A stretch of DNA of 64,000 nucleotides, taken from NCBI RefSeq assembly GCF_030408775.1, contig NZ_CP047210.1, forward strand, positions 372,001-436,000, given 5' to 3'. The DNA is from Corynebacterium fournieri. GTDB taxonomy: Bacteria; Actinomycetota; Actinomycetes; Mycobacteriales; Mycobacteriaceae. Every line of letters begins with the position of its first letter. The first letter of the stretch is position 1. The position numbers were made by a program, and so were the translations under genes. The notes beneath the pieces were generated by a model, which was not told the origin of the DNA, searched no databases, and saw only the letters and a program-made list of their open reading frames with translations. Of this stretch, positions 1-64,000 are shown one piece after another.

Positions 1-86
1 GGACACCTGCCCCTCCGGTGGGGTCGGTGCCGGCGATGGACAAAACTCTCGGGATGCGTGCCATGCCCGCCGACCGTACCGCCAAA

Positions 87-1679
87 CTATCCGGCGGCGA
101 GGGCGATACGTTCGGCGAAGCGCGAGTAGTCCTGACGAATCGCCAGGAGAGGATCCACCACCGCGGTCTGGGAGACCTCCGCGACCTGCTTCTGCACTGC
201 GGAGCGAGTGCGCCGCTTCACCCCGGCACCGAGCATCCCACCGAAGACCGCACTGATCAGCCCGATGATCAGTCCGGTGAGCAGGCCCGCCATGATCAAC
301 AGCGTCGGGATGGGCCAGCCCTCCACGTCGGGGACAAGGTCGGTGCCCAGCAGGGGAGTGAGCACGCCCGGCACGAATGCGACCAGCAGGTACCACAGCA
401 CGCCCACCAGCGCGGCGAGCAGGGCGAACCACTGGACCACGGTCAAAAGCGACCAGCCCTTCGACGGCTCCGCGGGCAGCGAGGCGCGGGCGACGGCGCG
501 GTCCAGCTCTGCCGGAAGCCCGGTGGAGACTTCTTCGGCGCGGTCGGCCACTGCGGCGGACCACTCCTGTGGCAGGCCGTCGGCCACTTCGGCTGCGTAG
601 TCGCGCACGCCGCGGTTGGCCACGGCCTTGGAGGCGGCGTCGAGCTCTGGCATGGAGGTGCGGTGCACGCCCAGCTCGTCGGGTGCTTCGCGCAGCCCCA
701 GCCGGCGCAGCGGGTCGGGCTTGAAGCGGGTAATCCAGGAGGTGAGCAGCCAGCCGGTGCGCTCTCGCAGCCGCTTGCGGTAGGCCGCCGCTGTGGTGTC
801 TGCGATGCGCTCGGCGCCGGCCGCCTGCGCGAGCACGGCGTCCATGTCGCGCTTCGCGTGCTTGTCGACGCCTCCGGCACCCCTTGCGCCGGCATAACCT
901 TGCGCCACCGAACGGATGTCTGCCTCGATGCGAGCCGTTTGCGCGGTGTGCGCTTTGGCCACCCGGGCGATTGCTCCGCGCAGGTCCTCGACGCCCGCTC
1001 CGGAAAGGGTGGAGGTGGCGACGACCTGGACGTTGGACAGGCCGTCGTCACGCAGCAGCCCCGCGTATGAGTCCGCAACGGTGCCCACGTCGTGGGCGGC
1101 GAGCAGGTCGGACTTGTTTAGCACCGCGAGCGTGACCGCGGAGTGGTTGGCGTGGGGGCGGATGAACTGGTCGTGGATGACGCTGTCGGCGTACTTCTCC
1201 GGATCGGAAACCCACACCAGCACGTCCACCTGGCCGGCGAGCCGCTCCGCGACCGCGCGGTTCGACGCCTCCACGGAGTCGAAGTCCGGCAGGTCCAGCA
1301 GGATCAGCGGGCCAGCGCCGCGGGCGAACTCGCCCGGGCGGGCGCGCCTATCCTCCACCCCCAGCCAGTCCAGCAGCTCTTCAGACCCGTCCGGTTCCCA
1401 AATGGCGGCCAGCGGCGAGGAGGTGGTGGGCCGCCGCGCGGCGGCCTTGCCCAGGTCCTCGCCGACGACGGCGTTAAACAGGGAGGTCTTGCCGGATCCG
1501 GTGGCACCGAAGAAGCCGACAACGGTGTGGTCGCCGGACAGCGCACGCCGCTCCGCGCCGGCGCGCGCCACGCGCTCAAGCCCCTCGCGGTTTGTAGAAG
1601 ACAGGTACGGTGCACCGATCTGCGCGGCCTCTTCCAGCGCCTCAAGCCGCTCTGAAAGTCCCGGCTTTTTCTTAAACAT
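87..1679 (-). CDS. Membrane-associated dynamin/Era-like GTPase (530 aa)
   Basis: This is a predicted GTP-binding protein. A P-loop (GATGSGKTS) lies near residue 63, a DLPDFDS stretch replaces the usual DxxG switch, and NKSD serves as the G4 motif. Two or three hydrophobic segments between about residues 390 and 480 suggest anchoring in the membrane. I chose the ATG at 1679 because it overlaps the stop of the upstream GTPase in ATGTTTAA; starting at 1760 would put 27 residues inside that gene. It forms a tight pair with the larger GTPase, which hints at a joint membrane-remodelling or ribosome-linked role. The exact function is unknown; the GTPase assignment is firm. Confidence 0.85.
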   Translation of the reverse strand: MFKKKPGLSERLEALEEAAQIGAPYLSSTNREGLERVARAGAERRALSGDHTVVGFFGATGSGKTSLFNAVVGEDLGKAAARRPTTSSPLAAIWEPDGSEELLDWLGVEDRRARPGEFARGAGPLILLDLPDFDSVEASNRAVAERLAGQVDVLVWVSDPEKYADSVIHDQFIRPHANHSAVTLAVLNKSDLLAAHDVGTVADSYAGLLRDDGLSNVQVVATSTLSGAGVEDLRGAIARVAKAHTAQTARIEADIRSVAQGYAGARGAGGVDKHAKRDMDAVLAQAAGAERIADTTAAAYRKRLRERTGWLLTSWITRFKPDPLRRLGLREAPDELGVHRTSMPELDAASKAVANRGVRDYAAEVADGLPQEWSAAVADRAEEVSTGLPAELDRAVARASLPAEPSKGWSLLTVVQWFALLAALVGVLWYLLVAFVPGVLTPLLGTDLVPDVEGWPIPTLLIMAGLLTGLIIGLISAVFGGMLGAGVKRRTRSAVQKQVAEVSQTAVVDPLLAIRQDYSRFAERIALAAG

Positions 1680-3510
1680 TGCCGTCCCCCTTGCCGAAAT
1701 TGCCGCGCAGCTGGTCGAACAGGCCGCGCAGCGTGCCGCGCTCGAAGCTTTCCGCAACATCGTCCTGCACTGCGGGCAGCTGCGGCGTGTCCGCGATGCC
1801 GAGGAGCTTGACGTTGACCGCCCGCTTCGCCTGCGCGGAGGCGTCGCGCAGCTGCTCGGCCGACGCGCCCTCCAGCAGGGGATCGGTGAAGACGTGGTAG
1901 CGGTCGCGCTCTGCGGCGAAGAGCTCGCCCAGCCGCTGGTTTAAGTCCTCTCGGGCCTCGGTGACCATGCGGCGCACGGTGTCTTCGCCGAAGATGGTCT
2001 CTAGCAGTTTTTGGCTCACGACGGCGGAGCCGCCAGCGATGGCCACTTCGCCGCCGGTGATGCCGGCGGTGGATGCGAACACCGCCAGCATCAGCGCGAC
2101 GGTGACCAAGTTGAGGCCGAAGGACATCAGGCGGGCGCGCTGCCGCTTGTCGCCCGCGGTGTCCTGGATGCGCGTGACCATGTCTTGCTGCCAGGCCCGT
2201 ACAAGCTGGGCGGCCTGATCGGAGATATCCGCGCTGGCGCGGGCCAGCGCCGGGTCGGCGTCCGCGCGCAGCTGCGGGGCCACTGCGCCGGTGTGGGACC
2301 AGGCACGCGAGGCCGCGGTCTCCGCGGCGTCCACGATCACGGCGTGCAGGCCGGTCTCGATTTCCGTTTCCACTTCGCGCAACGGGGCGGGCTCGCCGGT
2401 GAAGAAGCTGCCCACCTTGTCCATAGCGCTGGAGAACCAGCGCTCGAAGCCGCGGAACACGTCGGAGGTGCCGACGACGTCCTGCCAGCGGTCCATCACC
2501 TCGGAGCGCAGCAGTTTGCCGTCGGAGGTGGCGTCGATGACGTGGCGGTTGGCCGCGGTGTAGAGCTCGTGGATGGCCTGGTCCAACTGGTTGGCAAAGT
2601 CTTCCTGGCTCTCGCGTCGGCCCACCAGCGCGTCCACGCGCGCAAGTGCGTTTTCCACCGCGCCCGCGACAGTCTTGCCGGCCACGTCGCGGCGCGCGAC
2701 GGTGTCTTCGGCCAACGTGGTCAGGTAGTCGTGCAGCGGGGCGAGCAACTCTTCGTTGAGAAACTCGCCGGTCTGCTCACCGCCGAGATCGGCCACAAAG
2801 GGCACGGTGAACACCGTGGCTTGGGAAAGGCCGGCCTCGTTCATCATGCGGCGCAGGTCGTCCGGCACGGTCTCGGCGGCTTTGTCGTCGAGGCGGTTGA
2901 GCACGACCGCGACCTCGATGCCGCGGCCGGCGGCGTCGTTGAGGAAGTTCCACACCAGCTGGTCCGCGTAGCGCGCCGGGGTCGTGACAAAGATCCACAG
3001 GTCTGCCGCCGCGAGCAGCTGGGAAGCCAGTGCGCGGTTGGCGTCGTCGATGGAGTCGAAATCCGGGGCGTCGAGAAGCGCGAGGCCCTCGGGGATGCGG
3101 GGAGTATCCACAACCCGCAGCGTGGCGGAGCGCTCGTCGCCGGCGCCATGGGAGCGCGCGAGGCCCGGAAGCACCTGCGGGGAGTTGAACCAGTCCGCGT
3201 CGGACGGGTTGGCCACCAGCACCGGCTGGCGGGTGGTGGGGCGGATCACGCCCGGATTGGAAACGCGCTCCCGCAGCAGCGCGTTGACCAGTGTGGATTT
3301 GCCGGAGCCGGTGGAGCCGCCGAGCACGGCGAGCAGGGGTGCATCAAGGTTGGCCAGCCGCGGCAGCACATAGTCGTCGAGCTGATTGACTATGGCGCGG
3401 GCTTCGGAAGCGACGTCGACAGGCAAAGAAGTGCCCGCGACGGCATCGCGCACGTCGCGGACAGCGTTGAGGACATCTGGCGTTGAGACGGGAGCATTCA
3501 CCCGTCCCAT
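1672..3510 (-). CDS. Dynamin-like GTPase domain protein (612 aa)
   Basis: This is a large predicted GTPase. A P-loop (GGSTGSGKST) lies near residue 65, DAPDFDSIDD is the switch/Walker B region, and NRLD is the G4-like motif. A long helical middle leads to a hydrophobic segment near residues 460-490 and a helical tail. That layout (G domain, helical bundle, membrane hairpin, helices) resembles bacterial dynamin-like proteins, but no sequence signature proves it. The gene is the first of a two-gene unit, with its stop overlapping the next start by 8 bases. The ATG start is preceded by only 19 bases after the transporter gene's stop. Confidence 0.85.
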   Translation of the reverse strand: MGRVNAPVSTPDVLNAVRDVRDAVAGTSLPVDVASEARAIVNQLDDYVLPRLANLDAPLLAVLGGSTGSGKSTLVNALLRERVSNPGVIRPTTRQPVLVANPSDADWFNSPQVLPGLARSHGAGDERSATLRVVDTPRIPEGLALLDAPDFDSIDDANRALASQLLAAADLWIFVTTPARYADQLVWNFLNDAAGRGIEVAVVLNRLDDKAAETVPDDLRRMMNEAGLSQATVFTVPFVADLGGEQTGEFLNEELLAPLHDYLTTLAEDTVARRDVAGKTVAGAVENALARVDALVGRRESQEDFANQLDQAIHELYTAANRHVIDATSDGKLLRSEVMDRWQDVVGTSDVFRGFERWFSSAMDKVGSFFTGEPAPLREVETEIETGLHAVIVDAAETAASRAWSHTGAVAPQLRADADPALARASADISDQAAQLVRAWQQDMVTRIQDTAGDKRQRARLMSFGLNLVTVALMLAVFASTAGITGGEVAIAGGSAVVSQKLLETIFGEDTVRRMVTEAREDLNQRLGELFAAERDRYHVFTDPLLEGASAEQLRDASAQAKRAVNVKLLGIADTPQLPAVQDDVAESFERGTLRGLFDQLRGNFGKGDGNV

Positions 3511-3529
3511 TCTGGCAGATGGAGGGGGA

Positions 3530-4321
3530 CTAGTCCTTGTAGTCCGTCTTGGTCAGATTAAGCCAGCCGTAGAGTCCGCCCATGATGAAACCGCCGCCGA
3601 CAAAGTTGCCCAGCCACACCACAACCCAGTTGCGGATGACGTTCCAGTTGGTGAAGCCTTCGATCGCGTCCGGGCCGAGCGTGAAGCCGCCCAGGGAGGT
3701 GAGGATGAAGTTAGCGATGGAGTGCTCGTAGCTCATGGTGGCGAACGACGGGATGATCAAGATTACGCCCCACAGCTTCGCGCTGAAGTCCTTGCCGGCT
3801 TGGGTAGCCAGCATGAAGGCGATGTTGACCACGACGTTGGCCAGGATTGCCTCGACGAACAGCGTTCCACTGGACTTTTGCAGCTTGGCCACCAGTAGGT
3901 CGTGGAGGAATCCGTCCGCCTCAACCATGTGGCCCATCGTGGTCCGGGAGATCAGCCACGAAATGACCACTGCACCGATGAGGTTGAAGATGGTGACAAA
4001 CAAGACAAGGAGAAAGCCCTTGACAACGGTGTTTTTCTTGTGGAGTGCGCCGTAGGTCATGAACATCATGTCACCTGTGGCGAGTTCGCCTTGCAGCACG
4101 ATGATGATGTACAGCGTGGAGGCGAAGATGGCGCCGAACGCGTACTTGCCCCAGCCCGGGGCGTACTCGTCCAGCAGCTGGGCAGTGGAGGCGGCGAACG
4201 CCGTCATGATGCCCAGGTACACGCCCGCCAAGACTGCACGAGTGGCAAACCGGGCGGGCTCTGTGGAAAAGAGGTCAACCTTGTTCTTGATCGCCGTAGG
4301 GGCGGCTTCGTAAAAACTCAC
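3530..4321 (-). CDS. Formate/nitrite (FNT) family transporter
   Basis: This is a predicted inner-membrane channel for small monovalent anions such as formate or nitrite. The protein shows about six hydrophobic segments and FNT-type stretches such as GELATGDMM and NFVGGGFIMG. I chose the GTG at 4321, which gives the family-like N-terminus VSFYEAAP. An ATG at 4345 is in frame, but it directly abuts a TATGGT -10-like hexamer (4351-4346), so it should lie upstream of the transcript start; the start is inferred. The gene is transcribed away from rplN. FNT genes often accompany formate metabolism, and an fdhD-like gene lies 1.8 kb away. Confidence 0.85.
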   Translation of the reverse strand: MSFYEAAPTAIKNKVDLFSTEPARFATRAVLAGVYLGIMTAFAASTAQLLDEYAPGWGKYAFGAIFASTLYIIIVLQGELATGDMMFMTYGALHKKNTVVKGFLLVLFVTIFNLIGAVVISWLISRTTMGHMVEADGFLHDLLVAKLQKSSGTLFVEAILANVVVNIAFMLATQAGKDFSAKLWGVILIIPSFATMSYEHSIANFILTSLGGFTLGPDAIEGFTNWNVIRNWVVVWLGNFVGGGFIMGGLYGWLNLTKTDYKD

Positions 4322-4754
4322 GTTACTTAACGTACAAGAGGTCATACCATAGTGCGAAACTTGTGAACGGGGTCCGTAGAGCTGTGACCTGCGAGAACGG
4401 AAAGATATCGCGGTGTGTGTCTAGATTCACAGACACTAGTAGCGTTTTCGTGTCCCCGCAGCGCCTGTGCGGCGCAGGGCCAGAGCCGGATTTGGGGAAT
4501 CGGCCCAGCTCATGATTGAATGTCCGGGTTGTCCACTGCTGGTCGGTTGCAACGCGCGTTTCCGAGCTGCGCAACCGAGACCCTTCGACCGTGTGGCGCT
4601 CACCTCGTGCGCGAGGGTTGGCGTTTCGTCCACCTCGTGCGCGAGGAACGAGCGTACGGGGTTCGTCGATAAGCAATGGGCATGACAGAAACATTGACCA
4701 CGTGCGTGCAGGACGGAAATCTGGCGCACATTGATCCAGGTCAGGAGACCAACT
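4322..4754. other. Divergent intergenic region between FNT gene and rplN
   Basis: This 433-base stretch holds no convincing gene. It must contain the promoters of the FNT gene (leftward) and of rplN-rplX-rplE (rightward). Visible structure includes a 6-bp inverted repeat GTGTCT/AGACAC at 4417-4422 and 4431-4436, and two identical 16-mers described separately. The rplN Shine-Dalgarno AGGAG is at 4743-4747. In enteric bacteria rplN continues the S10/spc transcript; here it needs its own promoter because a leftward gene lies just upstream. Confidence 0.6.
4601..4646 (+). repeat. Two direct copies of a hairpin-forming 16-mer upstream of rplN
   Basis: The sequence CACCTCGTGCGCGAGG occurs at 4601-4616 and again at 4631-4646, exactly 30 bases apart. 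Each copy can fold as CCTCG-TGCG-CGAGG, a 5-bp stem with a tetraloop. They lie about 110-150 bases before the rplN start, inside the likely promoter or leader. They may be tandem operator or RNA elements; the function is not known. Confidence 0.6.
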
Positions 4755-5123
4755 GTGATTCAGCAAGAATCGCGTCTGAAGGTCGCCGACAACACGGGTG
4801 CACGCGAGCTGCTGTGCATCCGCGTCCTCGGCGGCTCTGTTCGACGCTTCGCCGGCATCGGCGACACGATTGTCGCCACCGTGAAGGAAGCTGCCCCGGG
4901 CGGCAACGTCAAGGAAGGCGAGATTGTCAAGGCGGTCATCGTCCGCGCAAGGAAGGAAACCCGTCGTCCGGACGGTTCCTACATCTCCTTCGACGAGAAC
5001 GCTGCCGTCATCATCAAGAACGACACCGAGCCGCGCGGTACCCGCATCTTCGGCCCGGTCGCACGTGAGCTGCGCGACAAGCGCTTCATGAAGATCGTGT
5101 CTCTCGCACCGGAGGTGATCTAA
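4755..5123 (+). CDS. rplN: 50S ribosomal protein L14
   Basis: L14 sits at the subunit interface of the large ribosomal subunit. The 122-residue product has the family N-terminus [18 protein letters not shown] and the usual length. I chose the GTG at 4755 because AGGAG lies eight bases upstream and the protein then begins at the conserved IQQES; an upstream ATG at 4731 would add eight non-family residues. It is the first gene of rplN-rplX-rplE. This block is cut off from the rest of the spc operon, which resumes with rpsH at 9898, an arrangement known in Corynebacterium. Confidence 0.98.
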
Positions 5124-5126
5124 CTT

Positions 5127-5441
5127 ATGAAGATCAAGAAGGGCGATATGGTCCAGGTCATCGCCGGCAAGGACAAGGGCGCTCAGGGTCGCGTCATCGA
5201 GGCGTACCCGCAGCGTGACAAGGTCCTGGTCGAGGGCGTGAACCGCATCAAGAAGCACGTCGCTAACTCCTACAACGAGCGCGGCGCCGAGTCCGGCGGC
5301 ATTGTCACCCAGGAAGCTCCGATCCACGTGTCCAACGTGATGATCCTGGATTCCGAGGGCAAGCCGACCCGCGTCGGCTACCGCTTCGACGAGGACGGCA
5401 AGAAGGTCCGCGTGGCCAAGTCGAACGGGAAGGACATCTAA
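5127..5441 (+). CDS. rplX: 50S ribosomal protein L24
   Basis: L24 is an early assembly protein of the large subunit that binds 23S rRNA near the exit tunnel. The 104-residue product begins with a KOW-type segment ([17 protein letters not shown]) and contains the conserved EGVNRIKKH stretch. It starts three bases after the rplN stop and ends one base before the rplE start, so the three genes are almost certainly cotranscribed. Confidence 0.98.
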
Positions 5442-5442
5442 G

Positions 5443-6027
5443 ATGACTGAAGCAACTCAGTACACCCCCCGCCTGAAGACGCGTTACCAGGACGAGATCC
5501 GCACCAAGCTGAACGACCAGTTCGCTTACGACAACGTCATGCAGATCCCGGGCCTGACCAAGATCGTCGTGAACATGGGTGTGGGCGACGCAGCCCGCGA
5601 CTCCAAGGTGATCAACGGCGCGCTCGAGGACCTCACCGCCATCACCGGCCAGAAGCCGCAGCTTCGCCGCGCGAAGAAGTCCATCGCTAACTTCAAGCTC
5701 CGCGAAGGCATGCCGATTGGCGCGAAGGTCACCCTCCGCGGCGACCGCATGTGGGAGTTCCTGGACCGCCTGCTCACCGTGGCTCTGCCGCGTATTCGCG
5801 ACTTCCGCGGCCTGAACGACAAGCAGTTCGACGGTAACGGCAACTACACCTTCGGCCTGTCCGAGCAGACCATGTTCTACGAGATCGACATTGACAAGAT
5901 CGATCGCGTGCGCGGCATGGACATCACGCTCGTGACCACCGCAACGAACGACGACGAGGGTCGCGCTCTGCTGACGCACCTCGGCTTCCCGTTCGCCGAC
6001 AAGGACGGCAAGATGAAGCGCGCATAA
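5443..6027 (+). CDS. rplE: 50S ribosomal protein L5
   Basis: L5 belongs to the 5S rRNA-binding part of the large-subunit central protuberance. The 194-residue product carries family stretches such as [16 protein letters not shown] and a C-terminal [10 protein letters not shown]. The N-terminus is a few residues longer than in many bacteria, as is usual in actinobacteria. It is the last gene of its unit, and a strong terminator follows at 6051. The genes that normally follow (rpsN, rpsH) are not here; rpsH lies 3.9 kb downstream. Confidence 0.98.
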
Positions 6028-6050
6028 GCGCATTTTGCTTGACGACGATA

Positions 6051-6078
6051 CCTCCGGCCCCTCGGGTCCGGAGGTTTT
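6051..6078 (+). terminator. Rho-independent terminator after rplE
   Basis: CCTCCGG at 6051-6057 pairs with CCGGAGG at 6068-6074. Three more inner C:G pairs are possible, and TTTT follows directly. It ends the rplN-rplX-rplE unit before the convergent fdhD-like gene. Confidence 0.85.
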
Positions 6079-6151
6079 GTCGTTGGTGGGGGTATTTTCG
6101 CGTCTTTGGGCTGTGGGGATCGCCGTGATGGCGCCCCAGATGCGTGTGGGG

Positions 6152-6910
6152 CTAGAGCGTCTCAGCCCCGGCGTAGACGCTGAAGCGCTCCGGCGTAACT
6201 TCGCCGACGAGCACGGTGTTGGTTGCCCGGGCCAGCTCGACGGCCATCGAGGTCACGCCCGCGGTGGTGACCACGGCGGCCGCGCCTGCTGCGGCGGCGG
6301 CACGCACGATTTCGAACGTCACGCGTGCGTCGAGGGCAATGGTGGGGGACGCGACGGCGTCGAGAAGCACATGCCCCGCGATCTTGTGCACCGCGTTGAC
6401 GGCGACGAGGTCCTGGCGGCCCACATCGCCCGCGACGGCGGTGGGCAGATCCCGAGTGCGGTGTGCGGCAAGAAGCGCAGGGGCCGCGAAAATGGCGTCG
6501 GGGGCGACGGCGGCGAACTCCGGGCGAACGTCCAAGCTCGCGGCGAGTTCGCGCACTCGCTGCTCGGAGGAGATGCCGCAGGCGTCGCCGGGGATCGGGT
6601 CGATGAACCGGGGCGCGGCCGGGCGCGCGAGCTGGACATCCAGCAGGTTGTAGGTGTTTTCGCCGCCGATCGCGCCCTCGCAGTAGCGGGCTGTCACCAC
6701 GTCGTCGACGCGGCTGATCAGCCCGCGGGCGAGCAGCAGGCCGTGGGCGAGCTCGACGTCGTGGCCCGGGGTGCGCATAAGCGTGGCGACGGATTGGCCG
6801 CCAGCTCGGATTTCCAGCGGCTCTTCGACTTCCACCTGGCCCGCGCGGGTGTCGCGGGTGCCGTCGGCGGCGATCTTGGTCACTGCGAAACTGCGCTTGG
6901 TCCTGCTCAT
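6152..6910 (-). CDS. fdhD: Divergent FdhD-like formate dehydrogenase accessory protein
   Basis: FdhD proteins hand sulfur from a cysteine desulfurase to the molybdenum cofactor of formate dehydrogenase. The 252-residue product has the family's overall layout and a C-terminal ERFSVYAG. Two hallmark sites are altered. The usual Cys-x-x-Cys loop reads ACGISS, so only the first cysteine remains. The normally near-invariant EDVGRHNAVDK region reads GDVGRQDLVAVNAVHK. No formate dehydrogenase gene is in this window, whereas in C. glutamicum fdhD lies next to fdhF at this position. It could be a functional outlier or a degenerating relic. Confidence 0.75.
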   Translation of the reverse strand: MSRTKRSFAVTKIAADGTRDTRAGQVEVEEPLEIRAGGQSVATLMRTPGHDVELAHGLLLARGLISRVDDVVTARYCEGAIGGENTYNLLDVQLARPAAPRFIDPIPGDACGISSEQRVRELAASLDVRPEFAAVAPDAIFAAPALLAAHRTRDLPTAVAGDVGRQDLVAVNAVHKIAGHVLLDAVASPTIALDARVTFEIVRAAAAAGAAAVVTTAGVTSMAVELARATNTVLVGEVTPERFSVYAGAETL

Positions 6911-6980
6911 TGCACCGATCCTAGTGGCTCGGAGCCGGGGGTCGCCTATCGACGAAGGGCAAGATCATCATTGAGTGGAG

Positions 6981-7466
6981 CTAGCGCCGGCGGGCTGAGA
7001 AGTCCAGGTCGAACTCGGTGGTCCCCTTGACCTGCTGCGGGTCGGTTCGGGTGGCAATACTCACTCGGTTGAAGGCGTTGATGGCACAGATAGAGACCAC
7101 GAGGTCGTGCGTGCCCTCGTCGCCGAAGTGGGAAACGGCGGCGTGCCAGAGCTCGTCGGGGACGGAGTCGTAGCCATCGATGTGCGTGATCGCGTCTGTG
7201 AGCGCGAGGACCGCGCGCTCCGTTTCGGTGAACTCGGCTTTGTGGTTGGTCCAGTCCTCCGCGGCGAGTATGCGGTCGTGCGTCAACCCGTCCGCGCGTG
7301 CGTCGCGGCGGTGGGTGGCGATGCACGCTTTGCAGTCGTTGAGCACGGACGCGCGCAAGGCGATGAGGTGCCCAAGTCCGGCCGGCACGGTGTGCTTGGA
7401 GTGCTTGACCATGGGAAGAAGTGAGCGGATCGCCTCGCCGCGCATTTGCTTTCGGGGTTCGACCAT
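6981..7466 (-). CDS. Carboxymuconolactone decarboxylase / AhpD-like protein
   Basis: The 161-residue product has the AhpD-type active-site signature CKACIATH (Cys-x-x-Cys followed by His), typical of alkylhydroperoxidase-like CMD proteins that reduce peroxides or act as thiol oxidoreductases. I chose the ATG at 7466 (MVEPRKQM). A longer frame reaches 7574 but would run through a divergent promoter region and lacks family similarity. It stands alone, divergent from the DUF2786 gene. Its substrate is not predictable from sequence. Confidence 0.85.
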   Translation of the reverse strand: MVEPRKQMRGEAIRSLLPMVKHSKHTVPAGLGHLIALRASVLNDCKACIATHRRDARADGLTHDRILAAEDWTNHKAEFTETERAVLALTDAITHIDGYDSVPDELWHAAVSHFGDEGTHDLVVSICAINAFNRVSIATRTDPQQVKGTTEFDLDFSARRR

Positions 7467-7606
7467 ACGGCCAATGTAGCTGCGTAAACGCGGGTTATCC
7501 ACAGGGCTAAGTTCGCGAATTTCACAGGGGCGCAACCACGCGGGTGTGTTGCCCGCTAGAACTACACCCACCAATCCGAACTACATGGAAGGGGTGGGTG
7601 CGTCCG

Positions 7607-8320
7607 ATGCGTACCGAAGACAAGATCAAGCAGCGCCTGCAGAAACTGCTCAACCAGGCGCGCGACCAAGAAGGCACACCGGAAGGCGACGCGTTTTACG
7701 CCCGCGCCTTCGAGCTCATGGCCGAGTACGGGTACGAGCAGAAAGACCTTGAAGACGGCGACGGCAGCGAGGTAGGGCAGTGCACCTACGAGTTCGCGGG
7801 CGCCTACACGGAGATGCAGGCGAATCTGCTGCTCACCATCGCGCGGGCCCTGCACTGCACGGGCTTTTCGCAGCGCGTGTACAACTCCACGCGCATCAAA
7901 GATGCGGTGATTTTCGGCTGCGCCCGCCACCTGGAGCGCGTGGACATGCTCTACGCGTTGCTGCTGCCCGTCATGCTGGCGGACGCGCAGAAGGTCCGCG
8001 CCACCAGCTGGAGCGAATCAGCGGTCGTGCGCCGGCGCAGCTTCATGTCGGGGTTTGCGGCCAGCATTGGGGCGCGGCTCGCGCAGGCGGAAAAGACGGT
8101 CGAGGACTCGGACAGCGACTACGGGCTCGTGCTTGTCGACGACTTTCAGAAAGCCACCGCAGCCCGCGACGAATTCGCCGCCAAGATGGGCTACTTCCTT
8201 GGCAACTACTCGTCCAAGCGCTCATTCGACCCGGACGCGTTCGGCCAGGGCCACGAGGCGGGCGAGCGCTCCGACATCGGGCAGACGCGCGTGCGCGCCC
8301 GGCCCGCGCTGCCCTTCTAA
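7607..8320 (+). CDS. DUF2786 domain protein
   Basis: The 237-residue product begins with a DUF2786 domain: KIKQRLQKLLNQARD, then ARAFELMAEYGYEQKDL. A second domain follows with no obvious catalytic motif. Proteins of this type are widespread in actinobacteria and phages, and their role is unknown. The ATG at 7607 follows GGAAGGGG; an in-frame start at 7544 would overlap the divergent gene's promoter. The last four bases overlap the convergent amidohydrolase. Confidence 0.8.
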   Translation: MRTEDKIKQRLQKLLNQARDQEGTPEGDAFYARAFELMAEYGYEQKDLEDGDGSEVGQCTYEFAGAYTEMQANLLLTIARALHCTGFSQRVYNSTRIKDAVIFGCARHLERVDMLYALLLPVMLADAQKVRATSWSESAVVRRRSFMSGFAASIGARLAQAEKTVEDSDSDYGLVLVDDFQKATAARDEFAAKMGYFLGNYSSKRSFDPDAFGQGHEAGERSDIGQTRVRARPALPF

Positions 8321-9543
8321 CCGTCCACCAGCCATGCAGCCGCCGCCACGATCATCACCTCAGCAGCGCGGTCGAGCGTGGGCTGCAGGTCCGGGGCGAA
8401 GCTGGGGGAGTGGTTGCTGGGGGCATTCTCCCAGTCCGCGAAACCGCCCAGGCCCCAGTAGGTGTAGGGCACCCCCAGTGCGTCGGGGATGATGGAGAAA
8501 TCCTCTGAGGCAGACACCTGGTCCAGCTCCACAGATTCGTCGCCGAAATAGGCGTCGAAAGCGTCGCGCACCCGCGAGGTGATCATGGGGTCGTTGTCCG
8601 TGAGCGGGTACTCGTCGTAGAACGTGATCTCCGGCTCGCGGGGGCTGCCCGCCGCCACGCACTCGCCGCGCACGATGCGGATAATCGCGCTGCGCAACCG
8701 GTCGCTGACCTCCCGGGTGTACGCCCGGGTGTCCACCAAAAGCTGCGCGGTCTCCGGGATCACGTTCGCTTTGACGCCGGAGTGGATCGCGCCGACGGTG
8801 AGCACTGCGGTCTCCTGCGCCTTTATCTCGCGGGAGACCACGGTGTGCAGCCGGGTGACAATGTTGGAGGCCAACAAGATCGGGTCCACGCCTTTGTCCG
8901 GCATGGAGCCGTGCGTGCCCTTGCCCCAGACCTCAATCTTCGCGGAAAAGGACTGGGACATAAACGGCCCCGGGTGCGTGCCCACGCACCCGCCGGGCAG
9001 CATGGGCAGCACGTGCTGGCCCAGATACACGTCGGGAGTGGGCATCGCCTCGCCGATGCCGTTGGCCAGCATCACCCGGGAACCGGTGTATGCCTCCTCA
9101 GCGGGCTGGAACACTGCCACCAGCGTGCCGCTCCAGCAGTCGCGGTGGGCGGCGTAGGCCTGCAGCGCCCCGAGCACGCCCATGATGTGGAAGTCGTGCC
9201 CGCATGCGTGGGCGACGTGCTCCTCGTGGCCGCTGACCGCGTCGAGCTGCGTTGCAGTGGAGGCATACGGCTTGCCGGAGCGCTCCTGCACCGGCAACGC
9301 GTCGATGTCGGCGCGGATGGCCACCACCGGACCGGGGCCGTTTTCCAGCACGCACACCGTGCCCGTCTCGCCCACCTGTGTGTGCGCGAGCTGCAGCGCA
9401 TCCAGCTGCGAGCGGATCTTCGACGCCGTCTGCAGCTCCTGCAGCGACAACTCTGGATGCTGGTGGAACCACACGTACAGCGCTTCGCGCTCGTCGCGGG
9501 TGGCGTCCAGCGTTCCAACCAGCTGTGCAAGAGCAGTTCCCAT
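8317..9543 (-). CDS. M20 family amidohydrolase / peptidase
   Basis: This is a predicted zinc hydrolase of the M20D group (hippurate hydrolase, N-acyl-amino-acid amidohydrolase and relatives). Visible metal and catalytic motifs are CGHD with a following His near residue 116 and PAEEA near residue 152, plus the dimerisation-type segment KGTHGSMPDKGVDP. The 408-residue length is normal. No signal peptide is seen, so it is likely cytosolic. It is a single-gene unit between the DUF2786 gene and the divergent rpsH operon. Substrate specificity cannot be read from the sequence. Confidence 0.9.
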   Translation of the reverse strand: MGTALAQLVGTLDATRDEREALYVWFHQHPELSLQELQTASKIRSQLDALQLAHTQVGETGTVCVLENGPGPVVAIRADIDALPVQERSGKPYASTATQLDAVSGHEEHVAHACGHDFHIMGVLGALQAYAAHRDCWSGTLVAVFQPAEEAYTGSRVMLANGIGEAMPTPDVYLGQHVLPMLPGGCVGTHPGPFMSQSFSAKIEVWGKGTHGSMPDKGVDPILLASNIVTRLHTVVSREIKAQETAVLTVGAIHSGVKANVIPETAQLLVDTRAYTREVSDRLRSAIIRIVRGECVAAGSPREPEITFYDEYPLTDNDPMITSRVRDAFDAYFGDESVELDQVSASEDFSIIPDALGVPYTYWGLGGFADWENAPSNHSPSFAPDLQPTLDRAAEVMIVAAAAWLVDG

Positions 9544-9651
9544 GCAGGGAAGTCTAGGGAAGTCTCAGGCGTCGCCGGGACGGGGAGGGGCCGAAGGTGG
9601 CCGTCGAGAAGCGATTTGCTCATTTGCCCAGCAAAGAGGTAAGTTACCGCC

Positions 9652-9690
9652 TCGGACTTGCGCGCCGACGTTTCGGCGTGCGCAAGCCGA
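9652..9690 (+). promoter_or_regulatory. Long interrupted hairpin in the rpsH upstream region
   Basis: TCGG(9652-9655), CTTGCGC(9657-9663) and GCCGA(9664-9668) pair with TCGGC(9673-9677), GCGCAAG(9680-9686) and CCGA(9687-9690). That gives about 16 bp with small bulges and a CGTT loop, without a T-run. It sits in the 354-base divergent gap (9544-9897) before rpsH and may be a ribosomal-protein leader or an operator. A weaker repeat TTTGCT/AGCAAA lies at 9615-9635. I see no gene in this gap. Confidence 0.55.
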
Positions 9691-9897
9691 AGTACATTTG
9701 AACATCCAACTTTGTTGCAGGCCCCCCGCCATGATGCGGACCGCGTGCAAGGGAGGCGGCGAGCGGCCCGCGCTATTGAGCACGGGCAGCGTGAGTAGCC
9801 CCCGACAGACCACGCGGAAAACGCGACCGATTGCGCTCCGGCGCAGCAGGTCACCCGGTGGATGGGAACCGCAACGAGAAAGGGAACGGTCACCACA

Positions 9898-10296
9898 ATG
9901 ACCATGACTGATCCGATCGCGGACATGCTGTCGCGCGTGCGCAACGCAGCACATGCGCAGCACGACTCCGTGTCCATGCCTTCTTCCAAGATCAAGGTGA
10001 ACATCGCCGAGATCTTGAAGCAGGAAGGCTACATCGAAGACTACAAAGTTGAGGACGAGAAGGTTGGCAAGTCGCTGACCCTCAACCTCAAGTACGGCCC
10101 GACCCGCGAGTCTTCCATCGCGGGCCTGCGCCGCGTGTCCAAGCCGGGCCTGCGCGTGTACGCGAAGTCCAACGACCTGCCTCAGGTGCTCGGTGGCCTG
10201 GGCGTGGCAATCATCTCCACGTCCCACGGCCTGCTCACCGACCGCCAGGCTCAAGAGAAGGGTGTAGGCGGGGAAGTCCTCGCTTACGTCTGGTAA
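9898..10296 (+). CDS. rpsH: 30S ribosomal protein S8
   Basis: S8 binds the central domain of 16S rRNA and in many bacteria also represses the spc operon. The 132-residue product starts [17 protein letters not shown] and ends [11 protein letters not shown], both characteristic. I chose the ATG at 9898; an upstream ATG at 9862 would add 12 unrelated residues. It opens the second half of the spc operon (rpsH-rplF-rplR-rpsE-rpmD-rplO) and therefore has its own promoter in the preceding gap. Confidence 0.98.
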
Positions 10297-10314
10297 AGGG
10301 AGGTTGAAAGACTT

Positions 10315-10851
10315 ATGTCTCGCGTAGGTAACGCACCCATCGCTATTCCGAACAACGTCGAGGTGAAGATCGACGGCCAGCACGTCGAGGTCAAGGGCCC
10401 GAAGGGCACCAAGGACCTGGATATGCCGGAGCCGATCACCGCTTCCGTCCAGGACAACGAGATTCTGGTTGCCCGCCCGGACGACCACCGCGACAACCGT
10501 TCGCTGCACGGCCTGACCCGCTCCCTGATCAACAACATGGTTGTGGGCGTGACTGAGGGCTACAAGGTCAACATGGAGATCTTCGGCGTCGGCTACCGCG
10601 TGCAGCAGAAGGGTAAGGACCTCGAGTTCTCCCTCGGCTACTCGCACCCGGTCCTGATCGAGGCGCCGGAAGGCATCACGTTCTCCGTCGACGGCAACAC
10701 CAAGTTGGCGATCGAAGGCACCGATAAGCAGCAGGTTGGCCAGATTGCGGCAAACATCCGCCGTCTGCGTAAGGATGACCCGTACAAGGGCAAGGGCATC
10801 CGCTACGCCGGCGAGCAGATCCGCCGCAAGGTCGGAAAGACGGGTAAGTAA
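10315..10851 (+). CDS. rplF: 50S ribosomal protein L6
   Basis: L6 lies near the GTPase centre of the large subunit. The 178-residue product has the two-domain L6 layout, beginning [16 protein letters not shown] and containing [20 protein letters not shown] at the C-terminus. It starts 18 bases after rpsH with a GGGAGG ribosome site and is followed directly by rplR. Confidence 0.98.
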
Positions 10852-10853
10852 TC

Positions 10854-11258
10854 ATGAGCAATACCGCAGAGAACACCAAGCGCACTCCGGTTGGCAAGGA
10901 CATCTCGTCCCGCCGCCGCGAGGCTCGCGCACGTCGCCACAGCCGCATCCGCAAGACGCTGCGTGGCACCCCGGAGACCCCGCGTCTCGTTGTGCACCGC
11001 TCCTCGCGTCACATCCACGTCCAGGTCATCGACGACCTCGCGGGCCACACCCTGGTTTCCGCGTCGTCCATCGAGCCGGACGTTCGCAACCTGGAGGGCG
11101 ACAAGAAGGACAAGGCCGCCAAGGTTGGCCAGCTCGTCGCTGAGCGGGCCAAGGCTGCAGGCATCGAAGCAATCGTCTTCGACCGCGGCGGCTACAAGTA
11201 CCACGGCCGCGTTGCTGCGCTGGCCGAGGCAGCTCGTGAAGGTGGTCTGAAGTTCTAA
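10854..11258 (+). CDS. rplR: 50S ribosomal protein L18
   Basis: L18 binds 5S rRNA with L5 and L25. The 134-residue product contains [19 protein letters not shown] followed by the conserved [18 protein letters not shown], and ends [14 protein letters not shown]. The start lies two bases after the rplF stop, and the gene is part of the spc cotranscript. Confidence 0.98.
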
Positions 11259-11298
11259 TGATCACCGCAAACATCACCATCAACGGAAGGATCGCGTA

Positions 11299-11934
11299 AT
11301 GGCCGAACGTGAACGGCGTGACGGCGGGCGCTCCGCCGACAACCAGAAGAACAACGACCGCGGTGGCCGCGGCGGCCGTGGCCGTCGCGACGACCGTCGC
11401 AACAACCACAACGACGAGCGCGACAAGTACATCGAGCGCGTCATCACCATCAACCGCGTTGCTAAGACCGTCAAGGGCGGCCGCAACATGTCCTTCACCG
11501 CACTCGTCGTCGTCGGCGACGGTGAGGGCATGGTCGGTGTCGGCTACGGCAAGGCAAAGGAAGTTCCCGCCGCAATCCAGAAGGGCGCAGAGGAAGCTCG
11601 CAAGAACTTCTTCCGCGTCCCGATGATCGCGGGCACCATTCCGCACCCGGTCCAGGCAGAGCAGGCCGCTGGCATCGTCATGCTGCGCCCGGCTGCTCCG
11701 GGTACCGGTGTCATCGCCGGTGGCGCCGTACGTCCGGTGCTCGAGTGCGCTGGTATCCAGGACATCCTGGCCAAGTCCCTCGGCTCCGACAACGCGCTGA
11801 ACGTGGTCCAGGCAACCGTCGCTGGTCTCAAGCAGCTTGTCCGCCCCGAAGAGGTGGCTGCCAAGCGCGGCAAGTCCGTCGAGGAAGTTGCACCGGCTCG
11901 CATGCTGCGCGCACGCGCAGGACAGGAGGCCTAA
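11299..11934 (+). CDS. rpsE: 30S ribosomal protein S5
   Basis: S5 contributes to decoding accuracy and 30S assembly. The 211-residue product is longer than the roughly 166-residue E. coli protein because of a charged, low-complexity N-terminus (residues 1-45, rich in Arg, Asp, Gly and Asn), as in other actinobacteria. The core has [19 protein letters not shown] and the [10 protein letters not shown] segment. AAGGAT lies just before the ATG. The 40-base gap after rplR has no visible terminator. Confidence 0.98.
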
Positions 11935-11939
11935 GCACC

Positions 11940-12125
11940 ATGGCACTGAAGATTACGTTGCACCACGGCAAGGTCGGCGAGAAGCCGGTTACCCGTAAGA
12001 ACCTCGAGGCTCTCGGTCTGCGCAAGATCGGCCAGTCCGTGGTTAAGAAGGACAACGCTGCTACCCGCGGCCAGATCCTCAAGGTGCGTCACCTCGTCAC
12101 CGTTGAAGAAGTTGCAGGGGAGTAG
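11940..12125 (+). CDS. rpmD: 50S ribosomal protein L30
   Basis: The 61-residue product, beginning MALKITLHHGKVGEKP, matches the small bacterial L30 in length and in the LEALGLRKIGQSVVKKD segment. It starts five bases after rpsE and ends seven before rplO, so it is cotranscribed with both. Confidence 0.96.
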   Translation: MALKITLHHGKVGEKPVTRKNLEALGLRKIGQSVVKKDNAATRGQILKVRHLVTVEEVAGE

Positions 12126-12132
12126 ATAACAC

Positions 12133-12606
12133 ATGGCTGACATCATCAAGCTCCATGATCTGCGCCCGGCAGAGGGCGCAAACAAGGCCAAGACCCGCGT
12201 CGGTCGCGGTGAGGCCTCCAAGGGTAAGACCGCCGGCCGCGGTACCAAGGGCACCAAGGCTCGTAAGCAGGTTTCCGCTGCTTTCGAGGGTGGCCAGATG
12301 CCGCTGCACATGCGTCTGCCGAAGCTGAAGGGCTTCAAGAACCCGAACCGCGTCGAGTACCAGGTGGTCAACGTCGCGGATCTGGCAGAGGCCTTCCCGC
12401 AGGGTGGCGACATCGCCATCGCCGACATCGTTGCCAAGGGCCTCGTGCGCCCGAAGCAGCCGGTGAAGGTGCTGGCAGAGGGCGACATCAACGTCGCACT
12501 CAACGTCACCGCAAACAAGTTCTCCAAGTCCGCTGAGGAGAAGATCAAGGCTGCTGGCGGTTCCGCCACCACCGTTGATTTCTCCAAGCGCGCTGCGCAG
12601 AACTAG
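12133..12606 (+). CDS. rplO: 50S ribosomal protein L15
   Basis: L15 is a late-assembly protein of the large subunit. The 157-residue product shows the glycine- and basic-rich N-terminus ([20 protein letters not shown]) and the [12 protein letters not shown] segment. It closes the second spc unit and is followed by two stacked hairpins. In many bacteria secY would follow in the same transcript; here secY begins 394 bases later behind those hairpins. Confidence 0.98.
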
Positions 12607-12611
12607 TCCGA

Positions 12612-12677
12612 AGCTGACGTTCTAGCGTTAGCTTTACAACGAACCCCCGTTCCGGATCAACCGGGACGGGGGTTCGT
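12612..12677 (+). terminator. Tandem hairpin terminator after rplO
   Basis: The first hairpin pairs AGCTGACG (12612-12619) with CGTTAGCT (12626-12633), with one G:U. The second is a 17-bp stem, 12639-12655 with 12661-12677, around loop ATCAA with one G:U. No long T-run follows, so termination is likely but not typical. Confidence 0.7.
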
Positions 12678-12999
12678 CGTCGTTGAGTGTGTAGGCCTTC
12701 GACGGTTCCGGCAGCCGCAAGTTCCGAGCTGGTGTTTTGGGCGCCGCCTGACGCATTCGGCCGCGATTGGCGCAGCGGCGGCAACACCGCCGTAGCGTTG
12801 GCGGCACCGACCAATTGCCTGGCGGGACCCTGGGAGCGGGACAAATGCGGAACCTGAAATATCAACTTTCCACCGGGGGCTGTTAGTGTAGTGGGGTCAA
12901 AAGACGGCCCCGCCGGTTTTCGCATGCCCGAGAACCTCGCGCGAGGAGTCGAATGTCCGCTACCTCCCGCCCGTGGCACGGCGGGGGCCAGGAGGCTTT
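12678..12999 (+). promoter_or_regulatory. secY upstream region with a perfect palindrome
   Basis: This 322-base stretch has no convincing gene and should hold the secY-adk promoter. A perfect 12-bp palindrome CCTCGCGCGAGG lies at 12935-12946, about 55 bases before the secY start. It resembles the CCTCG...CGAGG repeats upstream of rplN. A TAGTGT hexamer at 12887-12892 could be a -10 element. GGAGG at 12991-12995 is the secY ribosome site. Confidence 0.45.
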
Positions 13000-14328
13000 G
13001 TGTCCGCTATTGCTCAGGTGTTCAAGGACCCTGATCTTCGCAAGAAGATCCTGATCACCCTTGCGCTGATGATTCTGTACCGCGTCGGCTGCCAGATTCC
13101 GACCCCCGGCGTGGATTACGGCTTGATTAACCAACGGTTGGATGAGATCGCCCAGGGCGACCGGGCGACGATGTTTTCCATCATCGGCCTGTTCTCGGGC
13201 GGCGCGCTGCTGCAGCTGTCCATCTTCGCCATCGGCATCATGCCGTACATTACGGCTTCCATCATCGTGCAGCTGCTCACCGTGGTGATCCCGAAGTTCG
13301 AGGAGCTGAAGAAGGAAGGCCAGTCCGGCCAGGCCAAGATGACGCAGTACACGCGCTACCTCACGGTGGCGCTGGCGCTGCTGCAGTCCGCTGGCATCGT
13401 CGCTCTGGCCGACCGTGAGCAGCTGCTCGGCCAGGGTATGCCGGTGCTGGTGGAGGACCGCAACATCTGGACGCTGCTCATGATGATCATCGTGATGACC
13501 TCCGGCGCTGTGCTGATCATGTGGCTCGGCGAGATCATCACCGAAAAGGGCGTGGGCAACGGCATGTCCTTGCTCATCTTCGCCGGCATCGCCACCCAGA
13601 TCCCGTCCGAGGGCGCCTTCATCTTCCAGCAGTCCGGCGGCGTCACCCTCGCCCTGGTCGTGGCCGCGTTGATCGCGCTTGTGGTGGGCATCGTGTTCAT
13701 CGAGCAGGGCCAGCGTCGCATCCCGGTGCAGTACGCCAAGCGCATGGTGGGCCGCCGCCAGTACGGCGGTTCCTCGACCTACCTGCCGCTGAAGGTTAAC
13801 CAGGCCGGCGTGATCCCGGTGATCTTTGCCTCCTCGCTGATGTACGTGCCGGTGCTGATCACCCAGATCGTCACCATGAACCAGCCCACCCCGCCGGACA
13901 ACTGGTGGATGAACCACGTCATGGCGTGGCTGCAGAACCCGGGCTCCTGGCAGTACATCCTCGCCTACGTGGTGCTGATTATCTTCTTCTCCTACTTCTA
14001 CGTCTCCATCCAGTACGACCCGGTGGACCAAGCGGAGAACATGAAGAAGTACGGTGGCTTCATTCCGGGCATCCGCCCGGGCCGCCCGACGGCGGAGTAC
14101 CTGGCGTTTGTGATGAACCGCTTGCTGTTCGTCGGCGCGATCTACCTCGCCGTGATCGCTGTGCTTCCGAACCTGGCCATGGACGCCGGCATCACCGGCT
14201 CCGGACGCATGGGTATGAGCGCGTTCGGCGGCACCGCCATCCTGATTATGGTGTCCGTGGCCCTGACCACGGTGAAGCAAATTGAATCCCAGCTCCTGCA
14301 ATCCAACTACGAAGGACTTCTGCGATAA
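13000..14328 (+). CDS. secY: Preprotein translocase subunit SecY
   Basis: SecY is the channel subunit of the SecYEG translocon in the cytoplasmic membrane. The 442-residue product has about ten hydrophobic segments and family motifs such as [11 protein letters not shown], a [22 protein letters not shown] loop, and the C-terminal [15 protein letters not shown] chose the GTG at 13000 because AGGAGG precedes it at ideal spacing and it gives the usual corynebacterial length; the ATG at 12973 adds nine unlikely residues. The stop overlaps the adk start as TAATG. Confidence 0.97.
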
Positions 14329-14873
14329 TGCGTCTCGTTCTCCTTGGCCCTCCCGGTGCCGGCAAGGGCACCCAAGCCGCTATCCTCTCCGAGAAGCTCG
14401 GTGTGCCGCACATCTCCACGGGCGATCTCTTCCGCGCCAACATCGGCGAGGGCACCCCGCTCGGCGTTGAGGCGAAAAGCTACATCGACGCAGGCAAGCT
14501 CGTGCCCACCGACGTCACCGCGCGCATGGTGGAGGACCGCCTGAACCAGGACGATGCGACCGACGGCTTCCTGCTGGACGGCTTCCCCCGCACCGTGGAG
14601 CAGGCGGAAATCCTCGGCGAGCTGCTGGCGAAGAAGGGCGAGAAGCTCGACGGCGTGCTCAACTTCGTGGTCGACGAGGACGTTGTGGTCGAGCGCATGC
14701 TCGCGCGCGGCCGCGCCGACGACAACGAGGAGACCATCCGCACCCGTCTGGGCGTCTACCGCGACGAGACCGCCCCGCTGATCCAGCACTACGGCGACCA
14801 GATCATCTCCATCGACGCGGTCGGCGACGTGGACGAGATCAACCAGCGCGCCATGGAGGCGCTGGGCAAGTAG
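14328..14873 (+). CDS. adk: Adenylate kinase
   Basis: Adenylate kinase equilibrates ATP and AMP with ADP in the cytosol. The 181-residue product has the P-loop [11 protein letters not shown], the DGFPRT motif and the arginine-bearing [15 protein letters not shown]. It is the short form, without the zinc-finger-like lid insertion, as in mycobacteria. It overlaps secY by one base, indicating translational coupling, and a terminator follows. Confidence 0.97.
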
Positions 14874-14885
14874 CCCTTTCACCTG

Positions 14886-14921
14886 AAGGCCGGTGTGTTC
14901 GCACCGGCCTTTCGCATTTTT
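14886..14921 (+). terminator. Rho-independent terminator after adk
   Basis: AAGGCCGGTG (14886-14895) pairs perfectly with CACCGGCCTT (14902-14911) around loop TGTTCG, followed by a T-rich tail ending TTTTT. It separates secY-adk from map. Confidence 0.9.
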
Positions 14922-14951
14922 GCTTATCGACGAACCAAAGGAGACCCACCC

Positions 14952-15761
14952 ATGGTGTTTCGCAAACGCAAAATCGCGGCCAAGACGCCGGCTGAGCTCG
15001 ACGCCATGGAGGCCGCCGGCCGCATCGTCGGCGTGGCGCTGCAAGAGGTGCGCGCCGCCGCCAAGCCGGGCGTGAGCACGCTCGAGCTGGACCAGGTGGC
15101 CGAGGCAGTGATCCGCGACCACGGGGCGGTACCGACGTTTTTGGGCTACCAGGGTTTTACCGGCTCCATCTGCGCTTCGGTGAATGAGGTTGTGGTGCAC
15201 GGCATTCCGTCGTCAAGCATCGTGCTCAAAGAAGGTGACTTAATCTCGATCGACTGCGGCGCCACCTTTGATGGCTGGGTCGGCGACAGCGCATGGTCGT
15301 TCGGCGTCGGCGAGCTGGCGCCGGAAGTAGATGCCCTGAACAAGGCCACGGAGTGGGTGCTGGCGGAGGGGCTGAAGGCGATGGTGCCGGGAAACAGGCT
15401 CACCGACGTCTCCCACGCCCTGGAGCGGGCCACCTACGCCGCCGAAGAACGCTTCGGGGTGGACCTGGGCATCGTCGACGGCTACGGCGGCCACGGCATC
15501 GGGCACACGATGCACGAGGAGCCGTACCTGGCAAACGAGGGCAAACCCAACCGGGGGCCGGTGATCCAGGATGGTTCCGTGCTCGCCATCGAGCCGATGC
15601 TCATCCTCGGCGGGGAAGTGGACACCGAGGTGCTCGAGGACGAATGGACTGTGGTGTCCGTCGACCGCTCGCCCGCGGCCCACTGGGAGCACACTGTCGC
15701 AGCGACCGCCGAAGGGCCGCGGATTCTTACGCCGCGCGGGAAAAACGCTGGCGCGTTGTAG
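14952..15761 (+). CDS. map: Type I methionyl aminopeptidase
   Basis: This enzyme removes the initiator methionine from new proteins. The 269-residue product shows the metal ligands of the family: ISIDCGA and GDSAWSF aspartates, the [12 protein letters not shown] histidine, IEPM, and EDEWTVVS glutamates. AAAGGAG precedes the ATG at 14952. A frame open further upstream to 14895 runs back into the adk terminator and is rejected. It lies alone between two terminator-bounded units. Confidence 0.96.
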
Positions 15762-15794
15762 AGCGTTTGTTGGCAAAAGGGTTATACTTCCGCC

Positions 15795-16604
15795 ATGTCT
15801 TACCGCCCCCGTCACGCAAAGCAGTCGCCGCTGAAGCGACGCGCCACCACGTTCGCCGCCGGTCTCGGTGTCGTCGCATCCCTGGCCGCCCCGGTGAACG
15901 CGCAGGCTGCGCCCGCGCAGAACCCGGTTGCGATGTCCAGCCTGGACGCGCTGTCCACGCAGGCAAACAACTCCTTCGCCAACCTGGACAAGTCTGCGCG
16001 TGACGCCGCGTGGAACATCCGCACCCAGCTGCGCCAGCAGGCAGACGCCCTGGCGTCGATCAACCCCGAGCTGCCGGCCCAGGCCAAGCAGCGCATCGAC
16101 GACATCCTCGAGGTGTTCTTCCCGGGCCTGATCGCGGAGAAGACCCCGAAGCCGAAGCCGAAGCCCGCACCGGCACCCGCTCCCGCACCGAAGCCGGCAC
16201 CGGCCTCTGAACCAGCGCCGGCGCCGCAGCAGAACCCGCGCGGCGACTTCAACTACGGCCCGTGCCCGGCTGACGCGAAGGCCTGCGTCGACATCGACGG
16301 CCGCCGCTCCTGGCTGCAGAACAATGGCGTGATGTACTACCAGTCCGGTCTGATTGGCCCGGGCAAGCCCGGCCAGGAGACCCCGCGCGGCACCTTCTAC
16401 GTCAACCGCAAGGTCAAAGACGAGATCTCCTGGGAGTTCGGCAACGCTCCCATGCCGTACGCGACGTACTTCACTTACAACGGCATCGCGTTCCACCAGG
16501 GCGATCCTCAGTACTTGTCCAACGGCTGCGTGCGCATGTACCGCGGCGATGCAGAGCGTTACTTCAACGACCTGCAGATCGGCGACAAGGTCTACGTGTT
16601 CTAA
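15795..16604 (+). CDS. Exported L,D-transpeptidase (YkuD domain)
   Basis: This is a predicted cell-wall enzyme that forms 3-3 peptidoglycan cross-links. The 269-residue protein has a basic start, a hydrophobic signal segment (about residues 17-36) ending near NAQAAPA, a helical region, a Pro-Lys/Pro-Ala linker (about residues 115-150) and a C-terminal YkuD domain. The catalytic motif is FHQGD followed by SNGCVRM, with the nucleophilic Cys. The linker probably spans the wall layer. It has its own terminator. Confidence 0.92.
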   Translation: MSYRPRHAKQSPLKRRATTFAAGLGVVASLAAPVNAQAAPAQNPVAMSSLDALSTQANNSFANLDKSARDAAWNIRTQLRQQADALASINPELPAQAKQRIDDILEVFFPGLIAEKTPKPKPKPAPAPAPAPKPAPASEPAPAPQQNPRGDFNYGPCPADAKACVDIDGRRSWLQNNGVMYYQSGLIGPGKPGQETPRGTFYVNRKVKDEISWEFGNAPMPYATYFTYNGIAFHQGDPQYLSNGCVRMYRGDAERYFNDLQIGDKVYVF

Positions 16605-16620
16605 ACCGTCTGCATAGAAG

Positions 16621-16645
16621 GCCCCAGCTCGCGCTGGGGCTTTTT
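16621..16645 (+). terminator. Rho-independent terminator after the L,D-transpeptidase gene
   Basis: GCCCCAGC (16621-16628) pairs with GCTGGGGC (16633-16640) around TCGC, followed by TTTTT. Confidence 0.93.
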
Positions 16646-16779
16646 GCGTTTTCGCAGGTAAATGGCTAATGTAGTCCAGCGGTGTTTGTGTATCGTGCAC
16701 ATGCGCCGCAAGTATCGGTAAAAAACGTCTGCTGCCTGCACCTTTTCAGGCAATGCGGGCAGTGTAGGAAGTGGAGTGT

Positions 16780-16998
16780 ATGGCAAAAGAAGGCGCAATC
16801 GAGGTTGAGGGCCGCATTGTCGAGCCCTTGAAGAACGCGATGTTCCGGGTCGAACTGGACAACGGGCACGAGGTTCTCGCCCACATCAGTGGCAAGATGC
16901 GCCAGCACTACATCCGCATCCTCCCGGAGGACCGCGTCGTCGTGGAGCTTTCTCCCTACGACCTGGACCGCGGGCGCATCACTTACCGCTACAAGTAA
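16780..16998 (+). CDS. infA: Translation initiation factor IF-1
   Basis: IF-1 occupies the ribosomal A site during initiation. The 72-residue OB-fold product begins [17 protein letters not shown] and contains [13 protein letters not shown], a textbook match in length and sequence. GGAAGTGGAG precedes the ATG. It precedes the rpsM-rpsK-rpsD-rpoA-rplQ unit by 174 bases with no terminator seen between them, so partial cotranscription is possible. Confidence 0.98.
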
Positions 16999-17045
16999 GC
17001 ATTTCAGCCTTCTCACCCAGATCCGTCTGACGGCGGGTCGCTCAC

Positions 17046-17066
17046 CTCTGGCCACGGTGGCCGGAG
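17046..17066 (+). promoter_or_regulatory. Hairpin in the rpsM leader
   Basis: CTCTGGCCA (17046-17054) pairs with TGGCCGGAG (17058-17066), nine pairs with one G:U and a three-base loop, in the 174-base gap before rpsM. There is no T-run. It could be a leader element for autoregulation of the alpha operon, which S4 controls in other bacteria. Confidence 0.4.
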
Positions 17067-17172
17067 CCGCGCGTAACCACAACCCAATCTCCGGCACGGC
17101 CCGGACAAAGCGTTGTATGGCGTGGACGGGTGGGGAGAAAACCACCGTAACAACCCGAAAGGCACGTACCTC

Positions 17173-17541
17173 ATGGCACGTCTAGCTGGTGTGGATCTCC
17201 CGCGCAACAAGCGCATGGAGATCGCTCTCACCTACATCTATGGCATCGGTGCAACCCGCGCTCAGGAACTGCTCGAGAAGACGGGCATTTCTCCGGACCT
17301 GCGCACTGATAATCTGACCGACGATCAGCTTGCTGCGCTGCGTGACGCGATCGAGTCTTCCTACACCGTGGAGGGCGATCTGCGCCGCGAGGTGCAGGCA
17401 GACATCCGCCGCAAGATTGAAATCGGCTCCTACCAGGGCATGCGCCACCGTCGTGGCCTGCCCGTCCGCGGCCAGCGCACCAAGACCAACGCGCGTACCC
17501 GCAAGGGCCCGAAGAAGACCATCGCAGGAAAGAAGAAGTAA
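17173..17541 (+). CDS. rpsM: 30S ribosomal protein S13
   Basis: S13 sits in the 30S head and contacts the P-site tRNA. The 122-residue product begins [20 protein letters not shown] and ends in a basic tail with [19 protein letters not shown] chose the ATG at 17173, preceded by GAAAGG; a frame from 17113 adds 20 unrelated residues. It is the first gene of the alpha operon. Confidence 0.98.
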
Positions 17542-17544
17542 CCT

Positions 17545-17946
17545 ATGGCTCCTCAGACTCGTTCCGGTGCGCGTCGCGGACGCCGCACCGCCAAGAAGAA
17601 CGTGGCCGCTGGCCACGCCTACATCAAGTCCACCTTCAACAACACCATCGTGTCCATCACGGACCCGCAGGGCAACGTGATCTCCTGGGCATCCTCCGGC
17701 CACGTCGGCTTCAAGGGCTCCCGTAAGTCCACGCCGTTCGCTGCGCAGATGGCTGCCGAGAACGCTGCCCGCAAGGCAATGGACCACGGCATGAAGAAGG
17801 TCGACGTCTTTGTCAAGGGTCCGGGCTCCGGCCGCGAGACCGCAATCCGTTCGCTCCAGGCTGCCGGCCTGGAGGTCTCTTCGATCTCCGACGTGACGCC
17901 GCAGCCGTTCAACGGCTGCCGTCCGCCGAAGCGTCGTCGCGTTTAA
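17545..17946 (+). CDS. rpsK: 30S ribosomal protein S11
   Basis: S11 forms part of the 30S platform. The 133-residue product has the signatures [17 protein letters not shown] and CRPPKRRRV at its end. It begins three bases after rpsM and is followed by rpsD after 27 bases. Confidence 0.98.
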
Positions 17947-17973
17947 GGCTGAAAGGAAAAGAGGTAAAGAAAC

Positions 17974-18579
17974 ATGGCTCGTTATACCGGCCCTGCTACC
18001 CGTAAGTCCCGTCGCCTCCGCGTCGACCTCGTCGGCGGCGACATGTCCTTCGAGCGTCGCCCCTACCCTCCGGGGCAGGCTGGCCGCGCCCGCATCAAGG
18101 AGTCCGAGTACCTGCTCCAGCTGCAGGAGAAGCAGAAGGCTCGCTTCACCTACGGCGTGATGGAGAAGCAGTTCCGCCGCTACTACGAAGAGGCGAACCG
18201 TCGCCCGGGCAAGACCGGCGACAACCTGCTGATGCTGCTGGAGTCCCGTCTGGACAACGTCGTCTACCGCGCTGGTCTGGCAAAGACCCGTCGTCAGGCA
18301 CGTCAGCTGGTCTCCCACGGCCACTTCACCGTCAACGGCAAGAAGATCGACGTCCCGTCCTTCGCCGTGACCCAGTACGACATCATCGATGTTCGCGACA
18401 AGTCCCGCAGCATGCTGTGGTTCGAAGAGGCTCAGGACAACCTGCTTGAGGCCGTCGTTCCGGCTTGGCTGCAGGTCGTTCCGGACACCCTGCGCATTCT
18501 CGTGCACCAGCTGCCCGAGCGCGCTCAGATCGAGGTGCCCCTGCAGGAGCAGCTCATCGTCGAGCTCTACTCGAAGTAG
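17974..18579 (+). CDS. rpsD: 30S ribosomal protein S4 (cysteine-free form)
   Basis: S4 nucleates 30S assembly and in other bacteria represses its own operon. The 201-residue product has the S4 RNA-binding domain segment LDNVVYRAGLAKTRRQARQL with SHGHFTVNG. It contains no cysteine, so it is the zinc-free (C-minus) type. AAGAGG precedes the ATG. It lies between rpsK and rpoA. Confidence 0.97.
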   Translation: MARYTGPATRKSRRLRVDLVGGDMSFERRPYPPGQAGRARIKESEYLLQLQEKQKARFTYGVMEKQFRRYYEEANRRPGKTGDNLLMLLESRLDNVVYRAGLAKTRRQARQLVSHGHFTVNGKKIDVPSFAVTQYDIIDVRDKSRSMLWFEEAQDNLLEAVVPAWLQVVPDTLRILVHQLPERAQIEVPLQEQLIVELYSK

Positions 18580-18694
18580 ACTTTCAGTTTGCTTCACCCC
18601 GCGCACCATCGGCGCAGTCCTTCGGTGCACGGAATCTTCCCGAATATCCATTCCTACCGGCTTCAAATAGCGGGAGCCGACAAAGGAGAAGTTC

Positions 18695-19708
18695 ATGCTC
18701 ATCTCTCAGCGTCCTGAATTGACCGAGGAGTACATCGACACCAACCGCTCGAAGTTCATCATCGAGCCGCTCGAGCCTGGTTTCGGTTACACCCTGGGCA
18801 ACTCCCTGCGCCGCACGCTGCTGTCGTCCATCCCGGGCGCAGCCGTGACCTCCATCAAGATCGACGGTGTGCTCCACGAGTTCACCACGATCAACGGTGT
18901 CAAGGAGAACGTCTCTGAGATCATCCTCAACATCAAGGACATCGTGCTGTCCTCCGACTCCGACGAGCCGGTTGTCATGCAGCTCGCCGTTGAGGGACCC
19001 GGCGACGTCACCGCTGGCGACATCGAGCCGCCGGCCGGTGTGGAGATCCACAACCCGGACCTGCACATCGCGTCGCTGAACGAGCAGGCTCGCCTGGAGA
19101 TGGAGCTTGTTGTCGAGCGCGGCCGCGGCTACGTCCCGGCCATGCCTAACTCCGGCGGCGAGGCCGGCCGTATCCCGGTCGACCAGATCTACTCGCCGGT
19201 GACCCGCGTCGCCTACAAGGTTGAGGCGACCCGTGTCGAGCAGCGCACCGACTTTGACAAGCTGATCATCGATGTGGAGACCAAGAACTCCATGACCGCA
19301 CGCGACGCCCTCGCGTCGGCCGGTTCCACCCTGGTGGAGCTCTTCGGCCTGGCGCGCGAGCTGAACACCGCGGCCGAGGGCATCGAGATCGGCCCGTCGG
19401 CGCAGGAGACCGAGTACATCGCCGCGTACTCCACGCCGATCGAGGACCTGAACTTCTCCGTGCGCTCCTACAACTGCCTGAAGCGCCAGGACATCCACAC
19501 GGTCGGTGAGCTCGCAGAGTGCACCGAAAGCGACCTGCTGGATATCCGCAACTTCGGCCAGAAGTCCATCAACGAGGTCAAGATCAAGCTGGCTAGCTTG
19601 GGCCTGACCCTCAAGGATGCTCCGGAAGATTTCGACCCGACCCAGATCGAAGGCTATGACGCCGAGACTGGAGACTACGTCGACACCAGCGCGGACGAGA
19701 CCGAGTAA
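18695..19708 (+). CDS. rpoA: DNA-directed RNA polymerase alpha subunit
   Basis: The alpha dimer scaffolds RNA polymerase assembly and contacts activators and UP elements. The 337-residue product has the N-terminal domain with [21 protein letters not shown] and a C-terminal domain near residues 250-315 ([19 protein letters not shown], then [12 protein letters not shown]). AAAGGAG precedes the ATG at 18695. The 115-base gap after rpsD has no clear terminator. Confidence 0.98.
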
Positions 19709-19754
19709 CACCACAGAGCACGCGCTCAATTAAACGCACACGAGGAGTACGAAA

Positions 19755-20249
19755 ATGCCTACCCCGAAGAAGGGCGCCCGTCTCGGAGGCTCGGCCGGCC
19801 ACCAGAAGCACATTCTGTCCAACCTGGCCCTGGCCCTGTTCGAGCACGGCGCTATCAAGACGACGGACGCGAAGGCCCGCCAGCTGCGTCCCTACGCCGA
19901 GAAGCTGATCACCAAGGCGAAGAAGGGCACCGTGGCCGACCGCCGCGCCGTCCTGGCCGAGCTGCCGAACAAGGAGGTCGTGACCTACCTGTTCGACCAG
20001 CTCGCACCGAAGTTCGCCAACCGCGACGGCGGCTACACCCGCTCCATCAAGCTGGAGAACCGCCCGGGCGACAACGCTCCGATGACCCAGATTTCTCTGG
20101 TGCTCGAGGAGACCGTGTCTTCCGAGGCCACCCGCGCAGCCCGCGCTGCCGCTTCCCGCCAGGCCGAGGAGGCCAAGGCTGAGGAGGCTCCGGCCGAGGA
20201 CGCCAAGGTTGAAGAGGCTCCGGCTGAGGAGACCGCAGAGGAGAAGTAG
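19755..20249 (+). CDS. rplQ: 50S ribosomal protein L17 with acidic C-terminal extension
   Basis: L17 lies at the exit-tunnel side of the large subunit. The first 120 or so residues match L17 ([45 protein letters not shown]). Residues about 123-164 form an Ala/Glu-rich tail absent from E. coli L17 but usual in actinobacteria. It ends the alpha operon and is followed by a strong terminator. Confidence 0.97.
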
Positions 20250-20275
20250 TCCACGCGACTGCCTCCCTGAACAAT

Positions 20276-20316
20276 GCGCCCGGCTGCACTGCGACGACAG
20301 TGCGGCCGGGCGCTTT
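20276..20316 (+). terminator. Terminator after rplQ
   Basis: A 16-bp stem pairs 20276-20291 with 20298-20313 with one G:U and a six-base loop, followed by TTTGCT. Confidence 0.85.
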
Positions 20317-20353
20317 GCTGTGCGCGCGTTCCCCGGCGATACAATTCGTGACC

Positions 20354-21184
20354 ATGGACGACACGCTGCGCCTGCGCCTCGACATCGCATACGACGGCAC
20401 CGACTTCCACGGCTGGGCGCGCCAAAAAGGGGGCCTGCGCACCGTCCAGCAAACCATCGAGGAGGCACTGTCGCTGGTGCTGCGCACCGACGTTGCGCTG
20501 ACCGTGGCGGGCCGCACCGACGCGGGCGTGCACGCCGCCGGGCAGGTCGCCCACGCGGACATCCCCGCCGAAACGCTGAACCAGCGCTCGATTGAGGGGG
20601 ATCCGGGGCGGCTGGTGCGTCGCTTAGCAAAGCTGCTGCCTGAAGACGTCCGCGTGTTCGACGTGCGCGAGGCACCCGCCGGCTTCGACGCCCGCTTTTC
20701 CGCGCTGGCCCGCACGTACGTCTACCGCGTGACCACCCACCCGGCCGGCGCGCTGCCCACCCGCGCGCGCGATACCGCCGTGTGGCCGAAACCCGTCGAG
20801 CTGGATGCGGTGCAGGCCTGCGCCGACGCGCTCGTCGGCTTGAACAACTACGCCGCCTTCTGCCGCCCGAAGGAACACGCCACCACGATCCGCGAGGTGC
20901 ACGCCTTCACGTGGCGCGAGGTCGAACCGATGCTGTACGAGGCGCGAATCACCGCCGACGCCTTCTGCTGGAACATGGTCCGCGCACTCGTGGCCACCTG
21001 CCTGACCGTGGGCCAGGGCCGGCGCGCGCCCCAGTGGCCTAAGGAGCTTTTGCTTCGCGACGCCCGCGCCGCCGACGTCCCCCTCGCCCCTGCACGCGGA
21101 CTCACTCTTGTGGGGGTGGACTACCCAGCAGAAGACGCGTTGGCGGCGCGAGCCGAAGCGACGAGAGCCAAGCGCGAGATGTAG
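20354..21184 (+). CDS. truA: tRNA pseudouridine(38-40) synthase TruA
   Basis: TruA converts uridines 38-40 of the tRNA anticodon arm to pseudouridine. The 276-residue product has the catalytic motif GRTDAGVHA with Asp near residue 56 and the DFHGWARQ segment. I chose the ATG at 20354; a GTG at 20348 is possible, and an upstream frame to 20300 would run into the terminator. It lies between rplQ and the secretion locus, as in mycobacteria and corynebacteria. Confidence 0.95.
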   Translation: MDDTLRLRLDIAYDGTDFHGWARQKGGLRTVQQTIEEALSLVLRTDVALTVAGRTDAGVHAAGQVAHADIPAETLNQRSIEGDPGRLVRRLAKLLPEDVRVFDVREAPAGFDARFSALARTYVYRVTTHPAGALPTRARDTAVWPKPVELDAVQACADALVGLNNYAAFCRPKEHATTIREVHAFTWREVEPMLYEARITADAFCWNMVRALVATCLTVGQGRRAPQWPKELLLRDARAADVPLAPARGLTLVGVDYPAEDALAARAEATRAKREM

Positions 21185-21217
21185 CATGCTTGGGTTACAC
21201 CAGAACAGGGAGGTGCC

Positions 21218-23335
21218 ATGACAACAGTTGCAGCCGCGTGGTTCGCCGCCGTGTTTTTCACCCTCCCCGGCTTCCTGGTGTCGTGGATCGCGGGCATGAA
21301 AGCCCCGGCAGCAGCCGCCGCCTCCGTGCCGGTGTCCTTCGGGCTTTTCGGCGTGACCTCCTGGTTCTGGGGGTTGACCAGCGCCCCGTACAACCTGTGG
21401 ACTTTCGGGGTCAGCATGGTCGCCGCCGTCCTTGTGGCCGCGGCCTGGCGGTACATGTTCGTGCGGCGGGCGCGCCGCGGCGGGGCAGTGAGCTGGCGCC
21501 GCGCCCTCTACCCGGGTGACGCCCGCATAGGCAGCATCGCCGACCCGTACTGGGTCCTGCCCGCCGCAGGCGTGGGTATCGGCGCCTTTATGGCTGCGTC
21601 CGTCAGGCTGCGGTGGCTCGAGCGGATGCCGAACGGCATCTACAACATCGTGCAGGGCTGGGACTCGCAGTGGCACGCCAACCTCGTGCGCTTCATCATG
21701 GACGACGGCATCGCCTCGGCTACCCGGATGGGTGAGCTGCAGAACGTGGAAAGCCAGCTGAAGCTGTTCTACCCGTCCGCCTACCACGCCGGCATCGCCT
21801 TGTTCGGGGAGGCGGCCGGTCTCGACCCCATCCCCGCGCTGAACATCGCCTCCGCGGTGCTGCCCGCGCTGGCGCTGCCGATGACGCTGGCGTGCTTCGT
21901 GTTCGCCTTCCTGCGCTCGACCGGGCTGACGGCGCAGATCGCGGCCGCACTCGCCGCCATCATGGGCTACGCGGCGCCGCAGCTGCTGTGGATCCCGGAC
22001 TACGTGGGCATGTGGCCCTACCTGTTCGCGGTGGCGCTGACCGGCACCGTCTCCTGGCTGCTGATCACCGTGCCCCGCCGCCGCGCCAGCGCACTTCCTG
22101 CCGCGCTGGCGTTCGTGGCGGTGCTGTGCGTGCACCCGTCCGCGGTCACCATCGTGGTGCTCGCTGTGGGTCTGTACTGGCTGACCTCCACACTGGTGCG
22201 CCCCGAGCGCTCCCGGCTGGCCGACACCCTGTGGATGGGGCTGCCCGCAGTCGCCGGTGTGGCCATGTTCGTGCCGCAGGTGCTGGCTGGCTCCGCCCAG
22301 GCGGGCGAGGTGGCGTCCTGGCGTCCGGAAGAAAATCTCGGCGTCGGCGGGGCGTGGGGCACAGCAGCGAGGATGGAAACCCGCCACGTCACCCAGTTCT
22401 TCCCGGCCTACGACGCCACCGCGCTGCTGTGGCTGGCCGGCGCCGGCGCGCTGGTGTGCCTGCTGTGGCGCCGACAGGTGTGGCCGGCGCTGTTCTACGC
22501 CCTATCACTGGCCATTACCGCCAATGCGCTCGTGCCTTTCGACAACACGCTGGGCAACCTGTTGGCGTATGTGGGCAACCTCCACTACAGCACCGGCCAC
22601 CGCCTGATCATGCCGGTGGTGATGGCGGTCACCGCCGCGGCCGCCATTGCGGTCGCTGCGGGGATCAGGGTGATCACGGCAGCGCCCGTCGCTAAGCGCT
22701 ATGCCAAAGGCGAGCGGGTCAGTGCAGTGGCATCCATCGTGGTGGCCTGCATCGTCGCATCCGCCGCGATCCCGACGATCCACCAGCACACCGACCAAGG
22801 CGCGGAGAAAAGCTACGCCGCCGCCCGCGTCATCGACCGCATGGTCGACGCCGACGACCTCGAGGCCTTCGACTGGCTGGCAACCCAGCCCGCCGCCTGG
22901 GAAGGACTCACCGCCGGCGACCCGGCAGACGGCTACTCCTGGATGTACGCCTACAACGGCGTGCCCACCCTGAACCGCCACTACCTGTGGCCCAACGGCG
23001 GGCGCGGCACCAACGGCGACATCATGTACTGGAACGCGGACTTCATCGGCGAAGGCGAGCACAACCTCGTCGACGAAACAGTAGAAAACCTCAACGTGAA
23101 GTTCTTCCTGCTCAGCCCCGGCGCGTTCTGGAACTACCAGTACCCGCCGTACGAGATGCTGCGCGACTTCTGGGTCTCTAACGGCGTGACCCCGGTCTAC
23201 CGCAAGGGAGGCACCGCGATCTTCGCGGTCAACAGCCAGTTCAGCCAGGAAGAGCTGCAGCAGATGGTCGAAGACGGGCAAGAACACGGCTCCGACGAGC
23301 TGTTTGCGCTCGCGGAGGTGTCCGCCACGCAGTAG
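21218..23335 (+). CDS. Large polytopic membrane protein (DUF6541-like)
   Basis: The 705-residue product has roughly 14-16 hydrophobic segments over residues 1-500 and a soluble, probably extracytoplasmic C-terminal part (about 520-690) with many aromatic residues. The architecture resembles GT-C-type glycosyltransferases and corynebacterial DUF6541 proteins; that assignment is an inference. It lies 33 bases after truA and 37 before eccB. The position between truA and ESX-4 genes seems conserved, but the function is unknown. Confidence 0.75.
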   Translation: MTTVAAAWFAAVFFTLPGFLVSWIAGMKAPAAAAASVPVSFGLFGVTSWFWGLTSAPYNLWTFGVSMVAAVLVAAAWRYMFVRRARRGGAVSWRRALYPGDARIGSIADPYWVLPAAGVGIGAFMAASVRLRWLERMPNGIYNIVQGWDSQWHANLVRFIMDDGIASATRMGELQNVESQLKLFYPSAYHAGIALFGEAAGLDPIPALNIASAVLPALALPMTLACFVFAFLRSTGLTAQIAAALAAIMGYAAPQLLWIPDYVGMWPYLFAVALTGTVSWLLITVPRRRASALPAALAFVAVLCVHPSAVTIVVLAVGLYWLTSTLVRPERSRLADTLWMGLPAVAGVAMFVPQVLAGSAQAGEVASWRPEENLGVGGAWGTAARMETRHVTQFFPAYDATALLWLAGAGALVCLLWRRQVWPALFYALSLAITANALVPFDNTLGNLLAYVGNLHYSTGHRLIMPVVMAVTAAAAIAVAAGIRVITAAPVAKRYAKGERVSAVASIVVACIVASAAIPTIHQHTDQGAEKSYAAARVIDRMVDADDLEAFDWLATQPAAWEGLTAGDPADGYSWMYAYNGVPTLNRHYLWPNGGRGTNGDIMYWNADFIGEGEHNLVDETVENLNVKFFLLSPGAFWNYQYPPYEMLRDFWVSNGVTPVYRKGGTAIFAVNSQFSQEELQQMVEDGQEHGSDELFALAEVSATQ

Positions 23336-23372
23336 GCTTTGCGCCAGGAGTTCTCGGGGGAGGGGAATTGTC

Positions 23373-24587
23373 ATGGCGAAGCTTTTGCCAACTACGCGCG
23401 CCCAGGTATCGGGCCACAAATTCATGCGCCGCCGGATGGAGCACGGCCTTGTCTTCGGCGACAGCCGCATGATCCACGACCCGTTGGCCGCGCGGCGGCG
23501 CGCGACGATTTTCGGCACCGCTGCGGTGGTCATGATCGCCGGGGTGATGGGGCTGTTCGCGTGGATGCGGCCGAATGCAGATCCGGGCGATGCGCCGATT
23601 TTCCGCGCGGCGGACGGCACGCTGTACGTCCGGGTGGGGCAGGCGGCGCATCCGGTGACGAACCTGGCCTCTGCGCGCCTGATTGCGGGTTCGGCGGCTG
23701 AACCCGCCCGCATCGGGGATGCGAACCTGGCGGCGATGCCGCGCGGGGTGCCGGTGGGCATCGTCGCGGCGCCGGGGATGTTCGCGCCGGAGAGCGCGCC
23801 GGATGCCAGCTGGTCGGTGTGCGGCGCGGACACCATCACTGTGGTGGCGGGGAGTGCGCCGGAGCCATTGCCGGACCACGCCGCCGCGTTGGCCGCCGAC
23901 GACTCCCGGGAGTGGCTGGTCACCGCGCAGGGCCGGCGCCTGCTGCCGGAGGAACACACCGCGCAGGGCCGAGTGCTGCGCCGCGCGCTGGGCATCACCC
24001 CGGACACGCCGCGGTGGACCCCGCCCGCGCAGGTGATCGCGGCGCTTCAAGAACTGCCGCCGGCGGCGTTGCCGGAGCAGCTGCCGGAGGTCATCGACGC
24101 CGACGGGCAGTCCTGGGCGCTGGCGGACGGGAAGGTCCAACCGTTGACCGACACCCAGCGCCGCATCCTCCTCGACGCCGGGGCGCAGGCGAACACCGCG
24201 AACCGGGCGGATCTGGCGGACTACCCGGACGGGGACAGGCAGCTGCGGCTGCCGCGGGAGCGCCCGGAGTGGGTCGATCCGCACACCGTGTGTGTCGACC
24301 AGGGCCGCGGCGGCGCGATCAACGACGAGGTGCCCGAGGGCATCGAGCTATCGGGAACTTCTGTGGCTGCCCGGTTCGCGGGGCTTGCGCACGGATCGGT
24401 CGGCGTGGATTCTGGTCACGGCTACCACGTGGTCTCCGCGAACGGCCTGCGCCACAGCGCCCCGGACGCCGCCGCGTTAGAAACTGTGGGTGCGGCGCAC
24501 GTGGAGCGGGTGCCGTGGGAGATTATTTCCCTCTTGCCGGAAGGCGCGGCGCTGACCCGCGAGCAGGCGCTTTCCGCCACCTATTAG
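23373..24587 (+). CDS. eccB: Type VII secretion protein EccB (ESX-4 type)
   Basis: EccB is a core membrane component of the ESX secretion apparatus with a large periplasmic domain. The 404-residue product begins MAKLLPTTRAQVSGHKFMRR, the classic EccB start, then has VFGDSRM and one membrane helix at about residues 44-65. The rest is periplasmic repeat-domain sequence. It is shorter than ESX-1/3/5 EccB. The ATG at 23373 follows GGGGGAGGGG. Its last 65 bases overlap the convergent mycP gene. Confidence 0.95.
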   Translation: MAKLLPTTRAQVSGHKFMRRRMEHGLVFGDSRMIHDPLAARRRATIFGTAAVVMIAGVMGLFAWMRPNADPGDAPIFRAADGTLYVRVGQAAHPVTNLASARLIAGSAAEPARIGDANLAAMPRGVPVGIVAAPGMFAPESAPDASWSVCGADTITVVAGSAPEPLPDHAAALAADDSREWLVTAQGRRLLPEEHTAQGRVLRRALGITPDTPRWTPPAQVIAALQELPPAALPEQLPEVIDADGQSWALADGKVQPLTDTQRRILLDAGAQANTANRADLADYPDGDRQLRLPRERPEWVDPHTVCVDQGRGGAINDEVPEGIELSGTSVAARFAGLAHGSVGVDSGHGYHVVSANGLRHSAPDAAALETVGAAHVERVPWEIISLLPEGAALTREQALSATY

Positions 24588-25659
24588 CGCCTGCGCGAAG
24601 CGCCACCGCAAGCGCGGCGCACCCGAGCGCGGCGCCCATGCACCACCCCAGCCGCCCCGCGGCGGGGTTGGACGTTTGGTCTGCCGCCTCCACTTGCAGC
24701 CTCGGGCGTTTATCCAGCTCCTGCGGGCTCAGCTGCGTCAGCGCCGCCATGGGGCTGACCGCCCCGCCGCCGGGCTGCGCGGCGGCGGTGATCAAGCCGC
24801 GCACGTGCGCCGGGCTGATGCCGGGGTAGCGCGACTGCAGCAGCGCGACGGTGCCGCTGACCACCGGGGCGGCGAAGCTGGTGCCCGTGTACGGATGCAC
24901 GCCGTCTTTGACCACGGTGCCCTCCGCCCACCCGCCGGGCGCGAGTGCCGCCGCAGCGGTGCCGGTAGCGGACAGCTCCGCGGGCAGGGAGTAGCTGGCG
25001 ACGGTGTGCGCGTCGGCACGGGCGGCGACGGCCAGCACGGTGGGGAAGTGGGCGGGAAAGACCTCAAAGCCCGGTTCGCAGTCGGGCCCGGCATTGCCGG
25101 CAGCGGCGACGACGACAGCACCCTGCTGTTCTGCGCGGTGGAGGGCGGCGGTGAGGCCGGAAGCGTCGAGACGCGAGGCGAACGCGGGCTCCAAGCAAGA
25201 CACCACGGAGATGTTGAGCACGCTGGCGCCTTCGTCGAGGGCGTTGTGGATGGCGTCGGTGAGGGTGTGCAGGTTGCCGGCGTCGACGTCGCGGTAGTGC
25301 GCGGAGGTTTGGCGCACCGAGATGATCTCCGCCTCCGGTGCGATGCCGAGGGTGCGCCCGGCGATGATGCCGGCGACGGCGGTGCCGTGGTTGTCGCAGT
25401 CCATCAGCGCGTCTGAGGCGACGAAGTCGCGGCCCGGCCGCAGATGCGCGATCTCCGGGTGGGGTGCAACACCGGTGTCGATCACAGCCACCCGCACCCC
25501 CGCTCCGGTGGAAAACCGCCGCAGCTCATCGGTCGCGGCATCCGCAGGGGGCTTATCCACGAGTGCCGGCACCGCACACGCCACATCCTGGGCGCCGGCG
25601 GGCGCAGGGGCGAGCGAGCACCCGAGCAGGGCAAGTGCAGGCAGCCAGCGCTTCATCAC
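24523..25659 (-). CDS. mycP: Mycosin, subtilisin-like serine protease of type VII secretion
   Basis: Mycosin is a membrane-anchored extracytoplasmic protease required for ESX complex stability. The 378-residue product has a signal segment (residues 1-23), the catalytic triad Asp61 (DTG), His91 (HGT) and Ser261 (GTSFAAP) with the oxyanion Asn189 (AAGN), and a C-terminal membrane helix near 337-357. A lipobox-like LLGC at residues 11-14 is odd for the family. It overlaps eccD by ATGA and eccB tail-to-tail. Confidence 0.95.
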   Translation of the reverse strand: MMKRWLPALALLGCSLAPAPAGAQDVACAVPALVDKPPADAATDELRRFSTGAGVRVAVIDTGVAPHPEIAHLRPGRDFVASDALMDCDNHGTAVAGIIAGRTLGIAPEAEIISVRQTSAHYRDVDAGNLHTLTDAIHNALDEGASVLNISVVSCLEPAFASRLDASGLTAALHRAEQQGAVVVAAAGNAGPDCEPGFEVFPAHFPTVLAVAARADAHTVASYSLPAELSATGTAAAALAPGGWAEGTVVKDGVHPYTGTSFAAPVVSGTVALLQSRYPGISPAHVRGLITAAAQPGGGAVSPMAALTQLSPQELDKRPRLQVEAADQTSNPAAGRLGWCMGAALGCAALAVALRAGANRWRKAPARGSAPRLPARGK

Positions 25660-26960
25660 AACCCCCGGATCATGTCGAACAGCCCGGTCAAATGGACCGC
25701 GAGCGGGATCACGGCGATGGTGGCGGCGATCTCTGCGCGCTCAAACCACACCACCGTCGTCGGCTCCAGGTCCGGCACGCGCGGCACCCAGGCGGCGGTG
25801 GACGCGGCAACGAGCGCGGCGAGTGCGGCCACCGCGATGCAGGCCGGGTGCCCTGTGCTTGCGGCCGCTGCCGCAGCGGCGACGACGGCGGAAAGCGCCA
25901 CCGCCGTCAAACACACCCGGGGCAGCGCCCAGTGGTGGCGCGACGCGTAGACCACCAGCGCACCCGCCACCCCGAGACAGAACGCGAACGCCCACACCCC
26001 GCCGGCGCGGCCCAACCACAAAAGCGCGGGCACACAGCAGACGGCGACGGCGCAGCAGATCGCCGCGGCGATGTCGGCGGCGACGCTGCTGCGCTCATCC
26101 ACGTCGTCCTGGTAGTCGTCGGAGCGGTCGAACTCCTCACCGGCGGTGGGCACCCGCGGCACCGTGAGCCCGGCCGCCCGAGTAGCCACTCCCGGCGCGG
26201 CCATCACTGCCAACACCCCGGCGAGCACCGTCAGTGCCGGTGCGGCCAGCGACCCAGGCAGCCACGCCCCGGCTGCCCCAGCGCCACCGAGTACGCCGAC
26301 GGCGGCGAAAAACGCCACCTGCGCTGCCCCGGCCAACCCCAGCGCCGCGCCGACGCCCACAGCCACCAGAGCCGCGAGCAGCCCGGCCAGCGCGCCGAAG
26401 CCGACGCTTGTTGCGCTCGCATCTGCGCCCACCACCCACGTGGCCGCGGCACCCCCAGCCAGCAGCGGCACCGGCACATACGCCAGGCGCGACGAGCCCG
26501 CCGCAGCCACCGTCAACGCCAACAGCGCGGTCGCAGCGAGCGCTGCCGGCCACGGCGCGACCACCCGCGCGAGCACCACTACGGCCGCAAGGCCCGCGAA
26601 AGTGGCCGCCGCATCCAGACCGCGCACCTGACGCGCCGACTGCGCCACAGAGGCCAGCGCGTCGGCGGCGTCGCGCACGACAGGCGGGGATGTCGGCTCT
26701 TGGGGATGCAGGGCGATCGTTGCGCCGTCGTAAAGCTTCAGCGCGTACAGCGGCGTGTGCATGTCCAACGGCGCCCCGCCGGCGGTGGCCGCCTGCCAGG
26801 GGCGGTGCACCTCCGGCAGCTCCACCAGCCGCGCAAGCTCCGGCAGCACCTCAGCCAGCGTGGACGACGTAGGAAGTGTCACGTCGATGTCGCGGTGGAA
26901 CGCGACGACGGACACGCGGACAGTAACGCGCACGACGTGGTGCGCAGACGTTGCAACCAA
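25656..26960 (-). CDS. eccD: Type VII secretion integral membrane protein EccD
   Basis: EccD forms the membrane vestibule of the ESX complex. The 434-residue product has an N-terminal ubiquitin-like domain (about residues 8-88; RVTVRVSVVAFHRDIDVTLP, LYDGATIAL) and about 11 hydrophobic helices from residue 110 onward. The TTG start at 26960 follows GGGGGAG; alternative internal GTG starts exist, so the N-terminus is uncertain. It is divergent from eccC and cotranscribed with mycP. Confidence 0.92.
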   Translation of the reverse strand: MVATSAHHVVRVTVRVSVVAFHRDIDVTLPTSSTLAEVLPELARLVELPEVHRPWQAATAGGAPLDMHTPLYALKLYDGATIALHPQEPTSPPVVRDAADALASVAQSARQVRGLDAAATFAGLAAVVVLARVVAPWPAALAATALLALTVAAAGSSRLAYVPVPLLAGGAAATWVVGADASATSVGFGALAGLLAALVAVGVGAALGLAGAAQVAFFAAVGVLGGAGAAGAWLPGSLAAPALTVLAGVLAVMAAPGVATRAAGLTVPRVPTAGEEFDRSDDYQDDVDERSSVAADIAAAICCAVAVCCVPALLWLGRAGGVWAFAFCLGVAGALVVYASRHHWALPRVCLTAVALSAVVAAAAAAASTGHPACIAVAALAALVAASTAAWVPRVPDLEPTTVVWFERAEIAATIAVIPLAVHLTGLFDMIRGL

Positions 26961-27088
26961 CGGATGTTCTCCCCCGATATCTGGGCGCGGCCCCCATTCG
27001 CCGCGCGACGGGACACAGTATGGCTTACAATCCGCACCACGTCCACAGTTCGGGGGAACTGCGGAGAAGACTCTAGGGGGGAAACCTT

Positions 27089-30000
27089 TTGCTCGGCCTC
27101 GACTACAACCACGTCCTCGCGCCCACCGTCGGCGCGCCCGACATCGCGCCGCCGCCGTCCGGTGCGCTTCGCGCCGAGCCCGTTCCCGCGGCGCAGAAGC
27201 AACAGCCGCTGCCGGTGGTGAAAATCCTGCTGCCGGTGGTGATGGTGGTTGCCCTCGGCGCGGTGATGGTGCTCATGGCGCTGTCCGGCCGCGCCGTGAG
27301 CCCGATGATGCTGATTTTTCCGCTGATGATGCTGTTTGGGCTGGCCGGGATGGTCAACCCGCAGGAGAAACAGGGCGATATCGACGAAACGCGCCGGGTG
27401 TATCTGCGCCACTTGGACGCGCTGGCGACAACGGCCCGCACCAACGCCGCCAAGCAGCGTACCCACGCTGCCACGCTGTACCCCGCGCCGGGCGAGCTGG
27501 TCGCGGCGGTGCCAGTAGAGCGGGTGTGGGAGCGCGCCGGCGCGCCGACCGTGCGGCTGGGGACCGGGGCGGGCGCGCTGTGCACCCCGGTAGACGTGGA
27601 CGACCCCGGCAGCCCCGAAGACCTCGACCCGGTGTGCGCGGTGAGCCTGCGCCGCACCGTCGCCGCGGTGAGCACGGTGCCGGGGATGCCGGTGCTCGTG
27701 CAGCTCGACGCCTTCGACGCCATCACGCTCGCCGGGCCCGCCGCGGCGGATGTGGCCCGCTCGATCGTGTGCCAGCTCGCCTTCTTCTACGGCCCGGAGC
27801 AGGTCAGCATCGACGCCCCGTTTGCGTGGGCGAAGTGGCTGCCGCACTCCCGCTCGGCGGCGGCGTTTCGCATCACGCTTGTCGACGGCCACAGGTCCGC
27901 CACCCCCACCGACGCCGATGTCGTGGTCGCCGTCCACGACGACCCGGATTTCTTCGTCGACCCGGACGCGTTCCACCTCGTGTGCGGCGAGACGCTGGAG
28001 GCGGTGACAGCCCAGGGCGCGGAAACGCTCGGGGCGCCGGACGCGTTTTCTGACGCGGAGGCGGAGTTCATCGCCCGCCACTTGGGCTTCTACCGCCGCC
28101 CGGAGACTACGGGCGAGGCGGGCGGAGACTTCCTGTCCATGCTGGGCGTTGTCGACGTCGACGCGCTAGATGCCCACACCATGTGGCCCGGCGTGCGCAA
28201 CAAGCTCACGGTGCCGATCGGCGCCACGCCCGACGGCGATCCGGTGTACCTGGACTTGAAGGAAGCGGCGCTCGGCGGCATGGGCCCGCACGGGCTGTGC
28301 ATCGGCGCGACCGGGTCCGGAAAATCCGAGCTGCTGCGCACCCTCGTGGTGGCGCTTGCAGTCACGCACTCGCCGGAGGAGCTGAACTTCGTGCTGGTGG
28401 ACTTCAAAGGCGGCGCGACGTTTCTGGGCTGCGAGCAGCTGCCGCACACTGCCGCGGTGATCACCAACCTCGAAGACGAGGCGGTGCTGGTGGAGCGCAT
28501 GTTCGACGCCATCTCGGGCGAGATGCAGCGCCGCCAGGAACTGCTGCGCGCCGCCGGCAACTTCGCCAACATCACGGACTACACCAAGGCGGGGCACACG
28601 CTGGCCTCGCTTGTCATCGTGGTCGACGAGTTCACCGAGCTGCTCACCCAGCACCCGCACTTCGCGGACCTGTTCGTGGCGGTGGGCCGGCTGGGCCGCT
28701 CGCTGGGGGTGCACCTGCTGCTCGCCTCGCAGCGCTTGGAGGAGGGGAAGCTGCGCGGGCTGGACAGCCACCTGTCGTACCGCATCGGGTTGAAAACGTT
28801 TTCTGCAGGCGAGTCGCGCCAAGTCCTCGGGGTGCCGGACGCCTACGAGTTGCCCGGCGAGCCCGGCTCCGGATACCTCAAGGCGGGCATGGACCTTGTC
28901 CGGTTCCGCGCCGCGTACGTCTCCGGGCCGCTCACCCGCACGGTGTACGCGCACCAGGACCAGCAGCACGTGCGGCTGTTTACCGGCGACGAGGTGGAGC
29001 CCGCGCCCGCCTCGTACGTGGAGGAGGACCGCTCCACCACACTGTTGGACGCGGTGGTGGACAAGGCCCGCGAGGTGGCGCAGGTGCGCGGCATGCGCGC
29101 GCACCAGGTGTGGCTGCCGCCGCTGCCCGAGCGCATCCCGCTGTCGCAGACCGACGGCGCGCTCGGGCTGATCGACGAGCCCTTCAAGCAGCGCCAAACA
29201 CCGTTTCACCTGGACTTGTCGGCCGCCGGCGGGCACGTGGCCATCGCGGGCGGGCCGCAGACTGGCAAGACGATAGCGGTGCGCGGCATCGTGGCCACAC
29301 AGCTGGGCGCGGGCTATGCGGTCTACGTCATCGGCGACGTGCCGGAGCTCGAGTTACTGCCCCACGTCGCGGGTGTGGCCAGCATGAAAGACACCGAACG
29401 CACCCGCCGCGTCATCGACGAGGTCGCCTCGTTGCTTGATGCGCCACGCCCCGCCATCTTGGTCGTCGACGGCTGGCACGCCTTGGACGAGGATCTGCGC
29501 GATCTGCTCGCCCGCATCGCCTCCGAAGGCCCGGACGCGGGCATCCACCTGGTGGTGACCACCCAGCGCTGGAGCGCGATCCGCCCGAACGTGCGCGACC
29601 TCATCGGCACCCGCATCGAGCTGCGGCTCACGGAGCCGATGGACTCCTTGATCGACCGCAAGCAGCAGGAAAAACTCCCCGCGATCGCCGGTCGCGGCCT
29701 GACGCCGGACGGCAAAACGGTGCAGCTGGCCTTCACCAGCGGCGAGGACATCGCGCACCTGGCGGCGCACACCGACCAGGCCCCGGTGGAGAGGTTGCGG
29801 GTGCTGCCGGAGGCCGTCGCCACGCACACGCTTGTCGACGGCCAAAGGATCCCCCTCGGCATCGGCGGACCCGCCCTGGAACCGGTGTACTCGGCCGGGC
29901 ACGTGCTGGTCATCGGCGCCGGCGGCTGCGGCAAATCCACCTTCATCGCCAGCACCATCGCCGCAGTGGAGCACATGGGACGCGCCGCCGCGCGCATGGT

Positions 30001-30499
30001 CATCTTCGACCCGCGCCGAGCCCACCTCGGGCGCGCCGACGAGGACATGGTGGCGGCGTATGCCGCGTCGTCCAGCTCGATTGTCGAAGCCGCGAAATCA
30101 CTGGCCGTGACACTGTCCTCGCGCCTGCCCGGTGCGGATGTCACCCCGCAGCAGCTGCGCGAGCGCTCCTGGTGGCACGGCCCGGAGCTGTACCTGATCA
30201 TCGACGATTACGAACTCGTCGGCGAGGAACCCCTGCGCCCGCTCGCGGAATTTCTGCCGCACGCGCGCGACATCGGCCTGCACGTCGTGGCCACCCGCAA
30301 ATTCGGCGGTGTTTCGCGCGCGCTGTTCGGGCCGTTTCTCACTGCGCTGAAAGACCAGCACCCTGACGTGCTGATCATGGACGGCACCCGCGACGAAGGC
30401 GCCCTGTTCGGCGTGCGGCCCACCGGGCAGCAACCGGGTCGGGCCACCTGGGTCCACGGCGAGCCGCGCGGCACGATTCAACTGCCGGAGGCGTCATGA
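27089..30499 (+). CDS. eccC: Type VII secretion ATPase EccC (undivided)
   Basis: EccC is the FtsK/SpoIIIE-type motor that recruits WXG100 substrates. The 1136-residue product has two N-terminal membrane helices (about 43-64 and 70-88), then three ATPase domains with P-loops GATGSGKSE (near 405), GGPQTGKTI (near 721) and GAGGCGKST (near 943). The undivided form matches ESX-4, whereas ESX-1 uses a split EccCa/EccCb. The start is TTG at 27089 behind AGGGGGGAAA. It overlaps the next gene by ATGA. The 128-base gap to eccD must hold divergent promoters. Confidence 0.95.
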   Translation: MLGLDYNHVLAPTVGAPDIAPPPSGALRAEPVPAAQKQQPLPVVKILLPVVMVVALGAVMVLMALSGRAVSPMMLIFPLMMLFGLAGMVNPQEKQGDIDETRRVYLRHLDALATTARTNAAKQRTHAATLYPAPGELVAAVPVERVWERAGAPTVRLGTGAGALCTPVDVDDPGSPEDLDPVCAVSLRRTVAAVSTVPGMPVLVQLDAFDAITLAGPAAADVARSIVCQLAFFYGPEQVSIDAPFAWAKWLPHSRSAAAFRITLVDGHRSATPTDADVVVAVHDDPDFFVDPDAFHLVCGETLEAVTAQGAETLGAPDAFSDAEAEFIARHLGFYRRPETTGEAGGDFLSMLGVVDVDALDAHTMWPGVRNKLTVPIGATPDGDPVYLDLKEAALGGMGPHGLCIGATGSGKSELLRTLVVALAVTHSPEELNFVLVDFKGGATFLGCEQLPHTAAVITNLEDEAVLVERMFDAISGEMQRRQELLRAAGNFANITDYTKAGHTLASLVIVVDEFTELLTQHPHFADLFVAVGRLGRSLGVHLLLASQRLEEGKLRGLDSHLSYRIGLKTFSAGESRQVLGVPDAYELPGEPGSGYLKAGMDLVRFRAAYVSGPLTRTVYAHQDQQHVRLFTGDEVEPAPASYVEEDRSTTLLDAVVDKAREVAQVRGMRAHQVWLPPLPERIPLSQTDGALGLIDEPFKQRQTPFHLDLSAAGGHVAIAGGPQTGKTIAVRGIVATQLGAGYAVYVIGDVPELELLPHVAGVASMKDTERTRRVIDEVASLLDAPRPAILVVDGWHALDEDLRDLLARIASEGPDAGIHLVVTTQRWSAIRPNVRDLIGTRIELRLTEPMDSLIDRKQQEKLPAIAGRGLTPDGKTVQLAFTSGEDIAHLAAHTDQAPVERLRVLPEAVATHTLVDGQRIPLGIGGPALEPVYSAGHVLVIGAGGCGKSTFIASTIAAVEHMGRAAARMVIFDPRRAHLGRADEDMVAAYAASSSSIVEAAKSLAVTLSSRLPGADVTPQQLRERSWWHGPELYLIIDDYELVGEEPLRPLAEFLPHARDIGLHVVATRKFGGVSRALFGPFLTALKDQHPDVLIMDGTRDEGALFGVRPTGQQPGRATWVHGEPRGTIQLPEAS

Positions 30500-31386
30500 C
30501 CGCACTGCGCATCACAGCCACCGACGCCTCCACCGTGATCACCGGTGCGGCCAACATCCACCGCTTCGACGCGCCGTCGAGCAGGGAGATCGCCGGCACC
30601 GTGCGTAGCGTGCTCGGCCCCGACCCGGCGGGCGCGCAGGTGCACATCGCCGCCGACCCGCAGCGCCTGCACGAACTCGCCCACGCGCTGGCCGACTACG
30701 ACATCGAGCTGAGCACCGAAACTCTCGGGCCTGTGCCTGACGACGCACCTTCGGACCCCCTTCGCCCCGCACCAGAGGCGCCTGAGCCGGGCGGAAACGG
30801 CACGTGGATCGTCGCCGGGGTGGTCGCGCTGGTCGCCCTGGCGTGCGCCGGGGTGATCTGGGGACTGACCAGCAACGCACAGCCCGAGCCCGCTGCCGAA
30901 GCCGCCCCGGAGGAACCTCCGGAAACAGCAGAAGAACAGGCGCCGGAAAAGACTCCGGAGCAGGAGGAAGCGGAGCTGCCGTCGATAAGCGTCGCGCGCG
31001 ACGGGCTCAGCGTGCAGCTTCCCGCAGGATTCACGCTCGACGCCGACGGCGACGGGTGGCGCGCCACCGGAGACGATCCGAACTTCCGCCTCCACATGGA
31101 CATAGAACGCCTCTACCAGCTGCCCGCGCGCACCATGGCAGAGCAACTGATCGCAGACATCGAGGCCGACCCGGAAGTCGAACTCGTGGACACCGACGGG
31201 GTCGCTGTGACCTACCTCGAGCGCGCCGCCGACGGCTCCCAGTCGCTCTGGAAGACATGGCCCAACGGCGCGGTGCAACTGTTCGTGGGCTGCCACACCC
31301 GCAGCGAGCCGACCGTCGTGCAACGCGCCACCTGCCGCATGGCCATGGAATCCGCCGAATTTCAGGAGGCTGACGTGGGGCCATAA
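30496..31386 (+). CDS. Type VII secretion-associated membrane protein (Rv3446c-like)
   Basis: The 296-residue product has an N-terminal cytosolic domain, one membrane helix near residues 98-120 (WIVAGVVALVALACAGVIWG), an acidic Pro/Glu linker (about 125-160) and a C-terminal extracytoplasmic domain. Position and layout match the type VII secretion-associated protein found between eccC and the esx pair in ESX-4 loci. Its biochemical role is unknown. It overlaps eccC by four bases. Confidence 0.85.
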   Translation: MTALRITATDASTVITGAANIHRFDAPSSREIAGTVRSVLGPDPAGAQVHIAADPQRLHELAHALADYDIELSTETLGPVPDDAPSDPLRPAPEAPEPGGNGTWIVAGVVALVALACAGVIWGLTSNAQPEPAAEAAPEEPPETAEEQAPEKTPEQEEAELPSISVARDGLSVQLPAGFTLDADGDGWRATGDDPNFRLHMDIERLYQLPARTMAEQLIADIEADPEVELVDTDGVAVTYLERAADGSQSLWKTWPNGAVQLFVGCHTRSEPTVVQRATCRMAMESAEFQEADVGP

Positions 31387-31436
31387 AAAAGTTTTGGAAC
31401 CGAGGGAACCGAACGGGCCAAACGGCAGTCAGATAT

Positions 31437-31459
31437 ACGGGCAGCAAACAGCTGCCCGT
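31437..31459 (+). promoter_or_regulatory. Hairpin before the first esx gene
   Basis: ACGGGCAGC (31437-31445) pairs perfectly with GCTGCCCGT (31451-31459) around AAACA, 27 bases before the esx start. It lies in the 100-base gap after the secretion-associated gene. It may stabilise the esx mRNA 5' end or mark a processing site; a TATACG hexamer (31434-31439) also makes a local promoter possible. Confidence 0.45.
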
Positions 31460-31486
31460 CCCAGCACACAACACGAGGGGGAAATT

Positions 31487-31798
31487 ATGGAGCAGTTCGC
31501 AACCGAAGCTGAGGTCATGCGCGCCGCTGCAGACCGCACCGACGACACCAACGCGGACGTCAACCGCGAAATCGACCGCATCCAGCAGGTCGCCGAAGCC
31601 ACCCGCGGCTACTGGGTGGGCAACGCCCAGCGCAGCTTCGACGAGCTCATGGTCCGCTACGACGACGCTCAACGCCGACTCTCAGAAGCGCTCAGCGCCA
31701 TCGCCGTGAACATCCGCGACAACGCCAAGCACTACGAGACCACCGACGCCAACAACACCGACAGCCTCCGCCAGATCGCCGGCGGGCTCGCACTCTAA
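31487..31798 (+). CDS. WXG100 protein, CFP-10/EsxU-type partner
   Basis: This is a small secreted helical-hairpin protein. The 103-residue product has the WxG turn as YWVG near residue 44 and a YETTD segment after the second helix. That matches the YxxxD/E secretion signal that EccC recognises on the CFP-10-like partner. I chose the ATG at 31487 with GAGGGGGAAA upstream; a longer frame to 31394 lacks family similarity. It should form a 1:1 dimer with the next product. Confidence 0.92.
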   Translation: MEQFATEAEVMRAAADRTDDTNADVNREIDRIQQVAEATRGYWVGNAQRSFDELMVRYDDAQRRLSEALSAIAVNIRDNAKHYETTDANNTDSLRQIAGGLAL

Positions 31799-31808
31799 GG
31801 GGAACACC

Positions 31809-32093
31809 ATGCAGATCAAGTACGACTTCGCCCAAATCGCCGGCGCGGCAGAAGATATGCGCGCATCCGCCTCGCGCATCAACGGCGATCTGGCAGAGCT
31901 CAAGCAGATGCTCCAGCCCATGGCCCAGACCTGGGAAGGTACCGCAGCCGCCGCCTACCAGGCGCACCAGGCCAAGTGGGACCAGGCAGCAGAGGACCTC
32001 AACCAGATCCTCAACCAGATCGCGAACACCGTTGAAGACGGCAACTCCACCATGCTCGCCGTCAACAACGCCGCCGCAAACAGCTGGGGCTAA
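31809..32093 (+). CDS. WXG100 protein, ESAT-6/EsxT-type
   Basis: The 94-residue product is a helical hairpin with WEG near residue 42 (MAQTWEGTAAAAYQAHQAKW). It lacks an evident YxxxD/E tail, as expected for the ESAT-6-like half of the pair. It starts 10 bases after its partner, with AAGGGG before the ATG. The order eccC, associated gene, CFP-10-like, ESAT-6-like, rplM is that of mycobacterial ESX-4. Confidence 0.93.
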   Translation: MQIKYDFAQIAGAAEDMRASASRINGDLAELKQMLQPMAQTWEGTAAAAYQAHQAKWDQAAEDLNQILNQIANTVEDGNSTMLAVNNAAANSWG

Positions 32094-32104
32094 ACCACAC
32101 AATC

Positions 32105-32173
32105 TTGCGCCGCGGGCCGGCACAGGCCGCAATCATCGGGGGACGGGCGCGGCCTATCCGGGCCGCGGCGCAA
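32105..32173 (+). other. Nested stem-loop (candidate structured RNA) downstream of the esx pair
   Basis: Outer stem TTGCGCCGCGG (32105-32115) pairs perfectly with CCGCGGCGCAA (32163-32173). After a G/G mismatch, CCGG (32117-32120) pairs with CCGG (32158-32161). Then GGCCGC (32125-32130) pairs with GCGGCC (32149-32154) around an 18-base loop. The loop carries CGGGGGACGGG, which recurs at 32182-32192 in the linker before the terminator. It could be a 3'-UTR element or a small RNA. No coding potential is seen. Confidence 0.5.
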
Positions 32174-32196
32174 CCACAAAACGGGGGACGGGGGAC

Positions 32197-32241
32197 GCGC
32201 CGCCGCAGGTGATGGGGGATCACCTGCGGCGGCGCTTTTTT
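32197..32241 (+). terminator. Strong rho-independent terminator of the esx transcript
   Basis: GCGCCGCCGCAGGTGA (32197-32212) pairs perfectly with 32220-32235 around a seven-base loop, followed by six T. It separates the secretion genes from rplM-rpsI. Confidence 0.95.
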
Positions 32242-32291
32242 GTTTTCATGCGGCAGTGCCGTAGTGTGTGAGCTCTGTGTGTCCCGCCGGA

Positions 32292-32329
32292 TGCGCTTTT
32301 CGGGTCTCCACCGGCCGCCGTAAAGCGCA
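32292..32329 (+). promoter_or_regulatory. Stem-loop in the rplM leader
   Basis: TGCGCTTT (32292-32299) pairs with AAAGCGCA (32322-32329), enclosing a GC-rich region that can pair further, about 57 bases before rplM. L13-binding leaders are known in Firmicutes; equivalence here is a guess based on position. Confidence 0.4.
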
Positions 32330-32385
32330 AAGGGGCAGGCGAGGTTTGGCCGGCAGCCATCTAGACAGACTTTAAGGAGTCATGC

Positions 32386-32829
32386 ATGTCTACTTACCAC
32401 CCGAAGAGCGGTGACATCACCCGTAAGTGGTACGTCATCGACGCAACCGACGTGGTGCTGGGCAAGCTTGCTTCCACCGTCGCAGACATCCTGCGCGGGA
32501 AGCACAAGCCGCAGTACGCGCCGAACGTTGACACTGGCGACCACGTCATCGTGATCAACGCCGACAAGATCCACATCTCCTCCAACAAGCGCGAGCGTGA
32601 GATGCGCTACCGCCACTCCGGTTACCCGGGTGGTCTGAAGTCCATGACCCTGGGCCGCGCCCTGGACGAGCGTCCGGACCGCGTGATCGAGGAAGCTGTC
32701 AAGGGCATGATGCCGCACAACAAGCTTTCCCGTCAGTCCATCAAGAAGCTGCACGTCTTCGTCGGTGCCGAGCACCCGTACGCTGGCCAGCAGCCGGAAA
32801 CCTACGAGTTTAAGCAGGTGGCACAGTAA
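32386..32829 (+). CDS. rplM: 50S ribosomal protein L13
   Basis: L13 is an early-assembly protein of the large subunit. The 147-residue product contains [18 protein letters not shown], the [15 protein letters not shown] segment, and [16 protein letters not shown] precedes the ATG. Its stop overlaps the rpsI start as TAATG, the usual coupled pair. Confidence 0.98.
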
Positions 32830-33377
32830 TGACCGAGCCGAACAACTTCGACAACACCGCCGCTGAAGAGCTGGGCACCGACGTCGACGCCGCAACCGCC
32901 GCGACCGAGGAGTTCAACTACACCATCGGCGACGCAATCGCACCCGAGGCCGACGCTGCCGAGGAGACCGTTGAGGCTGCTCCGCTGCACGAGGGCCCGA
33001 TCCAGACCGTCGGTCGCCGTAAGCGCGCCATTGCCCGCGTGACCGTCGTCGAGGGCGAGGGCAAGATCACTGTCAACGGCCGCGAGTTCGAGGACTACTT
33101 CCCGAACAAGCTGCACCAGCAGGACATCCTCACCCCGCTGACCCTGCTCGAGCGCGAGGGCCAGTTCGACATCAAGGCCAACATCTCCGGTGGCGGCCCG
33201 ACCGGCCAGTCCGGTGCGCTGCGTCTGGCTATCGCCCGTGCGCTGAACATCTACAACCCGGCTGAGCGCCAGGCCCTGAAGAAGGCCGGCCTGCTCACCC
33301 GTGACGCCCGTGCCGTGGAGCGCAAGAAGGCTGGTCTGCACAAGGCCCGTCGCGCACCGCAATACTCCAAGCGTTAA
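32829..33377 (+). CDS. rpsI: 30S ribosomal protein S9 with acidic N-terminal extension
   Basis: S9 reaches into the P site with its basic C-terminal tail, here ending RRAPQYSKR. The conserved core starts near residue 57 ([19 protein letters not shown]). The first 55 or so residues are an acidic, Ala/Glu-rich extension, as in other corynebacteria and mycobacteria. The 182-residue length is therefore longer than the 130 of E. coli S9. Confidence 0.97.
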
Positions 33378-33400
33378 TCGCAGGTTTACGCGCGCTTTTG

Positions 33401-33439
33401 CGCCGTCGCCCGTGTTCGGGCGGCGGCGTTTTGCGTTTT
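33401..33439 (+). terminator. Terminator after rpsI
   Basis: A 12-bp stem pairs 33401-33412 with 33417-33428 around TGTT with one G:U, followed by TTTTGCGTTTT. It abuts the ancestral stop of the convergent HNH remnant. Confidence 0.9.
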
Positions 33440-34185
33440 CTAGTGTGGTCCGAAGAGTTGGTCGAGGGCTCCGCGGGTGGTGTTGCGGATGTGGTGTCCG
33501 TGTGGGGAGATCCATACGGGGGCACCCCGGTCATGGTGGTGCCGTCGGTGAGCACAAGTTCGATGTCGTCGCCGCCACCGTCAAGGATGCGGGTGTGCGC
33601 ATCGATGGGCACCATCACGATCGGCCTTGGTGCGGCGGCGACAACCCCGCCGGTTGTGCCGTCCAGGATGCGCCAGAACTCCTCTTCCATCTGGGCTGCG
33701 GCGGGCAGGGTGGGGTCGATGTGTTGGCGCAGGCGGTGCTCTAAGTCTGCGGCGTTGCGGTCGGTGGTGTCGATGGTGATGCGTGCCCGGCCGTTGCGGG
33801 ATCCGGAAAACGCCACTTGTCTGCGCGCGGGCGTGTCTTCTTTGGGGATGAGGTGGCGGGCGGCGCGCTCAATGGCGCGGTACCCGCCTTCAACGTTGAG
33901 CAGTTCCAGGCGTAGCCGCCAGCGTTCAGCAGCGGACTTCACACCAGCGAGGCGGCGTTCGATCAGGGCGAGCTCGTCCAAGGAGAAGCCTTGCGCCCGT
34001 TGTAAGGCGGTGGCTTGCTTGCGGGTGAACGTGGTTTTCCCGTAGTAGGTCTCGCGCAGCCGGCCGAACGCACGTGCTTTGTCCGGTGCGAAGCCCGCGG
34101 CGAGGGCAGCGTCAACGACGAAGTCGGCCAAGGTTGCTAGCGCCTTGGTCGACATCGCTTCGATGAGTGCTGCGAACGGGTTCAT
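33440..34185 (-). pseudogene. DUF222/HNH endonuclease gene with the HNH domain deleted
   Basis: From the ATG at 34185 (MNPFAALIEAM) the frame encodes a DUF222-type N-terminal part typical of corynebacterial HNH proteins, up to ELVLTDGTTMTG near 33537. In intact relatives an HNH motif with Cys and His pairs follows. Here the sequence jumps, in a shifted frame, to PVWISPHGHHIRN...GALDQLFGPH and a TAG at 33442-33440, which looks like the normal C-terminus. The open frame itself reads on out of phase to 33295, into rpsI. The likely event is an internal deletion that removed the catalytic region and changed frame. Confidence 0.75.
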
Positions 34186-34327
34186 GGCCCATACGCTAAA
34201 CCAACCGCAACCCCACCCGGACCCAGCCTGTGGAATTCGCGCCACACCCCCTGTGGATAACCGCTAACCTCCCAGTTAGAACGGGGTGGCGGAACGAACG
34301 TCGACAAGCACATGCATAATTGTGCGC

Positions 34328-35671
34328 ATGACTCGATTGTTCGGAACTGACGGTGTGCGCGGCCTGGCTAACGAGGCCCTCACCGCATCACTTGCCCTCA
34401 AGCTCGGTGCCGCCGCCGCAACGGTGCTGACCAAAGACCGCGGCTCTGAAAAGCGCCGCCCGATCGCGCTGATCGGCCGCGACCCGCGCGTCTCCGGCGA
34501 AATGCTCGCCGCCGCGATGGCCGCCGGAATGGCATCCAAAGGCGTGGATGTGCTGCGCGTCGGCGTCATCCCCACCCCGGGCCTGGCGTATCTCACCGAC
34601 GACTACGGCGCCGATATCGGTGTGATGATCTCCGCGTCGCACAACCCCATGCCGGACAACGGCATTAAGTTCTTCGCCGCCGGCGGCAAGAAGCTGCCGG
34701 ACGACATCGAGGACGAGATCGAGCGCGCCATGGCGGTGCTCGAGGAGACCGGCCCGACCGGCACCGCCATCGGCCGCGTGATCGAAGAAGCACCCGACGC
34801 CCAGGAGCGCTACCTGGCCCACCTCAAGGAAGCAGTCGGCGAGAGCCTGAGCGGCATCAAGGTCGTGGTCGACTGCGCCAACGGCGCCGCCTCCGAGGTC
34901 GCCCCGAAGGCCTACGCCGCCGCTGGTGCCGAGGTCACCGCGATCCACAACACCCCGAACGCCTACAACATCAACGACGGCTCCGGCTCCACCCATATGG
35001 AGCAGATCCAGGCCGCCGTGGTCGAGCACGGCGCGGACCTGGGCCTGGCGCACGACGGCGACGCCGACCGCTGCCTGGCCGTGGACGCGCAGGGCAACAT
35101 CGTCGACGGCGACCAGATCATGGCGATCTTGGCCACCGGCATGAAAGAGTCCAACTCGCTGAAGGACAACACGCTGGTCGCCACCGTGATGAGCAACCTG
35201 GGTCTGAAGCTTGCCATGCAGGACGAGGGCATCGAGTTGCGTCAGACGAAGGTGGGCGACCGCTACGTGCTCGAGGAGCTGAACCGCGGCGACTTCTCGC
35301 TCGGCGGCGAGCAGTCTGGCCACATCGTCGTGCCAGCGCACGCCACTACCGGCGACGGTGTCCTTTCCGGCCTGATGCTCATGCAGCGCATGGCGGAGAC
35401 CGGCCAGACGCTTGCGGAGCTGGCCAACGTGATGACGGTGCTGCCGCAGACGCTGATCAACGTGCCGGTGTCGAACAAGGCGCTGATTTTGGAGGACGCC
35501 TCCGTTAAGGACGCGATCGCGGAAGCTGAGGCTGAGCTCGGCGATTCCGGCCGTGTGCTGCTGCGCCCGTCCGGCACCGAGGAGCTGTTCCGCGTCATGG
35601 TGGAAGCTGCGGAGGAGGAGCAGGCCCGCAAGGTTGCCGGTCGCCTCGCGGCGGTTGTCGCTGCGGTGTAG
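34328..35671 (+). CDS. glmM: Phosphoglucosamine mutase
   Basis: GlmM converts glucosamine-6-phosphate to glucosamine-1-phosphate on the way to UDP-GlcNAc and peptidoglycan. The 447-residue product has the phosphoserine loop ISASHNP (Ser near 104), the magnesium loop DGDADR, and the C-terminal [15 protein letters not shown] chose the ATG at 34328: it begins at [19 protein letters not shown] hexamer at 34314-34319 ends eight bases before it, so the mRNA may be leaderless. Confidence 0.96.
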
Positions 35672-35780
35672 GTTTTTACAGCGCAGAAAGTTTTTGGCCT
35701 CGGCAGGGAACCGCCGGGGCTTCGGGGGAGTCTAAGTAAAGGTAAGACAGTTCAACTGCGAGCCTTTTGGGGGTGGGCAC

Positions 35781-36095
35781 ATGAGACATGCCGGGGCACT
35801 AGATATCGATGTGGATGCGGTGCGCAGGACATACACGGAAGCGATCGCGGCGTATCGCGGGGCGGCGCGCGATCTCGAGTGTAACCGGCCGGTGGTCGAC
35901 GCCGCTGCGTTCGGTGCGGGGTTTGCGCGTGAGGGGCAGCGCATCGTGGATGCGTTGGAGGCGCTGCATTCCACGTCGCAGCGCTTTCTTGCCGCGCGTG
36001 GACAGCAGTGGGGGCAGGTGCTGGCGCTGAGCGACGCCACGGTGGCCGCTGACGCCTGTTCCGCCGACGCGTTGGGCGGGGTGATGGACGCATGA
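35781..36095 (+). CDS. Small helical protein, possible ESX secretion-associated (EspC-like)
   Basis: The 104-residue product has no membrane segment and looks mainly helical. It starts [20 protein letters not shown] and has two cysteines. Length and helix pattern recall EspC/DUF2580 or WXG100-like proteins, but there is no WxG motif; that link is an inference. GGGGGTGGG precedes the ATG. It is the first gene of a three-gene operon and overlaps the next gene by ATGA. I do not recognise it with certainty. Confidence 0.65.
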
Positions 36096-37267
36096 TGGCA
36101 GCGGTCAAAGACGACGTCGAGGGGCTGGTCCGTGCCGTCGACGTCGCGCCCGAGGTAGGGCCGTCGCAACGCGCCGCGGTCCACGGGCTTGCTGGCGAAC
36201 TGCTGGAGCTGGTCGGGCAGGCCGACGGGTTGGATCTCAGCGCGTTTCTTTCCGCCGGCGTGCGCCTCGCCGCCGGCTGCGAGCGGCCGGAAACGCAGGC
36301 GCGGGACTGCTCGTGCGACGACAGCGCGTGGTTCGACGAGGTCGGCATCCGCGAGCGCGAGCGTAGCGACGAGGTCAGCGAAAGCGAGCACTTCGATCGC
36401 GTGCAGCAGGTGGGCACGAGCATCGGGCAGTGCGGCGAGGCGCTCAGGGCGATTGTGGACACGGCGGAAACGGCCGTGCGCGCGTTGCTCGAGCCGGCGA
36501 AGCGGATGCTCGACGCGGTGTTGAATTGCGGCATTGTGCAGCTGGTGCAGCCGGCTGTGGAGGTGGTCATCGAGGCGTTGCGCTCGGCGCGCGAGACCGC
36601 CAGCGACCGCAATTGCGTGATCAAGGAGTGTTTGGGCGAGGTGGCCTCGCGCGCGGATGCCGCCGCGGTTGAGCAGCCTGCGCCGCCGGTGGAGTTTGAG
36701 CGGCAGGGGCGTTCGCTTTGCGACGTCGCCACGCGCCCCGCCGCCACCGCCACCGAGGCCGGTGCTCGGGCGGGGTTGGACGTGTCGTTGGATGCGACGC
36801 TTCGCATCGAGCCGGCCGCGCTGGTGGGCACGCTCGGCGCGGCCGGTGCAGCTGTGGCGCTGGGGGCGCTGGAGTGCATCGCCGCGGCGCAGCAGGAGTG
36901 CGAGCCGGAACCGGAGTGCGAGCCAGAGCCGCAGCCCGAGTGCGAGCCGGAACCCGAGCCTGAGTGCGAGCCGGAACCCGAGCCCGAGTGCGAGCCGGAA
37001 CCCGAGCCTGAGTGCGAGCCTGAGCCCGAGCCTGAGCCGGAACCCGAGCCCGAGTGCGAACCGGAACCCGAGCCGGTGCCCGCCGAGGACGGTGTGATCA
37101 CACCGCCGCCGGAGCTTGCGCAGGTGGAGGAGCCGGCGCCGCCGCCGAAGAAACTGGAGGCGGGCACGCAACCGGCGCAGGCTGGTGCGATCGATGAGGT
37201 AGGAAGTAACGGCGCCGCAGGGGCCGAGGCTGATCCGTGGGCAATGAAGAAAGCAGGGCAGTGGTAG
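36092..37267 (+). CDS. Cysteine-rich protein with Cys-Glu-Pro repeat
   Basis: I do not recognise this 391-residue protein. Residues 1-45 and about 95-200 are predicted helical. Nine cysteines are scattered before a repeat (about residues 269-329) built from ECEPEPEP units with seven more cysteines. A short hydrophobic stretch (about 245-268, [21 protein letters not shown]) precedes the repeat, and the tail is Pro/Ala-rich. No signal peptide is seen. The overlap with the upstream small helical gene suggests a complex, possibly a type VII secretion substrate or a surface protein. Confidence 0.7.
36896..37075 (+). repeat. Tandem Glu-Cys-Glu-Pro-Glu-Pro coding repeat
   Basis: Seven cysteine-bearing units of 6-14 codons, mostly GAG TGC GAG CCG GAA CCC GAG CC(N), lie in tandem inside the preceding gene. 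Repeat DNA of this kind can change copy number by slippage in multiples of 24 bases without changing frame. Confidence 0.8.
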
Positions 37268-37269
37268 CG

Positions 37270-37548
37270 ATGGATTTTGAAGAGTTCGTGAACCAGTACC
37301 AGCGGCGCACCGCGAAGCGGATGGCGGATTTTGAGGCGCTGATGAAAGAAACGCAGCAGAAGATGGAAAGGACCGCCGAGCATCACGCGCGGGCGCGCGA
37401 GACCATGCCTCGGCAGCCGGTGACGGTGCCGCGCGGGGACTACAGCATGCCGCGTCCCCGCCGCAGTTCGGCACGAAAGGCACAGAAGCAGCAGATCCAG
37501 GCGGTGCTGCGCGCCATCGGCCCGAATGGAGAAAACCCCGTCGCGTAA
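37270..37548 (+). CDS. Small basic coiled-coil-like protein
   Basis: The 92-residue product begins [21 protein letters not shown] with a charged helix to about residue 45, then a Pro/Arg-rich stretch and another helix. I recognise no family. I chose the ATG at 37270, three bases after the preceding stop; a GTG at 37237 would overlap that gene by 31 bases. It is the third gene of the operon, and its stop codon lies inside a 12-bp hairpin. Confidence 0.6.
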
Positions 37549-37563
37549 AGCTACGCGACGGGG
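37531..37563 (-). terminator. Hairpin terminator for the leftward hydrolase-fold gene
   Basis: CCCCGTCGCGTA (37536-37547) pairs perfectly with TACGCGACGGGG (37552-37563). On the minus strand it is followed by TTTTC, so it can terminate the gene at 37579-38433. It also covers the stop codon of the plus-strand gene. Confidence 0.75.
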
Positions 37564-37578
37564 CCAGCCGGGGCGGCT

Positions 37579-38433
37579 TTAGAACAGGGAAAAGGCTGCG
37601 TTGTCGCGCGCCAGGCCGGCGGCCTTGGACAGGTCCTCGCCGGTCAGCGACTCGATGCCGGAGCCTTCCGCGTCCACCTCGGAGTAGGAGGAGTAGGCCT
37701 TGTCGCCGTCGAGCTGATGCAGCAGGTAGCCCACCAGCAGGCCGCGGATAGTCTCCTGCAGGCCGCGGTCGGATTTGCCCAGGCCGAGGACGCGCTTGAC
37801 CATGTTGTCTTCGGAGAAGCTTTGCTGGTCGCCCTTCTTCGGGGCGCGGTAGACCACTTCGCCGGCCCAGTTGTAGGCCAGCTTGGCGGGGTTGCCGGGG
37901 TCGAACAGCGAGTCGCCGTCTTCGCCCGGGCCGACCACCATGCCGGGGACGAACAGGTTGCGCGCCGCCTCAACGGCGGACGGCGCCACGTTTGCCGGGT
38001 AGACCGCAGCCACGGCCTTCGCCTTGGGGTTGTCCACCGCCGCCAGCACTGCTGCGCCGCCGCCCATGCCGTGGCCGACGATGCCCAGTTTGCCGGGGGA
38101 GATGGAGATGTTGCCGTTGCCCAGCCGCACACCGGCGAGGATCTGCATCGCGGTTTCCAGGTCGGCGGCGAACCCCGGGTGGTCGGTTTTGAACCCGGTT
38201 TCCGTGGCCGGCGCGGCGACGGCGATGCCCCAGCTGGCCAGGTGGCGCAGGGTGCCTTCGTAGGCGTCGATGTCCTTGAGCCAGTCGTGGCCGAACGCGA
38301 CGCCGGGCAGGTTCTTGCCCTCGGCGGGGGTGTAGACCTTGCCGGGCAGCCCGGTGTATCCCAGGTCGCCTTCCAGGACGCGGTGCGGGCCGCGCTTGGA
38401 CAGGTCGGAGAGTTTCTTCAGCTTCGCAGACAC
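37579..38433 (-). CDS. Alpha/beta-hydrolase-fold protein lacking the nucleophile
   Basis: The 284-residue product aligns in outline with dienelactone-hydrolase or cutinase-like proteins: FGHDWLKD near residue 48, a [13 protein letters not shown] strand, and a nucleophile-elbow segment [14 protein letters not shown]. The elbow should be Gly-x-Ser-x-Gly but reads GHGMG, so the catalytic Ser is Gly. No clear triad His is seen in the C-terminal part. It may be a pseudoenzyme or structural protein. No signal peptide is seen. It is convergent with the Cys-repeat operon. Confidence 0.8.
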
Positions 38434-38516
38434 GCGGGCAATCCTACTGCAATCTCGTCTCGGCTAGTGTGAGTCCGACATACAGGCCCGAACCGGCAAC
38501 CCACATAGGAGGACAG

Positions 38517-39167
38517 ATGCGCGGTGCCTTGCAGTTGGCGTTCATTGATTCCGTGAATCTGCTCTTAATCGGCGTCATTGTCGCAGTCGGTATCGCGGCG
38601 CGCCGGAACTACGCCAAGACCACCGCGTTGTTGATCGCGGGCGACTGGTGCGGGGTGGCGGGCTTGGCATTGGTCATGCTGGTCATTTTCGACGGGCTGG
38701 GCCCGGTGGTGCAGCGCTTTGTCGAAGGCCCTGTTTTTGGCATTTTGCTCATCGCCACTGGCGTCCTCACTGCGGTGCTGGCGTTGCGCGGCGGCGACAA
38801 TTCCTCGTTGACCAGCAAGATTATGCGCCCGCTTGCCACACCCGGGCCGGCGACAGTGCTCACCGGCGTCGTGCTCGGTCTTGTCCAGTCTGCTACGTCG
38901 TTTCCGTTTTACGGCGGGCTCGCGTTGCTGTCGGCGTCTGGCATTGAGTCGCAGGTGCGCTATGCGTCGATTCCGCTGTATGCCACGGTGGCGCTGTCAC
39001 TGCCGACGCTGTCCGCCTTCGCCGTCGGCTGGGTGCGCGCGAAGCCGGACAGTGCGGCTGCCCGCGCGTTCGCGTGGGCGCGCGCCCACCCGGACAAAGT
39101 CACGGCTGTTGCGACGTGGGCGGTGGCAGCACTGCTCATCGTGTTGGGCGTGACCCACGTGGTGTAA
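38517..39167 (+). CDS. Polytopic membrane protein (GAP/LysE-like)
   Basis: The 216-residue product has about six hydrophobic segments and looks like the small transporter-like proteins of the GAP (Sap) or LysE group seen in actinobacteria. AGGAGG precedes the ATG at 38517. It begins 83 bases from the divergent hydrolase-fold gene, and alr starts eight bases after its end. The substrate is unknown. Confidence 0.75.
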   Translation: MRGALQLAFIDSVNLLLIGVIVAVGIAARRNYAKTTALLIAGDWCGVAGLALVMLVIFDGLGPVVQRFVEGPVFGILLIATGVLTAVLALRGGDNSSLTSKIMRPLATPGPATVLTGVVLGLVQSATSFPFYGGLALLSASGIESQVRYASIPLYATVALSLPTLSAFAVGWVRAKPDSAAARAFAWARAHPDKVTAVATWAVAALLIVLGVTHVV

Positions 39168-39174
39168 TAGCCCC

Positions 39175-40242
39175 GTGCTGACAACAACGATCGATCTCGA
39201 CGCTATCGCCCACAACACCCGCACGTTGCGCGCGCAGACGCAGGCGCAGCTGATGTGTGTGGTCAAGGCGGACGCCTACAACCACGGCGTGGAGCGGTGC
39301 GTGCCGGTCATGGAGGCCAACGGCGCGGACGCGTTCGGCGTGGCCACGTTCGCGGAGGCGCGCCGGGTGCGGGCGTTGACCGGCAAGCCGGTGTTGGCGT
39401 GGCTGTGGGATCCGGCGGAGCAGATCCCGGAGGGCGTGGATGTCGGCGTGCCGTCGCTGGAGCACTTGCGGGCGCTTATCGACGTCCCTTCGGCGCCCAC
39501 CATCTACCTCAAAGTCGACACCGGGATGCACCGCTCCGGCATCGACGAGCAGCGCTGGCAGGAGGCGTTCGAGCTGGCGCTGGTCGCTCAAAAACAGGGC
39601 AGGTGCGAGGTGGCGGGGTTGATGACGCACCTCAGCTGCGCCGACGACCCGTCCGACCCGTACACCGACCAGCAGGCGACGGCGTTTCGCCGCGCCATCG
39701 CGCAGGCGCGCCAGGTGGGCTTGCGTGTGGAGCGCAACCACGCGGCGAACTCGGCCGCGACGTGGACGCGACCAGATCTGCACTTCGACATGGTGCGCCC
39801 GGGATTGAGCTTGTACGGCCTGGAGCCGGTGGTGGGCCTGGACCACGGGCTGCGTCCGGCGATGACGTGGTCGGCGCCGGTGGTGACGGTGAAGCCGATG
39901 CGCGCCGGTGAGGCCACCAGCTACGCGCGTACCTGGCAGGCGCCCGAAGACGGCTTCAGCGCCGTGATCCCGGTCGGCTATGCGGATGGGGTGCAACGCA
40001 GCTGGCAGGGCGCGCTCGAGGTGGAAATTGGCGGGCGTTCCTACCCGCAGGTGGGGCGGGTGTCCATGGATCAGGTGGTCATTTGGCTGGGCGCCAATGA
40101 GGCGGGTGTCGCGCCGGGGGACACCGCTGTGCTGTTCGGCGACGCCACCGCGCTGGCAGCCCGGGCTGGCACCATCAACTACGAGGTTGTCTGCGCCCCG
40201 CGCGGGCGCACCACACGCACCTACATCGGAGAGGGCAAGTAA
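39175..40242 (+). CDS. alr: Alanine racemase
   Basis: Alanine racemase makes D-alanine for peptidoglycan using pyridoxal phosphate. The 355-residue product has the cofactor lysine in VVKADAYNHG (Lys31), the TSYARTW segment with the catalytic tyrosine, and SMDQVV. The start is GTG at 39175. The gene leads a tight run alr-tsaE-(membrane protein)-tsaB-rimI-tsaD, and tsaE begins directly after its stop. Confidence 0.95.
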   Translation: MLTTTIDLDAIAHNTRTLRAQTQAQLMCVVKADAYNHGVERCVPVMEANGADAFGVATFAEARRVRALTGKPVLAWLWDPAEQIPEGVDVGVPSLEHLRALIDVPSAPTIYLKVDTGMHRSGIDEQRWQEAFELALVAQKQGRCEVAGLMTHLSCADDPSDPYTDQQATAFRRAIAQARQVGLRVERNHAANSAATWTRPDLHFDMVRPGLSLYGLEPVVGLDHGLRPAMTWSAPVVTVKPMRAGEATSYARTWQAPEDGFSAVIPVGYADGVQRSWQGALEVEIGGRSYPQVGRVSMDQVVIWLGANEAGVAPGDTAVLFGDATALAARAGTINYEVVCAPRGRTTRTYIGEGK

Positions 40243-40710
40243 ATGGAGGCAAGTTTTCCGGACCGTGGCGAGCGGCTGTGCCCGACGGCCGCGGACGCGC
40301 AGGCGCTGGGCGCGGAGCTGGGCAAGGCGCTGCAGGCGGGCGATCTGGTGGTGCTCGACGGCCCGCTCGGGGCAGGCAAGACCACCTTCACCCAGGGCAT
40401 CGCAAGGGGGATGGGGGTCAAAGGGCGGGTGACCTCGCCGACGTTTGTGATTGCGCGTGAGCATGCGTCGCAAAGCAACGGCCCCGCGCTGGTGCACGTG
40501 GATGCCTACCGGTTGGGCGAGGACCCGCTGGGGGAGTTAGACGCGCTCGACTTAGATACCGCGCTGGAAGACGCGGTCGTGGTGGCGGAGTGGGGCGGCG
40601 GGCTGGTGGAGCAGCTCGCGCAGCGCTACATCCACGTCACCCTGGACCGGCGCACGCACGCCGAGACGGAGGCGCGGATCATCTCCTGGCGTGTCGAGTC
40701 CGGGATGTAG
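40243..40710 (+). CDS. tsaE: tRNA t6A ATPase TsaE
   Basis: TsaE is the small ATPase that cycles the TsaB-TsaD complex during N6-threonylcarbamoyladenosine synthesis on tRNA. The 155-residue product has the P-loop GPLGAGKTTFTQG, the VTSPTFVI switch-like segment and VHVDAYRL. It starts on the base after the alr stop. Confidence 0.95.
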   Translation: MEASFPDRGERLCPTAADAQALGAELGKALQAGDLVVLDGPLGAGKTTFTQGIARGMGVKGRVTSPTFVIAREHASQSNGPALVHVDAYRLGEDPLGELDALDLDTALEDAVVVAEWGGGLVEQLAQRYIHVTLDRRTHAETEARIISWRVESGM

Positions 40711-40714
40711 GCTT

Positions 40715-41224
40715 ATGCGCATGCTCAACCTCTCAAGCCAGTCCCGCCGCTGGATCGTGCTCGCAGCCGTGCTGTGGCTGGTCCTTCTGGCCGGCATCAT
40801 TTTCATCCCGCAGTCCCGCTCCACCGAGGTTGCACAGGTGGAGCCGACCAACTCGCTGTCGCGCTCGCTGCAGCAGACCCGTCCGGGCGGCGAGGTGGTC
40901 ACCGCTCAGCTGGTGGACCCGTCGCGCATTTACGACGCGGAGCGCTTCCTCGGCTACACCACCTTGTGCCCGAACGAGCCGGAGGAGCTGGTGGGCGCGA
41001 AGCTCGATGCGTTCGGCCTGAACGCCGAGGACCTCGACCTCGACGGCGACCTCGGCTACGTCCTGCTCATCCCGGGAGGCCAGGGCGAGGAGCCGATGGT
41101 CGATGCGGTGGAGCTGGACCGGGTGGACATCTGCACTGTGCCGCAGTCTGAGTCCTTCCCGCTGAACACGGCGATGCCGTTCCACATGGACCAGGGCCGC
41201 TGGACCCTCGGGATGGGCCAGTAA
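40715..41224 (+). CDS. Single-pass exported hypothetical protein within the t6A operon
   Basis: The 169-residue product has one N-terminal membrane helix (about residues 13-32, WIVLAAVLWLVLLAGIIFI) and a soluble extracytoplasmic domain with two cysteines (LCPNEPEEL and DICTVPQ), which could form a disulfide. I recognise no family. The ATG at 40715 or 40721 may be used. Its stop overlaps tsaB as TAATG, so it is translationally coupled to tRNA-modification genes despite its envelope location. Confidence 0.7.
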   Translation: MRMLNLSSQSRRWIVLAAVLWLVLLAGIIFIPQSRSTEVAQVEPTNSLSRSLQQTRPGGEVVTAQLVDPSRIYDAERFLGYTTLCPNEPEELVGAKLDAFGLNAEDLDLDGDLGYVLLIPGGQGEEPMVDAVELDRVDICTVPQSESFPLNTAMPFHMDQGRWTLGMGQ

Positions 41225-41856
41225 TGCTCGTTATTGCCCTGGACACAGCCACGACTGACCTGGTCGCCGGCATCGTGGACGGGGACCGGGTGCTCGCCCA
41301 GACGTGCGTGGCCACCCGCGCCCACAACGAGCGCCTCATGCCGGAAATCACCGGGCTGCTCCAGCAGGCGAACGTGAAGTTCGCTGATCTGGGCGCGGTC
41401 GTGGTCGGCTGCGGCCCGGGCCCGTTCACGGGGCTGCGCGTGGGCATGGCCACCGCCTCCGCGCTGGGCCAGGCGCTGGGCATTCCTGTGCACGGGGTGT
41501 GCACGCACGACGCTGTCGCCGCTGAGTTAAACGGCGACGCTTTGGTGGTGACGGACGCGCGCCGCCGCGAGGTGTACTGGGCGCGCTACGCAAAGGGCGC
41601 GCGCGTAGCGGGCCCGGACGTGTGCAAACCGGCGGACCTCGAATCGCCCGCCGTTGACGTGGTCAGCGTTCCCGAGCAGTTGGCGCAGCTTTTGCCTGTC
41701 GACGCACCTTCGGTGACCTACCAGCCCCCAACCCCTGCCGGCCTGGTGGCGGCGGCGGATCTCGCCGCTGAGCCAGAGCCGCTGGTGCCGCTGTATCTGC
41801 GCCGCCCCGACGCGGTGCCGCCGAAGCAGGCCCCGAAGTCGCCGGCGCTGCCATGA
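41224..41856 (+). CDS. tsaB: tRNA t6A biosynthesis protein TsaB
   Basis: TsaB is the non-catalytic ASKHA-fold partner that scaffolds TsaD and TsaE. The 210-residue product has the N-terminal [16 protein letters not shown] and the [18 protein letters not shown] motif. It overlaps the upstream gene by one base and rimI by four (ATGA). Confidence 0.95.
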
Positions 41857-42329
41857 CGCTGGCGTTTCGCGAGCTGGCGGTGGCAGATGCTGCCGCTGCC
41901 GCCGAGATCGAGGCGGTGCTGTTCGCCGGCGACAGCCCGTGGTCGGAAGCGGCCTACCGCGCGGAGATCTCTGCGCCGCACACCTTTTACCTCGGCGCGT
42001 TCGACGAGGATCGGATGGTCGGCTACGCCGGCCTGGCCATGCTGGGCCCGCGCGACGACCCCGAGTTCGAGGTCCACACCATCGGCGTGGTACCCGCCCA
42101 GCAGGGCAGGGGTGTCGGCCGGGCGCTGATGGAGCAGATGATGCACACCGTGGACTTGCTCGACGGGCCGTGCTTTTTGGAGGTGCGGGTGGACAACACG
42201 CCGGCGATCCGGCTGTACGAAAGCTTCGGGTTTTTCACCGCGGGCGTGCGCAAGAACTACTATCAGGCCTCCGGCACGGACGCGTACACGATGACGCGGC
42301 CGAAGAAGAGCGAAAGGCGAGACCAATGA
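41853..42329 (+). CDS. rimI: Ribosomal protein S18-alanine N-acetyltransferase
   Basis: This GNAT acetyltransferase modifies the N-terminus of S18. The 158-residue product has the acetyl-CoA loop [11 protein letters not shown] and the C-terminal [10 protein letters not shown] typical of RimI. It overlaps tsaB and tsaD by ATGA on each side. The tsaB-rimI-tsaD arrangement supports the name; other N-acetyltransferase targets cannot be excluded. Confidence 0.9.
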
Positions 42330-43375
42330 TCGTTTTGGGCATCGAGTCCTCGTGCGACGAGACGGGCGTGGGCATCGTTGAGCTGCACCCCGACGGGACG
42401 ATGGACATCCTCGCCGACGTGGTCGCCTCGTCGATGCAGCAGCACGCCCGTTTCGGCGGCGTGGTGCCGGAGATCGCCTCGCGCGCCCACTTGGAGGCGA
42501 TGCCCCAGGTGATGGAAAAGGCGCTGGCGGACGCCGGGATTAATAAGCCGGACGCCGTGGCCGCGACGGTGGGCCCGGGACTTGCCGGGGCGCTGCTGGT
42601 GGGCGCGTCTGCGGCGAAGGCGTACGCGGCGGCATGGGGTGTGCCGTTTTACGGGGTGAACCATTTGGGTGGCCACGTTGCGGTGGCCAACTTGGACGGC
42701 GAGGCGCTGCCGCACTCGATCGCGCTGCTGGTCTCCGGCGGCCACACGCAGCTGCTCGAGGTGGAGGCGGTGGGCAAGCCGATGCGCGAGCTGGGCACGA
42801 CGCTTGACGACGCCGCCGGCGAGGCCTACGACAAGGTCGCCCGACTGCTGGGCCTGGGGTATCCGGGCGGGCCGGTCGTGGACAAGCTCGCCGCGTCCGG
42901 CGACCCGCAGGCGGTGAACTTTCCGCGCGCCCTCTCGCGCGCCGAGGACCTGCGCGGCGAGCACCGCTACAACTTCTCCTTCTCGGGGCTCAAGACTGCG
43001 GTGGCGCGCCACGTGGAGGCCGCCGAGCGCGACGGGCGGGTGATTTCGCTGGAGGATGTCTGCGCGTCATTCCAGGAAGCGGTGGTGGACGTGCTCACTG
43101 CCAAAGCGGTGATGGCCTGCGAGGACACCGGTGCGCGCACCCTGCTGCTCGGCGGGGGCGTGGCGGCGAACAGCAGGTTGCGCGAGCTGGCGGGGCAGCG
43201 TTGCCAGGCGGCCGGCATTGAGCTGCGCGTGCCCCGGTTCAACCTGTGCACGGATAACGGGGTGATGATCGCGGCGCTGGCGGCCCAGCTCATCCACGAA
43301 GGAGCCAAGCCGTCCGAGCTCGGCGTGGCCACGGACACCGGCTTAGAGGTTGAGGTCCCGCTCGTGCGCTTGTAA
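42326..43375 (+). CDS. tsaD: tRNA t6A transferase TsaD
   Basis: TsaD transfers threonylcarbamoyl to A37 of ANN-decoding tRNAs. The 349-residue product begins [16 protein letters not shown] and has the metal-binding histidines in [11 protein letters not shown] and NHLGGHVAV, plus [11 protein letters not shown] chose the ATG at 42326, which overlaps the rimI stop; the frame is open further upstream inside rimI but with no family match. Confidence 0.97.
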
Positions 43376-43442
43376 GCCAGCACACATTCGTGGTTACGGA
43401 TACATTGGGGGCCGAGCAACTTTCCCGATGAAAGGAATTCCC

Positions 43443-43892
43443 GTGACCGAGCAGTTCAACCAGGACCAGGCAGACCGCGAACGTTTCGGGTTTTTGGTCA
43501 ACCCGGACCTGACCTACCGCCGCGTCGTCTTCGACGACGACACCGCGCGCGAGAGCATCGGCGGCATGACCGACGACGTCGTCGATGTCGCTTTCGACCA
43601 GGACGGCAACCGCTTCCACGCCATCTTCCGCCCGGACGCGGCCGCGCACGGGGAGGAGCCGAACCCGGTGGCCTCCCTCGCCCGCAACACCGCGGAGACG
43701 GACAACCCGGAGTTTCTCACGGACCCGACCCGCGCGATTTCCGGCCCGGTGATCTTCATTGCCCGCGACGGCTCGAGCGTGGACGAGCGCACCATCGACA
43801 AGGTGATGCAGGCCATCCGCGCGGTGGAGAACTACCGCACGGACAACGCCGAAGAGTTTGAGCTCTGGCGCAACGCGGTGAAAAACCGCTAG
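43443..43892 (+). CDS. Conserved hypothetical protein (149 aa)
   Basis: I do not recognise this family. The product is acidic with no membrane segment, beginning VTEQFNQDQADRERFGFLV. The GTG at 43443 follows AAAGGAA; an ATG at 43428 is also in frame. It lies between tsaD and the CIRCE-controlled groES and appears to be a single-gene unit. Confidence 0.65.
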   Translation: MTEQFNQDQADRERFGFLVNPDLTYRRVVFDDDTARESIGGMTDDVVDVAFDQDGNRFHAIFRPDAAAHGEEPNPVASLARNTAETDNPEFLTDPTRAISGPVIFIARDGSSVDERTIDKVMQAIRAVENYRTDNAEEFELWRNAVKNR

Positions 43893-43925
43893 GCCCTGCA
43901 CCTGCACGCACCTGTGGTTGTTGGC

Positions 43926-43950
43926 TGGCACTCTCGGGGGTAGAGTGCCA
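43926..43950 (+). promoter_or_regulatory. CIRCE element (HrcA operator) upstream of groES
   Basis: TGGCACTC (43926-43933), a nine-base spacer, and GAGTGCCA (43943-43950) form a near-consensus CIRCE inverted repeat, about 100 bases before groES. HrcA binding here would repress groES-groEL and release it on heat shock, as shown in C. glutamicum. Confidence 0.93.
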
Positions 43951-44048
43951 AAGCAGGTTGTGTGAAGCACAGTTGTTCACCCGCGACGACGGCTGCGCCT
44001 CTTCAGACCTGAACTGTTGAATCATTCACCAATGAAAGGTTGCTGATC

Positions 44049-45961
<1,913 letters not shown>

Positions 45962-45990
45962 GGCACGGCCGGAGGAGACGTCGAAAAGCA

Positions 45991-46021
45991 AAAATGCCCC
46001 AGCACAACGCTGGGGCATTTT
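45991..46021. terminator. Bidirectional terminator between groEL and whcD
   Basis: AAAATGCCCCAGC (45991-46003) pairs perfectly with GCTGGGGCATTTT (46009-46021). It has A/T tracts on both sides and serves both convergent genes. Confidence 0.95.
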
Positions 46022-46027
46022 CCGTTC

Positions 46028-46339
46028 TTACTTCGCTGACGCCGCGGCGACCTTCATGCCGCCCGCCGCGCCGCGCAGGACCGCGGAGCGCTCGGATTCG
46101 CTCATGCCGCCCCAGATGCCGTACGGCTCGGCCACGCGCAGGGCGTGCTCGCGGCACTGGGAGAGTACCGGGCACTCGAAGCAGATGGCCTTGGCGCGGT
46201 TCTCGCGCTGGGTCCGGGCCCTGCCGCGCTCCCCGTCGGGGTGGTAGAAGATCTCAGACGCCTCCCCCCGGCACTTGCTGTGTAGCTGCCAATCCCAGAA
46301 GTCGGCGTTCGGTCCGGGAAGCTGGTGCGGCAAAGACAT
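46028..46339 (-). CDS. whcD: WhiB-family iron-sulfur transcription factor (WhcD type)
   Basis: WhiB proteins carry a redox-sensitive iron-sulfur cluster and act with sigma factors or WhiA. The 103-residue product has the four cysteines as CRGE, then CFECPVLSQC, followed by the GIWGGMSESER turn and a basic C-terminus. The ATG at 46339 follows AAAGGAG. Its place between groEL and sigD matches whcD of C. glutamicum. The 270-base gap to sigD contains several GGTTA(A)CG copies of unknown meaning. Confidence 0.92.
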   Translation of the reverse strand: MSLPHQLPGPNADFWDWQLHSKCRGEASEIFYHPDGERGRARTQRENRAKAICFECPVLSQCREHALRVAEPYGIWGGMSESERSAVLRGAAGGMKVAAASAK

Positions 46340-46609
46340 AATCGGGAGTGCTCCTTTGTGGAAGTACCTCAAACGTGAAACCAGACACGAGTGTGGACTG
46401 TCCTGGTTAACGTTTGGTGTCGTCCCGGTTACGCCGTGCTGTCCCGGAGAGGAACTCGTGCAAATTTGCCCCGTTTAACTGCGACTACGTGCCTGGTTAC
46501 GGGCAGGTGAATTCCTGGCAAAAGGTCGGTAGCGCAATTGGCGGAGCAAGTGCGTTTATTATGAACGGGTTACGCGAATCAAGCACAGGGACGACGGAAG
46601 GAGTGGCGC

Positions 46610-47185
46610 GTGGCTGCAGCTGATGAAGATGCGGAGCTCGCTGACCTGGTTCCCGCCGCTGCTCAGGGCGACCGGAGGGCGCTGCAGCGCATCATCGCCA
46701 TCATCCATCCCCGTGTGCTGCGCTATGCCAGGGCGCGAATCGGGGGAGGGCGTATGCCCACCCCCGAAGATGTGGCCCAGGAGATCTGTTTGGCGGTTGC
46801 CACCAGCATCGACCGCTACCGCGACACCGGTCGCCCGTTTATGGCCTTCGTGTACGGCATCGCGTTTAACAAGGTCGCGGACGCGCATCGTTCGATGGCG
46901 CGCGACAAGCTGAGCCCGGTGGAGGAGGTGCCGGACACCGAAGTGGCGACAATCACACCCGAGGATGCGACCATGGTGTCTGCAGGTAGTAACGCTGCGC
47001 GGGCTTTGCTCGATTCATTAAACGAGAAGGCCCGTGACATCGTCATTCTGCGAGTGTTTGTGGGCCTATCCGCGGAGGAGACGGCAGAAGTTATGGGCAG
47101 CACACCGGGAGCGGTGCGGGTTGCCCAGCACCGCGCGCTGTCCAAACTGCGGGAGCAACTGGACGGAGGGCAGGCGGAGCTATGA
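46610..47185 (+). CDS. sigD: ECF RNA polymerase sigma factor SigD
   Basis: This is an ECF-type sigma factor that in C. glutamicum directs envelope-related genes. The 191-residue product has region 2 around PFMAFVYGIAFNKVADAHR and region 4 around SAEETAEVMGSTPGAVRVAQHRALSKLR. The start is GTG at 46610 behind GGAAGGAG. It overlaps its anti-sigma gene by ATGA, which supports the SigD-RsdA assignment. Confidence 0.93.
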   Translation: MAAADEDAELADLVPAAAQGDRRALQRIIAIIHPRVLRYARARIGGGRMPTPEDVAQEICLAVATSIDRYRDTGRPFMAFVYGIAFNKVADAHRSMARDKLSPVEEVPDTEVATITPEDATMVSAGSNAARALLDSLNEKARDIVILRVFVGLSAEETAEVMGSTPGAVRVAQHRALSKLREQLDGGQAEL

Positions 47186-48126
47186 CACGCAACAACGGGT
47201 CGGTCGAACCCGGCATGGAGGATTTCGCGGAAAGCGATGCGTTTTTTGATGCGCTTGCGCTTGGCGACGATCCTTCGGCTGGCACCGACCCCCTCGCAGC
47301 AGCGCTGCTGGATCTGAAGGACGATGTCGACCGGCCGATGCCGCCGGCCCCCCAGCTGGCCGGGGCGGGCGAGGCCGCAGCGAACGTCGCCTCCCTGGAC
47401 GCGGCCCGCGCTGCGCGGCCGAAGCGCCGCGTGAGCCCCTGGCTGTCCGGCCTGATCGGAGCTGCCGCCGCGACCGTGGTGTGCGTGGGTACCGGTGCCG
47501 CGCTGTTCGACCAGGGCGGCAGCGAGCAGGACACGACCGTGGTGGAGCTTGCGACCACCCTCGACGAGCTGGAAGCCGCAAACCAGAGCGGCGACGCAGA
47601 GGCGGCCCGCACCCTGCTGGAGCAGGCGCGAGAATTGGTGGCCTCCATGAAGGGGCGCGAGCAGCGCGCCGACAACGGCGGCGAGGCCGCGACCGTGACC
47701 AAGACCGTCACGGACACGACCACGGCGGCGGACCCGCACAGCTCCGAGGAGGAACCGACGCAGGAACAGTCGCCTGCGGTGCCTGACGCACCGGCAGCGC
47801 CTGTCGCCCCGGCGCCGGCGCAGCAGTCGACCCAGGTGCCGAAGGAATCGTCGCAGCGCGGCTCCGGCACCAGTACGGGACGGCCCAGCCAGACCACCCG
47901 CGCGACGCAAGGGTCCGCGCCGACGCAGCCGACGACCCAGTCGAATACGCCGACGGGCAACTCCGCCTCCCCGTCGGAGCAGGGCACGGCGCACACGGAG
48001 GAAGCCCGCCAGCAAGACACCTCGCCGCGCGTCAACGACCCGGCGACGATGGTGCGCTCGCCCGCGCCGGAGGTTGCCGGCGGCGAAAGCGGCCCGGTGG
48101 TTCACCCGGGCCTGGGCAGCTCCTAG
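47182..48126 (+). CDS. rsdA: Anti-sigma-D factor RsdA
   Basis: RsdA is a membrane protein that binds SigD through its cytosolic N-terminus. The 314-residue product has the interaction segment near residues 18-48 (FFDALALGDDPSAGTDPLAA), one membrane helix (about 86-108) and a long Thr/Pro/Gln-rich extracytoplasmic tail. Coupled to sigD by a four-base overlap and convergent with the DUF5319 gene by four bases, as in mycobacteria. Confidence 0.9.
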   Translation: MTRNNGSVEPGMEDFAESDAFFDALALGDDPSAGTDPLAAALLDLKDDVDRPMPPAPQLAGAGEAAANVASLDAARAARPKRRVSPWLSGLIGAAAATVVCVGTGAALFDQGGSEQDTTVVELATTLDELEAANQSGDAEAARTLLEQARELVASMKGREQRADNGGEAATVTKTVTDTTTAADPHSSEEEPTQEQSPAVPDAPAAPVAPAPAQQSTQVPKESSQRGSGTSTGRPSQTTRATQGSAPTQPTTQSNTPTGNSASPSEQGTAHTEEARQQDTSPRVNDPATMVRSPAPEVAGGESGPVVHPGLGSS

Positions 48127-48494
48127 CGCCCCTCGAGGCCGTCGAGGTAGCCCATGGCGTAATCCCAGGGGACGTACGCCTCCACGTTGGGGTTGGCGCT
48201 GGGCTCGTGCACCGGGGGGAGCTGGTTGTTCAGTGAGGCGATCATGTTCTGCTCCATGATCTCCCAGTCGTAGTAGTGGACCTGGTCGCAGTCTTCGCAG
48301 AGGAACGACACGCCGAGGATGCCGCGGGGCTTGAGCATCCGCCGCGCGTCCCGGACATGCGCAAGGTCTTGGATGACCGCTACGCGCTCCTCGGGGGAGA
48401 GCGGCTCGGCGTTCTCCTCGTCATCGATGAAGGATGCCGGGTCGTTGGGGTCATCCGCGAACGGGTCCAGTGGCATCATGTCGTCGTAGTTCAC
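48123..48494 (-). CDS. DUF5319 family protein
   Basis: The 123-residue acidic protein begins MNYDDMMPLDPFADDPNDP and contains CEDCDQVHYYDWEIM, a Cys-x-x-Cys knuckle that may hold a metal. It is conserved across actinobacteria between sigD-rsdA and guaB. Its function is unknown. Confidence 0.85.
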   Translation of the reverse strand: MNYDDMMPLDPFADDPNDPASFIDDEENAEPLSPEERVAVIQDLAHVRDARRMLKPRGILGVSFLCEDCDQVHYYDWEIMEQNMIASLNNQLPPVHEPSANPNVEAYVPWDYAMGYLDGLEGR

Positions 48495-48553
48495 CCATGC
48501 AAGCCTATACGGTGTGGCAAACCGGTCAGACCCGCCGCTTACAACACTGTTGA

Positions 48554-50155
<1,602 letters not shown>

Positions 50156-50170
50156 GGGATAGAAAAGCAC

Positions 50171-51325
50171 ATGCGCGACTACGTGGAAATCGGTCTTGGC
50201 CGCGAGGCCCGCAGGGCCTACGACTTGGGCGACATCTCGATCGTGCCGAAGCGGCGTACCCGTTCCTCCAAGGACGTGGACACCAGCTGGCATATCGACG
50301 CCTACACCTTCGACATCCCGTTCGCCTCCCACCCGACCGATGCGCTGGCCAGCCCCGAGTTCGTCATTGAGATGGGCAAGCAGGGCGGCCTCGGCGTGAT
50401 CGACGCCGAGGGGCTTTGGGGCCGCCACGCGGACCTCGAGGGGGCGGTGAAGAAGGTCGTGGATTCCTGCGAAGATGCCTGGGGCATCGATTCGCAGGAG
50501 AAGTACCAGGAGTTCGTCGACTCCGGCGAGCGTTCCGTGCGTACTCTGCAGGAACTGCACGCCGCACCACTGGATCGCGACTTACTCTCCGAGCGCATCG
50601 CCCAGGTGCGCGACTCTGGCGTGACCGTCGCGGTGCGCGTGAGCCCGCAAAACGCGCGCGAACTCGCGCCCGTGGTGATCGCCGCCGGCGCAGAGATCCT
50701 GTTCATCCAGGGCTCCATCATCTCCGCGGAGCATGTGCAGCAGGGCGGCGAGCCGCTGAACTTGAAGGAATTCGTCGGCTCCCTCGACGTGCCGGTGATC
50801 GCGGGTGGGGTATACGACTACTCCACGGCGACGCACCTGATGCGCTCGGGCGTGGCCGGCGTGATCGTGGGCTCCGGCCACACCAGCACTGTGGTGCGGG
50901 TACCCACCGCCACCGCCATCGCGGACGTGGCCGCCGCGCGCCGTGACTACCTGGATGAAACCGGCGGGCGCTACGTCCACGTGCTCGCCGATACGGCCAT
51001 CTACGAGTCCGGCGAGATCGCCGCGGCCATCGCCTGCGGTGCGGATGCGGTCATGCTCGGCCGCTCCCTCGCGCAGGCCAGTGAGGCCGCTGGGGGCGGG
51101 GCGTACTGGGAGGCGCAGACCGCGCACCCGCGCTTCCCGCGCGGCGATGTGCGCAAGGAGCCGGGCGCGAGCGCGTCCTCGTCGCTGGAGACGGTGCTCT
51201 TCGGCCCGTCCAGCGATCCGTGGGGCAGCCTCAACGTCGTCGGAGGTCTGAAGAGGATCATGGCGAAGTGTGGTTATACTGACGTTAAAGCCTTTCAAAA
51301 AGCCGATTTGGCAATCCGTAGTTAA
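50171..51325 (+). CDS. guaB3: GuaB3-family IMP dehydrogenase-related protein
   Basis: The 384-residue product is a TIM-barrel relative of IMP dehydrogenase found in actinobacteria. It lacks CBS domains, and the catalytic-cysteine loop is replaced by VGSGHTSTVVR. Relatives have been linked to GMP-reductase-type activity; that is family knowledge, not visible here. It lies between guaB and the PAS gene in a probable operon. Confidence 0.9.
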   Translation: MRDYVEIGLGREARRAYDLGDISIVPKRRTRSSKDVDTSWHIDAYTFDIPFASHPTDALASPEFVIEMGKQGGLGVIDAEGLWGRHADLEGAVKKVVDSCEDAWGIDSQEKYQEFVDSGERSVRTLQELHAAPLDRDLLSERIAQVRDSGVTVAVRVSPQNARELAPVVIAAGAEILFIQGSIISAEHVQQGGEPLNLKEFVGSLDVPVIAGGVYDYSTATHLMRSGVAGVIVGSGHTSTVVRVPTATAIADVAAARRDYLDETGGRYVHVLADTAIYESGEIAAAIACGADAVMLGRSLAQASEAAGGGAYWEAQTAHPRFPRGDVRKEPGASASSSLETVLFGPSSDPWGSLNVVGGLKRIMAKCGYTDVKAFQKADLAIRS

Positions 51326-51346
51326 GAAAAATGGACGAGTACGCGT

Positions 51347-52639
51347 ATGCCTAGCCGAGTAACCATTCTTCGCGATGCACCCGAGGGTGCCTCCCACGAA
51401 GTTGATGTCAACGACATCTTCTTTTCGGTCACTGACGCGAAGGGAGTGATGACCCACGTCAACGACGTGTTCATCCGCTACGCCCAGTACGACGCGGACG
51501 AGATGATTGGCAAGCCACACAACCTCATCCGCCACGATGAGATGCCGGGTGGCGCGTTCAAGATGATGTGGGACACCATCGAGGACGGCCGTCCCTTCGC
51601 CGGGTACGTGCGCAACCGGGCGAAGAGCGGCTCGGCGTACGACGTGCTCGCCACGGTCACCCCGCTGCCCAACGGCGGCTACCTGTCCGTGCGCACCCGC
51701 CCGATGACGGAGCGCTTCGAAGCCGCAGGAAAGCTCTACCAGGAAGCCAACGTGGTCGAGCACGAAGCGAAGGCGAACGGCGTGGGACGCCGCGAACGCG
51801 CCGTCATGGGCGCGGAAAAGATCAGCGAGCTGCTGCCGGACTACGACGCGTTTATCCGCGAAAGCCTGCCGGAGGAGGTGCAGGCACTCGAGGACGCAGG
51901 CTTTACGCTGCCGGAGGGCTCCGGCGAGATCTATGACGCTGCGAACGCGCTCTACGGCCAGCTCGACCAGTTCATGGTCGTGCAGACCGCCATCAAGGAC
52001 GCGGCGGATGAGCTGCGTAAGGCCTCTGCGACGCTAGTGGAGGAAAACGCCGTCACCAACAACGTGAAAGCGGAGATGGAAAACGTGGTCACCGAGGGCG
52101 CGTCGCGCACCTTGCTGCTCGCGCCGCTGCAGGTGTGGGCGACCATGCGTGGCATCATCGACGAAAACGCATCCTCCCTGGCCGAGGTGGCGGAGGAGCT
52201 CTACGCCAAGACCGCCAACGCCCGCATGGCGATTGCGCTGGCTCGTCTGCACACCGCTCAGACCGCGCAGTTTTCCACGGAGCAGGGTGCGCAGGAATCC
52301 ATGCAGCTGCTGGTGGACGCGCTCGAGGTGGACGTGCGCCAGATGGATGACGCTGTATTCTTGCACTCCTCGTTCCGTCGCCGCGTGGAGCTGAAGGTCA
52401 ACTCGATTGCAGAGCTGACCAAGATTCCGCTGGAGATGATCCGCCGCTGGTCCCAGAACACCAACGACTCCACCATGGGCGCGGAGGTCGCGCCGCTGGT
52501 GGAGCAGGTGAATAAGGCGATGGAGGCGGCTGACGCGTCTATCGCCCAGCTGCAGCGCTCTGCCGAGAAGCTGGCCCAGGCGCCGTCGACGGACGAGGTC
52601 CGTGCCGCCCTGGATCGCCTCAGCACGGCAGTGAAGTAA
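51347..52639 (+). CDS. Cytoplasmic Aer-type PAS domain protein
   Basis: The 430-residue product begins with a PAS domain (about residues 20-125). Its core [18 protein letters not shown], then [21 protein letters not shown], closely resembles the FAD-binding PAS of the aerotaxis receptor Aer. The rest is long helices, with no membrane segment and no recognisable methyl-accepting or kinase domain. It lies between guaB3 and guaA. A redox or oxygen sensor that acts through protein-protein contact is a reasonable inference; the output is unknown. Confidence 0.8.
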
Positions 52640-52658
52640 GCCTTTCAGCTCCCGCTTT

Positions 52659-52705
52659 CCGCGGCGGTGGTGCCACTTCGGCGCCGCCGCCGCGGTTGTG
52701 TTTTT
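52659..52705 (+). terminator. Terminator after the PAS gene
   Basis: A 16-bp stem pairs 52659-52674 with 52680-52695 with two G:U, loop ACTTC, followed by TTGTGTTTTT. It separates guaB-guaB3-PAS from guaA. Confidence 0.85.
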
Positions 52706-52760
52706 GTCCAACAGCGCCTGCCGCGTGGATTTCACGGGTGATCGACTACGATCTAGCCCT

Positions 52761-54314
<1,554 letters not shown>

Positions 54315-55425
54315 GTCGACTACCTTCGCCCTCTCCTGAGCGGGCGTAGTACGCGGACACGGATCCGACGCGCTGCGAAACGTTTAGCGTGAGCAGGGCG
54401 CTGTCCGCGTCCGCGTTTTGCCGTTCTGTGGGGCAGGCAGTCTCGCCGACGGTGACCTCGCAGTGCACGTCGACTGGAACGTCGCGCGGCAGGATCACGT
54501 CCACTTTGCCGATGCCGTTTTCGATGTTGACCGTCGCGGGCTCGCGCAGCGGTTCGAGCTCCGACAGGTCGATGGTGCTTTCGCCCACAAATCCGTTGAG
54601 GTCCGGCATCGCGGCGATGTCGTACACGGTGACGTGCGTGCTGCCGAAGCTCCCGTAATCGACGGTGCGCAGGCCGCTGGAAAACTTTAGGGCCATCAGC
54701 GCAAGCGCTGAAAGCCCGAGTGCGGCTGGGATCCAGAGCCAGTTGCGCTTCTTCGGCTGCTGCTGCGCGGGCTCCGCCGGGTCCGGCAGGTGCCCCAGGT
54801 CGGGCGCGACACCAAGCGGGTCCCACGCGGGTGCTCGCCGGCCTGGGTGTTCGTGGCCTTCGGGGGCGGTCAGGTGCGAGGTGTCCACTACGGCGGTGTT
54901 GCTTGCCGGTGCCTCATCAGGCCCGCCCACGAGCAACCCCGCCGGCGGCTCGGGCTGGCGCTGGTGCAGGAAGAACCAGCCGAGTGCGAAGAGAATGAAC
55001 GTGACCAGCACAGCCCGCATATCGCTGGCGACAGAAGCGGACGGGAAGAACAGGAACAGCCCGAGCAGCAGCAGCCAGCCGGTGTCGCGGTCTTTCTTCT
55101 CCACCTTGTCCAGCTGCTGTTTCGGGGTGATGATGGTGGCCCAGGGGCTGCGGGTGAGTCCGAACCGGGGCATGTTGATCCAACACAGCAAGTACAGGAA
55201 AAAGCCGCCGCCAAACGCGAGCGTGAGCACGACGAAGACGACGCGGATGAACGTCGGGTCGATCTGGTAGCGGGCACCGATGCCTTCACAGACGCCGCCG
55301 ACGACCGCTTTGCCGCCTTGATCCTCCGGGATGCGGGGCGGGCGGGTAGCCCACATCTGCGAGAATGTGTGTTTTTCCATGGCTCTATCCTCTCGCGGGT
55401 GCACCGGGCGCGGTATCGGGAACGA

Positions 55426-55456
55426 CCCTGATTTTTCGTTTCAGGGTTTTCCCTGA
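55426..55456. promoter_or_regulatory. Triple CCCTGA half-site in the divergent promoter
   Basis: CCCTGA at 55426-55431, its complement TCAGGG at 55441-55446, and CCCTGA at 55451-55456 are spaced 9 and 4 bases apart between the PspC-LiaF gene and the kinase gene. This is a likely operator for the linked LuxR-type response regulator. Confidence 0.6.
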
Positions 55457-55492
55457 TGTGCCCGAAAGCTTGCCCGTGCAACGATGGGGAGC

Positions 55493-56620
55493 ATGTCTGC
55501 GCTGTATCCCCGACTGACCCGGGACCGTTCCCGCCGCGTCGTGGCCGGTGTGGCTTCCGGCGTGGCCGGCCACCTCGGGGTGGAGGAGAAGTGGGTGCGC
55601 CTGTTTTTCGTCGCGGCCAGCTTCGCAGGTGGGTTCGGCGCGCTGCTCTACGCCGGTTTGTGGATGTTCGCGCCGCTCGATAACGGTGTCGCGCCGCGCC
55701 AACGCCCGGGGGCTTTGGACTTCGCGCTGGTGGTACTCGGTTTCGTGGGCACGCTCGCGGCGCTGCAGCTGTCTTCGGGTGTGGGCGCCACGGTGGTGTT
55801 CGTGCTCGGAGTGCTCATTGTCGGCGCGGTGGTCGCGCTGCAGGCTTACGACCGCGGCACCGGGTCGTGGGGCAACATCGCTGCGTTGACCTTAGGCGCG
55901 CTGCTGGTCATGTCCGGGGTGCTTGCGGTGGCGCTTTTGGGTGAAAGCGCGGGGGTTGGCGGCGTTGTGCTCTCGGTGCTGATCACAGTGGTCGGCGTGG
56001 CAGTACTCGTGGTGCCGCTGATTGCCAAGCTGGCCAATTCGCTGGTCGCGGAGCGCGAGGCGAAAGCTGTGGCGGACCAGCGCGCAGAGATCGCCGCGCA
56101 CCTGCACGATTCGGTGCTGCAGACTCTCGCGCTGATGCAGAAGAAGGCGGGCGATGCAGAGGAGGTCGCCCGCCTCGCGCGCGCTCAGGAGCGTGAGCTT
56201 CGGGCCTGGCTGTTCAGAGACTCCGTGCCCAACCACACCACCACATTCGCCGCCCTGCGCAAGGCCGCCGGTGAGGTAGAGGATGCCTTTCGCGTGGTCA
56301 TCTCGCCGGTCACGGTGGGAGAGGACCTCCCGTTCGACGAACGCACCGAGGCAATCGTGCTCGCGGCGCGTGAGGCGATGGTCAACGCCGCCAAGCATGC
56401 GGGCGTGGACACGGTCGACGTCTACGCCGAGCACCTCGAAGGAAGGCTCGAGGTCTTTGTGCGCGACCGGGGCGCAGGCTTCGACCCGGACAATATTCCG
56501 GCTGACCGGCACGGGGTACGTGACTCCATCATCGCGCGCGTTGAGCGTGTGGGAGGGCGGGCGAACCTGTGGACGTCGATAGGCAATGGCTCTGAAGTAG
56601 AACTAGCGTTGAACCTATGA
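55493..56620 (+). CDS. PspC-domain sensor histidine kinase (CgtS7/LiaS-like)
   Basis: The 375-residue product has a PspC domain (about residues 1-62), four more hydrophobic segments to about 190, a HisKA_3 box with the phospho-acceptor in AHLHDSVLQTLALMQ, and an HATPase domain with AREAMVNAAKHAG and DRGAGFDP. An in-frame ATG at 55484 is an alternative start. It overlaps the regulator gene by ATGA. The position after guaA matches CgtSR7 of C. glutamicum. Confidence 0.92.
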   Translation: MSALYPRLTRDRSRRVVAGVASGVAGHLGVEEKWVRLFFVAASFAGGFGALLYAGLWMFAPLDNGVAPRQRPGALDFALVVLGFVGTLAALQLSSGVGATVVFVLGVLIVGAVVALQAYDRGTGSWGNIAALTLGALLVMSGVLAVALLGESAGVGGVVLSVLITVVGVAVLVVPLIAKLANSLVAEREAKAVADQRAEIAAHLHDSVLQTLALMQKKAGDAEEVARLARAQERELRAWLFRDSVPNHTTTFAALRKAAGEVEDAFRVVISPVTVGEDLPFDERTEAIVLAAREAMVNAAKHAGVDTVDVYAEHLEGRLEVFVRDRGAGFDPDNIPADRHGVRDSIIARVERVGGRANLWTSIGNGSEVELALNL

Positions 56621-57252
56621 CGAGCGTGTTTTTGGTCGACGACCACTCCGTGTTCCGCGCCGGGGTGAAAGCGGAGCTGTCCGCTGCGGGCAGCGGACAG
56701 GTAGAGGTTGTCGGTGAGGCAGGCACCGTCGCCGAGGCGGTGCGGGGGATCGAGCGCACACGCCCGGATGTGGTGCTTCTGGATGTGCATATGCCCGACG
56801 GCGGCGGACTCGCTGTGCTCAAACGCGCGCCGGGCCCGGCGTATCTGGCGCTGAGTGTCTCCGATGCCGCCGAGGACGTCATCGCGCTCATCCGTGCCGG
56901 TGCGCGCGGGTATGTGACCAAGAACATCGCAGGCGCCGAACTTGCTGAGGCGATTGGGCGGGTGCGCGGCGGGGACGCGTACTTCTCGCCGCGGCTAGCC
57001 GGGTTCGTCCTCGACGCATTCGCCTCCGGGCCGGTGGTGGAGGAGGACGACCCGGCAGCGGATTCGTTGACCCGCCGCGAACTCGAGGTGCTGCGGCTGC
57101 TCGCGCGCGGCTACACGTACAAGGAGATCGCCGAGCGGCTGTTCATCTCTGTCAAAACGGTAGAGACGCACGCGTCGAATATCCTGCGCAAGACGCAGAC
57201 CTCCAACCGCCACCAGCTCACCAGGTGGGCGGTGGCGCGGGACCTGGGCTAG
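56617..57252 (+). CDS. LuxR-family response regulator (CgtR7/LiaR-like)
   Basis: The 211-residue product has a receiver domain with phospho-acceptor Asp56 (VVLLDVHMPDG) and a C-terminal NarL/LuxR helix-turn-helix (about 148-205; LTRRELEVLRLLARGYTYKEI, then SVKTVETHASNIL). It is the partner of the upstream kinase. It probably binds the CCCTGA sites at 55426-55456 and controls the neighbouring PspC genes. Confidence 0.93.
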   Translation: MTSVFLVDDHSVFRAGVKAELSAAGSGQVEVVGEAGTVAEAVRGIERTRPDVVLLDVHMPDGGGLAVLKRAPGPAYLALSVSDAAEDVIALIRAGARGYVTKNIAGAELAEAIGRVRGGDAYFSPRLAGFVLDAFASGPVVEEDDPAADSLTRRELEVLRLLARGYTYKEIAERLFISVKTVETHASNILRKTQTSNRHQLTRWAVARDLG

Positions 57253-57401
57253 AGCACACCAGCCTGGGTGAGCAGCGAGCGGGCCGTCTTGTCGCTTTCC
57301 TGGAGCATGAGCGGATCAGTGCCGGGCATGGGGGAGATGGTGGTGTCGGCCCATTGCTTGCCGGTGGGGATGCCCACGATGTGCAGGCGATCGTCGGTGG
57401 A
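57249..57401 (-). pseudogene. C-terminal fragment of an unidentified gene
   Basis: On the minus strand an open frame reads TSSVAPYSTDDRLHIVGIPT and ends RSLLTQAGVL at a TAG (57251-57249) that overlaps the regulator's stop. It has no start codon or upstream coding sequence; upstream it meets the fragment of an ABC ATPase on the other strand. It looks like the 3' remnant of a deleted gene. I do not recognise the family. Confidence 0.4.
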
Positions 57402-57486
57402 ATACGGCGCAACGGACGAGGTGTTTACTCACCCGCACCACGACGTCACCCGCGAGCTCATCAACGTCATCCCCGGCACCGTGTTC
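57397..57486 (+). pseudogene. C-terminal fragment of a peptide-type ABC transporter ATPase
   Basis: The frame reads VEYGATDEVFTHPHHDVTRE and continues LINVIPGTVF. This is the typical C-terminal DEVF-xxPxHxxTRxLL-IPG segment of oligopeptide/dipeptide ABC ATPases. No Walker motifs precede it. The remainder of the gene has been lost, and the fragment runs into the truncated CMD gene. Confidence 0.6.
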
Positions 57487-57571
57487 CGGGCCCGACAGTG
57501 CGGGTGTATCGGGCGCCGAGCGCGCCGCGGCGTTCTACACCGACCTGCTCGCCGACGAGGACGAATCGCTC

Positions 57572-58513
57572 GTGGCGGTGGTCGAGGACGCGGTGCGCGC
57601 AGGTGTGTCCGCGGGCCCCTACGCGGGAGGCGACTTTGTCACCTTCGGCGAGGGCGCCCTGGCCGCGGCTTTCGACTTCGCGCACCTGCTCACTTTCCAC
57701 CCGAAGGACGCCTCGCCCGCGGCGATCGGGCATCTGCAAAGCGCCGGTTACAACGAGGACGCGATTGTCTCGCTCGGCCAGCTGATCGCCTTTGTGGCGT
57801 TCCAGCTGCGCGTTGTGCACGGTGTGTGCGTGCTGAGAGGACACCCGGAGGTGCCGGAGGGCGCGGAGCGGCGAGCCGGTGCCGCTGACCCAGGCTGGGC
57901 ACCTGTGCCTGCCACCCTGCAGCCCCAGGTGGTGGCGCCCGGGAAGTTTGTGGCGCACCCGCTGGGCTGGAAGCCGTGGGTGGCGCCGCTGGAGAAGGGC
58001 GAGCTGACCGACGCCCACCTCGACGCCCTGATCAAGCCCGAGCGCGCCGACATGGAGTACTTCCGCCTGCTCGCGCGCGACCCGCAGGCGCTGAAAGCCC
58101 GCACGCTGACGGACCTGGACATCTTCTACAACACCGAAGGTGGGCTGGGCCGAGCCGAGCGCGAACTCGCCGCCACGGTGGTCTCGCGCCTCAACGGCTG
58201 CGAGTACTGCGCGTCCGTGCACCAGGCGCGCTCCAAGGAAGAGGGAGGCGACGCGGAAGCGATCCAACGGCTGCTGGACCAAGGCGTTACCGCCGACCTC
58301 GACTCGCAGCTGTGGAACGCGATCCGCGACGCCGCGGTGGCGCTGACCTGCACCCCGTTCGAGTTCGGCCCCCAACACGTGGACGCGCTGCGGGCCGAGG
58401 GGCTGGACGATCTTGCGGTGCTGGACGTGATTAACTCTTCCGCGTTCTTCAACTGGGCGAACCGGCTTATGCTCACCCTCGGCGAGCCGGACGTGCCGAA
58501 ACGCTACCGCTAG
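57572..58513 (+). CDS. CMD domain protein (Avi_7170-like), N-terminally truncated
   Basis: The 313-residue reading frame has the alkylhydroperoxidase-type motif LNGCEYCASVHQAR near residue 212. Overall it resembles the two-domain CMD proteins that accompany peptide/nickel-type ABC transporters and flavin-dependent oxidoreductases. Family-like coding begins before the GTG used here, at about 57497 (SAGVSGAERAAAFYTDLL). No start codon is available there, so roughly the first 50 residues are missing. It is probably a decaying gene left by a deletion. Confidence 0.65.
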   Translation: MAVVEDAVRAGVSAGPYAGGDFVTFGEGALAAAFDFAHLLTFHPKDASPAAIGHLQSAGYNEDAIVSLGQLIAFVAFQLRVVHGVCVLRGHPEVPEGAERRAGAADPGWAPVPATLQPQVVAPGKFVAHPLGWKPWVAPLEKGELTDAHLDALIKPERADMEYFRLLARDPQALKARTLTDLDIFYNTEGGLGRAERELAATVVSRLNGCEYCASVHQARSKEEGGDAEAIQRLLDQGVTADLDSQLWNAIRDAAVALTCTPFEFGPQHVDALRAEGLDDLAVLDVINSSAFFNWANRLMLTLGEPDVPKRYR

Positions 58514-58527
58514 CTGGTTAGCGGTAG
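58504..58527. repeat. Inverted repeat covering both convergent stop codons
   Basis: CTACCGCTA (58504-58512) pairs perfectly with TAGCGGTAG (58519-58527) around GCTGGT. It holds the TAG of the CMD gene and the TAA of the PspC gene. There is no T-run, so any termination role is uncertain. Confidence 0.6.
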
Positions 58528-59009
58528 ACCAGATCGTCGCCGTTGGTGCCTGCCGGCGGCTCCGGGGTGCGCGCGTAGGTGAAGAACCAGACGAAGAAGA
58601 ACGCGGCGAAGCTGAGCAGTGTGCCGCGCAGATCCGCCGCTTGGCCGGCCGCGGGCAAGAAGATAATCAGGCCGAGCAGCAGCCACCAGCCGGGCTTGCG
58701 CTCTTCAATCTCGTGCGGGGTCAGCTGCTCTTTCGGGGTGACAATCGCCTTGGCTGGTGTGATGTTCATCCCCACGCGCGGCATGAAAAACCAGCACAGC
58801 AGGTAGGCGAAGATGCCGCCGCCGAACACGAGGCTGAGAATCACAAACGCGATGCGCACGGCAACCGGGTCGACGTTGTAGCGCTGGCCGAATCCGGTGC
58901 AGACTCCGGCGATCACGGCGCGCCCGCCCTCGTCTTTCGGGATGCGGTGCGGGCGGGTGTCCCACATGTGCTTGAGTGAAGTTGAAGATCCTTGAGTCAT
59001 GCGCGCCAT
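58518..59009 (-). CDS. PspC domain membrane protein
   Basis: The 163-residue product has a PspC domain (GGRAVIAGVCTGFGQRYNVD, then FGGGIFAYLLCWFFMPR) closely similar to the one at 54277-55380, followed by two or three hydrophobic segments. It lacks the LiaF-like C-terminal domain. I chose the ATG at 59009 because GGAG lies nine bases upstream; ATG at 59000 is also possible. It is probably part of the envelope-stress set controlled by the nearby two-component system. Confidence 0.85.
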   Translation of the reverse strand: MARMTQGSSTSLKHMWDTRPHRIPKDEGGRAVIAGVCTGFGQRYNVDPVAVRIAFVILSLVFGGGIFAYLLCWFFMPRVGMNITPAKAIVTPKEQLTPHEIEERKPGWWLLLGLIIFLPAAGQAADLRGTLLSFAAFFFVWFFTYARTPEPPAGTNGDDLVYR

Positions 59010-59080
59010 TATCCGTATCTCCGCCGGACTTCGCAGCAGCGGTTTCGAGGATGGTGGGGCTGCGTGAAGGGCCTTTGCAG

Positions 59081-59173
59081 TAGCTCGAAAGCTACTAGAA
59101 AGCTACTCGAAAGGGAATGTTTCTAGGTTGAGCTGCGAAAACTCGTCTACTAGAAAGCCTTTCGAGTAGCTTT
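59081..59173. repeat. Cluster of GCTACT(A/C)GAAA repeats with a 16-bp inverted repeat
   Basis: AAAGCTACTCGAAAGG at 59099-59114 has its exact reverse complement at 59158-59173. CTACTAGAAAGC occurs at 59092-59103 and 59147-59158. Three imperfect 10-11-mers run in tandem from 59081. The cluster lies directly after the stop of the leftward membrane-protein gene and could form a large stem-loop. Confidence 0.7.
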
Positions 59174-59588
59174 ACGCGTACGCGAGGCGCCGCGAACCAT
59201 CCACGTGCGGGTACAGCACCCAGGCCGCCGCGGCCGCCACTACACCTACAACCCATGCGCCCACCGCTGGCCAACCGGCCAGTGGCGCGAGCATCAGGAG
59301 CAGCCACCACAGCATCAGGGGGAGCACCATGCCTATCGACGGCACCCTGGCCACGTTGTGCTCCTCCGCGAATGCCCGGATCTGCTTGCGGTAGGGGTGC
59401 AGCAACGTGACGGCTACGGCGGCGATGACGCACAGGATCGCCACGGCCGCTTTCACCCCCAGCGGCGCCTGCGAGACCATCACGCCGACGGACCCACCGA
59501 CGCCGGCAGAGCCCAGTGTCCGAACGAAGGTCGGGGTGGGGATCGGCGTGACGCGGTTGCGGACCTCTGCTGCGCTGATCGGGATCAT
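59172..59588 (-). CDS. Small polytopic membrane protein
   Basis: The 138-residue product has about four hydrophobic segments and no recognised family. I chose the ATG at 59588 (MIPISAAEV). TACACT lies seven bases upstream with a plausible -35 17 bases further, so the mRNA may be leaderless. Longer in-frame starts at 59633 and 59723 lack a ribosome site and would cross the LexA-box region. It is divergent from imuA'. Confidence 0.65.
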   Translation of the reverse strand: MIPISAAEVRNRVTPIPTPTFVRTLGSAGVGGSVGVMVSQAPLGVKAAVAILCVIAAVAVTLLHPYRKQIRAFAEEHNVARVPSIGMVLPLMLWWLLLMLAPLAGWPAVGAWVVGVVAAAAAWVLYPHVDGSRRLAYA

Positions 59589-59650
59589 GCGGAGCAGTGT
59601 ATCGGTCCGGTCCTGTGTAGCTTTGTAACGCATCGAAGTGCGCCTGCGTG

Positions 59651-59664
59651 CGAAAGCGTGTTCG
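59651..59664 (+). promoter_or_regulatory. LexA (SOS) box upstream of imuA'-imuB
   Basis: CGAAAGCGTGTTCG matches the actinobacterial SOS box CGAAC-N4-GTTCG at nine of ten fixed positions and also fits the corynebacterial pattern ending TGTTCGA. It lies 47-60 bases before the imuA' start, in the right place to block its promoter. Confidence 0.75.
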
Positions 59665-59710
59665 ACCAGGAACCTTGCCTGTGTCGCACCCGGGGTGCAT
59701 ACTCGTCCCC

Positions 59711-60460
59711 GTGAGTGGAACACCTATTCGAGCTGCGTCGGCAGCGGCGGCGGACCTGGCGGTTGTGGATGAACCGCCAGCTCAGCCGTCGCGCGCCGAC
59801 CAGATTGCCGAGCTGCGCGCCCGCATGGCCGCCATCGGTGGGGAGGTTCCGCAGCAGGTCGTCGAGGACACGGAAACTCTGGTGGTGAAAGGTGGCCTTT
59901 CGCTCGTGCTGCCGAACGCGGGCCTACCGCGCCGGGCGGTCACGCACGTCAGCGACACCCCGGCGCTGATCGTGGAGCTGATCGGGCAGGTGGTCGCAGC
60001 CGGCGGGCGCGCAGGCGTGGTGGGATGGCCGGAGCTGTCGTATGCCGGCATCGAACAGGACGCGCTGGAGCGGGTGGTGGCGGTGCCGGATGCGGGCCTG
60101 GACGACTTAAGCGTGGCGGGCGTGCTCGCCGAGGGGCTCGACCTGGTTGTTATGCGCACCCGCAGCCCCTTGCAGCTCACACCGGTGCGCGCGCGTCCTT
60201 TGCTCGCGCGGATCCGTAAGGGCCAGGCCGCGCTGGTGTGTGTGAACGTGCATGTGCCTTCGCCTGCGCTGACTGTCACAGGCCAGCTGGCGGACTTCCA
60301 CGGCATCGGCCGGGGCACAGGCCGCATCACCGGCATCGATTTCGACGTGCGCGCGGAGACGAAAGGCTACCGGCCAGCGAGCGCGCGGGTGACGTTGGGG
60401 GTTGCTGAGGCCACAGGCGGCGCTGGCTCGCAGAAGCGAAGGCTGCGGGCTGTCACATGA
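59711..60460 (+). CDS. imuA': ImuA'-like SOS mutagenesis protein
   Basis: The 249-residue product is a RecA-related protein without an obvious intact P-loop, with segments such as GGLSLVLPNAGLPRRAVTHV and GRAGVVGWPELSYAGIE. In mycobacteria ImuA' works with ImuB and DnaE2 in damage-induced mutagenesis. The start is GTG at 59711, with CATACT seven bases upstream, suggesting a leaderless mRNA. It overlaps imuB by ATGA. Confidence 0.85.
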   Translation: MSGTPIRAASAAAADLAVVDEPPAQPSRADQIAELRARMAAIGGEVPQQVVEDTETLVVKGGLSLVLPNAGLPRRAVTHVSDTPALIVELIGQVVAAGGRAGVVGWPELSYAGIEQDALERVVAVPDAGLDDLSVAGVLAEGLDLVVMRTRSPLQLTPVRARPLLARIRKGQAALVCVNVHVPSPALTVTGQLADFHGIGRGTGRITGIDFDVRAETKGYRPASARVTLGVAEATGGAGSQKRRLRAVT

Positions 60461-62052
60461 GGGCGGCGGCGCTGTGGTTTCCGGACTGGCCGGTGCAGGC
60501 AGCGCGGCTGGAATCGGGCGACGAATTGCAAGAACCGATCGCGATTGCGGCGCAGCACCGGATCAAGGTGTGCTCGCACGCCGCACGCCAGGTGGGCATC
60601 CGTCGCGGGATGCGGGTGCGCAACGCTCAGGCGGTCGCGCCGGAGCTGACGGTCATCGACGACAACCCGGACCGCGACGGGCGCATGTTCGCCTCGCTGG
60701 CCGCCAGCTTCGACGAGGTCGCCGCGAGCGTGGAGGTTGTGCGCCCCGGGCTCGTGGTGGTGGATATGGAGGCTGCCGCGCGCTTCCACGGCAGTGAGGG
60801 CAAAGCGCTGGAGATGCTTATCGACGCCGCTTCGCGCCGCGGCATCGACGCCATGGCAGGCGCCGCCGACGAGATCGCCACCGCGCTGATCGCCGCGCGC
60901 GCCTCCCAGGTGGTGGCGCCGGGCGGATCGGCGGCGTTTTTGGCCGCGCAGCCGCTGCGGGTGCTGGTGGCGGAAGACTCGCTCGCCGCGGATGCGGACA
61001 CGGTCAAGGCGCTGGGGCAGCTGGGCATTTCCACGCTCGGTGAGCTGGCAACACTGCCGCCGAACGCAGTGACCACCCGCTTCGGGGCAAAGGGGATGCG
61101 CATCCACCGCATCGCCTCTGCTGCGCCGGACCGCCGGGTTGCCCCGGAGCTGCCGGTGGAAGACCTCGCCGTGGCAATCACCCCTGAGGACCCCATCGAA
61201 CGGGTGGACGCGGCTGCGTTCGCCGCGCGCTCGCTGGCCGCCAGCCTGCACGGACGGCTCAAGGAGACGGGCCGCAACTGCCTGCGCCTGAAGGTGGTGG
61301 CAGAACTTTCCGACGGCGCCCGCGTCGAACGTGTCTGGCGCACCCGCGAGCCGCTCACCGAGGCGGCCACGGCGGACCGGGTGCGTTGGCAGCTCGATGG
61401 GTGGCTGACCTCCCTCCGCTCCGCCTCGGGAGGCCAGGGCGGTCAGGATGATCAAGATGAGCAGGGCGGCATCACCAGCCTCATCCTCGAGCCGCTCGAA
61501 TTCGCCCCGCCCGAACCGGTCGGCGAACTGTGGGCCGACGGCGCGTCCACAGACACCGCACGCCGCGTGGTGGAGCGCGTCCAGTCCCAGCTCGGCATCG
61601 ACGCGGTGGTGCAGCCGCGCCTGGTCGGCGGGAGAGGAGTGGCCGAGCGGGTGGCGATGGTGCCGTTTGGGGAGGAACCGGAGGACGTCGTAAAGCAATC
61701 GTGGCCCGGGGCGATCCCCGCGCCCCTGCCCGCGCGCCTCGGAGGGGGCATCGACCACCCCGCCTCGCGCATCATGCTTATCGACGCCTCCGGTGCCCCC
61801 GTCATCGTCACCGCCGAAGCCCTGCTCAACGCCGAACCCTACGGCCTGGCCTGGGGCGAGAAACGCTACCTGGTCACCGGGTGGGCGGGGCCGTGGCCCG
61901 TGGACGCGGACTGGTGGACGCAGACCGAACTGCCCGCCGGCAGGGTTGCGCGCATGCAAGTGGTGGGCCGCGAAGGCGGGGAAGACGGGGCTGTCACCGG
62001 CTGGCTGCTGGTGTGGAGCAGGCGCAGCTGGCGCGTGGAGGCGGTGTACTAG
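60457..62052 (+). CDS. imuB: ImuB, Y-family DNA polymerase-like protein
   Basis: The 531-residue product has a Y-family-like layout starting MRAAALWFPDWPVQAARL, with the palm/little-finger-type segments and RFGAKGMRIHRIASA. The usual catalytic acidic residues are not evident, as in mycobacterial ImuB, which acts as a clamp-binding scaffold for DnaE2. DnaE2 is not in this window. It is coupled to imuA' and presumably LexA-controlled. Confidence 0.9.
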   Translation: MRAAALWFPDWPVQAARLESGDELQEPIAIAAQHRIKVCSHAARQVGIRRGMRVRNAQAVAPELTVIDDNPDRDGRMFASLAASFDEVAASVEVVRPGLVVVDMEAAARFHGSEGKALEMLIDAASRRGIDAMAGAADEIATALIAARASQVVAPGGSAAFLAAQPLRVLVAEDSLAADADTVKALGQLGISTLGELATLPPNAVTTRFGAKGMRIHRIASAAPDRRVAPELPVEDLAVAITPEDPIERVDAAAFAARSLAASLHGRLKETGRNCLRLKVVAELSDGARVERVWRTREPLTEAATADRVRWQLDGWLTSLRSASGGQGGQDDQDEQGGITSLILEPLEFAPPEPVGELWADGASTDTARRVVERVQSQLGIDAVVQPRLVGGRGVAERVAMVPFGEEPEDVVKQSWPGAIPAPLPARLGGGIDHPASRIMLIDASGAPVIVTAEALLNAEPYGLAWGEKRYLVTGWAGPWPVDADWWTQTELPAGRVARMQVVGREGGEDGAVTGWLLVWSRRSWRVEAVY

Positions 62053-62087
62053 GTGCTAGTTACTTCTGCGCTGCTCCTGCTGCGCAG

Positions 62088-62678
62088 CTACTGCTGCACG
62101 ATGTCGACGACAACACGCTTCGGGTTATCCAGCACCTGCACGGAGTACGGCAGCTCGGAGCGCAGCCCCACCACGATCTGGCTGCGGCCCTCGTAGGTGC
62201 CGGCGCTGATCACGTCGATGACGTTGCCGGTATCGCCCGCCATCTTGACCGGCACGTTGTTGTCCTTGCCCAGCTCAAAGGGATAGACGGTGCCGTCGAC
62301 GTTGATGTTGAGGAAGCTGTTGCCGGCCACGTGTAGCGGGCGGCCCACCGTTTCCTGCATCGGGGTGGAGGTGTAGTCGATGAACCAGCCTGGCTCGCCC
62401 TCGCCCTCCAGGTCCACCACCACGCGGTCGAACCCCTCGTGGGCGCCCACACGCACGCCAACGACGGCGAGCTGTGCGGGTTCCGACGGTCGCTGCGTCT
62501 TTGGCGCCGGGTCGGCGGTGCCCAGCGGCTGCGCCTGCGTGGACGGCGCGGAGATGCTGCCCGCCAGCGTTTTTCCGGCGTCGTCGCCGGCGACGCCGCA
62601 GGCGCTGCAAGCGACAGCGGCCGCCACGCACGCGCCCGCGAGCGTCACGCGGGAGAGACCAGAATTTTTGAGCACCAA
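62088..62678 (-). CDS. AMIN-like domain lipoprotein
   Basis: The 196-residue product has a signal segment (about residues 8-24) with a possible lipobox AVAC before CSACG, a Thr/Pro/Gln linker, and a C-terminal AMIN-like beta-domain (VVGVRVGAHEGFDRVVVDLE, then NPKRVVVDIVQQ). Such domains bind cell-wall polymers. It is a single-gene unit ending 35 bases from imuB. Confidence 0.82.
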   Translation of the reverse strand: MVLKNSGLSRVTLAGACVAAAVACSACGVAGDDAGKTLAGSISAPSTQAQPLGTADPAPKTQRPSEPAQLAVVGVRVGAHEGFDRVVVDLEGEGEPGWFIDYTSTPMQETVGRPLHVAGNSFLNINVDGTVYPFELGKDNNVPVKMAGDTGNVIDVISAGTYEGRSQIVVGLRSELPYSVQVLDNPKRVVVDIVQQ

Positions 62679-62814
62679 GCCACCGTAGCCAGCAGCCGGG
62701 GGAGATCAAAAAGGAAAAGGGGGATAATGCAAAGGGTTACACAACCGTTACATCGTGCGGCTGCGTCCAGGAGGGGTATTTCAGCTTAGGGCACACTTAG
62801 CTATGGTGGGTGAC

Positions 62815-63702
62815 ATGCAAGAACAGCCCTGCTCCGACATGCAAGTTGAACCGCTGCCGGGGACCGCGAAACCCGGCTCTGTGTACGTGCTCTTCGAGTG
62901 GCCGCACGCCTGGCCGCGCGACGTGATGGGCGATGCCGCGCTCGGTGAGGAACTCACCGCGAAGCTGGCCCCCATGCTCGAGGCGCACGACGCGACGCTG
63001 CTGTTGATCCGCCACCCGACGCGCGAGGGCCGCAACATCAGCGACCACCACCTCTATCTCGTCTTCGCCGACGAGGCCGTCACCGAGGTGATGCACGTGG
63101 ACGGGCCCGAAGCGCTGCTCGAGCTCGATCTGACCGGGCCGGGACGCAACGGCGCAAAGGAACGTGACCGCCCGCTGTTGCTGATCTGCACCCACGGCAA
63201 ACGCGACCGCTGCTGCGCAGTCAAGGGCCGCCCCCTGCTCAACGCGATACACGAGCGCCACCCCTTCGGCCCGGGCAACGACGTGGTGTGGGAGACCTCC
63301 CACATCAAGGGCCACCGTTTCGCAGCCACCATGCTGCTCATGCCGTGGGCGTACAGCTTCGGGCGCATGAACGTTGAGGCCACAGAAGCAATGCTCGCTG
63401 ACGCCGCCGAGGGCCGCTACTTCGTCCCCGGTAACCGCGGCCGCGGCACCCTCAGGCCGAAAGAACAAGTGGCGGAACTCGCCGTCGCCGCCGAGGTGCC
63501 GGGCGCGCGCTACGGGCAGTTCGCGGTCGCCGCGGCGGAGGAAGGAACAGTCTCGGTCACCGACACCGCATCCGGCACGGAATACGAGGTGGAACTGGAG
63601 CAGCGCGCCGTTACCGGCGTGGTGGACTCGTGCGGGAAGGCCCCGAAGGAAAGCTCAGCCTGGGTCGCTGTGTCCGTCACGCCTGCAAGTCCGGGGGCGT
63701 AG
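62815..63702 (+). CDS. Sucrase/ferredoxin-like family protein
   Basis: The 295-residue product has the thioredoxin-like ferredoxin motif LLICTHGKRDRCCAVKGRPL, then HIKGHRFAATMLLMPWAYSFGRM, both typical of the family and suggesting a 2Fe-2S or thiol site. I chose the ATG at 62815: TATGGT (62802-62807) ends seven bases before it, so the transcript is probably leaderless; ATG at 62803 would lie inside that element. The physiological role is unknown. Confidence 0.87.
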   Translation: MQEQPCSDMQVEPLPGTAKPGSVYVLFEWPHAWPRDVMGDAALGEELTAKLAPMLEAHDATLLLIRHPTREGRNISDHHLYLVFADEAVTEVMHVDGPEALLELDLTGPGRNGAKERDRPLLLICTHGKRDRCCAVKGRPLLNAIHERHPFGPGNDVVWETSHIKGHRFAATMLLMPWAYSFGRMNVEATEAMLADAAEGRYFVPGNRGRGTLRPKEQVAELAVAAEVPGARYGQFAVAAAEEGTVSVTDTASGTEYEVELEQRAVTGVVDSCGKAPKESSAWVAVSVTPASPGA

Positions 63703-63770
63703 GTACTGCCGCGAAGTAGGAGGTTCGCGCGCGGCGGGCTCCCCGCAGATCCGGTGACACCGTCGCGGGC

Positions 63771-63893
63771 GTATAGCGACGGATCCTGCCTGCTATATGG
63801 CGCGGCCGCAATTGGAAATGATTGTCAATATCAACTGGGAAAACGCTGGCGCCGGGACAGCGTCGTATAGCAGCGCCGGCCCGGCCGCTATAC
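63771..63893. promoter_or_regulatory. Metal-box-like site flanked by two GTATAGC/GCTATAC hairpins
   Basis: TGGAAATGATTGTCA at 63813-63827 resembles the actinobacterial Zur/Fur-type box TGAAAATGATTTTCA at 13 of 15 positions. GTATAGC (63771-63777) with GCTATAT (63792-63798) lies to the left, and GTATAGC (63865-63871) with GCTATAC (63887-63893) to the right. The 207-base gap 63703-63909 lies between convergent gene ends, where no promoter is expected. No small gene is evident. Confidence 0.4.
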
Positions 63894-63909
63894 CACTCGG
63901 TGCGAGGGG

Positions 63910-64000
63910 CTACAGGTACCCGCCGAGGACCTCCGACACGGAGCCGATGACGCGGTCGGTGGCCTCGCGCACCTGCACGGGGGAGTGGTGGAAGCTGTGC
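63910..64000 (-). CDS. 3' end of an unidentified gene (partial)
   Basis: On the minus strand the last 29 codons of an open frame are visible, reading HSFHHSPVQVREATDRVIGS and ending VSEVLGGYL, with a TAG at 63912-63910. The rest lies outside the window. The fragment is too short to assign. Confidence 0.55.
   Translation of the reverse strand, partial: HSFHHSPVQVREATDRVIGSVSEVLGGYL

What the first reader, a model, noticed from the sequence alone, without database searches (positions are those of the whole stretch)
35781..37548. Unassigned three-gene operon with a Cys-Glu-Pro repeat protein next to glmM
Three tightly coupled genes encode a 104-residue helical protein, a 391-residue cysteine-rich repeat protein and a 92-residue basic helical protein. 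I recognise none of them. The first recalls EspC/WXG100-type secretion-associated proteins, and G-rich Shine-Dalgarno sequences like those before the ESX-4 genes precede it. The set could be a type VII secretion substrate/chaperone cassette or a surface metal- or redox-active complex.
Basis: partly seen in the sequence, partly recalled or inferred. Interest (0 to 1): 0.7.

Follow-up and report, generated by a model that had tools for sequence, protein, structure and literature searches.

The report
Overlooked ESX-4 secretion-partner gene cassette
Three small genes beside a cell-wall gene in Corynebacterium look like an overlooked second set of cargo or partner proteins for the ancient ESX-4 (type VII) secretion machine encoded a few genes away, found in all Corynebacterium genomes sampled and, as two genes, in mycobacteria.

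Summary
P1 (35781-36095), P2 (36092-37267) and P3 (37270-37548) match no curated family. They lie between glmM and a convergent PETase-like hydrolase; of 61 Corynebacterium genomes P1 was found in 61, P2 in 60, P3 in 56. An ESX-4 locus lies upstream across rplM-rpsI-glmM. Homology runs by chain: P1 matches first-gene proteins of mycobacteria and family f14 in the same place; three of three mycobacterial P1 pass Pfam's EspC cut-off, one of two f14 P1 and one f14 P2 pass WXG100's. Outside the genus the cassette goes with eccC near glmM (27 both, 6 cassette only, 4 eccC only, 37 neither), clustered by family. Corynebacterial P2 has a helical domain, a variable Pro/Glu/Cys tail and a C-terminal aromatic residue in 60 of 60, as EsxT has. 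By gene order the mycobacterial pair is Rv3440c-Rv3439c; a review calls Rv3439c 'Ppr2', a two-hybrid partner of protease Rip1. Best reading: a second ESX-4 substrate/partner set. Export is inferred. The metal/redox idea is not supported.

The parts
35781..36095 (+). P1: 104-aa helical hairpin, divergent EspC/WXG100-superfamily protein (position of mycobacterial Rv3440c)
36092..37267 (+). P2: 391-aa protein; helical N-domain (about residues 1-195), hydrophobic Gly/Ala-rich segment (about 241-262), Cys/Glu/Pro tail, extreme C-terminus KKAGQW (position of Rv3439c)
36914..37074 (+). 24-bp tandem repeat encoding the Cys-Glu-Pro stretch inside P2; low complexity of the window and its closest relatives
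37270..37548 (+). P3: 92-aa basic, helix-like protein, the lowest dN/dS of the three
34331..35671 (+). glmM, upstream neighbour (glmM found in 61 of 61 genomes)
37579..38433 (-). PETase/dienelactone-hydrolase-like protein, convergent downstream neighbour (position of Rv3438)
23373..24587 (+). eccB of ESX-4 (249.9 bits, cut-off 154)
24523..25659 (-). mycosin (MycP) of ESX-4 (just below the NCBIfam cut-off, 259.4 against 278.75 bits)
25656..26960 (-). eccD of ESX-4
27089..30499 (+). eccC of ESX-4
30496..31386 (+). Rv3446c-like T7SS-associated protein
31484..31798 (+). WXG100 protein (EsxU-like by position)
31809..32093 (+). WXG100 protein (EsxT-like by position), ends NSWG

Best explanation
P1-P2-P3 is a second substrate/partner cassette of the ESX-4 type VII secretion system, separated from the esx-4 locus by rplM-rpsI-glmM. 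P1 is a divergent EspC/WXG100-type helical hairpin; P2 carries a divergent WXG100-type helical domain at its N-terminus. I propose that P1 pairs with that domain (as EsxB pairs with EsxA, or PE with PPE), that EccC recognises C-terminal signals (P1's hydrophobic-xxx-Asp/Glu helix face and an aromatic C-terminal tail, here P2's KAGQW, as in EsxT), and that the pair is moved across the inner membrane. P2's Pro/Glu/Cys tail then acts as an extended spacer in the wall or at the mycomembrane. P3, basic where P2 is acidic, would be a small escort. Shown: genes, conservation, the homology chain, linkage to ESX-4, the conserved C-termini. Inferred: the dimer, export, the tail's role, P3's role.
For: Conservation: P1 in 61, P2 in 60, P3 in 56 of 61 Corynebacterium genomes (window); 9 of 9 P1s not used in the P1 model were found at E <= 5e-5. 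Homology (hhalign probability): P1 Coryne-f14 94%, P1 Coryne-myco 86%, P1 f14-EsxU 97% over 102 columns, P1 myco-EsxT 82%, P2 myco-P2 f14 95.5% over 217 columns, P2 f14-EsxT/EsxU 93%, P2 Coryne-P2 f14 49%; helical control P3: 1.8% or less against the eight other profiles. Pfam: 3 of 3 mycobacterial P1 pass EspC (34.7-40.1 bits, cut-off 23.5); one of two f14 P1 (28.6) and one f14 P2 (29.6) pass WXG100 (27.3). The f14 P1 model finds the WXG100 gene before esxT at 1.4e-7, reversed ORFs at best at 0.026. Signal: YxxxD/E in 16 of 16 f14 and 12 of 13 mycobacterial P1; in 47 aligned corynebacterial P1, D/E at that place in 47, a hydrophobic residue seven places on in 47, hydrophobic in the Tyr place in 39 (Tyr itself in 2). 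C-termini: aromatic residue within the last three of P2 in 60 of 60 Corynebacterium (Trp 59, Phe 1); Trp or Phe within the last four of EsxT in 41 of 41, against an aromatic residue in 4 of 27 EsxU. Linkage: 27 both, 6 cassette only, 4 eccC only, 37 neither, of 74 stretches.
Against: The window's P1 and P2 have no significant hit to a T7SS family. Direct hhalign is weak: P1 Coryne-EsxU 25%, P1 Coryne-EsxT 3.5%, P1 myco-EsxU 4%, P2 Coryne-EsxT/EsxU under 1%, P2 Coryne-P2 myco 7%, P1 against P2 profiles under 5% throughout. First-gene proteins of L157, L181 and L163 fall below both Pfam cut-offs (16.2, 15.0 bits, no hit). P1 lacks the WXG motif, and 45 of 47 corynebacterial P1 lack the strict Tyr of YxxxD/E. 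Structure searches are not specific. The linkage is clustered by family; and 26 of the 37 'neither' genomes hold an EccC homologue elsewhere, so the cassette goes with eccC beside rplM-glmM, not with type VII secretion as such (whether those genomes hold the cassette elsewhere was not searched). Reversed ORFs reach 8e-5 with the mycobacterial P1 model and 2.2e-4 with the f14 P2 model, so matches near those values carry little. In 28 of 50 P2 the hydrophobic segment could be a membrane anchor, which would fit retention. The distances between genes use the nearest start codon, which favours tight coupling. Four of 27 EsxU and 5 of 46 corynebacterial P1 also have an aromatic residue in the last four.
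Confidence: 0.6

Rival explanations
1. P2 is not secreted but is a membrane-anchored accessory of ESX-4: cytosolic N-domain bound to P1, one membrane pass at about residues 241-262, and a Glu/Pro stalk outside, like the Pro-rich stalk of TonB (recalled), ending in a docking tail.
For: Hydrophobic 19-residue segment with mean hydropathy of at least 1.6 in 28 of 50 corynebacterial P2; weak compositional matches of the tail to TonB (E 0.37) and to an acidic repeat protein.
Against: 22 of 50 fall below 1.6; the Gly-rich segment in mycobacterial P2 is less hydrophobic by eye.
Confidence: 0.18
2. The pair works outside secretion, as a regulator of the site-2 protease Rip1: Rv3439c (Ppr2) binds the Rip1 PDZ domain and its corynebacterial orthologue does the same.
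For: A review reports Rv3439c as Ppr2 from a yeast two-hybrid screen with the Rip1 PDZ domain (PMC6963305, passage); extreme C-terminus of P2 kept within Corynebacterium and within the mycobacterial P2 read.
Against: One two-hybrid report seen only through a review; the C-terminal sequences differ between Corynebacterium and mycobacteria; does not account for the linkage to ESX-4 or P1's homology.
Confidence: 0.07
3. P1/P3 are dedicated chaperones for EsxU/EsxT or for EccC, with nothing of the cassette leaving the cell.
For: P2 net negative and P3 net positive in 41 of 50 loci (two of the 50 had no P3 in that set); ESX-4 lacks an EspG gene (recalled).
Against: P1 carries substrate-type C-terminal features; the P3 model finds nothing at E <= 1 in the 19 non-Corynebacterium f1 stretches, so P3 at least is dispensable there.
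Confidence: 0.08
4. A surface metal- or redox-active protein complex built on the cysteines.
For: Many cysteines (16 in P2); a WXG100 effector of the single C. glutamicum T7SS binds Fe3+ (PMC12607788, abstract and passages).
Against: Tail cysteines vary from 0 to 19 in 50 P2; no metal or redox family match.
Confidence: 0.04

Closest known systems
EspC family (PF10824) and WXG100 superfamily (EsxT/EsxU, EsxA/EsxB)
   Same: About 100 residues, helical hairpin model, invariant Gly near the turn, acidic position of the C-terminal helix signal, an ESX-4 locus close by; same-position proteins of relatives pass the Pfam cut-offs.
   Different: No WXG; Tyr of YxxxD/E lost in 45 of 47 corynebacterial P1; the partner is a long tailed protein, not a second 100-mer.
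Mycobacterial Rv3440c-Rv3439c (Ppr2), by gene order
   Same: Same place and orientation between glmM and the hydrolase; P1 homologous by profile (86%), P2 through f14 (loci L061-L070).
   Different: No P3 match; the P2 tail lacks the Cys-Glu-Pro repeat and ends ADELPQVG-like instead of KAGxW. Direct P2 Coryne-P2 myco comparison is only 7%. Identity with the Rv numbers rests on gene order and numbering, not on a sequence read here.
PE/PPE, EspB-type or CpnT/LXG-type T7SS proteins (WXG-like domain plus long C-terminal part, with small partners; recalled)
   Same: Small helical partner gene followed by a large protein with a WXG-like domain in f14.
   Different: The C-terminal part is low-complexity with a short conserved end; no toxin or enzyme domain found.

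Membership tests
EspC family PF10824 | Score above Pfam's gathering cut-off (23.5 bits) | tested here: not met
   Window P1: no Pfam family at E <= 10. Same-position proteins from three mycobacterial loci: 35.5, 34.7, 40.1 bits.
WXG100 superfamily PF06013 | W-x-G motif in the turn | tested here: not met
   Gly invariant in 76 of 76 aligned P1 (47, 13, 16), but no W two places before it.
WXG100 superfamily PF06013 | Profile homology to bona fide members | tested here: inconclusive
   Direct P1 Coryne-EsxU 25%, -EsxT 3.5%; by chain P1 Coryne-P1 f14 94% and P1 f14-EsxU 97%; the Coryne P1 model hits EsxU at about 4e-4 in three of seven named loci with EsxU.
WXG100 superfamily PF06013 | Antiparallel helical hairpin | tested here: inconclusive
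T7SS substrates | C-terminal YxxxD/E | tested here: not met
   2 of 47 corynebacterial P1, not the window's; 12 of 13 mycobacterial and 16 of 16 f14 P1.
T7SS substrates | Extended pattern HxxxD/ExxhxxxH (PMC3935865, passages) | tested here: inconclusive
   Of 47 aligned corynebacterial P1: D/E 47, last hydrophobic 47, first hydrophobic 39; the window's P1 has Thr there; the middle position was not counted.
T7SS substrates | EccC-dependent export | not testable with these tools
   Needs a secretion assay.
WXG100 domain in P2 | Score above PF06013 cut-off (27.3 bits) | tested here: not met
   Window P2 no WXG100 hit; one f14 P2 29.6 bits; two mycobacterial P2 18.8 and 11.6 bits.
CpnT/LXG-type toxin | C-terminal toxin domain | tested here: not met
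   Only low-complexity matches in P2.
Metal-binding or redox Cys-repeat protein | Conserved cysteines | tested here: not met
   0-19 tail cysteines in 50 P2.

The most novel reading that the evidence does not exclude
ESX-4, regarded as the ancestral ESX system, exports P2 (the Ppr2/Rv3439c lineage) only as far as the periplasm, where its conserved C-terminus binds the PDZ domain of the site-2 protease Rip1. A type VII system would then feed an envelope-stress signalling pathway rather than deliver an effector. This would explain how a protein without a Sec signal reaches an extracytoplasmic PDZ domain (side of the PDZ domain recalled; absence of a Sec signal judged by eye).
Probability: 0.1. 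Interest if true: 0.85.

Novelty: new variant of a known kind. Interest (0 to 1): 0.58.

Why it matters
ESX-4 is regarded as the ancestral ESX system (PMC9401124, passage). The passages I saw name EsxU and EsxT (or ExsI, a WXG100 protein) as substrates encoded at the locus and describe the locus as ending with them (PMC9401124, PMC12607788, PMC4572677; PMC11791044 figure legend only); other ESX-4 links, such as CpnT trafficking and heme use through PPE proteins, I saw in listings only. A cassette found in all 61 Corynebacterium genomes sampled, with partner-protein homology, gives an easily tested candidate for what ESX-4 handles, in the laboratory species C. glutamicum, and offers a link to an orphan mycobacterial protein already named as a Rip1 partner.

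Full report
What is there. The window lies in a 2.39-Mb genome whose near relatives are Corynebacterium. Between glmM and a convergent PETase-like hydrolase lie three genes on the + strand: P1 (104 aa), P2 (391 aa) and P3 (92 aa), with a 4-base overlap and a 2-base gap. Pfam and NCBIfam hold nothing above a cut-off for them; P2's tail gives low-complexity matches. Upstream, across rplM, rpsI and glmM, is an ESX-4 locus: EccB, EccD, EccC, Rv3446c-like and two WXG100 proteins above NCBIfam cut-offs, mycosin just below its own.

Are they genes. Close relatives keep the frames under purifying selection: dN/dS 0.21-0.28 for P1 (3 relatives), 0.15-0.24 for P2 residues 1-200 (3) and 0.10 for P3 (2). 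The antisense ORFs of 544 and 583 aa shrink to at most 341-488 open codons in five relatives.

Conservation in the genus. glmM was found in 61 of 61 genomes sampled. After it, models of P1, P2 and P3 found 55, 55 and 51 of 60 (the window's genome apart). Most of these loci had served to build the models, so the fair number is that 9 of 9 P1s not used in the P1 model were found at E <= 5e-5; one of them (G013) is an ORF of only 63 aa. The other five genomes carry 6-12 kb of extra DNA after glmM; beyond it P1 was found in 5 of 5, P2 in 4, P3 in 4 and the hydrolase in 5. With the window: P1 61, P2 60, P3 56 of 61. The hydrolase is convergent in 55 of 55 and 5 of 5. eccC passed 1e-60 in 60 of 61; in the last, eccC-like segments are present. 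Within the genus co-occurrence is therefore uninformative.

Beyond the genus. In mycobacteria P1 and P2 fill the same gap; the P3 model has no match at E <= 1 in the 19 non-Corynebacterium stretches of family f1. In family f14 all three positions are filled, with a longer P2. I took 74 stretches of up to 20 kb around glmM from non-Corynebacterium genomes of the order. Scoring P1 or P2 at E <= 1e-4 and eccC at 1e-15: both 27, cassette only 6, eccC only 4, neither 37 (Fisher p 3e-10). The pattern follows families (in f4 one of 17 has eccC and none the cassette; 20 of 20 genomes of other families have neither), so the p-value overstates independence. The six cassette-only genomes hold an EccC homologue elsewhere; but so do 26 of the 37 'neither' genomes (types of ESX not determined). 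The cassette thus goes with an eccC beside rplM-glmM, not with any type VII system, and its presence elsewhere in the 'neither' genomes was not searched. Of the four eccC-only stretches one ends 1.3 kb after glmM, and one (L163) holds a P1/P2-like pair by eye whose second protein scores 21.3 bits with WXG100, below the cut-off, and whose first has no hit.

Homology of P1 and P2. The window's proteins have no direct family match, so the case is a chain. hhalign probabilities (single-pair E-values) are: P1 Coryne-P1 f14 94%, P1 Coryne-P1 myco 86%, P1 myco-P1 f14 96%, P1 f14-EsxU 97% over 102 columns, P1 f14-EsxT 82%, P1 myco-EsxT 82%, P2 myco-P2 f14 95.5%, P2 f14-EsxT and -EsxU 93%, P2 myco-EsxT 25% and -EsxU 30%, P2 Coryne-P2 f14 49%. 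Weak: P1 Coryne-EsxU 25%, P1 Coryne-EsxT 3.5%, P1 myco-EsxU 4%, P2 Coryne-P2 myco 7%, P2 Coryne-EsxT/EsxU under 1%, P1 against P2 under 5%. The helical P3 profile as control gives 1.8% or less with the eight other profiles. Pfam agrees for relatives: three of three mycobacterial P1 pass EspC; one f14 P1 passes WXG100 and the other lies under both cut-offs (23.2 against 23.5 for EspC; 22.8 against 27.3 for WXG100); one f14 P2 passes WXG100, two mycobacterial P2 do not; a further Corynebacterium P1 has no hit. First-gene proteins of L157 and L181 also stay below (16.2 and 15.0 bits). Reversed ORFs as control reach 0.026 with the f14 P1 model (WXG100 gene before esxT 1.4e-7) and nothing at 10 with the Coryne model, but 8e-5 with the mycobacterial P1 model and 2.2e-4 with the f14 P2 model (WXG100 gene 3.5e-7).

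Signals. I aligned 47 of the 61 corynebacterial P1 with 13 mycobacterial and 16 f14 P1. A Gly near the turn is invariant (76 of 76). YxxxD/E stands in 16 of 16 f14 and 12 of 13 mycobacterial P1. In Corynebacterium the acidic residue is kept in 47 of 47 and a hydrophobic residue seven places on in 47 of 47, but Tyr in only 2; V, I, L or F stands there in 37 and Thr or Ala in 8, the window having Thr. This is close to the extended pattern described for WXG100 proteins (PMC3935865, passages). Corynebacterial P2, whose tail diverges freely, ends RKAGQW-like: an aromatic residue in the last three of 60 of 60 (Trp 59, Phe 1). EsxT has Trp or Phe in its last four residues in 34 of 34 stretches and 7 of 7 named loci; EsxU has an aromatic residue there in 4 of 20 and 0 of 7, corynebacterial P1 in 5 of 46; of 20 third-gene proteins (19 of f14, one of f1) 19 include Trp in the last four. 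EccC's third ATPase domain is known to bind the C-terminus of EsxB, ending in Phe (PMC6954902, passages). I infer, without proof, that these tails serve the same purpose.

Structure. P1 models as a hairpin of a 24-residue and a long helix (pLDDT 84.8; 14 sequences), with 10 WXG100/PE entries among the 50 listed, tied with ESCRT-III and other hairpins. P2 residues 1-212 model as a helical bundle (pLDDT 83.8) with only general helical matches. Neither decides membership.

Tail. The Cys-Glu-Pro repeat is a 24-bp tandem array. In 50 P2 the tail holds 0-19 cysteines, mean 9; 28 of 50 have a segment of hydropathy 1.6 or more; the net charge of P2 is under -5 in 49, and P3 is net positive in 41 (two of the 50 had no P3 in that set). 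This fits an extended spacer, with or without membrane insertion, better than a metal centre.

Names. Rv3441c is glmM (PMC3414508, search listing). By numbering and orientation Rv3440c and Rv3439c are P1 and P2 and Rv3438 the hydrolase; no M. tuberculosis sequence was read. A review gives Rv3439c as Ppr2, found by two-hybrid with the Rip1 PDZ domain (PMC6963305, passage).

Known or new. The single T7SS of C. glutamicum is reported functional and secretes the WXG100 protein ExsI; that study looked at two WXG100 genes (PMC12607788, abstract, section 8 and passages). The ESX-4 passages I saw end the locus at esxU/esxT. The literature searches, with capped lists, showed no link of this cassette to ESX-4 (see Tried and rejected). 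I rate it a new variant of a known kind: WXG100-superfamily partner proteins with an unusual tailed member, probably overlooked because housekeeping genes separate them from the machine.

Noticed in passing
window 33295-34245 (-): 316-aa ORF on the other strand between rpsI and glmM, no Pfam family at E <= 1; very short matches near the rpsI end in a few relatives.
   Followed up: partly
L236-L240 (genomes G055, G001, G039, G034, G026): 6-12 kb of extra DNA between glmM and the cassette in 5 of 60 Corynebacterium genomes; content not examined.
   Followed up: partly
L176 (+523 and +4034 from glmM), L193 (+109 and +3870): Two f14 genomes have two P2-like ORFs after glmM, a possible expansion of the cassette.
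   Followed up: no
third genes after P2 in L176-L193 and L157: Trp within the last four residues behind an acidic, Pro-rich stretch (19 of 20).
   Followed up: partly
EsxT orthologues, window 31809-32093 and relatives: Trp or Phe within the last four residues in 41 of 41 EsxT read.
   Followed up: partly
L213 and L214 (family f15), about 5-6 kb after glmM, minus strand: Weak P1-model hits (4e-4, 9e-4) in stretches without eccC; possibly another WXG100-type gene.
   Followed up: no
window 37579-38433 and relatives: The PETase-like hydrolase is a constant convergent neighbour of the cassette (55 of 55 plus 5 of 5 corynebacterial loci), reason unknown.
   Followed up: partly
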